Assembly (NCBI RefSeq): GCF_038096165.1
Contig: NZ_CP151076.1
Coordinates: 682,001 to 746,000 of the forward strand
Reading direction: 5' to 3'
DNA from: Pseudomonas sp. G.S.17
GTDB taxonomy: Bacteria; Pseudomonadota; Gammaproteobacteria; Pseudomonadales; Pseudomonadaceae
Length of the DNA stretch: 64,000 nucleotides
Every line of letters starts with the position of its first letter. The stretch's first letter is position 1. The position numbers and the translations under genes were made by a program. This document shows, piece by piece, positions 1 to 64,000 of the stretch. The notes below the pieces were generated by a model. The model made no database searches and was not told the origin of the DNA. It saw nothing but the letters and a program-made list of their open reading frames with translations.

Positions 1-771
1 ATTGGCTGGCTGATTCAACCAGCGATGCAAATGAGGATCGGCGTCCATCAGTTGTTGCTGGAGCAGCGGGTCGTCATTGTTGCGGGCGATGCGCATGGCT
101 TTCACCAGTTGGCGCCGATCGCTGATCAGCAGGCGATAACCCAGTGTCACCCACAGCGGCAGGTGCCAAAGCTCGGCCATGGCGACGCATAGCTCCAGCA
201 GGCTGACGCCAAACAATTGCTTTTCAATGATGCGAGAAGACTCGCCTTGATGGATGACGCGCATTTCCCACTCATCGAGCAGCTTGGGATACGTCAGCGC
301 CATCGGCCACAAAGGCGAGAGAAACAGCAGGCTGCCCAGGTGAATATCCTGCCAGAGCCGCGCCAGACGCCCGGCGAACAGACCGCTGGCCTGCTGCGTA
401 GCGTGTTGGCTGACCAGCAGCAGTTGGCGAAACGCAGCGGGAATTTCATCTGCTTCCAGCGTCGGCAGGCGATTGAGCAGCACTTCCGTGCGCGCAAGGC
501 CGAGGCGATTGATTGCCACCTCAAGACTTTCTGCCGGCTCAGCCAGTTTGTTGGTGTGGTGATTGGCCTCGCGCATGACGCTGAGCACCAACGCCGGGCT
601 GTCCTGAACCATGTCGGCGATATCACGCAGCGAACGACGGCTGTCGTTGAGCGCGGAACGGACGCGTTTGTGATTGGCCGCAGGCACTGGCAGCGCAACG
701 CTGTCGAGCTGCTTGATCCAGGCGTCGAGGGTCTTGGGAACAGGGAGCGGTGTCGAGGTATCTGGAGGCAT
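1..771 (-). CDS. HDOD-domain protein, C-terminus cut by window edge
   Basis: The frame stays open to the left edge, so 257 residues are visible and the end is missing. The start is the ATG at 771-769 on the complement, the second of two nearby ATGs and the one in frame with the conserved region. From about residue 12 to 200 the protein reads as an HDOD domain: helices with DIADMVQDSPALVLSVMREA and VAINRLGLARTEVLLNRLP are the usual core. HDOD proteins have an HD-phosphohydrolase-like fold without the metal ligands and usually act as signalling scaffolds. It is divergent from motAB across 210 bp. A motility link is inferred from position only; the family assignment is fairly secure. Confidence 0.75.
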   Translation of the reverse strand, partial: MPPDTSTPLPVPKTLDAWIKQLDSVALPVPAANHKRVRSALNDSRRSLRDIADMVQDSPALVLSVMREANHHTNKLAEPAESLEVAINRLGLARTEVLLNRLPTLEADEIPAAFRQLLLVSQHATQQASGLFAGRLARLWQDIHLGSLLFLSPLWPMALTYPKLLDEWEMRVIHQGESSRIIEKQLFGVSLLELCVAMAELWHLPLWVTLGYRLLISDRRQLVKAMRIARNNDDPLLQQQLMDADPHLHRWLNQPAN

Positions 772-886
772 GCATCAGGCCTGTACGACTGGATATTTTA
801 GGCAGTATTGACTGCGAAATTTCAGGGTAAGACATCAGTTCGCGGGCCGCCGTTCAAGGCTCGGCTGGCTTTTCCTCATAGTGGCC

Positions 887-913
887 TATAGTCTGGCCCA
901 CATATGCCGATAA
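887..913 (+). promoter_or_regulatory. sigma28 (FliA)-type promoter of motAB
   Basis: TATA at 887-890, a spacer of exactly 15 bases, then GCCGATAA at 906-913. The flagellar sigma28 consensus is TAAA-N15-GCCGATAA, so the -10 element is perfect and the -35 element matches three of four. It lies 68 bases before the motA start, as expected for a late flagellar promoter. Confidence 0.75.
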
Positions 914-981
914 GTAGAAGAAGAGTTTCACGAACTTCCGCAACATGTCCCTGAATCCGACTTGGTAAGTAGTTCCTACCT

Positions 982-1833
982 ATGGCTAAAATTATCGGCA
1001 TCATTGTCGTTTTCGCGAGCGTGCTCGGCGGATACGTTCTCTCCCATGGCAAGATTGCAGCACTGATCCAGCCTTTCGAGGTCCTGATCATCGGTGGCGC
1101 TGCATTGGGCGCGTTCCTGCAAGCCAACCCCGGCTACATGACAATGCACGTGTTCAAGAAGTCGCTGAAAATGTTCAGCACGCGCTTCACTCACGCGTAT
1201 TACCTTGAAGTCCTTGGTCTGGTGTACGAAATCCTCAACAAGAGCCGCCGCGAAGGCATGATGGCGATTGAGGGGGATATCGAGGATGCCGCGGCCAGCC
1301 CGATCTTCGCCAAATATCCGGGCGTGCTCAAAGACGAGCGGATGACAGCGTACATCTGTGATTACCTGCGCATCATGTCCTCGGGCAACATGGCTCCCCA
1401 TGAGCTGGAAGGCCTGTTCGACATGGAACTGCAAAGCATCAAGGAAGAGCTCGGGCATCCATCCCACGCCATTACCGGTATTGCCGACGGTATGCCCGGT
1501 TTCGGTATCGTCGCGGCGGTACTCGGGATCGTGGTGACCATGGCTTCCCTGGGTGACGGCGACAAGGCCGCCATCGGTAACCACGTGGGCGCGGCACTGG
1601 TCGGTACGTTCTTCGGTATTCTCGCGGCCTACGGCTTTTTCGGCCCGCTGGCCACGTCCCTGGCCCACGATGCCAAGGAAGAGCTGAACGTCTACGAAGC
1701 CATCAAGGCATCGCTGGTGGCTTCGGCGTCCGGCATGCCGCCGTCGCTGGCCGTCGAGTTTGGTCGCAAAGTCCTGTATCCCGCGCATCGGCCCAGCTTC
1801 AGTGAGCTGGAGCAAGCGGTTCGCGGTCGCTAA
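982..1833 (+). CDS. motA: Flagellar motor stator protein MotA
   Basis: 283 residues, the normal MotA length. MotA forms the ring of the MotA/MotB proton-driven stator in the inner membrane and pushes on the rotor protein FliG. Four hydrophobic segments are visible: near the N-terminus (IIGIIVVFASVLGGYVLSHG), about residues 28-50, 170-192 and 198-222. The third segment carries the conserved proline in GMPGFGIVAAVLGIV and the fourth the proline in FFGPLA, matching the two prolines essential for torque in the family. The long charged loop between segments two and three is the cytoplasmic FliG-facing part. It is followed three bases later by motB, so the two are co-transcribed from the sigma28-type promoter upstream. 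Confidence 0.97.
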   Translation: MAKIIGIIVVFASVLGGYVLSHGKIAALIQPFEVLIIGGAALGAFLQANPGYMTMHVFKKSLKMFSTRFTHAYYLEVLGLVYEILNKSRREGMMAIEGDIEDAAASPIFAKYPGVLKDERMTAYICDYLRIMSSGNMAPHELEGLFDMELQSIKEELGHPSHAITGIADGMPGFGIVAAVLGIVVTMASLGDGDKAAIGNHVGAALVGTFFGILAAYGFFGPLATSLAHDAKEELNVYEAIKASLVASASGMPPSLAVEFGRKVLYPAHRPSFSELEQAVRGR

Positions 1834-1836
1834 GCC

Positions 1837-2853
1837 ATGGAAAATAATCAGCCGATAATCATCAAGCGCGTCAAGCGCTATGAAGGCGGACACCACGGCG
1901 GGGCATGGAAAATCGCCTTCGCCGACTTTGCTACCGCGATGATGGCGTTCTTCCTGGTGCTGTGGCTGATGTCGTCGGCCACACCCGAGCAGTTGCTGGC
2001 CATTGCCGGTTACTTCAAGGACCCGGTGGGGTTTTCCGACAGCGGTTCGCCTTACGTGATCGATCTGGGCGGTTCGCCGGAGATGTCGCCGGACCAGACC
2101 CTGAACCCCGAGATCAAGTCCACGCCGACTCCGGACAATGTACCCATCGAGTCCGACTCGGCAGAAGCCAAGGCCGAAGCGGTCGAGCAGGAACGCCTGG
2201 AAATGCTTCTGCAAGAACTGCAGAACAAGATCAACGAAAACCCGGAACTGCAGAAATTCAAGGATCAGATCCATTTCGAGATTACGCAGGACGGCTTACG
2301 CATCCAGATTACGGATGCGGACAACCGGCCGATGTTCGACTCGGGCAGCGCGCGTCTCAAGCCGTATTTCGAAGACATACTGCTGGCAATGGCTGACACC
2401 ATCAAAGCGGTGCCGAACAAGATCAGCATCAGCGGTCACACCGACGCCAAGCCTTTCGTGGGCAACGGCGATTACGGCAACTGGGAATTGTCGGCCAACC
2501 GTGCCAACGCGGCGCGTCGAGCGTTGATCGCGGGCACGTATCCGGAAAACCAGGTCGCCCGGGTCGTGGGTTATGCATCCTCTGCGTTGTATGACCGCGA
2601 CCAGCCGTTCAATCCGGTGAACCGCCGGATCGATATCGTGGTGATGACCAAAAAGGCGCAGCAGCGTATCGAAGGCACGCACGGCGTAGGTGATGGCAAT
2701 ACCACTCCGAAACCGGCCGCGCCCGCAGCGCCGCCCGGAGCATCGAACAAGGCACCGCCCGATCCGCAGGCGTACGCCCAGCCTCATGAGCTTCGGCAGA
2801 AGCTGAATATCTTCGAGGATGGCACGCTGAAGATGGACGAGACGAAGAACTGA
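1837..2853 (+). CDS. motB: Flagellar motor stator protein MotB
   Basis: 338 residues. MotB anchors the stator to peptidoglycan and carries the proton-binding aspartate. A basic N-terminal tail (IIIKRVKRY) precedes one membrane helix at about residues 24-46. Asp30 in the IAFADFATAM motif corresponds to the essential Asp32 of E. coli MotB. The plug/linker region follows, then an OmpA-like peptidoglycan-binding domain at about 150-275 with SISGHTDAKPF and LSANRANAARRALI. The C-terminal 50 residues are Pro/Ala-rich and probably disordered. Immediately downstream of motA; together they encode one complete stator. Confidence 0.97.
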   Translation: MENNQPIIIKRVKRYEGGHHGGAWKIAFADFATAMMAFFLVLWLMSSATPEQLLAIAGYFKDPVGFSDSGSPYVIDLGGSPEMSPDQTLNPEIKSTPTPDNVPIESDSAEAKAEAVEQERLEMLLQELQNKINENPELQKFKDQIHFEITQDGLRIQITDADNRPMFDSGSARLKPYFEDILLAMADTIKAVPNKISISGHTDAKPFVGNGDYGNWELSANRANAARRALIAGTYPENQVARVVGYASSALYDRDQPFNPVNRRIDIVVMTKKAQQRIEGTHGVGDGNTTPKPAAPAAPPGASNKAPPDPQAYAQPHELRQKLNIFEDGTLKMDETKN

Positions 2854-2860
2854 TTGGCAC

Positions 2861-2905
2861 TGTAGGACCGGCTTCAGCCGGGAGGGCTCGCGGCTAAAGC
2901 CCGCT
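2861..2905. repeat. REP-type palindrome (TGTAGGACCGGCTTCAGCCG family)
   Basis: Begins TGTAGGACCGGCTTCAGCCG, the same sequence found at 42035-42120 where a full inverted pair is present. Here only one clear arm plus a degenerate second half (GCGGCTAAAGCCCGC) is seen. It sits between the convergent ends of motB and rsgA. Confidence 0.7.
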
Positions 2906-2982
2906 CTTGCGGGGCGAGGTGGAACCGACGCCTTGCGGAGCTGGTCCCGCTCTGTAGGCGTCGCGGCTCCGGTATTACCCGA

Positions 2983-4014
2983 TCAGTAACTGTTTTCCGG
3001 CAAGCTGGCGATGATCGAGCGATAGCTGTTCATGCGTTGCTGCTGCACGCGACCTTCTTCGAGGGCGATGATCAATGCGCAACCTGGCTCGCGATCGTGT
3101 TTGCAGTCGCGGAAGCGGCAGTGGCCGATCAGCTCGTGGAACTCGATAAAGCCCGCTTCCACATCGGCGCGGCTAACGTGACCGAGGCCAAATTCACGAA
3201 TCCCCGGGGAGTCGATCAGTTCGCCGCCACCCGGGAAATGGAACAAGCGCGCCGTGGTGGTGGTGTGCGTGCCTTGGCCGGACCACTCGGACAACGGACC
3301 AACGCGAGTGTCGACTTCCGGCAGCAGGCTGTTGACCAGCGAAGACTTGCCGACGCCAGACTGGCCGACAAACACGCTGATATGCCCATCGAGCTGGGTT
3401 TGCAACTGTTGCATGCCATCGCCTTGATGCGCCGACACTTCCAGCACCGGATAGCCCAGCGTGCGGTAAACCGCCAGCAGTGCATTCAGTGCCGGAGCGT
3501 TCTGCTCGTCGATCAGATCGAATTTGTTCAGCAGCAACAGCGGACGAATCCCGGCGTGCTCGGCGGCGACCAGATAACGGTCGATCAGGTTCGCGTGGGG
3601 TTCAGGCGCTGGCGCAAACACAATCACGATCAGATCGACGTTGGCGGCAACCGGCTTGAGCTGCCCACGACTGTCCGGTCGACATAGCTCGGTGGTGCGC
3701 GGCAACTGGGCGACGATGACGCCGATGCCCTGATTGCCGGCGCGCCAGACGACGCGGTCACCGGTCACCAGTGCAGGCAGGTTGGCGCGCAAATGGCAGC
3801 GGAACACTTGACCGTTCAGATCGCCTTCTTGCGCTTCGACCTCGACCTGAATACCAAAGTGAGCGATCACGAGACCGGTCTGCTCGGGGCCAAGATCGCC
3901 GCCCTCAAGGGTTTCCAGCGTCAGTGACTCACGTTTGGCGACGCGGGCAGCGCGCTCGCCCTGGATCTTTTCGATGCGCCAGTTCTGACGACGATTGAGT
4001 TGGCGTTTGGCCAT
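2983..4014 (-). CDS. rsgA: Small-subunit ribosome biogenesis GTPase RsgA
   Basis: 343 residues from the ATG at 4014-4012; the open frame extends further upstream but [18 protein letters not shown] is the usual family start. RsgA is a circularly permuted GTPase that acts late in 30S subunit maturation. An N-terminal OB-fold (about 35-110) is followed by the permuted GTPase motifs in the order G4 (NKFD, 163-166), G5 (SAHQG), G1 P-loop (GQSGVGKSS, 217-225) and G3 (DSPG, 268-271). The C-terminal zinc knuckle has Cys299, Cys304, His306 and Cys312. It is divergent from orn, which is its usual Pseudomonas neighbour. Confidence 0.96.
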
Positions 4015-4114
4015 GGGTGTTCCGAGTAGATAAAGCAGCTGATTAGATAAAACGCGATGGAGTCTAGCATGCCGGGGTGAGCTAAACTGCGCGCCTACGC
4101 TGAGGAGTCGACAT

Positions 4115-4651
4115 ATGCAAAACAAGCAGAACCTGATCTGGATCGATCTGGAAATGACCGGTCTGGACCCAGACACTGACGTCATCATTGAAATGGCCAC
4201 CATCATCACCGACAGCCAGCTCAATACCTTGGCTGAAGGCCCGGTCATCGCCATCCATCAGAGCGACGAGACGCTGGCCAAAATGGACGAGTGGAACACC
4301 CGTCAGCACGGCGGTTCGGGCCTGACTCAGCGGGTTCGCGAAAGCACCATCAGCATGGCCGAAGCCGAAGCCGAGACGCTTGAGTTCATCAAGCTCTGGG
4401 TGCCGGAGCGCAGCTCGCCGATCTGTGGCAACAGCATTTGCCAGGATCGCCGCTTCCTGTATCGCCACATGTCGGCCCTGGAAAATTACTTCCACTACCG
4501 CAACCTTGATGTTTCGACCCTCAAGGAGCTGGCTGCGCGCTGGTCGCCTGAATTGAAATTCAAGAAAGGCAGCACACATCTGGCCCTGGACGACATTCGT
4601 GAGTCCATCGCCGAACTGCGCTTCTATCGCGAACATTTCATCAAGGCGTAA
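4115..4651 (+). CDS. orn: Oligoribonuclease Orn
   Basis: 178 residues. Orn is the DEDDh-family 3'-5' exoribonuclease that removes RNA dinucleotides, including the linear pGpG product of cyclic-di-GMP breakdown, in the cytoplasm. All exonuclease motifs are visible: Asp11 and Glu13 in IDLEMTGLD (Exo I), [12 protein letters not shown] (Exo II) and [12 protein letters not shown] (Exo III, with the catalytic Asp). A GAGG-type ribosome site precedes the start, and a hairpin terminator follows at 4659-4689. Confidence 0.97.
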
Positions 4652-4658
4652 CGCTATC

Positions 4659-4689
4659 GAGGGCAGCTCATTCGGCGCTGCCCTCTTTT
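4659..4689 (+). terminator. Rho-independent terminator of orn
   Basis: GAGGGCAGC (4659-4667) and GCTGCCCTC (4677-4685) form a perfect 9-bp stem with a 9-base loop, followed by TTTT. Confidence 0.8.
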
Positions 4690-4726
4690 GGTACACTGCG
4701 CGGCTTTGTCGCAAAGGACTGCCGCC

Positions 4727-5338
4727 ATGTTGCTGATGCTCTATCTGATTGCCATTACTGCCGAGGCCATGACCGGCGCTCTTTCGGCGGGCCGACGTGG
4801 CATGGACTGGTTCGGCGTGGTGTTGATCGCTTGCGTGACGGCCTTGGGCGGTGGTTCGGTGCGCGACGTGCTGCTCGGGCACTATCCGCTGACCTGGGTG
4901 AAAAACCCGGAATACCTGATCCTGACCAGCGTCGCCGCCTTGCTGACGATTTTCATCGCGCCGCTGATGCGTCATTTGCGCTCGCTGTTTCTGGTGCTCG
5001 ATGCGCTGGGCTTGGTAGCCTTCACTCTGATCTGCTGCATGACGGCACTGGAAGCCGGCAACGGCATGCTGGTCGCCTCGGTGTGCGGTGTGATTACCGG
5101 CGTGTTCGGCGGCATCCTGCGCGACATCTTCTGCAACGACATCCCGCTGGTGTTCCGTCGCGAGCTATACGCCAGCGTGTCTTTCCTGGCCGCGTGGTGC
5201 TTCCTGCTGTGCCTGCACTTCCAGTTGCCGTCCGATCAGAGCGTGCTGATCACCCTGTTTGGCGGCTTGCTGCTGCGGCTGCTGGCGATTCGCTTCAACT
5301 GGAACATGCCGAAGTTTGTCTATAAGGATGAGCATTAG
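4727..5338 (+). CDS. TRIC/UPF0126-family small membrane protein (YicG-like)
   Basis: 203 residues from ATG 4727, chosen because AAAGGA lies about ten bases upstream and the protein then begins with the first membrane helix. The sequence shows an internal duplication typical of UPF0126/TRIC proteins: GGGSVRDVLLGHYPLTW in the first half and GGILRDIFCNDIPLVF in the second. About seven hydrophobic segments are visible. Bacterial members resemble trimeric intracellular cation channels; some homologues have been linked to glycine transport, so the substrate here is open. It stands alone, followed by a REP pair and the convergent queG. Confidence 0.85.
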   Translation: MLLMLYLIAITAEAMTGALSAGRRGMDWFGVVLIACVTALGGGSVRDVLLGHYPLTWVKNPEYLILTSVAALLTIFIAPLMRHLRSLFLVLDALGLVAFTLICCMTALEAGNGMLVASVCGVITGVFGGILRDIFCNDIPLVFRRELYASVSFLAAWCFLLCLHFQLPSDQSVLITLFGGLLLRLLAIRFNWNMPKFVYKDEH

Positions 5339-5354
5339 GCACGCGCTACCACTT

Positions 5355-5442
5355 GTGGGAGCGAGCTTGCTCGCGAAGGTTGTCCATACGACACATCCTT
5401 ATGTGTCTGATGAATTGTCTTCGCGAGCAAGCTCGCTCCCAC
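5355..5442. repeat. REP inverted pair (GTGGGAGCGAGCTTGCTCGC family)
   Basis: GTGGGAGCGAGCTTGCTCGC at the left and its inverse complement at the right end form a long dyad with an unrelated 45-base centre. It lies between the convergent ends of the TRIC gene and queG. The same unit recurs at 21642, 25821, 48258, 56839 and 58165. Confidence 0.9.
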
Positions 5443-5446
5443 GACA

Positions 5447-6526
5447 TCAGCAACCATGCTGCCGCAGTGCCCACTCCACATGCTCGCGCACCAATTCCGA
5501 CGGATAATCCCGGCGGGCTTCCAGTGCCTGCAATACCGGAATCGTTGATGGCGCGTTGCCCAGGCCGACCGCCAGATTGCGCAACCAGCGTTCATAACCC
5601 GCGCGCCGCAGTGGCGAGCCTTCGGTGCTGCTGAGGAATTTCTCTTCATCCCACATGAACAGCTCGGCCAGCCCGGCATTGTCCAGGTTGTGGCGGGGCT
5701 GAAAGTCGCTCTGGTCCGTAGGGCGGGCGAAGCGGTTCCACGGGCAGACGATCTGGCAGTCATCGCAGCCGAATACCCGATTACCGATCAGCGGCCGCAG
5801 TTCTTCCGGGATTGCCGTCTTCAATTCAATAGTCAGGTACGAAATACAGCGGCGGGCATCCAGCACGTAGGGGCCGACGAAAGCCGCGGTGGGGCAAATG
5901 TCCAGGCACGCCGTGCAGCGCCCGCAGTGTTCGGTTGCGTGAGGCGGATCAACCGGCAGCGGCAGATCGACAAACAGTTCGCTGAGGAAGAAAAAGCTGC
6001 CGGCCTTGCGATTCAGCACCAAGGTGTTTTTGCCGATCCAGCCCAGCCCGGCCTGTTCGGCAATGGCTTTTTCCAGGACCGGCGCGCTGTCGACGAACGC
6101 ACGAAAGCCAAACGGGCCGATGTCCTGCTGAATGCGTTCGGCCAGTTGCTGCACGCGCTTGCGGATTAACTTGTGATAATCGCGCCCCAGCGCATAGCGC
6201 GACACGTAGGCCTTTTCCGGTTCTGCCAGGCGCTGGGTCATTTCGGTATCGCCGGGCAGATAATCCATGCGCAGGGAAACCACGCGCAGCGTTCCGGGCA
6301 CCAACTCGTCCGGGTGCGAACGTTTGCTGCCATGCGCTGCCATATAGTCCATCTCGCCGTGATAGCCCGCGTCGAGCCAGCGTTGCAGATGCTGCTCGTG
6401 CTCGGCCAGGTCCAGCCCGGAGATGCCGACCTGCTGAAAACCCAGCTCGCGGCCCCACGCCTTGATCGACTGGGCAAGGGTGATCAAGTCGGCAGTGTTG
6501 AGTGGATCTACAGTAATAGCAGGCAT
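5447..6526 (-). CDS. queG: Epoxyqueuosine reductase QueG
   Basis: 359 residues. QueG carries out the last step of queuosine synthesis, reducing epoxyqueuosine in the anticodon of tRNA Asp/Asn/His/Tyr; it uses cobalamin and two [4Fe-4S] clusters. The two ferredoxin-like cysteine motifs are present: CGRCTACLDICPTAAF at about 190-205 and CDDCQIVCPWN at about 240-250. The N-terminal half with RYALGRDYHKLIRKR and the FGFRAFVDSAPVLEKAIAEQ block is typical of the family. The C-terminal region contains HEAT-like repeat sequence. Divergent from nnr, its usual neighbour. Confidence 0.95.
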   Translation of the reverse strand: MPAITVDPLNTADLITLAQSIKAWGRELGFQQVGISGLDLAEHEQHLQRWLDAGYHGEMDYMAAHGSKRSHPDELVPGTLRVVSLRMDYLPGDTEMTQRLAEPEKAYVSRYALGRDYHKLIRKRVQQLAERIQQDIGPFGFRAFVDSAPVLEKAIAEQAGLGWIGKNTLVLNRKAGSFFFLSELFVDLPLPVDPPHATEHCGRCTACLDICPTAAFVGPYVLDARRCISYLTIELKTAIPEELRPLIGNRVFGCDDCQIVCPWNRFARPTDQSDFQPRHNLDNAGLAELFMWDEEKFLSSTEGSPLRRAGYERWLRNLAVGLGNAPSTIPVLQALEARRDYPSELVREHVEWALRQHGC

Positions 6527-6554
6527 GCGCAGAGAGAAACCGGGCGGAGGTGCG

Positions 6555-6560
6555 TATAAT
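6555..6560 (+). promoter_or_regulatory. -10 element upstream of nnr
   Basis: TATAAT, a perfect -10 hexamer, lies 28 bases before the ATG at 6589. No good -35 is visible 17 bases upstream. Its presence argues against using the GTG at 6550 as the nnr start, since that codon would lie upstream of the transcript. Confidence 0.5.
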
Positions 6561-6588
6561 TCTGCCAGACATCGGAGCCCAGAGACGC

Positions 6589-8085
6589 ATGGTCGACACT
6601 AAACCGCAATTACCCGACGCGCTGTATGACGCTGCACAGGTCCGTGACCTTGATGCCCGGCTGATTGCCGCCGGTACGCCGGGCATGGAATTGATGCAGC
6701 GCGCCGCCCACGCCACCTGGCCCGCGGTGCGTCGGCGCTGGCCGGATGCAGGCACATTGACTGTGCTGGCCGGGCGCGGCAACAACGCTGGCGACGGTTA
6801 TCTGATTGCGTCATTGGCGCTCAAGGCCGGCTGGCAGGTTCAGGTGTTGGCGGTTGGCGATGCTGACGCGCTCGCTGGCGATGCCGCCGCAGCCCATGCT
6901 CAAGCGGTTTCTCAAGGCGTAAAAGTCGAACGATGGGCCGGACAACCGTTGACCGGCATCGTGCTGGATGCGCTGCTCGGCACCGGTTTGAGCGGCGACG
7001 TGCGTCAGCCCTATCTGGAAGCCATCGAAGCCATCAATGCCTGTAACGCGCCGGTTGCCGCTGTGGATATCCCTTCCGGGCTCAGCGCTGATACCGGACG
7101 AACCCTCGGCATTGCCGTGCGCGCCGACCTGACCGTGACCTTTATTGGCCTGAAGCTGGGGCTTTTTACCGGCGATGCAGCGGATCTGGTCGGCGAACTG
7201 GTGTTCGATGACTTGCAGGCCGATCCGGCTATCGTCTCGGAAACGCCGACCAGCGCCGTTCGTTTGAACAGCTCGAACCTGCCGCATCTCGCGCCACGTC
7301 CGCGCACTGCCCATAAAGGCCAGTACGGCCGGGTATTGGTGGTCGGTGGGGATCACGGTTTTGGCGGCGCGTCGTTATTGTCGGCAGAAAGCGCCCTGCG
7401 CAGTGGCGCGGGTATGGTCACTCTGGCGACCCGTGCCGAGCATGTTTCTGCTGCCCTGGCGCGCTTCCCCGAGGTCATGAGCGCGGCCATCAGTTCCGCC
7501 AATCAATTACGCGCCTTGATCGAGCCGGCCAGCGTGCTGGTGATTGGTCCTGGTCTGGGCAAGGCCAGTTGGGGGCGCAGTCTGCTGTCGGCGGCCGCCA
7601 GCGCGGATCTGCCACAAGTCTGGGATGCTGACGCCCTCAATCAATTGGCCGAAGGCCTGGCGAGCTTGCCGAAAGACAGCGTCATCACCCCGCATCCCGG
7701 CGAAGCCGCGCGATTGCTGGGCATCAGCACCAAGGATGTTCAGGCGGATCGCCCAGCCGCTGCGCGGGCGCTGGCAAAAAAATTCAATGCAGTGTGTGTC
7801 CTCAAAGGCACCGGCAGCCTGATCGCAGATGCCGATGGCGCGCTAGTCTTATGTGATCGCGGCCATCCCGCCATGGCGACTGGCGGGCTGGGTGACGTGC
7901 TGGCCGGACTGATCGGCGCGATGATGGCGCAAAAAATGAAACCGTTCGACGCGGCATGCCTTGGCGTTTGGCTGCACGCCAGTGCCGGCGAACAGCTCGG
8001 CAAGATCGGCCGTGGGCTGGCGGCCAGTGATGTCATCCCAGCCATTCGTCTGTTATTGGAGGAGCAACAACCGTGTCTGCACTAA
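6589..8085 (+). CDS. nnr: Bifunctional NAD(P)H-hydrate epimerase/dehydratase
   Basis: 498 residues from ATG 6589, preceded by GGAG; an upstream in-frame GTG at 6550 is less likely because a TATAAT element lies between the two. The enzyme repairs damaged NAD(P)H: the N-terminal YjeF_N domain (about 1-215, with LAGRGNNAGDGYLIASLALK) epimerises the hydrate, and the C-terminal ribokinase-like domain (about 235-495) dehydrates it using ATP or ADP. The C-terminal signature around GHPAMATGGLGDVLAGLIGA contains the catalytic Asp. The gene overlaps tsaE by 13 bases, so translation is probably coupled. Confidence 0.94.
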   Translation: MVDTKPQLPDALYDAAQVRDLDARLIAAGTPGMELMQRAAHATWPAVRRRWPDAGTLTVLAGRGNNAGDGYLIASLALKAGWQVQVLAVGDADALAGDAAAAHAQAVSQGVKVERWAGQPLTGIVLDALLGTGLSGDVRQPYLEAIEAINACNAPVAAVDIPSGLSADTGRTLGIAVRADLTVTFIGLKLGLFTGDAADLVGELVFDDLQADPAIVSETPTSAVRLNSSNLPHLAPRPRTAHKGQYGRVLVVGGDHGFGGASLLSAESALRSGAGMVTLATRAEHVSAALARFPEVMSAAISSANQLRALIEPASVLVIGPGLGKASWGRSLLSAAASADLPQVWDADALNQLAEGLASLPKDSVITPHPGEAARLLGISTKDVQADRPAAARALAKKFNAVCVLKGTGSLIADADGALVLCDRGHPAMATGGLGDVLAGLIGAMMAQKMKPFDAACLGVWLHASAGEQLGKIGRGLAASDVIPAIRLLLEEQQPCLH

Positions 8086-8543
8086 CGCTGAACGTCGCAG
8101 GCGAAGAGGCCATGACCGATCTCGGAACGCGCATTGCCAAGGTCACGCAAGGTGCCGGGCTGATCTTTCTTGAAGGTGATCTGGGCGCCGGCAAAACCAC
8201 GCTGTCACGGGGCATTATCCGGGGACTGGGCCATGTGGGGGCGGTCAAGAGTCCGACCTTTACCCTGGTCGAACCCTATGAGATCGGCTCGATTCGCGCT
8301 TTCCATTTCGACCTCTACCGGCTGGTCGATCCAGAGGAGCTGGAGTACCTGGGGATCCGCGATTACTTCGAAGATGACCCCCTTTGTCTGATCGAGTGGC
8401 CCCAGCGTGGTGCAGGCTTTTTGCCAAAGCCTGACCTGACCATTACCATTGGCCCGCATGCGGAAGGTCGATCCCTGACTTTGAGCCCTGGTGGCTCGCG
8501 TGGCGAGACCTGGTGTGCCGCTTTGGCTTTGGAATTCAAATAG
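8073..8543 (+). CDS. tsaE: tRNA t6A biosynthesis ATPase TsaE
   Basis: 156 residues with a GTG start at 8073 inside the end of nnr; GGAGG at 8059-8063 is the ribosome site. TsaE is the ATPase that supports TsaB-TsaD in making N6-threonylcarbamoyl-adenosine at position 37 of ANN-reading tRNAs. The Walker A motif GDLGAGKTT lies at about 35-43, followed by VKSPTFTLVEPYE and the FDLYRLVDPEELEYLG block that identify the family. The nnr-tsaE-amiB-mutL-miaA order is conserved in gamma-proteobacteria. Confidence 0.95.
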   Translation: MSALTLNVAGEEAMTDLGTRIAKVTQGAGLIFLEGDLGAGKTTLSRGIIRGLGHVGAVKSPTFTLVEPYEIGSIRAFHFDLYRLVDPEELEYLGIRDYFEDDPLCLIEWPQRGAGFLPKPDLTITIGPHAEGRSLTLSPGGSRGETWCAALALEFK

Positions 8544-8557
8544 ATATGGGGTTAGGT

Positions 8558-9976
8558 ATGCGCATGCGCGCGCTGGTTACTGTAGTGGGTCTGCTATTGA
8601 CGGCCTTGTCTGTCAACGCGCTGGCCGAAACACAAGTACGAAGTGTCCGCTTATGGCGTGCACCGGATAACACGCGGCTGGTTTTCGATCTTACCGGGCC
8701 CGTTCAACACAGCGTTTTCACCCTGACTTCTCCTGATCGTCTGGTGATCGACATCAATGGTGCGACCCTGGCCGGACCGCTCGACGTCCCCATGGCCAAC
8801 ACGCCAATCACCAGCATGCGTTCAGCTCAACGCACACCCACCGATTTGCGGGTGGTCATCGACCTCAAGAAAGCGGTGACGCCGAAAAGCTTCACCCTCG
8901 CGCCTAACCAGCAGTACGGCAACCGTCTGGTGGTCGACCTGTATGACGAAGCGTCGGATGCCAACCCGGCGCCGATCATGGCCCAAACCGCAGCCAATAC
9001 CGCACCTGCGGTACCGATCAGCCCGGCAAAGCCTGCAATCAAACTGACGCCGGTGCCGAACGGCAAGCGCGATATCGTGGTGGTAATCGATGCCGGCCAC
9101 GGTGGTGAAGACCCTGGTGCTTCGGGCGGGGCCGGGCAGAAAGAGAAAAACGTGGTGCTGTCCATCGCCAAGGAGTTGCAGCGCCAGATCAACGCCGAAA
9201 AAGGCTACAGGGCTGAACTGACCCGCACCGGCGACTATTTCATTCCGCTGCGCAAACGTACCGAGATCGCGCGGGCCAAGGGCGCAGACCTGTTCGTGTC
9301 GATTCATGCGGATGCCGCGCCTTCTTCGGCAGCGTTCGGTGCTTCGGTGTTTGCCTTGTCCGAGCGCGGCGCGACGTCGGAAACCGCGCGCTGGCTGGCC
9401 GACAGCGAAAACCGCTCCGACTTGATCGGCGGCGCTGGCGCAGTGAGTCTGGACGACAAGGACCGCATGCTGGCGGGCGTATTGCTCGACCTGTCCATGA
9501 CCGCTTCGTTGTCATCGAGCCTTAACGTCGGGCAGAAAGTGCTGACCAACATTGGTCGCGTCACCTCGCTGCACAAGGCGCGGGTCGAGCAGGCGGGCTT
9601 CATGGTGCTCAAGTCGCCGGATATCCCGTCGATTCTGGTGGAGACCGGCTTTATCTCGAACACCGCCGAGGCCGCCAAGCTTTCCGGTTCGCCGCATCAA
9701 CAGGCGCTGGCGCGTTCGATCAGCTCCGGAGTCAGACAGTTCTTCCAGCAGAATCCGCCACAAGGCACTTACATTGCCTGGTTGCGCGATAACGGCAAGC
9801 TGGCCCAGGGGCCGCGTAATCATGTGGTTAGGTCAGGTGAAACCCTGGCCATGCTGGCGGCGCGCTACGATATGAGCACCGGCGCGCTGCGCAATGCCAA
9901 CGGTTTGAGTTCTGATGAGTTGCGAATCGGCCAGAATCTGAAAATCCCGAACTCAGAGGTAGCCACGCAGCCATGA
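8558..9976 (+). CDS. amiB: N-acetylmuramoyl-L-alanine amidase AmiB
   Basis: 472 residues from ATG 8558; an in-frame ATG at 8546 would add four residues, but GGGG at 8548 fits a ribosome site for 8558. The enzyme cleaves septal peptidoglycan during cell separation. A signal peptide (about residues 1-23, ending VNALA) is followed by an AMIN domain (about 25-130) for septal targeting, an Amidase_3 domain (about 190-405) with zinc-site motifs [24 protein letters not shown] and [10 protein letters not shown], and a C-terminal LysM domain ([19 protein letters not shown]). Its stop overlaps the mutL start (ATGA). Confidence 0.94.
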
Positions 9977-11928
9977 CTGATCTTCTCGTCGACAGCATTG
10001 AAACGGACGTCAGCGCCGATACCGCCAATGTCTCGCTCAGCGCTGCGCGCATCGAACTACTCAGTCCGCGACTGGCTAACCAGATCGCCGCGGGCGAAGT
10101 GGTCGAGCGACCGGCTTCCGTCATCAAGGAGTTGCTGGAAAACAGCCTCGACTCCGGCGCCAGACGCATTGATGTCGACGTCGAACAGGCCGGGATCAAG
10201 CTGTTGCGGGTGCGCGACGACGGCAGCGGCATTTCTTCCGACGATTTACCGTTGGCCCTGGCCCGACACGCCACCAGCAAGATTCGCGATCTGGAAGACC
10301 TTGAACGGGTCATGAGCCTGGGTTTTCGCGGTGAAGCGCTGGCGTCCATCAGCTCGGTCGCCCGCTTGACCCTGACCTCGCGCACCCGCGATGCCGATCA
10401 AGCTTGGCAAGTGGAAACCGAAGGCCGCGACATGGCTTCGCGGGTTCAGCCTGCGGCGCATCCGGTGGGCACTTCGGTTGAAGTGCGGGACCTGTTTTTC
10501 AACACCCCGGCGCGGCGCAAGTTTCTCAAGGCCGAGAAAACCGAATTCGATCACCTGCAGGAAGTCATCAAGCGCATGGCGCTGGCCCGTTTCGACGTGG
10601 CTTTCCACCTGCGGCACAACGGCAAGACGATTCTCAGCCTGCACGAAGCTCATGATGACAACGCCCGGGCCAGACGCGTCGCCGCGATTTGCGGCCCAGG
10701 CTTTCTAGAGCAGGCGCTGCCCATCGAGATCGAGCGCAACGGTTTGCACTTGTGGGGTTGGGTTGGTCTGCCGACGTTCTCGCGCAGCCAGGCGGATCTG
10801 CAATATTTCTACGTGAATGGCCGTGCGGTGCGCGACAAGCTGGTCGCCCACGCGGTGCGTCAGGCGTATCGCGATGTGCTGTTCAATGGCCGTCATCCGA
10901 CCTTCGTGCTGTTTTTCGAAGTGGATCCGGCGGTCGTCGACGTCAACGTGCACCCGACCAAGCACGAAGTGCGCTTCCGTGACGGACGCATGGTTCACGA
11001 TTTCCTGTATGGCACCTTGCATCGCGCCTTGGGTGATGTGCGGCCGGAAGATCAAGTGTCCGGCTCCGCTCCCGTCACCGCCATCGAGCGGCCGACCGGC
11101 CCGGAAGCGGGAGAATTCGGCCCTCAGGGCGAAATGCGCCTGGCCAATAATCTGCTGGAACAGCCGCAAGGCGAGCCCTATGCGCGACCGGCCGGTTCCG
11201 GGGCGGGCGCGGGTTATCAATATCAGTACACGCCACGGCCCGGCGCAACCTTGCCCGCCGCCGAAGCGCAAAGCGCCTATCGCGAGTTTTTCGCGCCGCT
11301 GCCGGGCGCGGCGCCCGTCTCGCTGCCGGAAACCCAGGGCGATATCCCGCCGTTGGGCTACGCGCTGGCGCAGCTCAAGGGGATTTATATTCTTGCCGAG
11401 AACGCGATTGGCCTGGTGTTGGTGGACATGCACGCTGCGCACGAGCGGATCATGTATGAGCGCCTGAAAATCGCCATGGCCAGCGAAGGCTTGAGCGGCC
11501 AGCCTTTGTTGGTGCCGGAATCCATCGCTGTCAGCCAGCGCGAAGCGGATTGTGCCGAAGAACACATCGAGACCTTTCAGCGGCTGGGTTTCGAATTACA
11601 GCGCCTGGGCCCGGAAACGCTGGCGATCCGGCAAATCCCGGCCCTGCTCAAGCAAGCAGAAGCCAATCGGCTGGTCAGCGATGTGTTGGCGGATTTGATG
11701 GAATACGGCACCAGTGATCGGGTTCAGGCGCACATGAACGAGCTGTTGGGCACCATGGCCTGCCACGGCGCGATTCGCGCCAATCGGCGTCTGGCGATCC
11801 CGGAAATGAACGGTTTGCTGCGTGACATGGAAAACACCGAGCGCAGCGGTCAATGCAACCACGGTCGGCCGACCTGGACCCAGATGGGTCTGGACGATCT
11901 GGACAAACTCTTTTTGCGCGGTCGTTGA
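9973..11928 (+). CDS. mutL: DNA mismatch repair protein MutL
   Basis: 651 residues. MutL links MutS mismatch recognition to downstream processing. The N-terminal GHKL ATPase motifs are visible: [26 protein letters not shown] and [16 protein letters not shown]. The C-terminal dimerisation domain carries [12 protein letters not shown] from about residue 485, matching the DxHA-x2-E-x4-E metal-binding motif of MutL proteins with intrinsic endonuclease activity, as expected in Pseudomonas, which lacks MutH. The Pro/Ala/Gly-rich linker spans about 350-445. Translationally coupled to amiB (ATGA overlap) and directly followed by miaA with no gap. Confidence 0.97.
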
Positions 11929-12900
11929 ATGAGCGCTTTACCTCCCGCCATCTTTCTCATGGGCCCCACGGCCGCGGGCAAGACCGATCTGGCGATCGAA
12001 CTCTGCAAAGTCCTGCCTTGCGAGCTGATCAGTGTCGATTCGGCGCTGGTCTATCGCGGCATGGACATCGGCACCGCCAAGCCATCAAAAGCACAATTGG
12101 CCGAGTTTCCCCATCGTCTGGTGGATATTCTCGACCCGGCGCAAAGCTATTCGGCGGCGGATTTTCGTACCGACGCACTGGCGGCCATGGCGGAAATAAC
12201 CGCGCGGGGGAATATTCCTCTGCTGGTGGGCGGCACGATGTTGTATTTCAAGGCTCTGATGGACGGGCTGGCGGATATGCCGGCCGCCGATGCCGAAGTC
12301 CGTGCGCAACTTGAAGCCCGGGCGGTGGTCCATGGTTGGCAGGCGTTGCATGATGATCTGGCGGCCGTGGATCCGGTGTCGGCGGCGCGAATCCATCCCA
12401 ATGATCCGCAGCGGTTGATACGTGCGCTGGAAGTTTATCGGGTCAGCGGTCTGAGCATGACGGCACACCGCGAGCAACAAACTGCGCAAAGTACCGACGC
12501 AGCGGCTTCGGGACGTAGGCAATTGCCCTATACTGTCGCGAACCTGGCTATTGCTCCGGCAGATCGCAAGGTGTTGCATGACCGTATTGCGTTACGTTTT
12601 TCACAAATGCTGGACCAGGGATTTCTGGATGAGGTGCTGGCATTGCGTTCGCGAGGCGACTTGCATTCGGGGTTGCCATCGATCAGAGCCGTTGGTTATC
12701 GCCAGGTCTGGGATCATCTGGATGGAAAGCTGACATGGTCTGAAATGCAGGAGCGGGGCATTATTGCCACGCGTCAACTGGCCAAGCGGCAGTTCACCTG
12801 GCTACGCAGTTGGGAAGATTTACACTGGTTGGACAGCCTGGCTTGCGACAATCTGCCACGTGCCTTGAAATACCTGGGCTCGGTCTCCATATTGAGCTGA
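11929..12900 (+). CDS. miaA: tRNA dimethylallyltransferase MiaA
   Basis: 323 residues. MiaA transfers a dimethylallyl group to A37 of tRNAs reading UNN codons, the first step toward ms2i6A. The N-terminal P-loop [15 protein letters not shown] and the following [20 protein letters not shown] block, the [19 protein letters not shown] segment and the C-terminal [12 protein letters not shown] are family signatures. It begins immediately after the mutL stop and lies 87 bases upstream of hfq; in other gamma-proteobacteria hfq promoters lie within or just after miaA. Confidence 0.96.
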
Positions 12901-12987
12901 GTCCTTGCAATAGCCGTCTATCCTTGGGGGGTGACGGTAAAGCCCATTGAATTCGAATTATTATTGATCCTTAAAGGAGTGCGGCAC

Positions 12988-13248
12988 ATGTCAAAAGGGC
13001 ATTCGCTACAAGACCCTTACCTGAACACTTTACGTAAAGAAAAGGTTGGGGTTTCGATCTATCTGGTAAACGGTATCAAGCTGCAAGGCACGATCGAGTC
13101 TTTCGACCAGTTCGTTATTTTGCTGAAAAACACTGTCAGCCAAATGGTTTACAAGCACGCCATCTCTACCGTTGTACCGGTTCGTCCAATTCGTCTGCCT
13201 AGCGCCGCCGAATCCGAGTCGGGTGACGTTGAGCCAGGTAACGCCTGA
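12988..13248 (+). CDS. hfq: RNA chaperone Hfq
   Basis: 86 residues from ATG 12988, preceded by AAAGGAG; the open frame extends upstream but [20 protein letters not shown] is the invariant Hfq start. Hfq is a hexameric Sm-like ring that pairs small RNAs with mRNAs and, in Pseudomonas, works with Crc in carbon catabolite repression. Sm1 ([20 protein letters not shown]) and Sm2 ([10 protein letters not shown]) are both intact. The C-terminal tail is short, as usual for Pseudomonas. hflX starts 12 bases downstream. Confidence 0.98.
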
Positions 13249-13260
13249 TAGGAGTCTGCA

Positions 13261-14562
13261 TTGTTCTTTGAGCGCCACAGTGGTGGTGAGCGGGCAATCC
13301 TCGTTCACTTGGATGGTCAGGACCCTGAGGCGCGCGAAGATCCGCAGGAGTTTCAGGAGTTGGCCATATCGGCTGGCGCCGATACCGTCGCGTTCGTTAA
13401 CGTGCCGCGTCATCGGCCATCGGCCAAATATCTGATCGGCAGCGGCAAGGTCGAAGAACTTCGCGACCAGGTCAAAGCCGAAAAAATAGATATCGTCATC
13501 TTCAATCACATCCTCACGCCCAGTCAGGAGCGCAACCTCGAGAAAGTCTTCGAGTGTCGCGTGCTTGATCGCACGGGATTGATCCTGGATATCTTCGCGC
13601 AGCGCGCGCGCACTCATGAAGGTAAGTTGCAGGTCGAGCTGGCACAGCTCGAGCACATGAGTACGCGACTGGTTCGCGGCTGGACTCACCTTGAGCGACA
13701 GGGCGGCGGCATTGGCATGCGCGGTCCGGGTGAAACCCAGCTGGAAACCGACCGCCGTCTGCTGCGGGTGCGTCTGCGGCAAATCAAGAGTCGTCTGGAA
13801 AAGGTCCGCAGCCAGCGTGAGCAGGCGCGTCGCGGGCGTAAGCGCGCCGACATTCCTTCGGTTTCACTGGTGGGCTATACCAACGCCGGCAAATCGACGC
13901 TGTTCAATGCGGTCACCGATTCCGACGTCTTCGCCGCCGACCAACTGTTCGCCACCCTCGATCCGACCCTGCGCCGTCTGCAACTGGACGACCTGGGGCC
14001 AATCGTGCTGGCCGATACCGTGGGCTTCATTCGCCATTTGCCACACAAGCTGGTCGAGGCGTTTCGCGCAACCCTCGAAGAATCAAGCAACTCCGATCTG
14101 CTGCTGCACGTCATCGATTCTCATGAGCCTGAGCGCATGGCGCAGATTGAACAGGTGATGGCGGTGCTTGGGGAGATCGGCGCCGAGGGCTTGCCGATAC
14201 TTGAGGTGTATAACAAACTCGATCTGCTCGAAGGGGTGGAACCCCAGATACAGCGCGATGCCGATGGCAAACCGCAACGTGTCTGGTTGTCTGCCCGTGA
14301 CGGTCGTGGGCTGGACCTGCTCAAACAGGCCGTAGCCGAACTGCTGGGTGACGATTTGTTTGTCGGCACCTTGCGCTTGCCTCAGCGTTTTGCTCGACTG
14401 CGCGCTCAATTCTTCGAATTGGGTGCAGTACAAAGCGAAGAGCATGACGATGAAGGCGGCAGCTTGTTAGCCGTACGTTTGCCGCGAGTTGAATTCAATC
14501 GCCTGGTGAGTCGCGAAGGACTGCAGCCGCTGGAATTCATCGAGCAACACACTTTGCAATAA
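13261..14562 (+). CDS. hflX: Ribosome-rescue GTPase HflX
   Basis: 433 residues with a TTG start at 13261, supported by TAGGAG ten bases upstream and by MFFERHSGGERAILVHLDGQ matching the family N-terminus. HflX is a 50S-associated GTPase that splits stalled or stress-damaged ribosomes. An N-terminal nucleotide-binding domain with GGIGMRGPGETQLETDRR is followed by the GTPase domain: G1 GYTNAGKSTLFN, G3 DTVGFIRHLPH and G4 NKLD. It lies between hfq and hflKC; an 10-bp hairpin follows its stop. Confidence 0.96.
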   Translation: MFFERHSGGERAILVHLDGQDPEAREDPQEFQELAISAGADTVAFVNVPRHRPSAKYLIGSGKVEELRDQVKAEKIDIVIFNHILTPSQERNLEKVFECRVLDRTGLILDIFAQRARTHEGKLQVELAQLEHMSTRLVRGWTHLERQGGGIGMRGPGETQLETDRRLLRVRLRQIKSRLEKVRSQREQARRGRKRADIPSVSLVGYTNAGKSTLFNAVTDSDVFAADQLFATLDPTLRRLQLDDLGPIVLADTVGFIRHLPHKLVEAFRATLEESSNSDLLLHVIDSHEPERMAQIEQVMAVLGEIGAEGLPILEVYNKLDLLEGVEPQIQRDADGKPQRVWLSARDGRGLDLLKQAVAELLGDDLFVGTLRLPQRFARLRAQFFELGAVQSEEHDDEGGSLLAVRLPRVEFNRLVSREGLQPLEFIEQHTLQ

Positions 14563-14568
14563 AAGCGT

Positions 14569-14593
14569 GGGAAACCCGTTGTACGGGTTTCCC
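14569..14593 (+). terminator. Hairpin between hflX and hflK
   Basis: GGGAAACCCG and CGGGTTTCCC form a perfect 10-bp stem with a 5-base loop right after hflX. No T-run follows, so it may be an mRNA-stabilising or processing hairpin rather than a full terminator. Confidence 0.5.
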
Positions 14594-14658
14594 GGGCATT
14601 CTGTAGCATTGGTCGGCGCGCCGTGGGCGCGTCTTTGCTTTATCAGATGGAGAGCGCT

Positions 14659-15825
14659 ATGGCTTGGAATGAGCCGGGTGGCAACTCGAATAATCAGGAT
14701 CCTTGGGGTGGTAAGCGCAAGAATGGCGACCGCAAGGGGCCACCGGATCTCGACGAGGCCTTCCGTAAGCTGCAGGAAAGCCTGAATGGGTTGTTCGGTG
14801 GTAAGAAACGTACTGGCGGTGACGGCGGTGGCGATGGTCCGCGCAAGGGTGGTGGCTTAGGCCTGCTCGGCATCGGCCTGGTCGTGCTTGTCGCGATCTG
14901 GCTCTACAGCGCTATCTACGTTGTAGATGAGCAGGAGCAGGCTGTCGTGCTGCGTTTCGGTCAATACTACGAAACCGTAGGGTCCGGCCTGAACATCTAC
15001 TTCCCGCCGTTCGATCGCAAGTACATGGAAAACGTGACTCGCGAACGTGCCTACAGCAAGCAAGGCCAAATGCTGACCGAAGACGAGAACATCGTCGAAG
15101 TGCCGCTGACGGTGCAGTACAAGATCTCCAATCTGCGTGATTTCGTATTGAACGTCGACCAGCCTGAAGTCAGCCTGCAACACGCCACAGAAAGCGCCTT
15201 GCGCCATGTCGTGGGTTCCACGGCGATGGATCAGGTGCTCACTGAAGGTCGTGAGCTGATGGCCAGTGAAATCAAGGAACGCCTGCAACGCTTCCTCGAC
15301 ACGTATCGCACCGGTATCACGGTCACTCAGGTGAACGTGCAAAATGCTGCGGCGCCGCGTGAAGTTCAGGAAGCCTTTGATGACGTGATCCGCGCCCGTG
15401 AAGACGAGCAACGTGCACGTAACCAGGCGGAAACCTACGCCAACGGTGTAATCCCGGAAGCCCGTGGTCACGCCCAGCGTATTCTTGAAGACGCCAACGG
15501 TTATCGCGATGAAGTGGTTTCGCGCGCCAAGGGTGAGGCTGATCGCTTCACCAAGCTGGTCGCCGAGTACCGCAAGGCACCTGAAGTTACCCGCGAGCGT
15601 CTGTATCTGGACACCATGCAGGAACTGTTCAGCAACACCAGCAAGGTTCTCGTAACTGGCGACAAGCGGCAGAACAATCTGCTTTACCTGCCGCTGGACA
15701 AGATGATCGAGAGTGGTCGTAACGGCACTGCCCCGACTACCGGTGCAGCCGCAGCAGCAACTGACGTCGGCACCCGTGCCGCCGAGTTGCAGCAGCGCGA
15801 TGTGCGTACAAGGGAGAGTCGCTGA
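14659..15825 (+). CDS. hflK: FtsH protease modulator HflK
   Basis: 388 residues from ATG 14659, preceded by GGAG and starting MAWNEPGGNSNNQDPWGG; the frame is open further upstream without a better start. HflK is an SPFH/prohibitin-family inner-membrane protein that forms large cages with HflC around FtsH and modulates its proteolysis. A Gly/Lys-rich N-terminal tail is followed by one membrane helix (about 75-95, GLGLLGIGLVVLVAIWLYSA) and the periplasmic SPFH domain starting VVDEQEQAVVLRFGQYYETV, then a coiled-coil tail. Its stop overlaps the hflC start. Confidence 0.96.
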   Translation: MAWNEPGGNSNNQDPWGGKRKNGDRKGPPDLDEAFRKLQESLNGLFGGKKRTGGDGGGDGPRKGGGLGLLGIGLVVLVAIWLYSAIYVVDEQEQAVVLRFGQYYETVGSGLNIYFPPFDRKYMENVTRERAYSKQGQMLTEDENIVEVPLTVQYKISNLRDFVLNVDQPEVSLQHATESALRHVVGSTAMDQVLTEGRELMASEIKERLQRFLDTYRTGITVTQVNVQNAAAPREVQEAFDDVIRAREDEQRARNQAETYANGVIPEARGHAQRILEDANGYRDEVVSRAKGEADRFTKLVAEYRKAPEVTRERLYLDTMQELFSNTSKVLVTGDKRQNNLLYLPLDKMIESGRNGTAPTTGAAAAATDVGTRAAELQQRDVRTRESR

Positions 15826-16694
15826 TGAGCAATAAATCGCTGATCGCCCTGATTGTTTGTGTAGTGCTGGCGGTGGTTGCCTGGAACAGTCTCTACATCG
15901 TGTCCCAGACCGAACGGGCAGTCATGCTCCAGTTCGGGCGGGTGGTAGAGGCTGATGTACAGCCGGGCCTGCACGTGAAGATTCCTTACGTTAACCAGGT
16001 GCGCAAGTTCGACGGTCGCCTGCTGACGCTGGATGCTCCAACGCAACGCTTCCTGACCCTGGAAAAGAAAGCGGTCATGGTTGATGCCTACGCCAAATGG
16101 CGGGTCAAGGACGCGGAGCGCTTCTACACGGCGACTTCCGGCCTGAAGCAGATCGCTGATGAGCGTCTGTCCCGTCGTCTGGAATCCGGTCTGCGTGACC
16201 AGTTCGGCAAGCGCACCCTGCACGAAGCTGTGTCGGGTGAGCGTGATGCGCTGATGGCTGACATCACTGCATCGCTGAATGCGATGGCAACCAAGGAGCT
16301 GGGCATCGAAGTCATCGACGTCCGGGTCAAGGCCATCGACCTGCCGAAGGAAGTGAACCGCAGCGTGTTCGAGCGTATGAGCACCGAGCGTGAGCGTGAA
16401 GCCCGCGAGCATCGCGCCAAGGGTAACGAGCTGGCTGAAGGCATTCGTGCCGACGCTGATCGTCAGCGTCGCGTATTGCTGGCTGAAGCCTATCGTGAGT
16501 CTGAAGAGGCTCGTGGTGATGGTGATGCCCAGGCTTCCGCGATCTACTCCAAGGCATACGGTCAGGATCAGGAGTTCTACGCGTTCTACCGTAGCCTGCG
16601 CGCCTACCGTGAAAGCTTCTCGAGTAAAAGCGACGTGATGGTTCTGGATCCAAATAGCGATTTCTTCCGCTATCTGCAAAAATCCAAGCCGTGA
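15825..16694 (+). CDS. hflC: FtsH protease modulator HflC
   Basis: 289 residues; ATG at 15825 overlaps the hflK stop (TGATG). Partner of HflK in the FtsH-regulating complex of the inner membrane. One N-terminal membrane helix (LIALIVCVVLAVVAWNSLYI) precedes the SPFH domain (QTERAVMLQFGRVVEADVQP) and the heptad-rich ERMSTEREREAREHRAKGNE region. Followed by a GC-rich hairpin (16716-16742) and a clear terminator (16779-16802). Confidence 0.96.
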   Translation: MSNKSLIALIVCVVLAVVAWNSLYIVSQTERAVMLQFGRVVEADVQPGLHVKIPYVNQVRKFDGRLLTLDAPTQRFLTLEKKAVMVDAYAKWRVKDAERFYTATSGLKQIADERLSRRLESGLRDQFGKRTLHEAVSGERDALMADITASLNAMATKELGIEVIDVRVKAIDLPKEVNRSVFERMSTEREREAREHRAKGNELAEGIRADADRQRRVLLAEAYRESEEARGDGDAQASAIYSKAYGQDQEFYAFYRSLRAYRESFSSKSDVMVLDPNSDFFRYLQKSKP

Positions 16695-16715
16695 TTCACG
16701 CGTGATTTGAAAGCT

Positions 16716-16742
16716 CCGCCGGGCGGCAAAACCGTCTGGCGG
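16716..16742 (+). other. GC-rich hairpin after hflC
   Basis: CCGCCGGGCGG (16716-16726) and CCGTCTGGCGG (16732-16742) can pair over 11 bp, two of them G-U pairs in RNA. No T-run follows. Probably a transcript 3' stabiliser ahead of the true terminator 37 bases on. Confidence 0.45.
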
Positions 16743-16778
16743 GGTGATCACTCGGTAAAACGTGTGTATGATGCGGCA

Positions 16779-16802
16779 GCCGGGAAATTCCCGGCTTTTT
16801 TG
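16779..16802 (+). terminator. Rho-independent terminator after hflC
   Basis: GCCGGGAAATTCCCGGC is a perfect short palindrome directly followed by six T residues. It ends the hfq-hflXKC transcript. Confidence 0.8.
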
Positions 16803-16820
16803 CGTCTGCACGATTGATTG

Positions 16821-16942
16821 GTCGCAGTGCGCAGATCCGCGAGGACTGCATGCGACAAGAATTTTCGAGGACAGTGGTCCGCAAGGCCATTCTCGGGCGC
16901 TCGTCGTGCCCGCAAGAATGACTGCAGGACTTGACCACTGTC
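16821..16942 (+). ncRNA. Structured leader upstream of hisZ (candidate cis-regulatory RNA)
   Basis: Two successive hairpins can form. The first pairs GTCGCA (16821-16826) with TGCGAC (16851-16856), with inner GCAG/CTGC pairing. The second pairs GACAGTGGTC (16870-16879) perfectly with GACCACTGTC (16933-16942), and nested inside it ATTCT-c-GGGC pairs with GCCC-gca-AGAAT (16889-16919). The element ends 57 bases before the hisZ start and follows the hflC terminator. I do not recognise it as a named Rfam family. No convincing coding frame covers it. Confidence 0.45.
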
Positions 16943-16999
16943 TGCTTTACTCAAGGCTCGCCCCATGGCTTGCCGCCCGGATCATAGGGGAATGGCGTA

Positions 17000-18187
17000 A
17001 TGGCAACGGTTGACCGCTGGCTGCTACCAGATGGCATCGAAGAAGTACTGCCACCGGAAGCGGCGCGTATAGAAATAGCGCGCCGTCAGGTGTTGGATCT
17101 GTTCCAGAGCTGGGGCTATGAATTCGTAGTCACCCCTCACATCGAATACCTCGAATCCCTGCTCACTGGCGCAGGCTCGGACCTGGATCTGCGCACCTTC
17201 AAGGTGATCGATCCGCAGTCGGGTCGGCAGATGGGTTTTCGTGCTGACATCACGCCGCAAGTGGCGCGCATCGATGCGCACACCCTGCGTCGCGAAGGTC
17301 CAAGCCGCCTGTGCTACGCCGGCAGCGTGCTGCATGCGCAGCCGCGTGCCCTGTCATCTTCGCGCAGCCCGATCCAGTTGGGTGCGGAGCTGTATGGCGA
17401 TGCAAGCCCGAGCAGCGACGTTGAAGTGATCAGCCTGATGCTGGCCATGTTGCGGCTGGCCGATGTGCCGGATGTGCATATGGACCTTGGCCATGTCGGT
17501 ATCTATCGTGGTCTGGCGCGTGCGGCCGGTTTGTCCGGTGAAGTCGAGCAGCAGCTGTTCGACGCGCTGCAGCGCAAGGCCATCGACGAAGTGATTGTCC
17601 TGACCGAAAACCTGCCGAGCGATCTGGCGACCATGCTGCGTGCGCTGGTCGACTTGTGCGGCGGTCGTGAAGTGTTGGCTGCGGCTCGTGATCGGCTGGC
17701 CAATGCGCCGGCGCCGGTGCTCGCCGCCCTCGATGATCTGTTGACGATTGCCGAGCGCCTCGCTGCCCGCTTCCCTGAGCTACCGTTGTATTTCGATCTG
17801 GGCGAATTGCGTGGCTATCACTACCACACCGGTGTGGTGTTCGCGGTGTTCGTTCCGGGTGTCGGTCAATCGATCGCCCAGGGCGGTCGCTACGATGATA
17901 TCGGTGCGGATTTCGGCCGGGCTCGTCCCGCGACCGGCTTCTCCACGGATCTGAAAACCCTGGTGACACTGGGTCGCGCAGAAATCCAGTTGCCGACCGG
18001 CGGCATCTGGATGCCGGACAGCACCGATGCAGCGCTCTGGCAGCAAGTCTGCCAGCTGCGCAGCGAAGGTCAGCGTGTGGTTCAGGGGTTGCCTGGACAG
18101 CAGGTGAGTGCAGCGCGTGAGGCCGATTGTGATCGGCAATTGATTCAGCATGGCGAGCATTGGCAGGTAGTGCCGCTGGCCTCTTGA
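17000..18187 (+). CDS. hisZ: ATP phosphoribosyltransferase regulatory subunit HisZ
   Basis: 395 residues, starting [20 protein letters not shown]. HisZ is a paralogue of histidyl-tRNA synthetase lacking aminoacylation; it binds the short form of HisG to make the first enzyme of histidine synthesis active and feedback-regulated. Class II synthetase-like motifs are visible ([20 protein letters not shown] in motif 2 position, and [24 protein letters not shown] sequence near 275-295). Pseudomonas has the short HisG, so HisZ is required. It lies 54 bases upstream of purA, the usual partner gene, behind a structured leader. Confidence 0.95.
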
Positions 18188-18226
18188 GTTTCCCTGCCGG
18201 CCGCCGCCGGCACCAAGTTTGCGTGA

Positions 18227-19534
<1,308 letters not shown>

Positions 19535-19550
19535 TAAGTCGTTGAAACAT

Positions 19551-19586
19551 AACAAAGGGCCGCTCATGCGGCCCTTTGTTATTTTG
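19551..19586 (+). terminator. Rho-independent terminator of purA
   Basis: AACAAAGGGCC and GGCCCTTTGTT form a perfect 11-bp stem around a 9-base loop, followed by ATTTT. Confidence 0.85.
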
Positions 19587-19609
19587 GCTGTGACCCAAGT
19601 CACAAACAC

Positions 19610-19625
19610 GGCACGGTGATTGCTG
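19610..19625 (+). promoter_or_regulatory. sigma54 promoter of the chemoreceptor gene
   Basis: CGGCACGGTGATTGCT matches the TGGCACG-N4-TTGCW consensus at every fixed base except the first. The diagnostic GG (19611-19612) and GC (19623-19624) are exactly ten bases apart. The element lies 61 bases before the GTG start. Confidence 0.75.
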
Positions 19626-19685
19626 TAGAAAACCTCAGAAGCGGTGCCATCATTTTAATGGCGCCGGTGGTGGAGGGATTCCCCC

Positions 19686-21620
19686 GTGTCAGCTGTCCTC
19701 TCGTTATTGCGCAGTCGCTTGCTTCGGCCTGTATTCATTGCCCTTGGTATCGCCCTTTTGGTGCAGGTGCTGGTTGCTGTTGCTCTTACCCGGAGCACTG
19801 TCACCGCGCTTGAGGCTGATCTGGATAAGCGCCTGGGTGTAGATTCGCAACACTTGTCTGCCGAGCTGGAGCAGGCAAGCCGCGAAGTAACTTCCAGCCT
19901 GGATGCGTTGGCCACCAATACCCGTCAGCGCCTGAGCGTCGGCCTTGCCGCACGTCTGAAAGATGAGCAGGCGCAATTGCGCAGCACGCTGGAAAAGGAT
20001 CTTCAGGATTCCGCAACGGATATGGCTGAGCTGTTGGCAGCGGTCGCTCCTCGTGCAATGTGGGACGGTGACACGCCCACGCTGTCGGAGTTTGCCCGTC
20101 GTGCCCAGCGCAATCCCAATGTCCTGTTCGTCGTTTATGACGATGCGACGGGCGAGCACCTCACGCGCTATCTGAATCGCGAAAACCCGCTGATCAAAGC
20201 CTTGCTGGACAAGGGCGAGGGCGAGCGGGCCATGGATAAAGTGCTGAACGCGGCGAAGAATGATGCGTCGGTGTACTACGTCGAAGCTTCCATCAGCCCT
20301 AATGGCGTGGAAATCGGCAAGGTGCGAATGGGCGTGTCCACCGCCACGGTCGAAGAGAATCTGGCGGCCCTCGACAAACGCTTCGCAACACTGATTACCA
20401 GCGGCGAGCAATTGGTGTCCGACAGTCTGGGCAGCGCAGCCAAGGAAAGCTCGGCAGCGTTGCGCAGTCGTCTGGGTTCGGCGCAAACCGCGGCCTCGGC
20501 CATGAGCGCCAATACCACTTCGGCGGTTCAAGAGGCGGCACAAACCCTGCGCTGGCGGATCGGCATGGGCCTGGCTTTGGTCGGCCTTGGCGTGTTGCTG
20601 TTGCTGGCAGTGGTGCTGGGGCGTCGGGTCGTCAGCAAACTGCTGCTGTTGATTGCGGCGCTGGATGATCTGGCGGCGGGCGAGGGCGATCTGACCAAGC
20701 GCGTCAAACTCGACAGCAACGATGAGATCGGCGACATGGCGGCGGCGGTCAACCGCTTCGTCGCCAAATTGCAGCCGATTGTTCGCGAGGCGGGCGATGT
20801 GGCGCAGCGTACGGGTGTGGAAATCAACGCCATGAGCCTGCGCAATGCTGGCGCTGATGCGGCGGCGGAGTTGCAGCGCGACGAAGTGGCGGCAAGTCTT
20901 AAGGCATTGGCGCAAATGGCTGACGAGGCGCAATCGGAAAGTCATGCGATGCAGGCTGCGCTGAAACAGGTGGTGGATATTCGTCAGGCCACCGACGAAA
21001 ACACCCGTACCTCCAATCAGGTCGGTGGTTTGATTGAAGCGCTGGCGGGGCAGGTGGACACCGGCGCGAAAGTCATTGAGCGCCTGGCGCAGCAAAGCCA
21101 GCAGATCGAAGTGGTGTTGACCGTAATCCACGGCATCGCCGAGCAAACCAATCTACTGGCGTTGAACGCAGCCATCGAAGCCGCTCGTGCTGGCGAGACC
21201 GGGCGCGGCTTTGCGGTGGTTGCCGACGAAGTGCGGGCATTGGCCAGCAAGACGCAAAGCTCAACCGGTGACATTCAGGAGCACATCGTCGCCTTGCAGC
21301 GCGGAGCCAAGGAAGCGGTCGCGGCGATTGGTGTGGCGGGGCGTCAGGCCAAGGAAGGGCTGGCCGTGCTGCGTGACAGCGCGAAGTCGCAGCAGATCGT
21401 GCAGGAGTCTGTAGAGCAGGTGCATGCGGCGATTGGTCTTGCGACCCAGGCAGCGGCGCATCAGGCCGAGGGCGCGCAAGCGGTGCGTGGGCGCGTGGAA
21501 GTGATTCATGCCCAGGCCCAGCGGGCGGCTCAGGTCGTGGTGGAAACCACGGCGAGCGGCAAGGTGCTCGACAAACTGGCGGCGCAGTTGAAGGCGAGCC
21601 TGGGGCAGTTCCGGGCATAA
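19686..21620 (+). CDS. Methyl-accepting chemotaxis protein
   Basis: 644 residues with a GTG start at 19686 and GGAGGG upstream. It is a transmembrane chemoreceptor: helix 1 at about 13-36, a periplasmic region of about 250 residues with long helical stretches, helix 2 at about 289-311, a HAMP domain ([20 protein letters not shown]) and a signalling domain. The kinase-contact tip is highly conserved ([20 protein letters not shown], then [18 protein letters not shown]). The ligand cannot be read from the sequence. The periplasmic domain is rich in Ala/Leu helices and contains no obvious dCache motif. The sigma54 promoter upstream suggests flagellar or nitrogen-linked control. Confidence 0.93.
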
Positions 21621-21641
21621 CGCCTGAGGCGATTTTTGCTG

Positions 21642-21730
21642 GGTGGCAAGCTTGCTTGCGAAGACGGTATTTCAGGATGCGGCACTGCGTCGTATGAACC
21701 TGCCACTTCGCGAGCAAGCTCGCTCCCACA
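21642..21730. repeat. REP inverted pair (GTGGGAGCGAGC family)
   Basis: Left arm GGTGGCAAGCTTGCTTGCGAAG is a diverged copy and the right arm CTTCGCGAGCAAGCTCGCTC is canonical. Located between the chemoreceptor gene and the tRNA-Leu terminator. Confidence 0.8.
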
Positions 21731-21769
21731 GAAACCAGGCCCCATAAGTAAGCCAAACCGAGAAAGCAC

Positions 21770-21794
21770 AAAACCGAGCACGGGGCTCGGTTTT
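21770..21794 (-). terminator. Terminator of the downstream tRNA-Leu copy
   Basis: AAAACCGAGC and GCTCGGTTTT form a 10-bp stem; on the minus strand the right arm ends in TTTT. It lies eight bases after the encoded CCA end of the tRNA at 21803. Confidence 0.8.
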
Positions 21795-21802
21795 ATTTGA
21801 AT

Positions 21803-21889
21803 TGGTGCCCAGAAGAAGACTCGAACTTCCACGACCTTGCGGTCACCAGCACCTGAAGCTGGCGTGTCTACCAATTTCACCATCTGGGC
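21803..21889 (-). tRNA. tRNA-Leu (anticodon CAG), copy 1
   Basis: On the complement the 87-base sequence begins GCCCAGATGGTGAAATTGGT, has the anticodon stem CCAGC with loop TTCAGGT (anticodon CAG), a long variable arm typical of Leu, the GTTCGAGTC T-loop, and ends GGGCACCA with CCA encoded. The acceptor stem pairs GCCCAGA with TCTGGGC. It is identical over the whole length to the copy at 22091-22177. Confidence 0.97.
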
Positions 21890-21924
21890 GGTATCAGCAG
21901 CAATGTTCGCCGTTGATGGGGCGC

Positions 21925-21953
21925 ACTATACGGAGGGTGTTTTAATCTGTAAA
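21925..21953 (-). promoter_or_regulatory. Promoter of tRNA-Leu copy 1
   Basis: On the minus strand TTTACA and TATAGT are separated by exactly 17 bases and followed by a GC-rich discriminator (GCGCCCC), as expected for a stable-RNA promoter under stringent control. Confidence 0.85.
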
Positions 21954-22027
21954 CCCCTGTTTTGGTTTTAATAAATGCTTTTCCCGCTTCTGGAAATAAA
22001 AAGCACTAAACTCAAACCCTGAAATGC

Positions 22028-22051
22028 AAAAACCCGCTTTCGCGGGTTTTT
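22028..22051 (-). terminator. Terminator between the two tRNA-Leu genes
   Basis: AAAAACCCGC-tttc-GCGGGTTTTT is a 10-bp stem with T-run on either strand; it serves the minus-strand tRNA at 22091-22177. Confidence 0.85.
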
Positions 22052-22090
22052 GTGAGGCTCAGAAGATTGCTGTAATCTCTGACTCTGAAT

Positions 22091-22177
22091 TGGTGCCCAG
22101 AAGAAGACTCGAACTTCCACGACCTTGCGGTCACCAGCACCTGAAGCTGGCGTGTCTACCAATTTCACCATCTGGGC
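22091..22177 (-). tRNA. tRNA-Leu (anticodon CAG), copy 2
   Basis: Sequence identical to copy 1: 87 bases on the complement, acceptor GCCCAGA/TCTGGGC, anticodon loop TTCAGGT (CAG), long variable arm, encoded CCA. Each copy has its own promoter and terminator, so this is a tandem duplication of a complete transcription unit. Confidence 0.97.
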
Positions 22178-22210
22178 AGTACCGAATACGTCACCGTATC
22201 GATGGCGCGC

Positions 22211-22239
22211 ACTATACGGAGCGGGTTTTTAACTGTAAA
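22211..22239 (-). promoter_or_regulatory. Promoter of tRNA-Leu copy 2
   Basis: TTTACA-N17-TATAGT on the minus strand with a GCGCGCC discriminator, the same design and hexamers as the promoter of copy 1. Confidence 0.85.
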
Positions 22240-22389
22240 CCCCCTGTTGTCGAAAATCGCATAAAAATTTTCCAGTTGACGCTTTTTACCCTCAAACAGT
22301 GGCTTTCTAGCGCTGTCTGAGTCTGAAATTTCCCGTTTCAATACGCGTATGCCAAACTAACCGCATATAGACAAGGTGAAAACTCTCTA

Positions 22390-25044
22390 ATGGCCGATTG
22401 GCAGTCCCTCGATCCCGAGGCCGCTCGTGAAGCGGAAAAATATGAAAACCCTATTCCCAGCCGTGAGCTGATTCTCAAACATCTGGCCGACCGTGGTTCG
22501 CCAGCGAGTCGCGAGCAGCTGGTTGAAGAATTCGGTCTCACCACTGAAGATCAGTTCGAAGCCCTGCGCCGCCGCTTGCGCGCCATGGAGCGCGATGCGC
22601 AACTGATCTACACCCGCCGTGGCACGTATGCGCCAGTTGACAAGCTGGATCTGATCCTGGGTCGCATCAGCGGCCACCGTGATGGCTTCGGCTTCCTGAT
22701 CCCTGATGATGGCACTGACGACCTGTTCATGAGTCCGGCGCAGATGCGTCTGGTGTTTGACGGTGACCGCGCATTGGCGCGGGTGTCGGGCCTGGATCGT
22801 CGCGGCCGCCGTGAAGGTGTGATCGTCGAAGTGATCTCCCGTGCTCACGAAACCGTGGTGGGTCGCTATTTCGAAGAGAGCGGCATCGGCTTCGTGATTC
22901 CGGACAACCCGAAGATCCAGCAGGAAGTGCTGGTGACGCCGGGTCGCAACAACAATGCCCAGATCGGTCAGTTCGTCGAAGTGAAGATCACTCACTGGCC
23001 GACGCCGCGCTTCCAGCCGCAAGGTGACATTGTTGAAGTGGTGGGCAATTACATGGCGCCCGGCATGGAAATCGATGTCGCGCTGCGCACCTACGATATT
23101 CCCCACGTCTGGCCTGAAGCTGTCCTCAAGGAAGCAGCCAAGCTCAAGCCGGAAGTCGAAGAAAAAGATAAGGAAAATCGCGTCGACCTGCGCCATCTGC
23201 CGTTCGTCACCATCGACGGCGAAGATGCGCGCGACTTCGACGATGCGGTCTTCTGCGAAGCCAAGCCGGGCAAACTGCGCTTGTTCTCCGGTGGCTGGAA
23301 GCTCTACGTGGCCATCGCCGATGTGTCGAGCTACGTGAAGATCGGTTCGGCGCTGGATGCAGAATCGCAAGTGCGCGGCAACTCGGTGTATTTCCCCGAG
23401 CGCGTCGTGCCGATGCTGCCTGAGCAGCTGTCCAACGGCCTGTGCTCGCTGAACCCGCATGTTGATCGTCTGGCCATGGTCTGCGAAATGACCATTTCCA
23501 AAACCGGCGAGATGACCGACTACGTGTTCTACGAAGCGGTCATTCACTCCCACGCGCGGCTGACCTACAACAAGGTCAGCTCGATGCTGGAGCAGCCGAA
23601 AACCACAGAAGCGCGTCAGCTTCGTGGCGAATACCCTGACGTGTTGCCGCACCTCAAGCAGCTGTATGCGCTGTACAAGGTATTGCTGGCGGCGCGTCAT
23701 GTCCGGGGTGCGATTGATTTCGAAACCCAGGAAACCCGGATCATCTTCGGCACCGAACGCAAGATCGCCGAGATTCGTCCGACGACCCGCAACGATGCGC
23801 ACAAGCTGATCGAGGAATGCATGCTGGCCGCCAACGTGGCCACTGCAGAATTCCTCAAGAAGCACGAGATTCCTGCGCTGTATCGCGTCCACGACGGTCC
23901 GCCGCCGGAGCGTCTGGAAAAACTTCGTGCCTTCCTCGGCGAGTTGGGTCTTTCCCTGCACAAGGGCAAGGATGGTCCTTCGCCGAAGGATTATCAGGCG
24001 TTGCTGGAAACCGTTCGCGGGCGTCCGGACTACCACCTGATCCAGACCGTCATGCTGCGATCCCTGAGCCAGGCAGTTTACAGCTCGGACAACCATGGTC
24101 ACTTCGGTCTGAATTACGAGGCGTACACGCACTTCACCTCGCCGATTCGTCGTTACCCTGATTTGCTCACACACCGCGCGATCCGCAGCGTGATCCGCTC
24201 CAAGCAAGACACACCACACGTGCGCCGCGCCGGTGCGATGACTATTCCAAAAGCGCGTATCTATCCGTACGACGAAGCCGCGCTGGAGCAGTTGGGCGAA
24301 CAATGCTCGATGAGCGAGCGTCGTGCCGACGAAGCCACCCGTGACGTCGTGAACTGGCTCAAATGCGAGTTCATGAAGGATCGCGTCGGCGAATCGTTCC
24401 CTGGCGTCATCACTGCGGTGACAGGCTTTGGTCTGTTCGTCGAGCTGACGGATATCTACGTTGAAGGACTGGTACACGTCACGGCGCTTCCGGGCGATTA
24501 CTACCACTTCGACCCTGTGCATCACCGCCTGGCGGGCGAGCGTACCGGGCGTAGCTTCCGTCTTGGCGATACCGTTGAAGTGCGGGTCATGCGCGTCGAT
24601 CTTGACGAGCGCAAGATCGACTTCGAAATGGCCGAGAAAACGATTACCGCGCCGATTGGTCGTAAACGTCGTGGCAGTACCGAAACCACGCCAGCGCCTG
24701 CTGAAAAGCAGTCCGCCGCTCCGTCCAAGGCGCCGAGCAAGCGCCCGGCCAAGGCTAAAGCCAAGGCCGAGCCCGAAGCTTATCGCCCAAGCGATGCCGC
24801 CGCGAAAAACGCCGAAGTGCGCAAAAGTCGTGAATTGAAGCAGGCCCTGTTGGCAGAAGCGAAAGGCGGTAGCAAGGCGCCGTCGGGAAAGTCGAGTAAC
24901 TCGGGCGCTGCTCCGAGTCATTCTGCCCCGAGCGGTTCCGGCAAACCGGCGAAATCCGGTAAGCACCGAAAAGGCCCGCCAAAAGCGGGTTCTGCTCCGG
25001 CTGCGAAAAGCGGCGGAGTGCGTAAACCTAAGGCCAAGTCATGA
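22390..25044 (+). CDS. rnr: Ribonuclease R
   Basis: 884 residues, longer than the roughly 810 of E. coli because of an extended basic tail. RNase R is a processive 3'-5' exoribonuclease able to degrade structured RNA, rRNA and trans-translated messages. An N-terminal helix-turn-helix-like region is followed by cold-shock domains (GHRDGFGFLIPDDG), the RNB catalytic domain with the metal-binding aspartates in DGEDARDFDDAV (about 276-287), an S1 domain (GVITAVTGFGLFVELTDIYV) and a Lys/Ala/Pro/Ser-rich C-terminal tail of about 130 residues. The ATGA overlap couples it to rlmB. Confidence 0.97.
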   Translation: MADWQSLDPEAAREAEKYENPIPSRELILKHLADRGSPASREQLVEEFGLTTEDQFEALRRRLRAMERDAQLIYTRRGTYAPVDKLDLILGRISGHRDGFGFLIPDDGTDDLFMSPAQMRLVFDGDRALARVSGLDRRGRREGVIVEVISRAHETVVGRYFEESGIGFVIPDNPKIQQEVLVTPGRNNNAQIGQFVEVKITHWPTPRFQPQGDIVEVVGNYMAPGMEIDVALRTYDIPHVWPEAVLKEAAKLKPEVEEKDKENRVDLRHLPFVTIDGEDARDFDDAVFCEAKPGKLRLFSGGWKLYVAIADVSSYVKIGSALDAESQVRGNSVYFPERVVPMLPEQLSNGLCSLNPHVDRLAMVCEMTISKTGEMTDYVFYEAVIHSHARLTYNKVSSMLEQPKTTEARQLRGEYPDVLPHLKQLYALYKVLLAARHVRGAIDFETQETRIIFGTERKIAEIRPTTRNDAHKLIEECMLAANVATAEFLKKHEIPALYRVHDGPPPERLEKLRAFLGELGLSLHKGKDGPSPKDYQALLETVRGRPDYHLIQTVMLRSLSQAVYSSDNHGHFGLNYEAYTHFTSPIRRYPDLLTHRAIRSVIRSKQDTPHVRRAGAMTIPKARIYPYDEAALEQLGEQCSMSERRADEATRDVVNWLKCEFMKDRVGESFPGVITAVTGFGLFVELTDIYVEGLVHVTALPGDYYHFDPVHHRLAGERTGRSFRLGDTVEVRVMRVDLDERKIDFEMAEKTITAPIGRKRRGSTETTPAPAEKQSAAPSKAPSKRPAKAKAKAEPEAYRPSDAAAKNAEVRKSRELKQALLAEAKGGSKAPSGKSSNSGAAPSHSAPSGSGKPAKSGKHRKGPPKAGSAPAAKSGGVRKPKAKS

Positions 25045-25802
25045 GTCAGCTGGAAAAAATCTACGGCGTGCATGCCGTAGAAGCGTTGTTGCGTCATCAC
25101 CCGAAGCGAGTCAAGCAAGTCTGGCTGGCTGAAGGTCGCAACGATCCTCGTGTTCAGGTTCTGCTGGAACTGGCGAATCAGAATCGGGTGTCTGTCGGTC
25201 AGGCCGAGCGTCGCGAAATGGACGTCTGGGTCGAGGGCGTGCACCAGGGCGTTGTCGCGGAAGTCAGCCCGAGCCAGGTCTGGGGCGAAGCGATGCTCGA
25301 CGAGCTGCTGGATCGCACCGAAGGCGCACCGCTGATTCTGGTGCTCGACGGCGTGACCGATCCGCACAACCTCGGCGCTTGCCTGCGTACTGCCGATGCG
25401 GCCGGTGCGCTGGCGGTGCTGGTGCCAAAGGACAAGTCGGCAACCTTGACGCCGGTCGTGCGAAAAGTCGCATGCGGCGCTGCGGAAGTGATTCCGTTGG
25501 TCGCCGTCACCAACCTGGCCCGAACCCTGGAAAAACTCCAGCAGCGCGGGCTCTGGGTTGTCGGTACGGCGGGGGAGGCTGAGCAAGAGTTGTATCAGCA
25601 GGATCTCACCGGCCCGACCATCCTGATCATGGGTGCCGAAGGCAAAGGCATGCGCCGCCTGACACGGGAGCACTGCGATTACCTGGTGCGTCTGCCGATG
25701 GCGGGCAGCGTCAGCAGCCTCAACGTTTCGGTGGCGACCGGCGTTTGCCTGTTTGAAGCAATGCGTCAGCGCAGCGTGAAAGCGGCCAGCAAAAAAGTCT
25801 GA
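25041..25802 (+). CDS. rlmB: 23S rRNA Gm2251 methyltransferase RlmB
   Basis: 253 residues. RlmB is a SPOUT-fold methyltransferase that 2'-O-methylates G2251 in the P-loop of 23S rRNA. An N-terminal L30e-like substrate domain (IYGVHAVEALLRHHPKRVKQ) precedes the SpoU domain with its three motifs: DPHNLGACLRTADAAG, LIMGAEGKGMRRLT and LPMAGSVSSLNVSVATGVCL. It begins inside the rnr stop codon (ATGA), the common rnr-rlmB arrangement. Confidence 0.96.
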   Translation: MSQLEKIYGVHAVEALLRHHPKRVKQVWLAEGRNDPRVQVLLELANQNRVSVGQAERREMDVWVEGVHQGVVAEVSPSQVWGEAMLDELLDRTEGAPLILVLDGVTDPHNLGACLRTADAAGALAVLVPKDKSATLTPVVRKVACGAAEVIPLVAVTNLARTLEKLQQRGLWVVGTAGEAEQELYQQDLTGPTILIMGAEGKGMRRLTREHCDYLVRLPMAGSVSSLNVSVATGVCLFEAMRQRSVKAASKKV

Positions 25803-25820
25803 TATCACCGATACGCCTGT

Positions 25821-25909
25821 GTGGGAGCGAGCTTGCTCGCGAAGATCTGGTTCAGCTTCCGTAGATGCTTTGGAAGTGCTGGCCTCTTCGCGAGCAGGTT
25901 CGCTCCCAC
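25821..25909. repeat. REP inverted pair (GTGGGAGCGAGC family)
   Basis: GTGGGAGCGAGCTTGCTCGC at the left, with inverse copy CTTCGCGAGCAGGTTCGCTC at the right carrying small changes; between rlmB and the rpsF promoter. Confidence 0.88.
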
Positions 25910-25958
25910 AGTCCGTTCTGGGGGTGGATGGCATCTGTTCAAATATTCACCAATTGCC

Positions 25959-25987
25959 TTGCGCCCCCGCATCCCCTTCTCTACAAT
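25959..25987 (+). promoter_or_regulatory. Promoter of the rpsF operon
   Basis: TACAAT at 25982-25987 is a strong -10; TTGCGC at 25959-25964 sits exactly 17 bases upstream as a weak -35. A GC-rich discriminator (TGCGCCCC) follows, as in ribosomal protein promoters. Confidence 0.6.
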
Positions 25988-26057
25988 TGCGCCCCTTGCT
26001 GTCACGGCAGGCGCTCATGTGCCTGACCCTGGGCAAGACTAACAGTGTCATTCACTC

Positions 26058-26107
26058 CTTGTCTGACCGCTTTTGAGGCGGCAGGCTACAACCCGTAAGG
26101 AGCATTC
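26058..26107 (+). promoter_or_regulatory. Candidate S6:S18 autoregulatory leader of rpsF
   Basis: Just before rpsF a small hairpin can pair CCGC (in GACCGC) with GCGG (in GAGGCGG), followed by CTACAACCCGTAAGGAGC. This position and the CCG-containing stem resemble the S6:S18 leader known upstream of bacterial rpsF, at which the S6-S18 complex binds its own mRNA. The match was judged by eye only. Confidence 0.4.
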
Positions 26108-26533
26108 ATGCGTCATTACGAAATCATCTTTTTGGTCCACCCGGATCAAAGCGAGCAAGTCGGCGGCATGGTTGAGCGTTATACCAAGCTGATCGAAGAA
26201 GACGGCGGCAAAATCCACCGTCTGGAAGATTGGGGCCGTCGTCAACTGGCCTATGCAATCAACAATGTTCACAAGGCTCACTACGTGATGCTGAACGTTG
26301 AATGCACCGGTAAGGCCTTGGCTGAACTGGAAGACAACTTCCGTTACAACGATGCCGTGATCCGTAACCTGGTCATCCGTCGCGACGAAGCCGTAACTGG
26401 TCAGTCCGAGATGCTCAAGGCCGAAGAAAACCGCAGCGAGCGCCGTGAGCGTCGTGACCGTCCTGAGCACTCCGACAGCGCCGATGGCGATGACGGTGAC
26501 AACAGCGACGCCAGCGATAACGCTGACGAGTAA
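26108..26533 (+). CDS. rpsF: 30S ribosomal protein S6
   Basis: 141 residues. S6 binds S18 in the platform of the small subunit. [20 protein letters not shown] and the [20 protein letters not shown] segment are conserved S6 sequence; the last 35 residues are an acidic Arg/Glu/Asp tail, the part that RimK glutamylates in E. coli and Pseudomonas. Good ribosome site (AAGGAGC). First gene of the rpsF-rpsR-membrane protein-rplI group. Confidence 0.98.
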
Positions 26534-26561
26534 TCCACGGACCTTTTGAGGAGCCAATTAC

Positions 26562-26792
26562 ATGGCACGTTTCTTCCGTCGTCGTAAATTCTGCCGCTTC
26601 ACCGCTGAAGACGTGAAGGAGATCGATTACAAAGATCTCAACACTCTGAAAGCATACGTATCCGAGACCGGCAAAATCGTTCCAAGCCGTATCACTGGTA
26701 CAAAAGCACGTTATCAGCGTCAGCTGGCCACCGCTATCAAGCGTGCCCGCTTCCTGGCCCTGCTGGCCTACACCGACAGCCACGGCCGCTGA
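26562..26792 (+). CDS. rpsR: 30S ribosomal protein S18
   Basis: 76 residues, normal length. [20 protein letters not shown] and [20 protein letters not shown] are typical S18. It follows rpsF by 28 bases with GAGGAG before the start. Confidence 0.98.
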
Positions 26793-26829
26793 GACCGGGC
26801 AGTCGACATAAGTAGTAAGGGATAGACGC

Positions 26830-27726
26830 ATGCGCGCCATGGCTGAATTCATCATGCGCGGCCGCGTGCAGGCCACTCTCGTAGTGGTGGGTTGTGCGGC
26901 ATTGCCGTTGTTGTTCTGGTTGAGTGCTGCTGCAGGTTGCCTTGTGCTCCTGCGGCGCGGGTTCAGAGACGCGTTTGGCGTCCTGGCCTGGGCTCTGCTG
27001 CCGGCCTTGGTCTGGTGGTATCTCGGTGAACCTCGCACCTTCATGGTGTTGGCAGGTTCGCTGGGGTTGGCGATGGTTCTTCGCGCCAGCGAGTCCTGGG
27101 TTCGCACGCTGCTGGCCAGCGTGGCACTGGGTCTGTTGTATGCAGTGATTCTGGGCGCGGTTTTCCGCGAACCCATCGAGGCGATGTCGCAGGAGTTGCA
27201 GAAACACCTGCCGGCGATGCTCTCGGGTCTCTACGATCAGATGTCCGTAGAAGAGCGAGCGCGCCTGGGATCATTGATTGCACCGGTCCTGAATGGCCTG
27301 ATAGCGGCCTTGTTGCAAATCGTCAGTGTGCTGAGCCTGGTTATCGGGCGCTACTGGCAAGCGTTGTTGTACAACCCTGGAGGTTTCGGGCGCGAGTTTC
27401 GCGCTGTGAGACTCCCGCTGGTATCAGCGTTGATGCTGCTGGTGTGCATGCTTGTAGGGCCGAATTTCGGTTCGCAGGCGGCGATGTTGACACCGTTGTG
27501 CAGCGTACCGCTGGTATTCGCCGGGCTGGCCCTGATGCACGGGTTGGTGGCTGAAAAGCGACTGGCCAAATTCTGGCTGGTGGGGATGTACATAACGCTG
27601 CTGGTGTTCATGCAGCTGATCTATCCGTTGCTCGTGGTGTTAGCCATTGTCGACAGCCTGATTGATTTTCGCGGACGCCTGGCGTCGAAAGACGCCGGTA
27701 ATGGCCCTGCGAACGGTGAAGGTTAA
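26830..27726 (+). CDS. YybS/DUF2232-like polytopic membrane protein
   Basis: 298 residues, ATG 26830 with AAGGGA upstream. About eight hydrophobic segments cover nearly all of the protein, with one soluble loop around residues 120-150 (LQKHLPAMLSGLYDQMSVEE). The C-terminus is charged. Size, topology and place directly beside rplI match the YybS/DUF2232 family, whose B. subtilis member also lies beside rplI; the function is unknown. It is inserted between rpsR and rplI on the same strand with short gaps, so it should be co-transcribed with the ribosomal proteins. The family assignment is from layout and topology, not from an alignment. Confidence 0.7.
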   Translation: MRAMAEFIMRGRVQATLVVVGCAALPLLFWLSAAAGCLVLLRRGFRDAFGVLAWALLPALVWWYLGEPRTFMVLAGSLGLAMVLRASESWVRTLLASVALGLLYAVILGAVFREPIEAMSQELQKHLPAMLSGLYDQMSVEERARLGSLIAPVLNGLIAALLQIVSVLSLVIGRYWQALLYNPGGFGREFRAVRLPLVSALMLLVCMLVGPNFGSQAAMLTPLCSVPLVFAGLALMHGLVAEKRLAKFWLVGMYITLLVFMQLIYPLLVVLAIVDSLIDFRGRLASKDAGNGPANGEG

Positions 27727-27745
27727 AAGTTAAGAGGATTTTCAC

Positions 27746-28192
27746 ATGCAACTGATCCTTCTGGAAAAAGTCGCCAACCTGGGCAACCTGGGCGACAAAG
27801 TGAATGTTAAGGCCGGTTACGGTCGTAACTATCTGCTGCCATACGGTAAAGCTACCGCCGCGACCGCTGCCAACATTGCAGCGTTCGAAGAGCGTCGTGC
27901 CGAGCTGGAAAAACTGGCTGCAGACAAAAAAGCTTCTGCCGAAACTCGCGCTGCCCAACTGGCTGAGCTGGAAGTGACTATCACTGCCACCGCCGGTGAC
28001 GAAGGCAAGCTGTTCGGTTCGATCGGCACCCACGACATCGCTGATGCACTGACCGCCTCTGGCGTTGAAGTTGCAAAAAGCGAAGTTCGTCTGCCGAACG
28101 GCACTATCCGCAACGTTGGCGAATTCGACGTGGCCGTGCACCTGCACAGCGACGTAGAAGCAACCGTACGCGTTGTTGTGGTAGCTGCTTAA
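27746..28192 (+). CDS. rplI: 50S ribosomal protein L9
   Basis: 148 residues. [20 protein letters not shown] and [16 protein letters not shown] form the N-terminal rRNA-binding domain; a long central helix ([20 protein letters not shown]) leads to the C-terminal domain with [12 protein letters not shown]. Good ribosome site (AGAGGA). A strong terminator follows at 28239-28270. Confidence 0.98.
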
Positions 28193-28238
28193 GCAGTACG
28201 TGATCATCTGGCGACTTGCTCGCTAGAGGATTAACATC

Positions 28239-28270
28239 GGGCACGACCTGTTTTCAGGTCGTGCCCTTTG
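28239..28270 (+). terminator. Rho-independent terminator of the rpsF-rplI operon
   Basis: GGGCACGACCTG and CAGGTCGTGCCC form a perfect 12-bp stem with a TTTT loop, followed by TTTG. Confidence 0.88.
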
Positions 28271-28316
28271 TCTTTCTGTACCCTGGTTTTTTCACAACCC
28301 CTGATTCTGAGTGGTC

Positions 28317-29711
28317 ATGAACGATATCTCCGCACCTGAGCAATACGATCTGCAAACCGCCGCCCTGAAGGTGCCGCCGCATTCCATCGAAGCCGAACAG
28401 GCTGTACTCGGTGGCTTGATGCTGGACAACAACGCCTGGGAACGCGTGCTCGATCAAGTATCGGATGGCGATTTCTACCGACATGACCACCGTTTGATCT
28501 TCCGGGCCATCGCGCGCCTGGCCGATCAGAACATGCCGATCGACGTAGTCACCCTCGCCGAACAGCTGGACAAGGAAGGTCAGACTTCCCAGGTCGGCGG
28601 GCTGGGTTACCTCAGTGAACTGGCGAAAAACATTCCGTCGGTCGCCAACATCAAGGCGTATGCCCAGATCGTTCGCGAGCGGGCGACCTTGCGGCAGCTG
28701 ATCAGCATCAGCACGGAAATCGCCGACAGCGCCTTCAACCCGGAAGGCCGCAACGCCGCCGAGATTCTTGATGAGGCCGAGCGGCAGATCTTCCAGATCG
28801 CCGAAGCGCGGCCGAAGACGGGCGGGCCGGTCAGTGTTACCGACCTGTTGACCAAGGCCATCGACCGTATCGATACGCTGTTCAACACTGATAACGCCAT
28901 CACTGGCCTGTCCACCGGTTACACCGACCTGGACGGCATGACCAGTGGCCTGCAGCCGTCCGACCTGGTGATCGTCGCCGGTCGACCGTCGATGGGTAAA
29001 ACCACCTTCGCCATGAACCTCGTGGAAAACGCGGTGCTGCGCAGCGACAAGGCGGTGCTGGTCTACTCGCTGGAGATGCCAGGCGAATCGTTGATCATGC
29101 GTATGCTTTCGTCGCTCGGCCGCATCGACCAGACCAAGGTCCGTGCCGGTCGCCTGGAAGACGACGATTGGCCGCGCCTGACTTCGGCGGTCAATCTGCT
29201 CAATGATCGAAAGCTGTTCATCGACGATACGGCGGGCATCAGCCCTTCGGAAATGCGCGCGCGCACCCGCCGACTGGTGCGTGAGCACGGCGACATCGCG
29301 CTGATCATGATCGACTACCTGCAATTGATGCAGATTCCAGGTTCCGGTGGCGATAACCGCACCAACGAGATTTCCGAGATTTCCCGCTCGTTGAAAGCCC
29401 TGGCCAAGGAATTCAACTGCCCGGTGGTTGCGCTCTCTCAGCTCAACCGTTCCCTGGAGCAGCGCCCGAACAAACGCCCGATCAACTCCGACTTGCGCGA
29501 ATCCGGAGCGATTGAGCAGGATGCCGACGTCATCATGTTCGTGTACCGGGACGAGGTGTACCACCCGGAAACCGAGCACAAGGGCATCGCCGAAATCATC
29601 ATCGGCAAGCAACGTAACGGCCCCATCGGCACCACGCGCCTGGCGTTCATCGGCAAGTACACACGCTTCGAAAACCTCGCGCCGGGCAGCTACAACTTCG
29701 ACGACGAGTAG
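28317..29711 (+). CDS. dnaB: Replicative DNA helicase DnaB
   Basis: 464 residues from ATG 28317; an in-frame GTG two codons upstream is less likely. DnaB is the hexameric helicase that unwinds the chromosome at the fork. The N-terminal DnaB domain (PPHSIEAEQAVLGGLMLDNN) interacts with primase; the RecA-like C-terminal domain has Walker A GRPSMGKTTFAMN at about 222-234, Walker B IALIMIDYLQLM and the arginine-bearing QRNGPIGTTRLAF region. No intein interrupts the Walker motifs, a common insertion site in other bacteria. It follows rplI, as in most bacteria. Confidence 0.97.
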   Translation: MNDISAPEQYDLQTAALKVPPHSIEAEQAVLGGLMLDNNAWERVLDQVSDGDFYRHDHRLIFRAIARLADQNMPIDVVTLAEQLDKEGQTSQVGGLGYLSELAKNIPSVANIKAYAQIVRERATLRQLISISTEIADSAFNPEGRNAAEILDEAERQIFQIAEARPKTGGPVSVTDLLTKAIDRIDTLFNTDNAITGLSTGYTDLDGMTSGLQPSDLVIVAGRPSMGKTTFAMNLVENAVLRSDKAVLVYSLEMPGESLIMRMLSSLGRIDQTKVRAGRLEDDDWPRLTSAVNLLNDRKLFIDDTAGISPSEMRARTRRLVREHGDIALIMIDYLQLMQIPGSGGDNRTNEISEISRSLKALAKEFNCPVVALSQLNRSLEQRPNKRPINSDLRESGAIEQDADVIMFVYRDEVYHPETEHKGIAEIIIGKQRNGPIGTTRLAFIGKYTRFENLAPGSYNFDDE

Positions 29712-29865
29712 TGGGAGCGTTCGGAGGTAACGACGGCCGCGAAAGCGTTGTATCAGACACATCGCAATCGCAGGCCTCGTAACCTCGTCAAGCTCCCACG
29801 GGGGCAATTTGCCGCGTGCACCCAAATCCGACCACCACCGTCGGACTTGATCAAATTTTGTGCTA

Positions 29866-29874
29866 TATTCCGCG
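29866..29874 (+). promoter_or_regulatory. Extended -10 promoter of ygiQ
   Basis: TGCTATATT fits the TG-n-TATAAT extended -10 form, about 56 bases before the ygiQ start; no -35 is needed for this type. Judged by eye. Confidence 0.4.
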
Positions 29875-29930
29875 ACCGCGATTTTTATCAACATGAATCG
29901 CCTTCCTGCACACCAACACCGGTCATCGAC

Positions 29931-32246
29931 ATGCAAGCAGCCAAGCCGTTATTTGACTATCCCAAGTACTGGGCCGAATGTTTCGGGCCAGCGCCTTTCC
30001 TGCCGATGAGCCGGGAAGAAATGGATCAACTTGGCTGGGATTCCTGCGACATCATCATCGTCACCGGTGATGCGTACGTGGATCACCCGTCTTTTGGCAT
30101 GGCGATCATTGGCCGGCTGCTGGAGTCGCAAGGCTTCCGCGTCGGGATCATCGCCCAGCCCAACTGGCAGTCCAAAGACGACTTCATGAAGCTCGGCGAG
30201 CCGAATCTGTTCTTCGGCGTTGCTGCGGGCAACATGGACTCGATGATCAACCGCTACACCGCGGACAAGAAAATCCGCTCCGACGACGCTTACACCCCGG
30301 GCGGCATGGCCGGCAAGCGTCCGGATCGCGCGAGCCTGGTCTACAGCCAGCGCTGCAAGGAAGCCTACAAGCATGTGCCGATCGTGCTCGGCGGTATCGA
30401 GGCTTCGCTGCGCCGCATCGCGCACTACGACTACTGGCAGGACAAGGTTCGCAACTCGATCCTGATCGACGCCTGCGCCGACATCCTGCTCTACGGCAAC
30501 GCCGAGCGGGCCATTGTCGAAGTCGCCCAGCGTCTGTCCTATGGGCACAAGATCGAAGACATCACCGATGTGCGCGGCACCGCGTTCATTCGTCGTGACA
30601 CACCGAAAGACTGGTACGAAGTGGACTCCACGCGTATCGACCGTCCGGGCAAGGTCGACAAGATCATCAACCCGTACGTCAATACCCAGGACACCCAGGC
30701 CTGTGCGATCGAGCAGGAAAAGGGGCCGGTGGAAGATCCGAACGAAGCCAAGGTCGTGCAGATCCTGGCCAGCCCGCGCATGACCCGCGACAAGACTGTC
30801 ATTCGTTTGCCGTCCATGGAAAAAGTCCGGGCCGACTCGGTGCTCTATGCCCACGCGAACCGCGTGTTGCACCTTGAAACCAATCCGGGCAACGCTCGCG
30901 CACTGGTTCAGAAACATGGCGAAGTCGACGTGTGGTTCAATCCGCCACCGATTCCGATGACTACTGAAGAAATGGACTACGTGTTTGGCATGCCTTACGC
31001 ACGTGTCCCGCATCCTGCGTACGGCAAGGAAAAGATCCCGGCCTACGACATGATTCGCTTCTCGGTGAACATCATGCGCGGCTGCTTTGGTGGCTGTACC
31101 TTCTGCTCGATCACCGAGCACGAAGGCCGCATCATCCAGAACCGTTCCGAAGAGTCGATCATTCGCGAAATCGAAGAAATTCGCGACAAGGTTCCAGGTT
31201 TTACCGGCGTCATTTCCGACTTGGGTGGCCCGACCGCGAACATGTATCGCATCGCCTGCAAGAGCCCGGAAATCGAATCCGCGTGCCGCAAGCCGTCCTG
31301 CGTGTTCCCTGGCATCTGCCCGAACCTGAACACCGATCACTCGGCGCTGATCCAGCTGTACCGCAGCGCCCGTGCGTTGCCGGGTGTGAAGAAAATCCTG
31401 ATCGCTTCCGGCCTGCGCTATGACCTTGCGGTCGAGTCGCCGGAATACGTCAAGGAGCTGGTGACCCACCACGTCGGTGGCTACCTGAAGATCGCCCCGG
31501 AACACACCGAGGAAGGTCCGCTCAACCAGATGATGAAGCCGGGCATTGGCAGCTATGACAAGTTCAAGCGCATGTTCGAGAAGTACACCAAGGAAGCGGG
31601 CAAGGAGCAGTACCTGATTCCTTACTTCATCGCGGCCCACCCGGGCACCACTGATGAAGACATGATGAACCTCGCCTTGTGGCTCAAGGGCAACGGTTTC
31701 CGCGCCGATCAGGTGCAGGCGTTCTATCCGTCGCCAATGGCGACCGCGACCGCCATGTATCACTCGGGCAAGAACCCGCTGCGCAAAGTGACCTACAAGA
31801 GCGACGCGGTGACCATCGTCAAGAGCGAGGATCAGCGTCGGCTGCACAAGGCGTTCCTGCGTTATCACGATCCGAAGGGCTGGCCGACACTGCGCGAAGC
31901 ATTGATCCGCATGGGCCGTGCCGACCTGATCGGTTCGGGCAAGGATCAGCTGATTCCGGCTCATCAGCCGGCAACTGACGGCTATCAGAGCGCACGTCGC
32001 AAGAACTCAACGCCAGCCGGCAGTCATAAGGTCGCTAGCCCTAAAGCAGCCAAGACCACGCTGATCCAGACCCAGCACACCGGCCTGCCGCCGCGCGCCA
32101 GCGATGGCAGCAAGCCGTGGGACAAACGTGAAGAAGCCAAGGCGGCCGCGATGGTCCGCAACAAACAAGCGGCCAAGGATCGCGTTGACGCGGCCAAGGG
32201 CAAAGGCCCGAAACCGCCGAAGCGCAAGCCGGCTGTTCCGCGCTGA
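29931..32246 (+). CDS. ygiQ: YgiQ-family radical SAM protein
   Basis: 771 residues from ATG 29931; the frame is open for another 61 codons upstream, but [19 protein letters not shown] is the conserved family start. The radical SAM cluster motif CFGGCTFC has cysteines at 385, 389 and 392. An N-terminal UPF0313/cobalamin-binding-like region ([20 protein letters not shown]) precedes it. The last 90 residues are Lys/Ala/Pro-rich and look disordered. The reaction of YgiQ is not established. It stands alone between dnaB and a perfect 19-bp hairpin. Confidence 0.92.
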
Positions 32247-32258
32247 TAGTGTTTGCCT

Positions 32259-32300
32259 GAAATGCAAAACGCCAACCTCCGGGTTGGCGTTTTGCATTTC
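32259..32300 (+). terminator. Perfect 19-bp hairpin terminator after ygiQ
   Basis: GAAATGCAAAACGCCAACC at 32259-32277 and its exact inverse complement at 32282-32300 are separated by TCCG. T-rich arms make it usable from both strands. Confidence 0.8.
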
Positions 32301-32476
32301 AGCGTTCTGATTTTATGTCCTCACGGCGACAGGTCAGCAGACGCTGACAGAGAACTAAGACATTTCACACGCGCGTCTGCTCCATTCCGAAATCCACCCA
32401 GGCGATGAATCCCTATCCTCGTTTTCTTCATTGAAAGCGCGAGTGCTGTCAGCAGCCTAAGTCAGGGAGAGTCGCC

Positions 32477-33481
32477 GTGGTCGTCATTAGCAGCCATAAC
32501 AATCCAGTGAGAACTCAGCCCGTTGCCATCAGCGCGGGTGGTAAACCTCAGCCCTCAGCATCCGCGAATGCTGAAACAACACCTACTAGCCCAACGCCTT
32601 CCGATAGCTCTGTTTCATTGTTTCGCCCGCCAGCTCGGCGCAGCTGCGGCGCGGGCGCAGACAAGGGATGCAGCGCTTGACCCGCAATTCCTTGGCCAAA
32701 AAGCGTCGCAGGTTTTAACCGAGCTATCGGGTAGCGTCGGCGGCGTGGACAGTCGCTCGTTTGAAGGTATGCCTCGGGATCAGCTTGCGCTGATTACCTA
32801 TGCTGAGCACGGCGAGTTCACTGTTGAAGAGCGTGTGTCAGCCTGGCAGGAAACCGCCAGACAGGAACAGCTCTGGCGCCAGAGTGCGGCGACGCGGGCG
32901 TTGGACGAGTACAGCTCGACGGGCAAAATGACCGGATTCTGCGGCGAGGCGCTTGCTCACTTCAAGTCTCTTCCCGTTATCGAACAAGCTCAGTATCCGA
33001 CCGGTTACGCGGACGATCTCTTGGGCAAAATCGACCTTGATTCAAGCGATGCGCCGGTCATCTATGCACAGGCGGCGAGCCCAATGGAGATTGTCCGAGG
33101 ACTGCTGCCTGAAGCGGCGTTTGTCCGGGTGTCCAAGTCGGATGAGTCAACGACCGATGCCCGTGGCCGGCAGATAATGCTGGATCGCTTGTACGGCGGG
33201 CGTGAGCCTCCATTCATGGACGGTGCGGAAGGTATACGGTAAGAATCCAACGACCCGATCCGGATTTCATCACTGAAAATGGAGTGACGCGCCTCACTGA
33301 AAAGGGGCGAGCTCTTGGTTATACGCTGGAAGAATTTACCGGAGAGGCGGTTCGCCCGCACCTTGAACTGGTACGAGCCAAAAGCGGACTGGAGATACTA
33401 CGACAATGGTCCGGCAATGAGCGCCATCCCGGAGTGTCGGGCCGGCTTGTCAGCCTATGGGAGCGGCTTGGGAAAATGTAG
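32477..33481 (+). pseudogene. Hypothetical gene with two opposite frameshifts
   Basis: A GTG start at 32477 with GGGAGA six bases upstream opens a Ser/Thr/Pro-rich stretch (VAISAGGKPQPSASANAETT) that runs into a stop at about 32680. The sequence that continues it lies one base ahead, in another frame (QLGAAAARAQTRDAALDPQF onward) up to a stop at 33240-33242. A third stretch (RPDPDFITENGVTRLTEKGR to SLWERLGKM) is back in the first frame and ends at 33479-33481. Net shift is zero, so the ancestral product was about 334 residues. I do not recognise the family. A low-complexity N-terminus of this kind is seen in some secreted effectors, but nothing here proves secretion. Sequencing error at two sites is the alternative. 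Confidence 0.6.
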
Positions 33482-33635
33482 GCCGGGCATTCATTCTTCG
33501 TCGCCAGGCAAGGGCGCCATTCTGGAATCGCGCCTGCACAGCAGGTAACAGCATTCTGGATTCTTGCTATGCAACGATTGGCGGCGTGCAGTGAAAGTGC
33601 GTACGTATTGGATTTTCGCTCCCACCGGATCCGTA
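33482..33635. other. Non-coding stretch before the MITE
   Basis: No gene is supported. It contains two imperfect inexact copies of ATTCTGGAATC/ATTCTGGATTC about 45 bases apart, flanking a CCTGC-acag-GCAGG-like dyad, and ends CGCTCCCACCGGATCCGTA, a fragment of REP-like sequence directly at the MITE border. Confidence 0.4.
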
Positions 33636-33775
33636 CAGACTGTGTGAAAACTACTGCGCTCGGCAATACTGCGTTAAAAACAGGCGGAAAATGCTCATTT
33701 AGAACACCTAGACTCCGCTTTTCCGCCTGTTTTTGCCTTGTCTTGCCTTCGCTCGTGACGTTTTCACACAGTCTG
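33636..33775. mobile_element. MITE-like 140-bp element with nested palindromes
   Basis: The ends CAGACTGTGTGAAAAC and GTTTTCACACAGTCTG are perfect 16-bp inverted repeats. Inside them AAAAACAGGCGGAAAA and TTTTCCGCCTGTTTTT form a second perfect 16-bp inverted pair. The element is flanked on both sides by CGTA, consistent with a 4-bp target duplication. No transposase is encoded, so it would move only with help in trans. It sits at the edge of a REP pair. Confidence 0.7.
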
Positions 33776-33865
33776 CGTAGGACCGGATTTATCCGGGAGG
33801 GCGTCTGGGCGGACGTCAGATCCGCTACGCCTGGCAAAGTTTTCGCGAATGAATTCGCTCCTACG
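33776..33865. repeat. REP pair next to the MITE
   Basis: CGTAGGACCGGATTTATCCG at the left (GTAGGACCGG family) and CGCGAATGAATTCGCTCCTAC at the right end. The left copy directly abuts the MITE, whose insertion appears to have used its first bases. Confidence 0.65.
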
Positions 33866-33928
33866 GGGCGCTCCCGGTCTGGCACACTTGAAAAATTCAC
33901 TCCGCCCGCTCTTTTTCTGTGCAACGCT

Positions 33929-33963
33929 TGCACCGCAGGGCAGGGTGAGCGCTTTAATGGTGC
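33929..33963 (+). promoter_or_regulatory. NtrC-like half-sites upstream of the transglutaminase operon
   Basis: TGCACC at 33929-33934 and TGGTGC at 33958-33963 match the two halves of the NtrC site TGCACC-N5-GGTGCA, although they are too far apart to be one site. The second, read as AGCGCTTTAATGGTGCT, matches 11 of 17 positions. They lie 45-80 bases upstream of the sigma54 promoter. Confidence 0.35.
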
Positions 33964-34006
33964 TTTGGTCTGCCGTTGTCTCGCGCAACCGCCGTATTTG
34001 CCCGGA

Positions 34007-34022
34007 TGGCATAAGTCTTGCG
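34007..34022 (+). promoter_or_regulatory. sigma54 promoter of the transglutaminase/ATP-grasp operon
   Basis: TGGCATAAGTCTTGCG keeps the GG (34008-34009) and GC (34020-34021) ten bases apart, with TGGCA and TTGC intact. It lies 38 bases before the GTG start, so the 5' untranslated region is short and includes the AGGAGG ribosome site. Confidence 0.65.
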
Positions 34023-34059
34023 CGGTTGCATTACCGTCCAGGCTCGCAGGAGGCACGCC

Positions 34060-37000
34060 GTGTCGATTCATATTGCCTTGCACCACGTCACGCATTACCG
34101 CTACGACCGAGCGGTGGAACTGGGGCCGCAGATTGTTCGCCTGCGTCCGGCAGCTCATAGCCGCACCCGGGTTTTGTCCTATTCCCTGAAAGTCTTGCCT
34201 GAAAACCACTTCATCAACTGGCAGCAAGACCCCCAAGGCAACTATCTGGCGCGTCTGGTTTTCCCGGAGAAGACCAGCGAGTTGCGGGTTGAAGTCGATC
34301 TGGTCGCCGAAATGGCGGTGTTCAACCCGTTCGACTTTTTCCTTGAGCCCTACGCCGAGAAGATTCCGTTCTTCTATGCCAGCGACGAGCAGCGCGAACT
34401 TGCGCCCTATCTGGAAACGCTGCCGCTGACGCCGAGGTTTGCCGCGTATCTGGCGAGCATCGACCGCACGCCTTTGCCCGCCATCGACTTTCTGGTGGGC
34501 CTGAACCAGCGCCTGAGCCAGGACATCGATTACCTGATTCGCATGGAGCCCGGCGTGCAAACCCCGGAGTTCACCCTTGAGAACGCGTCCGGCTCCTGCC
34601 GCGACTCGGCGTGGTTGCTGGTGCAGCTGCTGCGTCATCTGGGGATGGCGGCGCGTTTCGTCTCGGGTTACCTGATCCAGCTCAAGGCCGACGTCGAAGC
34701 CCTCGACGGGCCGTCCGGCACCGATGTGGACTTCACTGATCTGCACGCCTGGTGCGAGGTGTATCTGCCCGGCGCCGGTTGGGTCGGGCTGGATGCTACG
34801 TCCGGGCTGTTTGCCGGTGAAGGCCATATTCCGTTGGCGTGCAGCCCGGAGCCTTCTTCCGCCGCGCCGATCAGCGGCTTGGTCGAACCGTGCGAAACCG
34901 AGTTCATGCACGAAATGTCCGTGGAGCGCATCTGGGAAGCGCCGCGCGTCACCAAGCCCTATAGCGAAGAGCAATGGCTGGCGATTCAGGCCCTCGGGCG
35001 GCAGATCGACAGCGATCTGGTTCGCGAGGATGTGCGCCTGACCATGGGCGGCGAGCCGACGTTCGTGTCCATCGATGACCGCGACGGTGATGAATGGAAC
35101 ACCGCGGCGCTGGGTCCGAAAAAACGCGAGCTGTCCGCCGAGCTGTTCCAGCGCATGCGCAAACATTACGCACCGCTGGGCATCGTGCATTTTGGCCAAG
35201 GCAAATGGTATCCGGGCGAGCAACTGCCGCGCTGGTCGCTGAACTGTTTCTGGCGCAAGGACGGTGAACCGGTCTGGCACAACAACGCCTTGATCGCCGA
35301 TGAAAGCCAGGATTATGGCGCGACCGGTGAACTGGCGGGCCGCTTCCTGGCCAGCGTCGCCGAACGCCTGAAGCTGCCGGAACGCTTTGTGTTCCCGGCC
35401 TACGAAGACAATTTCTATTACCTGTGGCGCGAAGGTGCGCTGCCGGTCAACGTCAGCGCCGAGGATTCCCGGCTCGGCGACGAGCTGGAGCGCGCGCGGC
35501 TGCGCAAAGTCTTTGCCCAAGGCCTGGACAAGATCATTGGCCAGGTGCTGCCACTCGCGCGCAATGCTGCCGGGGACCGCTGGCAGAGCGGTCGCTGGTA
35601 CCTGCGCGACAACCATTGCCGCTTGGTGCCGGGTGATTCGGCGCTGGGCTATCGTCTGCCGCTGGCGTCCCAACCGTGGGTCAAGGCGGCGGAATATCCG
35701 TTTATTCATCCCACTGATCACAATCAGGACTTCCCTGAGTTGCCGGACAGCGCACAGGTCCAGTCGCAACTCAGCGGCCTGATCGAGCAGCCGGACGCCA
35801 ATGCTGAACGCATGCCGAAGATCGACGAGTCCGCCGATTGGTTGACCCGCACCGCGCTGTGCGCCGAGGCGCGGGACGGCCGACTGTACGTGTTCATGCC
35901 GCCGCTGGAGAAACTTGAGGATTATCTGGAGCTGGTCGCCGCTGTCGAAGCCAGTGCTGAAGAGCTGCGTTGCCCAGTATTGCTTGAAGGCTACGAGCCG
36001 CCCAGCGATCCGCGGCTGGCCAATTTCCGCATCACGCCGGATCCGGGCGTCATCGAAGTCAACGTGCAGCCGTCCGCCACCTGGGACGAGCTGGTCGAGC
36101 GCACCGAGTTTCTCTACGAGCAAGCGCGCCTGACGCGCCTGACCACCGAGAAATTCATGATCGACGGGCGTCACACCGGCACCGGTGGCGGCAACCACTT
36201 CGTCATGGGCGGCGCCACGCCAGCCGATTCGCCGTTCCTGCGGCGCCCGGATGTGCTGCGTAGCCTGCTCAGTTACTGGCATAACCATCCATCGTTGTCG
36301 TACCTGTTTTCCGGGCTGTTCATTGGCCCGACGTCCCAGGCGCCACGGGTCGACGAAGCGCGTAACGATTCGCTGTACGAGATGGAAATCGCCTTCGCGC
36401 AGATGCCGAAACCGGGCGAGGAAGTCGCGCCGTGGCTGGTGGATCGCCTGCTGCGTAACCTGCTGATCGATGTCACCGGCAACACGCACCGCGCCGAATT
36501 CTGCGTCGACAAACTGTATTCCCCCGATGGCGCAACCGGCCGACTGGGATTGCTGGAACTGCGTGCCTTCGAAATGCCGCCCCACGCGCGCATGAGTCTG
36601 GCTCAGCAACTGCTGTTGCGCGCCCTGGTCGCGCGTTTCTGGCGCGAGCCTTACGCGCCGGCCAAGCTGGCGCGTTGGGGTACGCAGCTGCATGATCGCT
36701 TCATGCTGCCGCACTTCATCGAGCAGGATTTTGCCGACGTCATCGTCGAGCTGAACAGCGCAGGTTATCCGTTGCGGGCCGAATGGTTCGCCGCGCATCT
36801 GGAGTTCCGCTTCCCGAAAGTCGGCGACTACGCGGTAAGCGGCATCGAACTGGAACTGCGTCAGGCGCTGGAGCCTTGGCATGTACTGGGTGAAGAGGGC
36901 GCGGCGGGCGGCGCGGTGCGCTATGTGGATTCGTCCCTTGAACGCTTGCAGGTGAAAATCAACGGCCTGCCGCCGCAGCGTTATCTGCTGACCTGCAATG

Positions 37001-37350
37001 GCATTCCGGTGCCGTTGCAGCCGACCGGTCGCGTCGGTGAGTTCGTCGCTGGCGTGCGTTATCGCGCCTGGCAGCCCGCCAATTGCCTGCAACCGACGAT
37101 TCCTGTGCATGCGCCGCTGGTTTTCGACCTGGTCGATACATGGATGCAGCGCTCACTGGGCGGCTGCGAGTATCATGTCGCGCATCCTGGTGGTCGCAAC
37201 TACGAAACCTTGCCGGTCAACGCCAACGAAGCGGAAAGCCGGCGCCTGGCGCGATTCTTCAGGATCGGCCACACCCCCGGCAAACTGGAAGTGCCGCTGC
37301 TGACCATCAATGACGAATTGCCCATGACGCTGGATATGCGTCTGCACTAA
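34060..37350 (+). CDS. Transglutaminase-like protein with DUF2126 domain
   Basis: 1096 residues. GTG 34060 is chosen because AGGAGG lies just upstream and VSIHIALHHVTHYRYDRAVE matches the usual N-terminus. The N-terminal third is a bacterial transglutaminase-like (papain-fold) domain with a complete triad: Cys180 in GSCRDSAWLLVQLLR, His229 in DLHAWCEVYLPG and Asp245 in GLDATSG. From about residue 310 to the end it is DUF2126, beginning REDVRLTMGGEPTFVSIDDR, with many conserved Trp/Gly/His motifs (GKWYPGEQLPRWSLNCFWR; HTGTGGGNHFVMGG). No signal peptide is seen. It is first in an operon with a CP-ATP-grasp/alpha-E gene and a second transglutaminase, a set predicted in the literature to make or cut peptide-like amide bonds. 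The substrate is unknown. Confidence 0.88.
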   Translation: MSIHIALHHVTHYRYDRAVELGPQIVRLRPAAHSRTRVLSYSLKVLPENHFINWQQDPQGNYLARLVFPEKTSELRVEVDLVAEMAVFNPFDFFLEPYAEKIPFFYASDEQRELAPYLETLPLTPRFAAYLASIDRTPLPAIDFLVGLNQRLSQDIDYLIRMEPGVQTPEFTLENASGSCRDSAWLLVQLLRHLGMAARFVSGYLIQLKADVEALDGPSGTDVDFTDLHAWCEVYLPGAGWVGLDATSGLFAGEGHIPLACSPEPSSAAPISGLVEPCETEFMHEMSVERIWEAPRVTKPYSEEQWLAIQALGRQIDSDLVREDVRLTMGGEPTFVSIDDRDGDEWNTAALGPKKRELSAELFQRMRKHYAPLGIVHFGQGKWYPGEQLPRWSLNCFWRKDGEPVWHNNALIADESQDYGATGELAGRFLASVAERLKLPERFVFPAYEDNFYYLWREGALPVNVSAEDSRLGDELERARLRKVFAQGLDKIIGQVLPLARNAAGDRWQSGRWYLRDNHCRLVPGDSALGYRLPLASQPWVKAAEYPFIHPTDHNQDFPELPDSAQVQSQLSGLIEQPDANAERMPKIDESADWLTRTALCAEARDGRLYVFMPPLEKLEDYLELVAAVEASAEELRCPVLLEGYEPPSDPRLANFRITPDPGVIEVNVQPSATWDELVERTEFLYEQARLTRLTTEKFMIDGRHTGTGGGNHFVMGGATPADSPFLRRPDVLRSLLSYWHNHPSLSYLFSGLFIGPTSQAPRVDEARNDSLYEMEIAFAQMPKPGEEVAPWLVDRLLRNLLIDVTGNTHRAEFCVDKLYSPDGATGRLGLLELRAFEMPPHARMSLAQQLLLRALVARFWREPYAPAKLARWGTQLHDRFMLPHFIEQDFADVIVELNSAGYPLRAEWFAAHLEFRFPKVGDYAVSGIELELRQALEPWHVLGEEGAAGGAVRYVDSSLERLQVKINGLPPQRYLLTCNGIPVPLQPTGRVGEFVAGVRYRAWQPANCLQPTIPVHAPLVFDLVDTWMQRSLGGCEYHVAHPGGRNYETLPVNANEAESRRLARFFRIGHTPGKLEVPLLTINDELPMTLDMRLH

Positions 37351-37449
37351 AAAGTGTTAATGCCCGCGCGGTAACCTGCCGATGACTTAGTCGTCGGCAT
37401 GTTGCGTGCCTGCACTAATCTGAATTCTTTAGTCTCTGCCGAGCCTTCC

Positions 37450-39945
37450 ATGCCTGATTTGCTTGACCGCTACCCGCTTTCTGCGGGTACTTATCATGAA
37501 ATGCTTGAGCCCGACGGGGCCGTGCGCCCGCACTGGCAGCGTTTATATGAGCATCTGCAACGCAGCACTCCGGCGCAACTGGTCCAGCGTCAGGCGCTGC
37601 TGGCTCGGCAAATTCAGGAAAACGGCGTTACCTACAACGTCTACGCCGATCCCAAGGGCGCGGACCGGCCGTGGGAGTTGGACCTGCTGCCGCATCTGAT
37701 TCCCGCTGATGAATGGCAGCACGTCGCCGCCGGCATTGCCCAGCGTGCGCGACTGCTCAATGCGGTGCTGGCTGACCTTTATGGCCCGCAAACCCTGATC
37801 GCCAACGGCCTGCTGCCCGCCGAACTGGTGTTCGGCCACAACAATTTTCTCTGGCCGTGTCAGGGCGTTCTGCCGCCGGAAGGCATCTTTCTGCACATGT
37901 ACGCTGTGGATCTGGCGCGCACGCCGGATGGCCGTTGGTGGGTAACCGCCGACCGCACCCAAGCGCCTTCGGGTGCGGGCTATGCACTGGAAAACCGCCA
38001 GATCGTTTCCAGGGCGTTCCCGGAAACCTACCGCGACTTGCAGGTTCAGCACCTTTCGGGATTTTTCCGCGCCTTGCAGGACACCCTTGCCCGGCAGGCG
38101 CCGTCCAGCAGCGAAGCGCCGCTGGTCGTGGTGCTGACGCCCGGCCGTTTCAACGAAAGCTATTTCGAACATTTGTATCTGGCGCGCCAACTGGGTTATC
38201 CGCTGGTAGAAGGCGGCGACCTCACGGTGCGCGATGCCACGGTTTACCTGAAAACCCTGAGCGGTTTGCGTCGCGTTCACGCGATCATGCGCCGCCTGGA
38301 CGATGACTTCTGCGATCCGCTGGAACTGCGCACCGATTCGGCGCTGGGCGTGCCCGGCTTGCTGGAGGCGGTTCGTCAGGGCCGGGTATTGGTGGCCAAC
38401 GCACTGGGCAGCGGCGTGCTGGAATCGCCGGGGCTGTTGGGTTTCCTGCCGAAAATCTGTCAGCACCTGTTTGGCGAAGAACTGATTTTGCCTTCAGTGG
38501 CGACCTGGTGGTGCGGCGAGCCGCCGGTGCTGGCTCAGGCGCTGGAAAAAATGTCCGAGCTGTTGATCAAGCCGGCATTTCCTTCACAAAGCTTTGCGCC
38601 GGTGTTCGGTCGCGATCTGACTGAAGAACAGCGCTCGGCCCTCGCGCTGCGTATGCAGGCGCGACCTTATGCTTACGTGGCGCAGGAATTGGCCCAGCTG
38701 TCCCACGCGCCGATCTGGCAGCCGGATGGCGAACACCTGCAACCGCGCGCCATCGGCATGCGCGTCTACGCCGTGGCCAGCGCCGATGGCTATCGCGTGC
38801 TGCCGGGCGGCCTGACCCGTGTCGCGGCCGAAGCCGACGCCGATGTGGTGTCGATGCAACGGGGTGGCGCCAGCAAGGACACTTGGGTGCTGGGCGATCG
38901 CTCCAACGGCGGCGAACCCTGGAAAAGCCAGCGCACCCTTGGCGTGCATGACCTGATTCGCCGCGATCCGTATCTGCCGTCGCGGGTCGTGGAAAACCTG
39001 TTCTGGTTCGGCCGCTATTGCGAGCGCTGTGATGACAGCGCGCGATTGCTGCGCATCATCCTCGCGCGTTATATCGACGGCGACGATCCGGTCGCCCTTG
39101 AGGCCGCTGTGGCGCTGGGTGAAAGCCTCGGCCTGCTGCCCGACGAAGAAGAGGGCGGCGAACTGCACGAACGCTTGCTGGCCGCCTTGCTGGGCGATGA
39201 CTGGCCATTCAGCCTGCGTTCCAACCTGCAACGCTTGCAGTGGGCCGCTTCGCAAGTGCGCGGCAAGCTTTCCCGGGAAAACTGGCAGGCGCTGGTCGAG
39301 CTGCAACGCGAAGCCATGAGCCTGGAAAGCGAGGAGCCGGATTTAGGCGAGTTGCTCGATTTCCTCAACCGGCTGGTGATGTCCCTGGCGGCGCTGTCTG
39401 GCTTTGCGCTGGATGACATGACCCGTGATGAAGGCTGGCGCTTCCTGATGATGGGCCGGCGGATCGAGCGCTTGAAGTTCCTCAGCAATAGCCTGGCGGC
39501 GTTCCTGCGCGGTGTCGCGGTGTCCGATCAGGCCGGGCTGGAATGGTTGCTGGAGCTGGGTAACAGCAGCATCACCTATCGGTCGCGCTATCTGGCCGTG
39601 CCGCAGTTGATTCCGGTGCTCGACCTGTTGCTGCTCGACGACCAGAACCCCCACGCCGTGTTGTTCCAGCTCAAGCTGGTCTCGCGCTCATTGAATCGTT
39701 TGAACGAAGACTTCGGCGCGCCACGGGATGCGAGCCTTGGGACCCTGGTGCGGCGTCTGTCGAGTTTTGATCTCGGCACGCTGGAGAATCCACTGTTCGG
39801 CGAAAGCAGTGTGGATGCGGTACTTGAAGGGCTGGCCGATCTGCTGCTAAGCATTGGCGAGGCCAGCGGGCAAGTGTCGGATCGACTGGCCTTGCGCCAT
39901 TTCGCCCATGTCGATGATGTCAGCCAGCGCACGGTGTCCGTCTGA
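37450..39945 (+). CDS. Circularly permuted ATP-grasp and alpha-E domain protein
   Basis: 831 residues from ATG 37450; an upstream ATG at 37399 would add 17 residues without conservation. Residues about 1-490 are a circularly permuted type-2 ATP-grasp ligase domain (GVTYNVYADPKGADRPWELD; GRWWVTADRTQAPSGAGYAL; the nucleotide-binding MRRLDDDFCDPLELRTDSAL). Residues about 515-825 form the helical alpha-E domain, starting PYLPSRVVENLFWFGRYCER. In other bacteria the two halves are often separate proteins; here they are fused. ATP-grasp enzymes activate carboxylates as acyl-phosphates to form amides, so with flanking transglutaminases the operon could build and trim a peptide. The ribosome site is weak. 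Its stop overlaps the next start (TGATG). Confidence 0.88.
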   Translation: MPDLLDRYPLSAGTYHEMLEPDGAVRPHWQRLYEHLQRSTPAQLVQRQALLARQIQENGVTYNVYADPKGADRPWELDLLPHLIPADEWQHVAAGIAQRARLLNAVLADLYGPQTLIANGLLPAELVFGHNNFLWPCQGVLPPEGIFLHMYAVDLARTPDGRWWVTADRTQAPSGAGYALENRQIVSRAFPETYRDLQVQHLSGFFRALQDTLARQAPSSSEAPLVVVLTPGRFNESYFEHLYLARQLGYPLVEGGDLTVRDATVYLKTLSGLRRVHAIMRRLDDDFCDPLELRTDSALGVPGLLEAVRQGRVLVANALGSGVLESPGLLGFLPKICQHLFGEELILPSVATWWCGEPPVLAQALEKMSELLIKPAFPSQSFAPVFGRDLTEEQRSALALRMQARPYAYVAQELAQLSHAPIWQPDGEHLQPRAIGMRVYAVASADGYRVLPGGLTRVAAEADADVVSMQRGGASKDTWVLGDRSNGGEPWKSQRTLGVHDLIRRDPYLPSRVVENLFWFGRYCERCDDSARLLRIILARYIDGDDPVALEAAVALGESLGLLPDEEEGGELHERLLAALLGDDWPFSLRSNLQRLQWAASQVRGKLSRENWQALVELQREAMSLESEEPDLGELLDFLNRLVMSLAALSGFALDDMTRDEGWRFLMMGRRIERLKFLSNSLAAFLRGVAVSDQAGLEWLLELGNSSITYRSRYLAVPQLIPVLDLLLLDDQNPHAVLFQLKLVSRSLNRLNEDFGAPRDASLGTLVRRLSSFDLGTLENPLFGESSVDAVLEGLADLLLSIGEASGQVSDRLALRHFAHVDDVSQRTVSV

Positions 39946-40838
39946 TGAGCGCCCATTACCAGATCCTCCACGATACGCATTACAAGTACGACAGCCCGGT
40001 TTCTCTGGCTCAGCAGCTTGCGCATCTATGGCCGCGCCGCAGCCCTTGGCAGCGCTGCACTGAACAGCAATTGCTGATCAGCCCGATCCCTACGGTCCGT
40101 CGCGACGAACTCGATGTGTTCGGCAATCCGCTGACCCGCCTGGCGTTCGAACGGCCGCATGATGAGTTGCAAGTCAACGCGCGCCTGCGCGTGGAAGTAC
40201 TGAAGCGACCGCATCTGGATTTCCAGCAGTCGCCCGCCTGGGACCTGACCCGCAACGGCATGACCTACAACGCCAAGCCGATGTCGGCGGACATTCTTGA
40301 AGCCTGTCGTTATCGCTTCGAGTCGCCTTACGTGCACCTCAAGCAATCGTTCGCGGACTTCTCCGCCGTGTGTTTCCCGCTGGGCGCGCCGTTGATGCTG
40401 TGCGTGCAAGCCTTGATGGAGAAGATCTTCCGCGAATTCACCTTCGACGACGAAGCCACGCAAGTCGCGACGCCACTGGTGGAAGTGCTGGAAAGCCGTC
40501 GCGGCGTCTGTCAGGACTTCGCTCACCTGATGCTCGCGTGTCTGCGTTCGCGCGGGTTGTCGGCGCGTTATGTGAGTGGTTACTTGCTGACCCAGCCACC
40601 GCCGGGCCAGCCACGCTTGATCGGCGCGGATGCGTCCCACGCGTGGGTGTCGGTGTTTTGTCCGGTGCTGGGCTGGGTCGATTTCGATCCGACCAACAAC
40701 GTACAGCCAGCGCTGGAGCACATCAGTCTGGCGTGGGGGAGGGATTTTTCCGATGTGTCGCCGTTGCGCGGGGTCATTCTGGGCGGCGGCGTCCATGACC
40801 CGGAAGTGCGGGTGACGGTGATGCCAATCAGCGGTTGA
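39945..40838 (+). CDS. Transglutaminase family protein
   Basis: 297 residues; ATG 39945 overlaps the stop of the ATP-grasp gene. It has the N-terminal beta domain often paired with these enzymes (YQILHDTHYKYDSPVSLAQQ) and a papain-like core with Cys189 in RRGVCQDFAHLMLACLRSRG, His232 in DASHAWVSVFCPVLGW and Asp248 in FDPTNN. The catalytic triad is intact. No signal peptide. In a gene cluster with a ligase, it may be a peptidase or amidase rather than a true cross-linking transglutaminase. Last gene of the operon. Confidence 0.88.
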   Translation: MSAHYQILHDTHYKYDSPVSLAQQLAHLWPRRSPWQRCTEQQLLISPIPTVRRDELDVFGNPLTRLAFERPHDELQVNARLRVEVLKRPHLDFQQSPAWDLTRNGMTYNAKPMSADILEACRYRFESPYVHLKQSFADFSAVCFPLGAPLMLCVQALMEKIFREFTFDDEATQVATPLVEVLESRRGVCQDFAHLMLACLRSRGLSARYVSGYLLTQPPPGQPRLIGADASHAWVSVFCPVLGWVDFDPTNNVQPALEHISLAWGRDFSDVSPLRGVILGGGVHDPEVRVTVMPISG

Positions 40839-40925
40839 GGTCAGGCGGGGAAGTGGGGCGCCTGGGTCTGCCGCGTTGGCGGCAGACTTGGGCCTGGCGT
40901 GTTCGAATGAACATGCCTGCGATGA

Positions 40926-41123
40926 TCAGTTGGCGGGCTTGTCTTCAGCAGCGGTCGGCTCGGCCTCCGGCGCTTCGTCGGCAGGCTCCTGGCCTTCAAC
41001 GGTTTCGCCTTCAGCGCCAGTTTCGGCCAGAGCAGCGTTCTTCTTCTGCAGCTTTTCCTCTTTCTTCTGCTCTTTTGCCAGATCTCTCTGACGTTTGGCG
41101 AAGGAATAGTTAGGTTTAGCCAT
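40926..41123 (-). CDS. Small Lys/Glu/Ala-rich conserved protein
   Basis: 65 residues from ATG 41123-41121 on the complement, with AGGAT just upstream. The N-terminus MAKPNYSFAKRQRDLAKEQK is basic and the C-terminal half is acidic (EGETVEGQEPADEAPEAEPT), suggesting one charged helix and a disordered tail. Similar small proteins are annotated as hypothetical in Pseudomonas; no function is known to me. It is convergent with the transglutaminase operon. Confidence 0.65.
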   Translation of the reverse strand: MAKPNYSFAKRQRDLAKEQKKEEKLQKKNAALAETGAEGETVEGQEPADEAPEAEPTAAEDKPAN

Positions 41124-41251
41124 GGGCGATCCTCTGTTTAGGCGGGAAATGCCGCCATTCTGCCTGAGAACGTCAGCCGGCACACGGCGTTGTGCACCCG
41201 GCGGTCCAAAGTGCGCCGCCAGCGGGGCCATAAATCGTGTTTTTTCGCCGT

Positions 41252-41347
41252 TTAAAGCAACTCGGCAGGGGAGCGCGCGGTGCAGCCGCCACTGGCGCCA
41301 CACGCATAAGCGGCGAAGACACTACAAAACAGACTCGAAAGTAGCAT
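41252..41347 (-). CDS. Possible 31-residue small protein
   Basis: ATG at 41347-41345 on the complement is preceded by CAGGAG nine bases upstream, a good ribosome site. The product MLLSSLFCSVFAAYACGASG plus 11 residues has a hydrophobic start and three cysteines, so it could be a short membrane or secreted peptide. No other evidence of coding. The surrounding 41124-41540 stretch between the Lys-rich protein and azurin holds nothing else that I can support. Confidence 0.3.
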   Translation of the reverse strand: MLLSSLFCSVFAAYACGASGGCTARSPAELL

Positions 41348-41540
41348 GGCAATTTGCTCCTGCAAAAGTAACGATGAGGCATGCTCGCTCGTTTTACAGA
41401 GCCTGACTGTTAGATTGTCTCGATGAGCCCGATAGATGGCGTCTGGACATGAGCTGCGCCTGACGCAGGTCATTGGAACTCGCTGCTATATAAGGCAATC
41501 TTTACAGAAATATACAGAACACCTGCCTTGGAGATTCCCC

Positions 41541-41987
41541 ATGATTCGCAAGCTTGTTGCTGCCTCGCTGTTGACCCTGGTTAGTGGCCATTTATTGGCA
41601 GCTGAATGCAGCGTTACCGTCGACTCTACCGATCAGATGTCCTTCAACACCAAAGCCATTGAAATCGACAAAAGCTGCAAGACCTTCACCGTCAACCTCG
41701 AACACTCCGGCAGCTTGCCGAAAGCCGTCATGGGCCATAACTGGGTGTTGAGCAAAGAAGCTGACGCGCAGCCAATTGCCACCGATGGCCTGAGCGCTGG
41801 CATCGACAAGAATTACCTGAAGGAAGGCGACGCTCGCGTGATCGCTCACACCAAAGTGATCGGCGCTGGCGAAAAAGACTCGGTGACCTTCGACGTATCC
41901 AAGCTCGACGCGGCTGAGAAGTACCAGTTCTTCTGCTCGTTCCCAGGCCACATCAGCATGATGAAAGGTTCTGTGACGCTTAAGTAA
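41541..41987 (+). CDS. azu: Azurin
   Basis: 148 residues from ATG 41541, preceded by TTGGAG. Azurin is a periplasmic blue-copper electron carrier. A 20-residue signal peptide ([20 protein letters not shown]) gives a mature form starting AECSV with Cys3 for the disulfide. The copper ligands are present: His in MGHNWVL, and Cys132, His137 and Met141 of the precursor in [12 protein letters not shown], matching mature Cys112, His117 and Met121. I see no ANR box upstream, although azurin is ANR-controlled in P. aeruginosa. A terminator follows directly. Confidence 0.97.
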
Positions 41988-42001
41988 TCGTGTCAGGAAC
42001 G

Positions 42002-42027
42002 AAAAACCCGGCAATTGCCGGGTTTTT
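42002..42027 (+). terminator. Rho-independent terminator of azurin
   Basis: AAAACCCGGCAATTGCCGGG then TTTTTT: a perfect palindromic stem ending in a T-run, 15 bases after the azurin stop. Confidence 0.88.
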
Positions 42028-42034
42028 TGCGATC

Positions 42035-42120
42035 CGTAGGACCGGCTTCAGCCGGGAGGGCGAGCGTTCCGACGATAGAGATGTGGCGAATGGATTCTCC
42101 CGGCTAAAGCCGGTCCTACG
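42035..42120. repeat. REP inverted pair (GTAGGACCGGCTTCAGCCGG family)
   Basis: CGTAGGACCGGCTTCAGCCG at the left and CGGCTAAAGCCGGTCCTACG at the right form a dyad around a 45-base spacer, between convergent azurin and the DUF1338 gene. Best example of this REP family in the window. Confidence 0.88.
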
Positions 42121-42139
42121 GAATTCATTCCAGTCAGCG

Positions 42140-43159
42140 TTATTTCGACTCAGTCATTTTGAAGATGCCCTGGGCATTGCTGCTGTCGAAATTCAGGTCG
42201 ATGCGACCCGTGTCCGGGTCGGTCTTGCGCTGAATGAACTCCACAAACGATCCCGGAACCTGGTGCTCCCGCAAGCGGCCATCGGCATCAATCAGCCCGC
42301 GTTTGACCGTGCAGGCGCGGTAAGCGGTCTGCATCACGCGACCGGAAGTCGAGACTTCGACGGTGGCTTTCATCGGGCGCTCGATGCGGTTTTGCTCCGC
42401 AACCACGGCTTCCAGATCCGCCACGCGATCGGTCAGGTGATTGAAGCTGTTGCCCTCGGTGGCAATCCAGGCCATTTCCGCGCTTTCGCTCAGCAATTGC
42501 TGATAGTCGGCGTGCTGCACGACGCCATGCTGGCGGTCAAACGCCTGATACAGCGCCGGTAACAGTTCGCCGGCTTCCTGAAGACTGCAATGTCGGGTCA
42601 GGCGCAGGCGCTGGAGGATGCTCAGGTGTTGGGCTCGCAGTGGATCGCGACTGGAGCTGACCACGCGGGTTACGGCGCTCTGGAAGGTTTCGCTGAAGCG
42701 GCCGGGGTGCAGTTCGGAGACGAAGAACTGCGCGATGTCTTCCGGCAAGTCCTGCTGGCGATAGGCCCAGCCGGTCATGTTGAGTTTGGTCAGCGGATAG
42801 GTGCGAACATCGGTGAAACCCAGCGGCTCCAGCAAGCGGATAAAGGCTTGACGTCCACGGGGCAATTCGCCGTTTTCCGGCCAGTCCACGGTGCGAATGG
42901 CGCCGTGATCGAACACCACTTTGCGACCTTGCTCGACTTGCTCGTCCACATACTGGCGACCGGCCGGCACCGCTTCCACCAGCTTATGCAGCAGGCACAG
43001 GTTCAGCGCTTCGGCCAGCCAGGCGCGATGCAGTGCTGTCTCGTTCCAGGCAAAGGCGTGCAGGCCTGCGGGGACTTCAACGTGGCGTTCCAGCCAATCG
43101 GCAGCAGGTTGGCCAACGGTGCGAGCAACGAGAGAGAAGAGACCTTCGAACGAGGACAT
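42140..43159 (-). CDS. DUF1338 (2-oxoadipate dioxygenase/decarboxylase family) protein
   Basis: 339 residues. The family includes HglS (YdcJ type), an Fe(II) enzyme that converts 2-oxoadipate to 2-hydroxyglutarate in D-lysine catabolism of P. putida. The metal-site region VFDHGAIRTVDWPENGELPR carries the conserved His, followed by QAFIRLLEPLGFTDVRTYPL, KLNMTGWAYRQQD and DIAQFFVSELHPGRF. A second conserved segment, WIATEGNSFNHLTDRVADLE, contributes the next His. At 339 residues it is shorter than HglS (about 460), closer to the short plant-like DUF1338 form, so substrate identity is uncertain. It lies about 3.6 kb from amaB/amaA, the lysine-catabolic genes beside which hglS lies in P. putida. 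Confidence 0.78.
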   Translation of the reverse strand: MSSFEGLFSLVARTVGQPAADWLERHVEVPAGLHAFAWNETALHRAWLAEALNLCLLHKLVEAVPAGRQYVDEQVEQGRKVVFDHGAIRTVDWPENGELPRGRQAFIRLLEPLGFTDVRTYPLTKLNMTGWAYRQQDLPEDIAQFFVSELHPGRFSETFQSAVTRVVSSSRDPLRAQHLSILQRLRLTRHCSLQEAGELLPALYQAFDRQHGVVQHADYQQLLSESAEMAWIATEGNSFNHLTDRVADLEAVVAEQNRIERPMKATVEVSTSGRVMQTAYRACTVKRGLIDADGRLREHQVPGSFVEFIQRKTDPDTGRIDLNFDSSNAQGIFKMTESK

Positions 43160-43286
43160 GGGTGGCGGCTCAGACTGTGAAAGTTAGGACGCTATCTAAG
43201 CCCCAATGCCCGAACCCGACAAGCGAAAAAAAACGACGGGGTCATTCCGTTTTCTATTGCCGAGTACCCATCCGCGCAGACTGGCA

Positions 43287-43378
43287 GGAGGGGACTTGTC
43301 CCCGAAGGCAATCGGTCAGGCAACGAAATAACCCGATTTTGCCGTCTGAAATGACGCCTTCGGGGACAAGTCCCCTCC
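43287..43378. repeat. Inverted repeat of a third REP-like family
   Basis: A perfect 22-bp arm beginning GGAGGGGACTTGTCCCCGAA (43287-43308) is repeated as its exact inverse complement at 43357-43378. Each arm is itself partly palindromic (GGGGACTTGTCCCC). It lies between the nadE stop and the start side of the DUF1338 gene. Confidence 0.85.
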
Positions 43379-43398
43379 TACATGTCACCGCTAGCACT

Positions 43399-44226
43399 TC
43401 ATGGCGCGTACGGCAACTCCCGCTTGTGCTGGGTTTTGCGGTACGTGTCGCAGATGATCTTGAACGCTTCTTCGCGAACCGGTTCGCCATGCAGGAAGGC
43501 GTCGATCTCGGCGTAGGTCACGCCGTGAGAGGCTTCATCCGGTTTGCCGGGTACGAGGTCTTCCAGGTCGGCAGTCGGAATTTTCTCGACCAGGGCTTCC
43601 GGCGCGCCGAAGTGACGAGCAATCGCGCGAACCTGATTTTTCACCAGGCCGCTGAGCGGTGCAAGATCGCACGCGCCATCGCCGAACTTGGTGAAGAAAC
43701 CCATGACCGCTTCGGCCGCATGATCGGTGCCGATCACCAATCCTTGGTGTGCGCCAGCAATGGTGTACTGAGCAACCATGCGCATGCGCGCCTTGGTGTT
43801 GCCGACGACAAAATCCACGGCGCTGGCATTCTGGTCTTCAAACGCTTTGATCTCGGTCGCCAGGGCTTTGACCGCCGGGCCGATATTTACCGTATGCCGT
43901 TCATCCGGCTTGATGAAATCCACTGAAGCCTGCGCCTCATGCTCGTCGTGCTGCACCAGATACGGCAAGCGCACCGCGATGAACCGATAGCTGTCGTCGC
44001 CGGTCGTGCTACGTAGCTCTTCGACCGCGCGCTGGGCGAGCAAGCCGGCAGTGAGAGAATCAACCCCGCCGCTGATACCGAGCACCAACGTCTTGAGCCG
44101 CGCGTTTTGCAGGCAATCCTGAATGAACACGATGCGCCGGGCGACTTCCGCCTGCAGCGCGCTTTCGTCTGCGAAAGGGGGATGCACCTTCAGTTGTTCA
44201 GCGATCTGGAGTTGTACGCCTTGCAT
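43399..44226 (-). CDS. nadE: NH3-dependent NAD+ synthetase NadE
   Basis: 275 residues. It adenylates and amidates nicotinate adenine dinucleotide to NAD+, using ammonia. The PP-loop SGGVDS lies at residues 52-57; [20 protein letters not shown] and [20 protein letters not shown] are conserved synthetase segments. There is no glutaminase domain, so this is the short ammonia-dependent type. It follows pncB by 47 bases on the same strand, so the two steps from nicotinate are co-expressed. Confidence 0.96.
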
Positions 44227-44273
44227 GATTCACTCCTTGGTAGGTTAAGAACGGCGATTCGCGTGCGAAAAAA

Positions 44274-45473
44274 CTAAGCGGTTACTTTGAACACGTGTCG
44301 CAGATAAGCGACGAAATTCGGGTCTTTGCACTGGGTCTTGCCGGGCTCATCGGAAATCTTCGCCACCGGCTGACCTGCACAGGCAGTCATTTTCAGCACG
44401 ATGCTCATGGGCTCGACACCGGGGATGTCGGCAGTCAGGTTAGTGCCAATCCCGAAGCTGACATTGATGCGACCACGCAAAGCGCGAAATATTTCCAGCG
44501 CCTTGGGTAAAGTCAGCCCGTCCGAGAACACCAGCGTCTTGGTCATCGGGTCGATGCCGATCTTCTGGTAATGAGTGATGCATTTTTCGGCCCACTGCAC
44601 CGGGTCGCCCGAATCATGACGCAAGCCATCGAATAACTTGGCGAAGTACAGATCGAAATCGCGCAGGAAAGCGTCGGTGGTGATGCAATCGGTCAGGGCG
44701 ATGCCCAGCAGGCCACGGTATTCATGCACCCAGCAATCGAGCGCGGCAATCTGGCTGTCGATCAGCCGTGGCCCCAATTGTTGATGGGCCATGATCCATT
44801 CGTGAGCCATGGTGCCCAGCGGCTTGAGGTCCAGCTTGCGCGCCAGATCCACGTTGCTGGTACCGACGAACTGGCCGGGGAAATCCTTCTTGAGGACGCT
44901 GACCACTTCTTCCTGCACTCGATAGGAAAAGCGTCGACGCGTGCCGAAGTCGGCCACTTTCAGCGCGGCCAACTCGTCGGGTTGCGCATTGGCGGTCAGC
45001 CAGTCGAATTTGCGGTGCAGCTGATCCGTGGCCTGACTGAGCAGAATCTGCGGATGGCGATGACGATTGCGCACTTCGCTGACAATCGCCAGCACCGGCA
45101 CTTCGAACAGAATCACGTGCAGCCACGGCCCTTGCAGGCGGATGCACAGCTGATCGTCTTCGATGCTGCATTTGATATAGCGGGTATTGAAGCGGAACAG
45201 ACCGAGAAACCTCAGGAAGTCCGGCTTCATGAAGTTGATGCGCTCCAGGAAACCCAATTCTTCGGCACTCAGGGACAACTCACACAGATGCTCGACCTGC
45301 TGCTGGATTTCGCCCAGATACGGCCGCAGATCCTCGCCATTGCGGCAGCGAAACTCCCACTCGACGTCGACGTTGGGGTAGTTATGCAGGACGGCCTGCA
45401 TCATGGACAGCTTGTACAGATCGGTGTCGAGCAGGTTTTGCACGATGCGATTGGAGAATGCGCTCTCGCTCAT
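44274..45473 (-). CDS. pncB: Nicotinate phosphoribosyltransferase PncB
   Basis: 399 residues from ATG 45473-45471, with GGAG seven bases upstream; the frame is open a further 13 codons. PncB turns nicotinate, PRPP and ATP into nicotinate mononucleotide, the entry of the Preiss-Handler pathway. [20 protein letters not shown] at the N-terminus, [13 protein letters not shown] with the phosphorylated-His region and [20 protein letters not shown] near the C-terminus are family signatures. Upstream partner of nadE. Confidence 0.96.
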
Positions 45474-45600
45474 TGGGTCGCTCCAGCAGGACCGGCCGCC
45501 AGACGCGGCCAAAACGAATCTGAATCAGTGTTGGTTGACGATGGCGGACATAATGCCAGTGGCGGCGGGATTGGGGGGAATGAATTCAACGCCATGGCGC

Positions 45601-45691
45601 CGTTGGAGCGAGGCTTGCCCGCGAATCGGACTTCCATTCAACACATTGCTCGCTTGAAAATATGCCTTCGCGGGCAAGCCTCGCTCCAACG
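45601..45691. repeat. REP inverted pair (CGTTGGAGCGAGGCTTGCCC variant)
   Basis: CGTTGGAGCGAGGCTTGCCC at the left and GGGCAAGCCTCGCTCCAACG at the right are exact inverse complements. Related to the GTGGGAGCGAGC family but with distinct stem bases. Between pncB and the LysR gene. Confidence 0.88.
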
Positions 45692-45706
45692 GGTATTTGC
45701 TCGCTA

Positions 45707-46597
45707 TTACCCCAACTGCTCCATCATCCACTCGACAAAATCCCGGATCTTCGGCACGTCGGCGGCGTGTTCGGGGTAGGCCATGTAATAGGAATCGGTG
45801 CTCGGCAGGGCGTATTGCCAGGGGATGACCAGTTTGCCGTCGGCCAGTTCTTCTTCCACCAGAAAGCGCGGCAGCAGTGCGACGCCGCAGCCGACCTGTG
45901 CGGCACGGATGCACATATAGAAGGTTTCGAAGCGCGGCCCGTGATAGCTGTGTTCGGTGTGATAACCCTGGCTTTCGAACCAGTCGTGCCAGCCTTGCGG
46001 GCGCGAAGCACTTTGCAGCAGCACCAGGTCGGTCAGTTGCGTCGGGTCGCTGAATGGCTGGTCCGGCAGGCAACCCGGCGCGCAGACCGGGATCAGTTCT
46101 TCGCCGAACAACTTCATGCTTTCCGCCCCCGGCCGCGCTCCCTGGCCGAAATAGAACGCCAGGTCGCAGCGGCTTTGCGCCAGATCATCGGTTTCCTGCT
46201 CGTTGACCAGATCCAGGTGGATGTGCGGATGCCGCAGCCGCCAGCCCTTGAGACGTGGCACCAGCCAGCGGGCGCCGAAGGTCGGCGGCGTCGAAACGCG
46301 CAGCACCTCGGTTTCGCCGCCATAAGAGCGCAGGAACAGCGTGGACATTTCCACCTGGCTGAGGATCTTGCGAACTTCGCCCAGATACAGCGCGCCGGCC
46401 GGCGTCAGTTGCAGGCGGCGGCGAACCCGGCGAAACAGCAAGTGCTGCACCAGTTCTTCCAGCTGCGCCACTTGCTTGCTGACCGCACTTTGCGTCAGGT
46501 TCATCTCTTCGGCGGCGCGGGTGAAGCTCAGGTGGCGCGTGACGGCTTCGAAGCATTGCAGGGCAGTGATCGACGGTAAGTGGCGTTTGTTCAGCAT
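45707..46597 (-). CDS. LysR-family regulator (GcvA type) of the amaB region
   Basis: 296 residues from ATG 46597-46595; the frame is open for 51 further codons, but MLNKRHLPSITALQCFEAVT is the standard LysR/GcvA start. The winged-helix motif covers FEAVTRHLSFTRAAEEMNLT and QSAVSKQVAQLEELVQ; the C-terminal co-inducer domain spans about 95-296. It is divergent from amaB across 151 bases, the arrangement of the regulator next to amaB in P. putida, so it probably controls pipecolate/lysine catabolism. The effector is not visible from the sequence. Confidence 0.88.
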   Translation of the reverse strand: MLNKRHLPSITALQCFEAVTRHLSFTRAAEEMNLTQSAVSKQVAQLEELVQHLLFRRVRRRLQLTPAGALYLGEVRKILSQVEMSTLFLRSYGGETEVLRVSTPPTFGARWLVPRLKGWRLRHPHIHLDLVNEQETDDLAQSRCDLAFYFGQGARPGAESMKLFGEELIPVCAPGCLPDQPFSDPTQLTDLVLLQSASRPQGWHDWFESQGYHTEHSYHGPRFETFYMCIRAAQVGCGVALLPRFLVEEELADGKLVIPWQYALPSTDSYYMAYPEHAADVPKIRDFVEWMMEQLG

Positions 46598-46748
46598 GTT
46601 CGGGCCTTTTTGCCTGTTCCGGTGCTCAGCATGAATAAACGGAATGATATCTCGCCTAATGGTCGTTTGTTGAGGCGCGTATACCCAGCTATTACTAGAG
46701 GCTGAGGATTTACCCGTATTTTCAGCATTCCCGAAATCAGGAGAGAAC
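46598..46748. promoter_or_regulatory. Divergent lysR/amaB promoter region
   Basis: Holds an interrupted dyad AAACG (46637-46641) to CGTTT (46664-46668) with TAATGG next to the right arm, a plausible LysR-type operator. Ribosome site CAGGAG lies before amaB. Confidence 0.35.
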
Positions 46749-48239
46749 ATGCTTACCGACTTGCTAACCCGTCTCGGTGTCGACCCCGCGCTTTATCAGA
46801 AGGGCGATAAGCCTGTTCACACCCCCATCGACGGTAGCCGCATCGGCGCTGTGAATTGGGAAGGTGCTGCTGAAGTCGAGCAACAAATCAGCCGTGCCGA
46901 CGCGGCCTTTGATGCCTGGCGCAAGGTTCCGGCACCGCGCCGTGGCGAGCTGATCCGTCTGTTCGGCGAAGCGCTGCGCAAACATAAGGCTGACCTGGGC
47001 GAACTGGTTTCCTGGGAAGCCGGCAAGATCACTCAGGAAGGCCTGGGCGAAGTGCAGGAAATGATCGATATCTGCGACTTCGCGGTCGGTCTGTCCCGCC
47101 AGCTGTACGGTTTGACCATCGCTTCCGAGCGTCCGGGCCACCACATGCGTGAAACCTGGCACCCGCTGGGCGTGGTCGGCGTGATCAGCGCCTTCAACTT
47201 CCCGGTTGCGGTCTGGGCCTGGAACACCACGTTGGCGCTGGTGTGTGGTAACTCGGTGCTGTGGAAACCTTCGGAAAAAACCCCGCTGACCGGTCTGGCC
47301 TGCCAGGCGCTGTTCGACAAAGTGGCCAAGGACTTCGCCGGCGCTCCGGCGTATCTGGCTCAGGTCATCATTGGCGGCCGCGCTGCGGGCGAAGCGCTGG
47401 TCGATGATCCACGCGTGGCCTTGATCAGCGCCACCGGCAGCACCCGCATGGGCCGTGAAGTCGCGCCGAAAGTCGCCGCACGTTTTGCCCGCAGCATTCT
47501 GGAACTGGGCGGCAACAACGCGATGATCCTCAGCCCGAGCGCTGACCTGGATCTGGCCGTGCGCGCCATTCTGTTCAGCGCCGTCGGTACTGCCGGCCAG
47601 CGTTGCACCAGCCTGCGCCGTCTGATTGCCCACGAATCGGTCAAGGCCGAGATCGTCGCGCGTCTGAAAACCGCTTACGAGAAAATCCGCATCGGTCACC
47701 CGCTGGAAGGCAATCTGATCGGCCCGCTGATCGACAAGCAGAGCTTCGAAAACATGCAGGACGCGCTGGAGCAGGCGTTGAGCGAAGGTGGCAAGGTTTT
47801 CGGCGGCAAGCGTCAGCTGGAAGATAAATTCCCCAATGCCTACTACGTTTCCCCGTCCATCGTGGAAATGCCTGAGCAGAGCGATGTGGTCTGCACCGAA
47901 ACCTTCGCGCCGATCCTGTACGTGGTTGGCTACGAAGATTTCAACGAGGCACTGCGCCTGAACAACGCGGTACCGCAAGGTCTGTCGTCGTGCATCTTTA
48001 CCACTGACGTGCGTGAAGCCGAGCAGTTCATGTCCGCGCTGGGCAGCGATTGCGGCATCGCCAACGTCAACATCGGCCCGAGCGGCGCAGAAATCGGTGG
48101 CGCATTCGGCGGCGAGAAAGAAACCGGTGGTGGCCGTGAATCCGGCTCCGACTCGTGGCGCGCCTACATGCGCCGCCAGACCGCAACCGTGAACTACTCA
48201 CTGGAATTGCCGTTGGCGCAGGGGATTACCTTCGATTAA
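46749..48239 (+). CDS. amaB: L-piperidine-6-carboxylate dehydrogenase (ALDH7)
   Basis: 496 residues, the length of the P. putida AmaB protein. It oxidises piperideine-6-carboxylate (aminoadipate semialdehyde) to 2-aminoadipate in the pipecolate branch of lysine breakdown. The aldehyde dehydrogenase signature residues are in place: Glu252 in LELGGNNAMI and catalytic Cys286 in AGQRCTSLRRL, with NAD-site VISAFNFPVAVWAWNTTLAL. The C-terminal GGAFGGEKETGGGRESGSDS is the ALDH7 pattern. Good ribosome site. Followed by amaA after a REP pair. Confidence 0.93.
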   Translation: MLTDLLTRLGVDPALYQKGDKPVHTPIDGSRIGAVNWEGAAEVEQQISRADAAFDAWRKVPAPRRGELIRLFGEALRKHKADLGELVSWEAGKITQEGLGEVQEMIDICDFAVGLSRQLYGLTIASERPGHHMRETWHPLGVVGVISAFNFPVAVWAWNTTLALVCGNSVLWKPSEKTPLTGLACQALFDKVAKDFAGAPAYLAQVIIGGRAAGEALVDDPRVALISATGSTRMGREVAPKVAARFARSILELGGNNAMILSPSADLDLAVRAILFSAVGTAGQRCTSLRRLIAHESVKAEIVARLKTAYEKIRIGHPLEGNLIGPLIDKQSFENMQDALEQALSEGGKVFGGKRQLEDKFPNAYYVSPSIVEMPEQSDVVCTETFAPILYVVGYEDFNEALRLNNAVPQGLSSCIFTTDVREAEQFMSALGSDCGIANVNIGPSGAEIGGAFGGEKETGGGRESGSDSWRAYMRRQTATVNYSLELPLAQGITFD

Positions 48240-48257
48240 GAGGATGTCTGCAGATTA

Positions 48258-48320
48258 TTCGCGAGCAAGCTCGCTCCCACAGAGAGTTCGCAGTTTTGTG
48301 GGAGCGAGCTTGCTCGCGAA
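48258..48320. repeat. REP inverted pair between amaB and amaA
   Basis: TTCGCGAGCAAGCTCGCTCC at the left and GGAGCGAGCTTGCTCGCGAA at the right, arms in the outward order opposite to that at 5355. The two palindromes are only about 25 bases apart. Confidence 0.88.
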
Positions 48321-48386
48321 GGTGTCCGGCCAGTCGAGGTAATTTTCCAGGGTTATCAAAGGCGCTGTCTCTTTCGGGGTTTTGCG

Positions 48387-49670
48387 ATGCCGCTACGCGA
48401 AGAATGTCTGTGGGAAACGCTGACGCCCCAACGTCCTGAAGCCCAGGCGTTGCGGGGTGAGTTGACGGTCGATGTGTGCGTCATTGGCGCAGGCATTACC
48501 GGTTTGTCGGCAGCGATTCACTTGCTCGAACAGGGCAAGCGCGTTGCCGTGCTGGAAGCCCATCGCAGCGGCCATGGTGGCTCGGGGCGCAATGTGGGGT
48601 TGGTAAACGCCGGGCTGTGGATCCCGCCGGATGACATCGAAGCCGGTTTTGGCGAAGCCATTGGCAGCCAGTTGAACCAGATGCTCGGCGCAGCGCCGGC
48701 GCTGGTGTTCAGCCTGATCGACAAATACGGCATTGATTGCCAGCTGCGCCGTGAAGGCACGTTGCATATGGCGCATAACGCCAAGGGTGTGGCCGATCTG
48801 CGCAGTCGCGAGCAGCAATGGACGCGTCGCGGCGCACCGGTCGAGTTGTTGACGGGCAAGGCCTGCGAAGAAGCCACCGGCACCACGAAAATCACCGCCG
48901 CGCTGCTGGACCGGCGCGCCGGTACCTTCAATCCGATGGCGTACACCAGCGGGCTGGCGTCGGCGGTGGGTCGTCTGGGTGGTCAGTTGTTCGATCATTC
49001 ACCGGTCACCCGTCTTGAGCGCCAGGGCGATAAATGGTGCGTGGTCACCGAGCATGGCGCGGTGCTGGCCGAGAAAGTGGTGATCGCCTCCAACGCCTAC
49101 ACCGAAGGCCAGTGGACTGAACTGCGGCGCAGCTTCTTCCCCGGTTATTACTATCAGGTGGCGTCAACGCCGATGAACGACGAGGCGGCGCAGCAAGTGC
49201 TGCCGTTTGGTCAGGGTTCGTGGGACACGCGCCAGGTATTGAGCAGCATTCGCCGCGATGCCGACGGTCGCTTGTTGCTGGGCAGCCTGGGCAATGGCAA
49301 TCAAAAGCCGGGCTGGTTCCTGAAGGCATGGGCTGATCGTGTGCAACAGCACTATTACCCGTACCTGAAAAATGTGGAATGGGAATGCACCTGGACCGGC
49401 TGCATCTCATTTACGCCCGATCATCTGTTACGCATGTTCGAACCTGCCCCAGGTCTGGTCGCGGTGACAGGTTACAACGGTCGCGGGAATACAACCGGGA
49501 CCGTGGTTGGTAAAGCCTTTGCCGATTACCTGTGCAGTGGCGATTCCACAGTGCTGCCAATTCCGTTTACACCCATGGTGCCGCTGGCGGGTGCCGGGCT
49601 GCGTAGCGCATTTTATGAAGCGGGATTCTCCCTTTATCACGCCGGTCAGTGCCTGCGCGTCGTGATCTGA
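48387..49670 (+). CDS. amaA: L-pipecolate oxidase (FAD-dependent)
   Basis: 427 residues, ATG 48387. A DAO-type flavin oxidoreductase: the FAD-binding motif VIGAGITGLSAAIHLLEQGK lies at about 32-51, preceded by an N-terminal extension, and ends with GYNGRGNTTGTVVGKAFADY near the C-terminus. AmaA oxidises L-pipecolate to piperideine-6-carboxylate, which AmaB then uses. The gene pair and length match the P. putida lysine pathway. The ribosome site is weak, and a REP pair separates it from amaB. Confidence 0.9.
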   Translation: MPLREECLWETLTPQRPEAQALRGELTVDVCVIGAGITGLSAAIHLLEQGKRVAVLEAHRSGHGGSGRNVGLVNAGLWIPPDDIEAGFGEAIGSQLNQMLGAAPALVFSLIDKYGIDCQLRREGTLHMAHNAKGVADLRSREQQWTRRGAPVELLTGKACEEATGTTKITAALLDRRAGTFNPMAYTSGLASAVGRLGGQLFDHSPVTRLERQGDKWCVVTEHGAVLAEKVVIASNAYTEGQWTELRRSFFPGYYYQVASTPMNDEAAQQVLPFGQGSWDTRQVLSSIRRDADGRLLLGSLGNGNQKPGWFLKAWADRVQQHYYPYLKNVEWECTWTGCISFTPDHLLRMFEPAPGLVAVTGYNGRGNTTGTVVGKAFADYLCSGDSTVLPIPFTPMVPLAGAGLRSAFYEAGFSLYHAGQCLRVVI

Positions 49671-49742
49671 CCAAAAACCGCTGCTGTATCAGGCGCTTTG
49701 CTCTTAATCCACTAACCTCAAATGGTGCGTCTCGTAGCGCGA

Positions 49743-49759
49743 GCGCACCTACGGTGTGC
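49743..49759. promoter_or_regulatory. Palindrome GCGCACC-TAC-GGTGTGC downstream of amaA
   Basis: Seven-base arms with one mismatch around TAC, resembling an NtrC-type site but with a shorter centre; a TGGTGC half-site lies at 49723-49728. Could be an operator or part of a terminator. Confidence 0.3.
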
Positions 49760-49809
49760 ACTTCGGTGACGCAAGCTGTTACAGCAAGGTTGTACGTGGC
49801 TTATTGGAC

Positions 49810-49895
49810 GGGTTGCTAGTTTTGTTTGCTTGGGTTGCTCTTTTTTTTGTGTGGGTTGCACCTGGCGCGTCCTAGACGGTTGCACGCCCTGCAAC
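49810..49895. promoter_or_regulatory. Array of helically spaced GGGTTGC repeats (candidate activator sites)
   Basis: GGGTTGC occurs at 49810, 49832 and 49853, and CGGTTGC at 49877, i.e. spaced 22, 21 and 24 bases, close to two DNA turns. GCAAC at 49891 is the inverse of the last. The array ends about 60 bases before the sigma54 promoter, a fitting place for an enhancer-binding protein. The T-rich spacers would be flexible. Confidence 0.5.
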
Positions 49896-49955
49896 GAAGG
49901 CTCTAAACGAACGACTTTCAACAAATTCATGAGTTTTTTCAGAATAAAAAACGAA

Positions 49956-49971
49956 TGGCACGCCACTTGCT
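49956..49971 (+). promoter_or_regulatory. sigma54 promoter of the amino-acid transporter operon
   Basis: TGGCACGCCACTTGCT is a perfect match to TGGCACG-N4-TTGCW, with GG and GC ten bases apart. It lies 57 bases before the substrate-binding protein start. Confidence 0.88.
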
Positions 49972-50027
49972 CAGAGCAATCTCTGTAGTCGCAGTGCTAA
50001 TCAAAAAAAACCTCAGGAGCACCACTC

Positions 50028-51164
50028 ATGTCGCAGACGTTTTACAGGAAAGGCTTTCTGGCAATCGCAGTTGCTACTGCATTGGGCGTGTCTTCGTTTG
50101 CTCAGGCTGATGTCAAAATCGGTGTTGCGGGTCCAATGACTGGCGCCAACGCATCGTTTGGCCAGCAATACATGAAAGGCGCTCAAGCGGCTGCCGACGC
50201 TATCAACAAGGCTGGCGGCGTCAACGGGGAAAAAATAGTTTTGGTTGCAGGCGATGACGCATGCGAGCCGAAGCAGGCCGTGGCTGTTGCCAACCGTTTG
50301 GTTGACCAGGACAAAGTCATCGGAGTCGTAGGCCACTTCTGCTCTTCGTCGACCATCCCGGCTTCTGAAATTTACAGTGACGCAGGCATCATCGCGATCA
50401 CTCCAGGCTCAACCAATCCGGCTGTGACCGAGCGTGGCCTGAAAGAAATGTTCCGCATGTGCGGCCGCGATGACCAGCAAGGTATCGTCGCCGGCGACTA
50501 CATCGTTGACGTGCTCAAAGGCAAGAAAGTCGCGGTCATCCACGACAAGGATACCTACGGCCAAGGCCTGGCCGACGCGACCAAATTGCAGCTGATCGCG
50601 CGCGGCGTGACTCCAGTCCTGTACGAAGGTCTGACCCGTGGCGAAAAAGACTTCAGCGCCCTGGTCACCAAAATTCGTTCGGTTGGCGCCGATGTCGTCT
50701 ACTTCGGTGGTCTGCACCCGGAAGCCGGTCCACTGGTTCGCCAACTGCGTGAACAAGGCCTGAAAGACGTCAAGTTCATGTCCGATGACGGCATCGTGAC
50801 TGATGAACTGGTCACCACGGCTGGCGGCCCGCAATACGTTGACGGCGTATACATGACCTTCGGTGCCGACCCGCGCATGCTGCCTGACAGCAAGGCTGTG
50901 GTTGAAGAATTCCGCAAGTCCGGTTACGAGCCTGAAGGCTACACCCTTTACGCTTATGCTTCGGTGCAAGCCTTGGCTGCGGCGTTCAACGGTGCGAAGT
51001 CCAACAAAGGCGACGCTGCTGGCGTATGGCTCAAAGCCCACCCGGTCAAAACCGTCATGGGCGAGAAAACCTGGGATGCCAAAGGCGACCTGAAGGTTTC
51101 CGACTACGTGGTTTACCAATGGGACAAAGACGGTAAATACCATCAGCTCGATAAGCAGAAGTAA
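50028..51164 (+). CDS. livK: Branched-chain amino-acid type ABC substrate-binding protein
   Basis: 378 residues, ATG 50028 with AGGAGC upstream. A periplasmic type-I binding protein: signal peptide of about 27 residues (KGFLAIAVATALGVSSFAQA), then KIGVAGPMTGANASFGQQYM. The LivJ/BraC-type cysteine pair (DDACEPKQA and GHFCSSST) and the amino-acid-binding SSSTIPASEIYSDAG segment are present, so a Leu/Ile/Val/Ala-like ligand is likely, but the exact substrate cannot be read. A small hairpin at 51185-51200 and a 173-base gap before the permease may allow higher expression of this protein than of the rest. Confidence 0.9.
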   Translation: MSQTFYRKGFLAIAVATALGVSSFAQADVKIGVAGPMTGANASFGQQYMKGAQAAADAINKAGGVNGEKIVLVAGDDACEPKQAVAVANRLVDQDKVIGVVGHFCSSSTIPASEIYSDAGIIAITPGSTNPAVTERGLKEMFRMCGRDDQQGIVAGDYIVDVLKGKKVAVIHDKDTYGQGLADATKLQLIARGVTPVLYEGLTRGEKDFSALVTKIRSVGADVVYFGGLHPEAGPLVRQLREQGLKDVKFMSDDGIVTDELVTTAGGPQYVDGVYMTFGADPRMLPDSKAVVEEFRKSGYEPEGYTLYAYASVQALAAAFNGAKSNKGDAAGVWLKAHPVKTVMGEKTWDAKGDLKVSDYVVYQWDKDGKYHQLDKQK

Positions 51165-51337
51165 GCAACGCGCATAGTCAAACGGGTGTTTCAGGACACC
51201 GGTTCGTCTTCGTAATGGGGTGTGGATTTCGCGCCCCTTGAGTTCTTCTGTTGCCACATGATGTCGGCCCGGTGCACCTCACGAGGGAGTATTCGGGCCG
51301 TATTCAAATGGCCTTTCAAGATTCGTGAGCGTGCGTG

Positions 51338-52252
<915 letters not shown>

Positions 52253-52255
52253 AGT

Positions 52256-53575
52256 ATGTCTGCTCCTATCGCTAAACCCATCAATATCAAGCAAAGCATA
52301 ATCGACGCGGTGGTGGCCGGTTTGCTGGCGCTTATTGTGTTCGGTCCTATCGTCGGCATTGTCCTCGACGGCTATAGCTTTAATCTGCAACCGACCCGCG
52401 TGGCCTGGCTGGTGGCAATCGTCATGGTTGGCCGCTTCCTGATGAGCCTGTTCCTGCAGACGCCCAAAGGCATCGCCATTTCCCAGAGCTTCGAAAGTTC
52501 CGGCTCTGGCGTGCATGTGCTCAAGCCTGACCACAAGAGCAAGCTGTACTGGGTCATCCCGCTGCTGATCGTGATCGCCATCGTGTTCCCGGTGTTCGCC
52601 AACAAATACATCCTTACCGTGGTCATTCTCGGCCTGATTTATGTGCTGCTGGGCCTTGGCCTGAACATCGTGGTCGGTCTGGCCGGTCTGCTCGACCTGG
52701 GTTACGTGGCGTTCTATGCCATCGGCGCTTACGGACTGGCACTGGGTTATCAGTACCTCGGCCTGGGTTTCTGGTCGGCATTGCCATTGGCGGCCATGGC
52801 GGCAGCGTTGGCTGGCTGCATTCTCGGCTTCCCGGTCTTGCGCATGCACGGTGACTATCTGGCCATCGTGACGTTGGGCTTTGGCGAAATCATTCGTCTG
52901 GTGCTGAACAACTGGCTGTCGTTCACCGGCGGACCCAACGGCGTGCCGGTGCCATCGCCGACGTTCTTTGGCCTGGAATTCGGTCGCCGTGCCAAAGATG
53001 GCGGGGTGCCGATTCATGAGTTTTTCGGCTTCGATTACAACCCGGACCTGAAATTCATCTTCATCTATGCGGTGCTGTTCCTGGTCGTGCTGGCGGTGCT
53101 GTACGTCAAGCACCGCTTGACCCGCATGCCTATCGGTCGTGCCTGGGAAGCGCTGCGCGAGGATGAGATCGCCTGTCGTTCCATGGGTCTAAACCACGTA
53201 CTGGTCAAGCTCTCGGCGTTTACTATTGGTGCGTCCACGGCAGGTCTGGCCGGGGTGTTTTTCGCCAGTTATCAAGGCTTCGTCAACCCGACGTCGTTCA
53301 CCTTCTTCGAGTCGGCCTTGATTCTCGCTATCGTGGTTTTGGGTGGCATGGGCTCCACCGTCGGCGTTGTAATTGCAGCCTTCGTGTTGACCGTTGCTCC
53401 GGAATTGCTGCGCAGCTTCTCGGAGTATCGCGTCCTGCTGTTCGGAATCCTGATGGTGTTGATGATGATCTGGCGCCCACGCGGCCTGATCCGCATCAGC
53501 CGTACCGGCGTTCGCCCGCGCAAGGGTGTGTTGGTTGATCCCAATGCCACTGGGAAACAGGGAGTTACGCCATGA
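52256..53575 (+). CDS. livM: ABC transporter permease LivM/BraE
   Basis: 439 residues. LivM-type permease with the extra N-terminal domain typical of BraE/LivM (two helices at about 18-65) before the core of about eight helices; GLGLNIVVGLAGLLDLGYVA and GRAWEALREDEIACRSMGLN (the ATPase-contact loop) are conserved. Three bases separate it from livH, and its stop overlaps livG (ATGA). Confidence 0.95.
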   Translation: MSAPIAKPINIKQSIIDAVVAGLLALIVFGPIVGIVLDGYSFNLQPTRVAWLVAIVMVGRFLMSLFLQTPKGIAISQSFESSGSGVHVLKPDHKSKLYWVIPLLIVIAIVFPVFANKYILTVVILGLIYVLLGLGLNIVVGLAGLLDLGYVAFYAIGAYGLALGYQYLGLGFWSALPLAAMAAALAGCILGFPVLRMHGDYLAIVTLGFGEIIRLVLNNWLSFTGGPNGVPVPSPTFFGLEFGRRAKDGGVPIHEFFGFDYNPDLKFIFIYAVLFLVVLAVLYVKHRLTRMPIGRAWEALREDEIACRSMGLNHVLVKLSAFTIGASTAGLAGVFFASYQGFVNPTSFTFFESALILAIVVLGGMGSTVGVVIAAFVLTVAPELLRSFSEYRVLLFGILMVLMMIWRPRGLIRISRTGVRPRKGVLVDPNATGKQGVTP

Positions 53576-54447
53576 GCAGCGAAATCATTCTCTCTGTCGA
53601 ACATCTGATGATGCACTTCGGCGGTATCAAGGCGCTCAGCGACGTCAGCATCAAGGTCCGCAAGAATTCGATCTTTGCCCTGATCGGCCCCAACGGCGCG
53701 GGCAAGACCACGGTGTTCAACTGCCTGACCGGTTTCTATAAAGCCACCGGTGGGCGTATCGAGCTGCATACGCGCGGAACAGCGACCAACGTCATCAAGC
53801 TGCTGGGCGAACCCTTCCAGGCCACGGATTTTGTCTCGCCAAAAAGCTTCCTCAGCCGCGTGTACTACAAGATGTTCGGTGGCACCCATCTGGTGAACCG
53901 TGCCGGGCTGGCGCGAACCTTCCAGAACATTCGCCTGTTCAAGGAAATGTCGGTGCTGGAAAACCTGCTGGTCGCCCAGCACATGTGGGTCAACCGCAGC
54001 ATGCTGGCCGGCATCCTCAACACCAAGGGCTACCGCAAGGCCGAAGAAGACGCGATCAACACCGCGTTTTACTGGCTGGAAGTGGTGGATCTGGTGGATT
54101 GCGCCAATCGTCTGGCCGGTGAATTGTCTTACGGCCAGCAGCGCCGTCTGGAAATCGCCAGGGCCATGTGCACGCGGCCGCAGGTTATCTGCCTCGACGA
54201 ACCGGCCGCGGGCCTCAATCCGCAGGAAACCGAAGCCTTGAGCGGCATGATCCGCTTGCTGCGCGACGAACACGACATGACCATCGTGCTGATCGAGCAC
54301 GACATGGGCATGGTCATGGGAATTTCCGACGATATTGTGGTGCTCGACCACGGCAACGTGATTGCCGCCGGTGGGCCGGAACAGATCCGCAACGATCCGA
54401 AAGTGATCGCCGCGTATCTGGGCGCTGATGAAGAGGAGTTGGTATGA
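53572..54447 (+). CDS. livG: ABC transporter ATPase LivG/BraF
   Basis: 291 residues. ATPase with Walker A GPNGAGKTTVFN, ABC signature LSYGQQRRLEIARAM, Walker B VICLDEPAAGLNPQE and the H-loop His in LIEHDMGMVMG. The long insert between Walker A and the Q-loop is typical for LivG. ATGA overlap with livM and with livF at the 3' end. Confidence 0.96.
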   Translation: MSSEIILSVEHLMMHFGGIKALSDVSIKVRKNSIFALIGPNGAGKTTVFNCLTGFYKATGGRIELHTRGTATNVIKLLGEPFQATDFVSPKSFLSRVYYKMFGGTHLVNRAGLARTFQNIRLFKEMSVLENLLVAQHMWVNRSMLAGILNTKGYRKAEEDAINTAFYWLEVVDLVDCANRLAGELSYGQQRRLEIARAMCTRPQVICLDEPAAGLNPQETEALSGMIRLLRDEHDMTIVLIEHDMGMVMGISDDIVVLDHGNVIAAGGPEQIRNDPKVIAAYLGADEEELV

Positions 54448-55160
54448 GTAAGCCGATCCTCGAATTGAAAGAGATCGATGTGTTTTACGGGCCTATCCAG
54501 GCCCTGAAAAAAGTCTCGCTGCACATCAACGAAGGCGAAACCGTGAGCCTGATTGGCTCCAATGGCGCGGGCAAGTCCACGCTGTTGATGTCGATCTTTG
54601 GCCAGCCGCGTGCGGCAAGCGGGCAGATCATCTATCAGGGCACCGACATCACCCACAAGTCGTCGCACTACATCGCGTCCAACGGTATCGCGCAGTCGCC
54701 GGAAGGGCGGCGGGTATTCCCCGACATGTCGGTGGAAGAAAACCTGATGATGGGCACCATCCCGATTGGCGACAAACACTCGGCTGAAGACATGCAGCGC
54801 ATGTTCGAGTTGTTCCCGCGCCTCAAGGAGCGCCGTAACCAGCGCGCCATGACCATGTCCGGCGGCGAGCAGCAAATGCTTGCCATCGCCCGCGCCCTGA
54901 TGAGCCGGCCCAAACTGCTGTTGCTCGACGAACCGAGCCTGGGTCTGGCGCCGATCATCGTCAAACAGATCTTCTCGACCCTGCGTGAACTGGCGGCCAC
55001 CGGCATGACCATCTTCCTCGTCGAGCAGAACGCCAACCACGCGTTGCGACTGTCTGACCGGGCCTACGTGATGGTCAACGGCGAAATCCGCCTGACTGGC
55101 ACCGGCAAGGAGCTGCTGGTCAACGAAGAGGTCAGGAACGCTTATCTGGGCGGGCATTGA
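54444..55160 (+). CDS. livF: ABC transporter ATPase LivF/BraG
   Basis: 238 residues. Second ATPase of the heterodimeric engine: Walker A GSNGAGKSTLLMS, signature MSGGEQQMLAIARALMSRP, Walker B LLLLDEPSLGLAP, H-loop in FLVEQNANHALRLS. Last gene of the operon; a terminator follows at 55182-55207. Confidence 0.96.
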   Translation: MSKPILELKEIDVFYGPIQALKKVSLHINEGETVSLIGSNGAGKSTLLMSIFGQPRAASGQIIYQGTDITHKSSHYIASNGIAQSPEGRRVFPDMSVEENLMMGTIPIGDKHSAEDMQRMFELFPRLKERRNQRAMTMSGGEQQMLAIARALMSRPKLLLLDEPSLGLAPIIVKQIFSTLRELAATGMTIFLVEQNANHALRLSDRAYVMVNGEIRLTGTGKELLVNEEVRNAYLGGH

Positions 55161-55181
55161 TTGCTTGATAGCGGTGTGAAC

Positions 55182-55207
55182 AAAAAAGAGGCTTCGGCCT
55201 CTTTTTT
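55182..55207 (+). terminator. Rho-independent terminator of the transporter operon
   Basis: AAAAAAGAGGC-ttc-GGCCTCTTTTTT: stem of GAGGC/GCCTC flanked by A- and T-runs, active from either strand. Confidence 0.9.
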
Positions 55208-55222
55208 GGTTTTCTGGAGTCT

Positions 55223-55312
55223 GTGAGAGTGAGCTTGCTCGCGAATGCTGTTTCGAGGTCGCGGTAAATTTAGCTGATTCACCTGCCTCCTCGCGAGGAG
55301 GCTCGCTCCCAC
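55223..55312. repeat. Degenerate REP pair
   Basis: GTGAGAGTGAGCTTGCTCGCGAA at the left (diverged) and CTCGCGAGGAGGCTCGCTCC at the right. Stem bases are partly lost, unlike the other copies. Confidence 0.65.
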
Positions 55313-56812
<1,500 letters not shown>

Positions 56813-56838
56813 ATCTGGAGGCGGCTGAATTTAAACGT

Positions 56839-56928
56839 GTGGGAGCGAGCTTGCTCGCGAAGAGGACGGTACAGCCGGAAAAATTTTCTGAGCCGGAACA
56901 TTGCCTTCGCAAGCAAGCTTGCTCCCAC
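56839..56928. repeat. REP inverted pair (GTGGGAGCGAGC family)
   Basis: GTGGGAGCGAGCTTGCTCGC at the left and the inverse GCAAGCAAGCTTGCTCCCAC at the right; between convergent SDR and AGE genes. Confidence 0.88.
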
Positions 56929-56951
56929 AGGTTTTGATTTGGTCGATTCGA

Positions 56952-58088
56952 TCAGCCCCGAAAATACTCCGCCAGGCCGATATAACAGGTCGCCAGGTGA
57001 TACGGCGTGGTTGACGGCATGTCGCTGCGGCTGACCTGGCCGGCGCTGTCCAGGCATTCATTCCAGCCGCTGGCGTGCAGAAAGCGCGTTTGCAGCGCGC
57101 GCAACTCACGACCTAGCGCCGCCTCACTGTCAGGCCGCAACGCCAGCGCCCGCAGGTATTCCGCTTGCGCCCAGATGCGCTGGGTGCCGTCGCGAACCGT
57201 GCCGTCCACTTCCAGCATCGCCACTACCGCGCCCGTCTGCGGGTCGACGCCTTGCGCTTCGGCATGGGCGAACGCCTGGGTCAGCGATGTGTGCAGCGGG
57301 CTGCCACGCAGGTGTGACGAAGAATCCAGCAGGAAGAACCATTCGAATTGATGACCGGGTTCGTACCAGTTATCCACAGCTCCCAGCGGTTTTTCCAGCA
57401 TCACGCCGTGGGCGTTATCCACAAAGCGTTCCTGCATGCCGTGCACCAGATCATCCAGCGCGCCGACCGTGGCGGCGTCTTCACGCACGGCCAGGGTCGC
57501 GAGGAAGGCTTCAGCCAGGTGCATGAGCGGATTTTGCAGTGGCCCCGTGTTCAGTGACGTCCAGTCTTCGCCAAGCATCGCTTCGTACAGCCCGGTGCCG
57601 TCGGCGAAACGCTCGGCGACGACGGTCAGCGCCGCATTGAAGACTGACTCCACCAGCGGCTCGCGGACCTTGGCCCAATAATGTGCGCAGGCAAAAATGA
57701 TGAACGCGTGGGTGTACAGATCCTTGCGGCGATCCAGCGGCGCGCCTTGCGGATCGATGCTGTAGAACCAGCCGCCGTTTTCAGCATCGTGGAAGTGACC
57801 TTGCAGCGAGCGAAACAACGCCGCAGCGCGGTCCGCAGCTTCAGGCACCGACGGATGATCAATCAGGCTGGAAAACACGAACAACTGTCGCGCACAGGCC
57901 ATGGCTCGGTAGCGCTGCGGCGGCAACGGGCGATGCTCGGCGTCCACGGCTTCGTAGGGCAACGCCATATCTGCATTCCAGCCCGGACCCAGCCAGAGCG
58001 GAACGATCACGCGCAGGAAATGCTCCTCAAGGGCGGCAAATACCGTGTTCGAGGCGGAGTGGGAGGCGGAGCTGGAAACATCGGGCAT
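56952..58088 (-). CDS. AGE-family sugar isomerase (N-acylglucosamine 2-epimerase type)
   Basis: 378 residues. An (alpha/alpha)6-barrel enzyme of the AGE/mannose-isomerase family. Conserved active-site segments are RYRAMACARQLFVFSSLIDH, KDLYTHAFIIFACAHYWAKV, NWYEPGHQFEWFFLLDSSSH with the catalytic His, and QRIWAQAEYLRALAL. The family interconverts mannose with fructose/glucose or N-acetylglucosamine with N-acetylmannosamine; which applies here is not clear, though length and motifs favour a mannose-isomerase-like role. Two DnaA boxes occur within the coding sequence. It is flanked by REP pairs. Confidence 0.85.
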   Translation of the reverse strand: MPDVSSSASHSASNTVFAALEEHFLRVIVPLWLGPGWNADMALPYEAVDAEHRPLPPQRYRAMACARQLFVFSSLIDHPSVPEAADRAAALFRSLQGHFHDAENGGWFYSIDPQGAPLDRRKDLYTHAFIIFACAHYWAKVREPLVESVFNAALTVVAERFADGTGLYEAMLGEDWTSLNTGPLQNPLMHLAEAFLATLAVREDAATVGALDDLVHGMQERFVDNAHGVMLEKPLGAVDNWYEPGHQFEWFFLLDSSSHLRGSPLHTSLTQAFAHAEAQGVDPQTGAVVAMLEVDGTVRDGTQRIWAQAEYLRALALRPDSEAALGRELRALQTRFLHASGWNECLDSAGQVSRSDMPSTTPYHLATCYIGLAEYFRG

Positions 58089-58164
58089 CGGCTGACGTCA
58101 CGGCAAGGGCGAATTGCGCGACATGGTAGCAGGCGGGGAGTATCTGATGCACCGCGTCGAGCCA

Positions 58165-58230
58165 TTCGCGAGCAAGCTCGCTCCCACAGGATCCGATGTA
58201 ATCCCGTGGGAGCGAGCTTGCTCGCGAAGG
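58165..58230. repeat. REP inverted pair between hupE and the AGE gene
   Basis: TTCGCGAGCAAGCTCGCTCC at the left and GGAGCGAGCTTGCTCGCGAA at the right, the same outward order as at 48258. Confidence 0.88.
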
Positions 58231-58250
58231 CGTCGGTTGGGCGTTGAGGT

Positions 58251-58823
58251 TCAGGCGGCCAACAACCAGACACCCGCAGCAGCCGAGAGTGCACCGGCAA
58301 CACGCACCAACGGCGCAGCGGCGGTTGGCAGGAAGCGCACGGCGGCGTAACCGGCGGCATGCAGTGCAGCCGTGGCGGCAACGAAGCCAGTCGCATAAGC
58401 CCAAGGGCTGGACATTTCCGGTAGCTCAAGGCCGTGAGCAACGCCGTGGAACAGCGCAAACAACGCAGTGGCGCCAACGGCCATGAACAACGGCGGACGC
58501 ACCGCCAGCGCCACGGCCAGGCCCAAGGCCAACACCGACGCGGCAATCCCGCTTTCCAGCGCTGGCAGGTCAATGCCTTCGAAACCCAGCAAGCCGCCGA
58601 TCAACATGGTGCCGACGAAGGTGCACGGCAGTGCCCAGCGTGCCGCGCCTTTTTGCTGCGCAGCCCACAAACCCACGGCGATCATCGCCAACAAGTGATC
58701 CAGACCGCCGATGGGGTGGCTGATCCCCGCGATCAGACCGTTATCGCCATGCCCGGGGTGAGCGAAGGCCAGGGCCGGGACCAGCAACAGGGCGAGAGCG
58801 CCGAAGGCTTTGGTGTAATTCAT
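58251..58823 (-). CDS. ureJ: HupE/UreJ-family nickel transport protein
   Basis: 190 residues from ATG 58823-58821; a start ten codons earlier is possible. An N-terminal signal-like segment (FGALALLLVPALAFA) is followed by the HPGHGDNGLIAGISHPIGGL motif with the His-Asp nickel site (HPxHxxxHx-like) and DHLLAMIAVGLWAAQ, then five or six hydrophobic helices, with a second His motif FHGVAHGLELP. HupE/UreJ members bring nickel to hydrogenase or urease; beside ureG, a urease role is clear. It lies 26 bases after ureG. Confidence 0.88.
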   Translation of the reverse strand: MNYTKAFGALALLLVPALAFAHPGHGDNGLIAGISHPIGGLDHLLAMIAVGLWAAQQKGAARWALPCTFVGTMLIGGLLGFEGIDLPALESGIAASVLALGLAVALAVRPPLFMAVGATALFALFHGVAHGLELPEMSSPWAYATGFVAATAALHAAGYAAVRFLPTAAAPLVRVAGALSAAAGVWLLAA

Positions 58824-58849
58824 TGAAAGGCTTCCTTGATGAAGTGGAT

Positions 58850-59467
58850 TCACGCGGCTTCGGTCAGCAGACCCTGGCGCTCGATAAAGGCAATGATCTG
58901 TTCCAGACCGACGCCGGTTTTCTGGTTACTGAAGACGAACGGCTTTTCGCCACGCATCTTTTTCGTATCGCGGTCCATCATCTCCAGCGACGCGCCAACC
59001 AGCGGTGCCAGGTCGATCTTGTTGATCACCAGCAGGTCGGATTTGCATATCCCTGGGCCGCCTTTGCGTGGCAGCTTGTCGCCGGCGGAAACGTCGATCA
59101 CGTAAATGGTCAGGTCCGACAGTTCCGGGCTGAACGTCGCCGAAAGGTTGTCGCCACCGGATTCGACGATGATCAGATCCAGGCCTGGAAAGCGTCGGTT
59201 GAGCTGATCCACCGCTTCCAGATTGATCGAGGCGTCTTCGCGAATCGCCGTGTGCGGGCAGCCGCCGGTTTCCACGCCGATGATCCGCTCGGGCGCCAAG
59301 GCTTCATTGCGCACCAGAAAGTCAGCGTCTTCGCGGGTGTAGATATCGTTGGTGACCACCGCCAGGTTGTAGCGCTCGCGCAGGGCCAGGCACAACGCCA
59401 GAGTCAGGGCGGTCTTGCCGGACCCGACCGGGCCACCGATGCCGACGCGCAGAGGTTGGCTGTTCAT
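58850..59467 (-). CDS. ureG: Urease accessory GTPase UreG
   Basis: 205 residues. UreG is a SIMIBI GTPase that delivers nickel to urease with UreF and UreD. Walker A GPVGSGKT lies at residues 12-19; [20 protein letters not shown] contains the Cys-Pro-His nickel motif; the G4-like [11 protein letters not shown] follows. It is the third gene of the ureE-ureF-ureG-ureJ operon, 33 bases after ureF. Confidence 0.97.
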
Positions 59468-59500
59468 TGAGTTCTCCGTTGAGCTCTATTCGATAAAAAT

Positions 59501-60175
59501 TCAGGACCGAAACAGTCGGCTGTATTGACGTTCGTGGGCCATGCTCGCCAGCGCCACGCCAAACGGCGCGCTGCCGATGTGCTGTAAATCAACGCTCGTG
59601 GCCTGTTGTTGCGCCTGTTGCAGCAACGGCAGCAACTCGCTGGTCAGGCGCTGCGCGGCTTGCTGGCCCAGCGGCAAGGTCTTCATCAGCACTGCCAACT
59701 GGTTTTCCAGCCAGCTCCAGAGCCAGGCGGCCAGCGCATCCTGCGGGCTGATCTGCCAGGCGCGCGCGGCCAGCGCCCAGCCCAGGGCCAGATGTGGTTC
59801 TTCAGTCTGTTCAAGAAATTTGCGGGCGGGCGGGTCCAACTCAGGCAAGCCGTTGAGCAATTGCTGCAGGGAATAGCCCATCTGCCGGCTTTCCTGATGC
59901 AGTTCGCGGGTTTCCCGGCTGGCGCGATGTTCGTGGCTCAATTGCAGCAACTGGCACCAGTCGTCTTCGGCGGCAGCGTTGCAATGGGCGAGCAGCAGCG
60001 GTGCTTCGAAACGGGCGAGGTTGAGCAGCAGTTGGTCGCTGATCCAGCGGCGTGCGCTGGGAGAATCCTTGACCAACGCCTGTTCCACGGCCATTTCCAG
60101 ACCTTGGGAGTAGCTGTAACCGCCAATCGGCAATTGCGGACTGGCCAGACGCAGCAGCGCCCAGGCGCTGTTCAC
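59501..60175 (-). CDS. ureF: Urease accessory protein UreF
   Basis: 224 residues, all-helical. UreF is the checkpoint protein between UreD and UreG in urease activation. LLRLASPQLPIGGYSYSQGL, with the PIGxYSYSxGLE pattern, and the C-terminal AHERQYSRLFRS are family hallmarks. It overlaps ureE by four bases (ATGA-type). Confidence 0.95.
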   Translation of the reverse strand: MNSAWALLRLASPQLPIGGYSYSQGLEMAVEQALVKDSPSARRWISDQLLLNLARFEAPLLLAHCNAAAEDDWCQLLQLSHEHRASRETRELHQESRQMGYSLQQLLNGLPELDPPARKFLEQTEEPHLALGWALAARAWQISPQDALAAWLWSWLENQLAVLMKTLPLGQQAAQRLTSELLPLLQQAQQQATSVDLQHIGSAPFGVALASMAHERQYSRLFRS

Positions 60176-60672
60176 GTGCGTACGCCAAATTGGTGCAGGC
60201 GCGGTGGATAGTTGAAGTCTTCTTCGCCCGCGCGGGAATGGTGATGACCGCCGCCGTAAGCGCCGTGCTCTGGGGAAAACGGCGCTTCGATGGATTCGGT
60301 GGTAGCGCCCAGCTGATCGAGCATCGCTTTGAGCACGTAGTCGTCGAGCAAGCGCAGCCAGCCGTCGCCCACTTGCAGCGCCACGTGGCGGTTACCCAAA
60401 TGGTAAGCCGCACGGGTCAGCTCAAAGGCGCTGCTGCAGGTCACGTGCATCAGTTGTTCCGGGCGAGCGCAGACGCGAACGATGCGGCCGTCTTCGGCTT
60501 GCAGACACTCGCCATCACGCAACGGTGGTTGCCCGCGCTCGAGGAACAACCCGACATCTTCGCCTTCGGCACTGAAGCAGCGCAGCCGGCTTTTGCTGCG
60601 CGCTTCGAAATTCAAATGCAGCTCTGCGGCCCATTCGGCTTGAGGTTCGATTCTGCGATGAATCACCAGCAT
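60172..60672 (-). CDS. ureE: Urease accessory metallochaperone UreE
   Basis: 166 residues from ATG 60672. UreE hands nickel to UreG. The N-terminal peptide-binding domain (RSKSRLRCFSAEGEDVGLFL) and C-terminal metal domain (YHLGNRHVALQVGDGWLRLL, with the central His) are present. The tail EHGAYGGGHHHSRAGEEDF is His-rich but shorter than in Klebsiella. First gene of the maturation operon behind a sigma54 promoter. The structural genes ureABC and ureD are not in the window. Confidence 0.96.
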   Translation of the reverse strand: MLVIHRRIEPQAEWAAELHLNFEARSKSRLRCFSAEGEDVGLFLERGQPPLRDGECLQAEDGRIVRVCARPEQLMHVTCSSAFELTRAAYHLGNRHVALQVGDGWLRLLDDYVLKAMLDQLGATTESIEAPFSPEHGAYGGGHHHSRAGEEDFNYPPRLHQFGVRT

Positions 60673-60709
60673 CAGGAAGCTTCCCGCTAATTACGATGCT
60701 TCAAAGCAG

Positions 60710-60725
60710 AGCAAGGGGCTTGCCA
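60710..60725 (-). promoter_or_regulatory. sigma54 promoter of ureEFGJ
   Basis: On the minus strand TGGCAAGCCCCTTGCT matches the consensus at all fixed bases but one, with GG and GC ten bases apart. It lies 38 bases before the ureE start. Confidence 0.75.
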
Positions 60726-60799
60726 ACAGTGCATGGCGTGGGAAATTGCTTACAGACAGGAGGCGTTATTCAGGTGAGGGTGATTTCGGTGATGCTTTT

Positions 60800-60834
60800 T
60801 GGTGCGTGATTTTAACTGTGGTCATTAATGGTGC
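60800..60834 (-). promoter_or_regulatory. NtrC-like half-sites upstream of ureE
   Basis: TGGTGC at 60800-60805 and again at 60829-60834 (GCACCA on the ureE strand), spaced 29 bases and lying 75-110 bases upstream of the sigma54 promoter, the usual distance for NtrC sites. Only half-sites are conserved. Confidence 0.4.
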
Positions 60835-60884
60835 GCTACGTTGCAGGGCTGGCTTTTGCCGCGAGCAGGCCTCAATGCGGACAA

Positions 60885-60908
60885 ACAGCCTCGCGGCTGA
60901 AGCCGCTC
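60885..60908. repeat. Solitary REP half-element
   Basis: AGCCTCGCGGCTGAAGCCGCTCCTAC-like sequence abuts the regulator stop codon, whose TAG lies within the last bases of the element. The rest of 60673-60908 holds the ureE control region. Confidence 0.5.
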
Positions 60909-61538
60909 CTACATGCTGCCCAGGCCCTTCCAATGGCGCGCACCGATGAAGATAAAGCGCAGTTGCTGGGTGATTTTGGCTTGCGGGGTCAAGTGCGGCG
61001 CCAGGGTTGCGGCGGGCGGGTCGATGAGTTCCGGCAGCATGGCGAAAACGCTTTTAACCACCAGATCGGAGATCACCGACAAGGAGGCCGGGTCCAGATG
61101 CTGCCATTTGGGCATTTTGCCAAGATCCGCCGCGAGGTCGGCGCTGATGCCTTCGCGCAATGCGCCCAACGCCTGTCGAACCAGCTGCGAGCCGCCGTAT
61201 TGTTCACGCGCCAGAAACAGAAACTGCGAGGGCTTGGAAGCCACGACGTCGAGGAAGATTCGCACCGACGCATCAATGATGCCGCCCAGGACCATTTCGT
61301 TGTGCCGCACCAGGCGGATGGTCTCCCGAAAGGTCTGGCCGACTTCGCTGACCAGCGCCAGGCCCAGTTGGTCCATGTCATCAAAGTGTCGATAAAACCC
61401 GGTGGGGACGATTCCGGCCGTGCGCGCGACTTCCCGCAGGCTCAGGCTGCCAAAGCCGCGCCCGCTTTCCATCAGACTGCGCGCGGCGTCGAGCAGGGCG
61501 TGTCGGGTTTGTTGTTTCTGTTCGGCGCGGGGCAACAT
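60909..61538 (-). CDS. desT: DesT-like TetR-family regulator
   Basis: 209 residues from ATG 61538-61536; no strong ribosome site. The N-terminal helix-turn-helix (HALLDAARSLMESGRGFGSL then REVARTAGIVPTGFYRHF) and the ligand-domain pieces FLDVVASKPSQFLFLAREQY and QLRFIFIGARHWKGL closely resemble P. aeruginosa DesT, which senses the ratio of unsaturated to saturated acyl-CoA and controls the desaturase genes desCB. No desaturase gene lies next to it here, so its targets are elsewhere or differ. The name is by recalled similarity. Confidence 0.75.
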   Translation of the reverse strand: MLPRAEQKQQTRHALLDAARSLMESGRGFGSLSLREVARTAGIVPTGFYRHFDDMDQLGLALVSEVGQTFRETIRLVRHNEMVLGGIIDASVRIFLDVVASKPSQFLFLAREQYGGSQLVRQALGALREGISADLAADLGKMPKWQHLDPASLSVISDLVVKSVFAMLPELIDPPAATLAPHLTPQAKITQQLRFIFIGARHWKGLGSM

Positions 61539-61621
61539 GGGGCGGGCTGAATTCTGCAAAGGGACGGTTCGGCACTTTAACAAATGCGCTGATCAGGCGT
61601 GAACGCGAATTCAATAAAGCT

Positions 61622-61840
61622 TCAAACCCGCTGATATTGCTGCACCAGACGCTCGGGGCCATGTTCGGCAACGCGTTGGTACTGCTGAATCAGGCGCGGA
61701 GTGTCCTGCGCCACGGCCTTGTGCACGGCCTGGGATTCCATCTTCGCCTCACCGGACACAGGTTGCTCGGCCGCAGGCATGGCAAAAGCATTGGCGGTCA
61801 GAAGCGAAAAGGTCAGGGTGAGCAACAGTGGGCGTTTCAT
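61622..61840 (-). CDS. Small exported protein with a repeated QQYQRV motif
   Basis: 72 residues. A clear signal peptide (MKRPLLLTLTFSLLTANAFA) suggests export to the periplasm. The mature part ends with two copies of RLIQQYQRV/RLVQQYQRV, 15 residues apart. I do not recognise a function; similar small exported proteins are hypothetical in Pseudomonas. It is divergent from the AsmA-family gene. Confidence 0.65.
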   Translation of the reverse strand: MKRPLLLTLTFSLLTANAFAMPAAEQPVSGEAKMESQAVHKAVAQDTPRLIQQYQRVAEHGPERLVQQYQRV

Positions 61841-61920
61841 GATGAGGTGTCTCGGGTTGGGTACGGCGCTAATATGCCGCTCCGGTCGTCCAGAGAGAAC
61901 TTCATACGGCTAATGGTGGT

Positions 61921-61937
61921 AATCATTAAAAATGATT
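61921..61937. promoter_or_regulatory. Palindrome AATCATT-AAA-AATGATT
   Basis: Perfect seven-base arms in the divergent region between the small exported protein and the AsmA gene. It resembles but is inverted relative to the Fur box core. Operator of unknown regulator, if any. Confidence 0.35.
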
Positions 61938-62057
61938 GAGCCCACTTGAAGCTGCTTTTTGTAGAACCGAATCAAACCCTCACGACTTTTATCAGTCGAA
62001 CAGCAAAGTCGTACGCAATGCGCCCGCGAGGGTGGTTGTCATCTGGAGAGTCGTGCA

Positions 62058-64000
62058 ATGACGCGCAGTCGTAAAATTTTCGCCTGGACCGGTGTTGTCC
62101 TGATATTGGTCCTGGCTGTATTGGTCATTGTGATCGCCACGTTCGACTGGAACCGCATCAAGCCAACCCTCAACGAAAAAGTCAGTGAAGCGCTGCATCG
62201 GCCTTTCGCCATCAATGGCAATCTGGCGGTGCTGTGGGCGCGTGAGCCGGAGCAAGGTGGCTGGCGCGCGTGGGTGCCCTGGCCGCGTTTCGTCGCCGAA
62301 GACCTCAGCCTGGGTAATCCTGAATGGTCGAAAACCCCGCAAATGGCAACGTTGAAGCGCGTCGAATTCCGTCTGGCGCCGCTGCCGCTGCTTTGGCAAA
62401 ACGTAGTAATCCCGCGTATCGACCTGACCGGGCCGGACGCGAAGCTTGAGCGCCTGGCCGATGGCCGCGCCAACTGGACGTTCGACCTGCCCAAATCCGA
62501 CCCCAATGCACAGCCGTCGAAATGGGTGCTGGATATCGGCGCGATCAAGTTCGATCAAGGGCTGGTCAGCCTCAACGACCAGACCTTGAAAACTCAGGTG
62601 GATGTGGTCATCGATCCACTGGGCAAGCCCATTCCGTTCAGCGATATCGTCGGCAGCGGCGAAGCGAAAAAAGCCAAGGACAAGGGCATTACGCCGCAGG
62701 ATTACGCGTTCGGCCTCAGCTACAAAGGGCAGTATCACGGCCAGAAACTCAACGGCACCGGCAAAGTCGGTGGCCTGCTGGCGCTCAAGGATGCCGCGCA
62801 GCCGTTCCCGGTGCAGGCCGACGTGCAGATCGGCGACACCCACGCGGCGGTGGCCGGTACCTTGACTGATCCGCAGAATCTCGGTGCGCTGGATCTGCGC
62901 CTGAAACTGTCCGGCAGCAGCCTCGGCAATCTGTATCCGCTGACCGGCGTGACCTTGCCCGATTCGCCGGCGTACGCCACTGACGGTCATCTGATCGCCA
63001 AGCTGCATGATCCGGCGGGCGCGAACTTCCGCTACGAAGGCTTCAACGGCAAGATCGGCAACAGCGACATTCATGGTGATCTCGGCTTCGTTGCCAGCCA
63101 GCCGAGGCCGAAACTGACCGGCGCACTGGTTTCCAATCAATTGCTGTTCACCGACCTGGCGCCGCTGATTGGTGCGGACTCCAACGCCGCGCAGAAAAAA
63201 CGCGGCGGCGACAGCAAGCAGCCGGCAGGCAAAGTGTTGCCCGTCGAGGAATTCCAGACGGATCGCTGGCGTGCCATGGACGCCGACGTCGAGTTCACCG
63301 GCAAGAAAATCGTGCAGAGCCCGGACCTGCCGTTCTCTGATCTGTATACCCATGTCGTTCTCGACGACGGCCAGCTCAGCCTGCAACCCCTGCGTTTCGG
63401 CGTCGCGGGCGGCAAGCTGGATGCGGATGTGCGGCTCGATGGCCGGAATCAGCCATTGCAAGGCCGGGCCAAAATCTCGGCACGCCAACTCAAGCTCAAG
63501 CAGCTGTTCCCGACCTTTGAACCGATGAAGACCAGTTTCGGTGAGCTGAACGGCGATGCGGATATCAGCGGCCGGGGCAACTCCATCGCGGCGTTGCTGG
63601 GCAGCGCCAATGGTGATCTGAAGATGCTGGTCAACGACGGCGCCATCAGCCGCAGCCTGATGGAAATCGCCGGGCTCAACGTGGGTAATTACGTAGTAGG
63701 CCGCCTGTTCGGCGACAAGGACGTGAAGATCAATTGCGCGGCTTCGGACATGGGCATCAAGGACGGTCTGTTGAGCACGCGGCTGTTTGTGTTCGATACC
63801 GAGAACGCGATCATCTACATCGATGGCACGGCGAACTTCAAGACCGAGCAACTGGACCTGGCAATCAAGCCGGAATCCAAGGGCTTCCGGGTCTTCTCGC
63901 TGCGTTCGCCGTTGTACGTGCGCGGCCCGTTCGCCAAACCGAGCGCCGGCGTGCAAACCGGTCCGCTGCTGCTGCGCGGTGCTGGCATGGTGCTGCTGGG
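62058..64000 (+). CDS. AsmA-family protein, cut at window edge
   Basis: The frame runs open from ATG 62058 (GGAGAG upstream) to the right edge, giving 647 residues without a stop. One N-terminal membrane helix (about 12-31, GVVLILVLAVLVIVIATF) precedes FDWNRIKPTLNEKVSEALHR, the AsmA N-terminal signature, and a long beta-rich repeat region. The C-terminal AsmA block is visible: SFGELNGDADISGRGNSIAA, LLGSANGDLKMLVNDGAISR and TANFKTEQLDLAIKPESKGF. AsmA-like proteins span the periplasm, and several move phospholipids to the outer membrane. The family is secure; the exact role is unknown. Confidence 0.88.
   Translation, partial: MTRSRKIFAWTGVVLILVLAVLVIVIATFDWNRIKPTLNEKVSEALHRPFAINGNLAVLWAREPEQGGWRAWVPWPRFVAEDLSLGNPEWSKTPQMATLKRVEFRLAPLPLLWQNVVIPRIDLTGPDAKLERLADGRANWTFDLPKSDPNAQPSKWVLDIGAIKFDQGLVSLNDQTLKTQVDVVIDPLGKPIPFSDIVGSGEAKKAKDKGITPQDYAFGLSYKGQYHGQKLNGTGKVGGLLALKDAAQPFPVQADVQIGDTHAAVAGTLTDPQNLGALDLRLKLSGSSLGNLYPLTGVTLPDSPAYATDGHLIAKLHDPAGANFRYEGFNGKIGNSDIHGDLGFVASQPRPKLTGALVSNQLLFTDLAPLIGADSNAAQKKRGGDSKQPAGKVLPVEEFQTDRWRAMDADVEFTGKKIVQSPDLPFSDLYTHVVLDDGQLSLQPLRFGVAGGKLDADVRLDGRNQPLQGRAKISARQLKLKQLFPTFEPMKTSFGELNGDADISGRGNSIAALLGSANGDLKMLVNDGAISRSLMEIAGLNVGNYVVGRLFGDKDVKINCAASDMGIKDGLLSTRLFVFDTENAIIYIDGTANFKTEQLDLAIKPESKGFRVFSLRSPLYVRGPFAKPSAGVQTGPLLLRGAGMVLL

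Follow-up and report, generated by a model that had tools for sequence, protein, structure and literature searches.

Iyer et al. are said to have predicted in 2009 that a domain set comprising a circularly permuted (CP) ATP-grasp, a CP glutamine synthetase (GS)-like ligase, an NTN-hydrolase and the Alpha-E domain constitutes a peptide-tagging system, the GS-like fold of DUF2126 being reportedly circularly permuted as well. This prediction of peptide synthesis or tagging is cited in PMC6376114, PMC5666114 and PMC3597751. PMC5666114 also judges a peptide-synthesis role of the NTN-hydrolase Anbu less likely and describes the Anbu operon proteins as non-essential and mostly unchanged in expression. 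In marine metagenomes, according to PMC3597751, the domains are associated with domains of urea metabolism. The published Anbu operon, as portrayed in PMC6376114 and PMC5666114, has three components homologous to those considered here (ATP-grasp, Alpha-E and transglutaminase); unlike the present locus, it has separate ATP-grasp and Alpha-E proteins, retains the ATP-grasp residues and contains no DUF2126. The rlo operon of P. aeruginosa likewise brings ATP-grasp and transglutaminase-like proteins together, but its components, according to PMC12239564, are an inactive 7-TM transglutaminase, a RimK-like ATP-grasp and a secreted aspartic protease.

The operon analyzed here lies in a 64,000-nucleotide stretch of the Pseudomonas sp. 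G.S.17 genome (contig 1, 682001-746000), referred to in full as the window. It encodes a CP ATP-grasp, a GS-like DUF2126 protein, Alpha-E and transglutaminases, the often clustered components of the system predicted in 2009, and brings the first three together at one locus. It differs from that system in two respects: the genome yields no match to Anbu, and residues that never vary among stand-alone relatives are missing from the ATP-grasp of the operon. Since this domain set was predicted earlier and is still unexplained, the operon represents a new case of a known, unexplained system. A preliminary description of the locus had nominated it as a candidate undescribed system with amide-bond chemistry, of a kind predicted computationally to make peptide-like products. 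The view of an amide-bond system predicted only computationally fits our search, in which neither the term DUF2126 nor any of four phrases for an inactive ATP-grasp was found in the literature searched; the claim to an undescribed system has to be narrowed, as the kind of system had reportedly been predicted, and only the pseudo-ATP-grasp reading developed below was not found in print within the literature searched.

Operon architecture and the DUF2126 protein

Three genes are arranged on the plus strand at 34060-40838 of the window (Table 1), in the place given by the preliminary description. The overlapping starts and stops it reported are present between genes 2 and 3 (1 nt, TGATG) but not between genes 1 and 2, which are 99 nt apart (48 nt if an upstream ATG at 37399 is the start of gene 2). 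The gap between genes 1 and 2 contains a strong hairpin with no T-run. Of 19 further Pseudomonas loci that were folded, most likewise have a strong hairpin 3' of gene 1, with largely unrelated sequences. The closest named relatives of gene 1 belong to Pseudomonas, with an identity of at most 94% over the gene. Among 80 named DUF2126 loci, 76 also contain the fused type of gene 2, which in 68 of the 76 lies on the same strand, at most 300 nt downstream of the DUF2126 gene. One Pseudomonas locus (L076) carries genes 2 and 3 and no frame matching gene 1. Neighboring genes (window 29748-32246 and 41436-46750) encode a radical SAM protein with DUF3362, an azurin-family protein, an HGLS-family dioxygenase, NAD synthase, nicotinate phosphoribosyltransferase and a LysR regulator, and no connection between these neighbors and the operon was seen.

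Table 1. Features of the operon (coordinates within the window)
Feature	Position	Strand	Description
sigma54-type -24/-12 element TGGCATAAGTCTTGCG	34007..34022	+	53 nt upstream of gene 1 start
Gene 1 (P1, 1096 aa, GTG start)	34060..37350	+	N-terminal transglutaminase-like domain and DUF2126 putative amidoligase
Intergenic stretch	37351..37449	+	between genes 1 and 2; hairpin without T-run
Gene 2 (P2, 831 aa)	37450..39945	+	circularly permuted ATP-grasp without the presumed Mg/ATP residues, fused to Alpha-E
Gene 3 (P3, 297 aa)	39945..40838	+	stand-alone transglutaminase-like protein; PF08379, PF01841

Profile matches divide gene 1 into Bact_transglu_N, Transglut_core and, over residues 276-1094, DUF2126 (PF09899, a putative amidoligase according to Pfam), matched at 1357 bits over its full length (profile positions 1-826 of 826). 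DUF2126 is the largest domain of the operon and was overlooked in the preliminary description, which had described gene 1 as a transglutaminase with a papain-like triad. The transglutaminase-like domain and its triad are indeed present: genes 1 and 3 both belong to the transglutaminase-like family (PF01841 with PF08379), and the Cys-His-Asp triads reported for them are complete, at the positions reported, and invariant among the aligned proteins (Cys180/His229/Asp245 of gene 1 in 59/59, Cys189/His232/Asp248 of gene 3 in 50/50). The predicted fold of DUF2126 resembles that of glutamine synthetase and gamma-glutamylmethylamide synthetase, with the difference that DUF2126 is fused to a transglutaminase. 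Based on this model, we infer that DUF2126 is a putative GS-like, ATP-dependent carboxylate-amine ligase.

The ATP-grasp domain of gene 2

Gene 2 matches the CP_ATPgrasp_2/1 and Alpha-E profiles, confirming the fusion recognized in the preliminary description. It belongs to the circularly permuted ATP-grasp family (PF14403) by both fold and sequence, and its Alpha-E domain (PF04168, 222 bits) carries the conserved ER motif of the aligned family (Glu525 in 55/57, Arg526 in 57/57, Glu673 in 56/57 and Arg674 in 57/57). The ATP-grasp residues checked, which include Glu158, Asn160, Asp423 and the Gly-rich loop (stand-alone numbering), are presumed to serve Mg/ATP binding on the model of glutathione synthetases. 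Synthetases of the glutathione and glutathionylspermidine type (2hgs, 1m0w, 2io7 and YgiC, 7uka) are among the closest known enzymes; the Glu-x-Asn motif and the Gly-rich loop seen in stand-alone relatives are missing from the fused family. The presumed metal-site Glu is present in only 1/57 and the Asn in 0/57 aligned fused proteins; in the named genome records Glu, Asn and Asp are each present in 0/76. Asp423, Asn454 and the Gly-rich loop, which has become variable, are also lost across these 57 and 76 proteins. Stand-alone paralogues, in contrast, keep the presumed Mg/ATP residues in 34/34 aligned proteins and, for all eight residues checked, in 27/27 named records. Four stand-alone fragments were excluded from the 57/34-protein comparison; of the alignments used, A1 was built without L103 and A2 without L118, L119 and L121 (over-long frames), and both included 7 of the Pseudomonas loci.

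This pattern suggests, from sequence comparison, that the ATP-grasp of gene 2 has lost residues that such enzymes use, and that gene 2 is most likely a pseudo-ATP-grasp, a partner with a role in binding, scaffolding or regulation. With the site residues lost, the likely bond-making enzyme is another domain, and DUF2126, with its predicted GS-like fold, is the likelier amide ligase of the operon. The loss of catalytic residues in close relatives, named in advance by the preliminary description as evidence against its reading, is thus observed for the ATP-grasp, not for the two transglutaminases.

The lost residues have been replaced in a conserved manner: Arg occupies the place of the Asn in 52/57 and 75/76 fused proteins, Gln171 is found in 51/57, and Ser468 in 39/57 and 71/76. 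Such conservation of the replacements is what would be expected of a rebuilt rather than a decaying site, and it lends some weight to the rather unlikely alternative that gene 2 is an altered ATP-grasp, binding a nucleotide or acyl phosphate free of metal, with Arg169 in the role of the metal, and catalyzing a different transfer reaction. The retention of Lys363 in 60/76 fused proteins points in the same direction. Weighing against an altered enzyme are the loss and variability of the Gly-rich loop and the lower conservation of gene 2 as compared with gene 1, the median identity to the window copy being 43% for the ATP-grasp half and 29% for the Alpha-E half (36 non-Pseudomonas proteins) vs. 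58% for DUF2126 (39 non-Pseudomonas proteins). The original proposal, in which gene 2 itself catalyzes amide ligation and the operon needs no other genes to make a peptide for the two transglutaminases to trim, is improbable given the disappearance of Glu, Asn, Asp423, Asn454 and the Gly-rich loop from nearly all fused copies and their invariance in the stand-alone type, including the paralogue in the same genome.

The stand-alone operon, Anbu and occurrence across genomes

This paralogue is part of a second operon of the genome (L003, 5133-8329), in which separate ATP-grasp, Alpha-E and transglutaminase genes are arranged as in the published Anbu operon. No Anbu-sized frame comes after it, the interval 8330-9143, which corresponds to the place of Anbu in locus L141, holding short frames only. 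The Anbu probe, which does match solved Anbu chains, gave no match in this genome; one proteasome-family match elsewhere is presumably HslV. Anbu is present in 10/79 Pseudomonas genomes, and in five loci (L085, L092, L101, L115 and L141) genes of the DUF2126 or the stand-alone operon type have an Anbu-type gene as a neighbor. In two of these (L092 and L101), a transglutaminase-DUF2126 gene is accompanied by Anbu and an intact stand-alone ATP-grasp/Alpha-E pair, and the stretch lacks a fused copy.

A broader survey covered 299 genomes of the phylum. DUF2126 was detected in 84 of them, Anbu in 101, and the CP ATP-grasp family in at least 161 (at least 156 with E below 1e-100, here termed strong). 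A strong ATP-grasp match accompanies DUF2126 in all 84/84 genomes and Anbu in 100/101. Genomes with a strong ATP-grasp comprise 50 with both DUF2126 and Anbu, 34 with DUF2126 only, 50 with Anbu only and at least 22 with neither; in 10 of the 22, the fused degenerate copy is still present. A copy of the stand-alone type was recognized in 83/84 DUF2126 genomes (in 81 from a stand-alone-sized frame of 400-700 aa among those listed, and in G036 and G207 from their loci), the frame of G212 not being among the matches listed. Alpha-E is present in at least 73/79 Pseudomonas genomes, and among the matches listed the best one of each genome is as strong as that of the stand-alone type. Because occurrence is nested in this way, the intact ATP-grasp looks like a hub, with DUF2126 and Anbu as accessories; common descent could also contribute to the nesting.

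The association with Anbu bears on a further explanation, in which the operon would act in degradation tagging, the tag being removed or destroyed by Anbu, a proteasome-like peptidase. Tagging is proposed in PMC6376114 and PMC5666114, and the five loci with an adjoining Anbu-type gene are in line with it; the failure of Anbu to match in this genome and in 34/84 DUF2126 genomes makes the proposal improbable as an account of the DUF2126 operon.

Promoters, proposed mechanism and significance

The sigma54 promoter noted in the preliminary description is supported by comparison across loci. The element is the sole match to TGGCATN5TTGCG in the window (0.19 expected), and 17/100 shuffled windows contain a match, so that a single match is weak alone. 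The same 16-mer (TGGCATAAGTCTTGCG) occurs at -52 to -55 in 20/20 Pseudomonas upstream regions (the window and 19 other loci; L076, having no gene 1, contributes no promoter), with T for C in one region, and the DNA flanking it diverges. After base shuffling of the same regions, a looser sigma54 form was found in 0.33/20 on average. Thus, a -24/-12 element at a conserved position is a consistent feature of this operon.

Stand-alone operons of Pseudomonas (mostly without Anbu) share a sigma54-type element with it (18/21; the exceptions are L129, in which the gene is split by an N run, L130 and L140), but differ in their NtrC-type sites: GCAC-N7-GTGC is found in 16/21 of them vs. 1/20 DUF2126 operons within 250 nt upstream (L074, not the window). 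Upstream of gene 1 in most Pseudomonas loci are GTGC half-sites near -142 and -100, about 42 nt apart, which may mark an activator other than NtrC. As to published responses, PMC8050072 gives, for P. putida on nitrate vs. ammonium, log2 changes of 3.99 for PP_2688 (CP ATP-grasp) and 4.44 for PP_2685 (proteasome-like), and reports a 3.7-fold increase of the PP_2688 promoter in nitrogen-limited stationary phase and a nitrogen-insensitive PP_2685 promoter. Judging by annotation, we infer that these genes are counterparts of the stand-alone operon. The nitrogen link of the preliminary description has only indirect support, in that both operons have conserved sigma54-type elements, while the NtrC-type site and the published response belong to the stand-alone/Anbu-type operon. 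The least probable explanation, a nitrogen store made in nitrogen limitation, could draw on the sigma54-type element and the nitrogen-responsive P. putida genes, and is disfavored by the assignment of these genes to the other operon type, by the insensitivity of the PP_2685 promoter, by the distribution of NtrC-type sites with half-sites suggestive of another activator, and by the lack of any storage-polymer family match among eight neighboring frames scanned.

Overall, we give slightly better than even credence to a module that is accessory to the intact ATP-grasp system and made up of a GS-like ligase, two transglutaminases and a pseudo-ATP-grasp partner. The operon would be the DUF2126-bearing part of an amide-bond system that is widespread in bacteria and makes peptides or peptide tags, and would be transcribed from its sigma54-type promoter. 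DUF2126 would activate a carboxylate with ATP and join it to an amine, and the transglutaminase domains, including gene 3 as a putative second hydrolase/transferase, would cleave or transfer the resulting amide, the substrate being presumably peptide-like. Gene 2, which keeps its fold with the presumed metal-binding Glu/Asn/Asp and Gly-rich loop gone and a conserved Arg and Gln in the former metal site, may bind or position the substrate, and the stand-alone ATP-grasp operon may supply or consume the same intermediate. The DUF2126 module probably cooperates with this stand-alone ATP-grasp/Alpha-E/transglutaminase operon and appears to depend on its being intact. More tentatively, and with somewhat less than even confidence, the active and inactive ATP-grasps may form a pair, in which the Arg-rebuilt pseudoenzyme hands substrate to DUF2126 or controls it, so that two ligases of unrelated fold would work in relay, with sigma54 serving both operons through different activators.

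The genes concerned are common, DUF2126 occurring in more than a quarter and a strong CP ATP-grasp in more than half of the genomes surveyed, and no known product was found for them. By pointing to the ATP-dependent domains that can be active, the comparison would shift assays from gene 2 to DUF2126 and the stand-alone ATP-grasp, and it suggests that a knockout of a single operon, without the other, may be uninformative.
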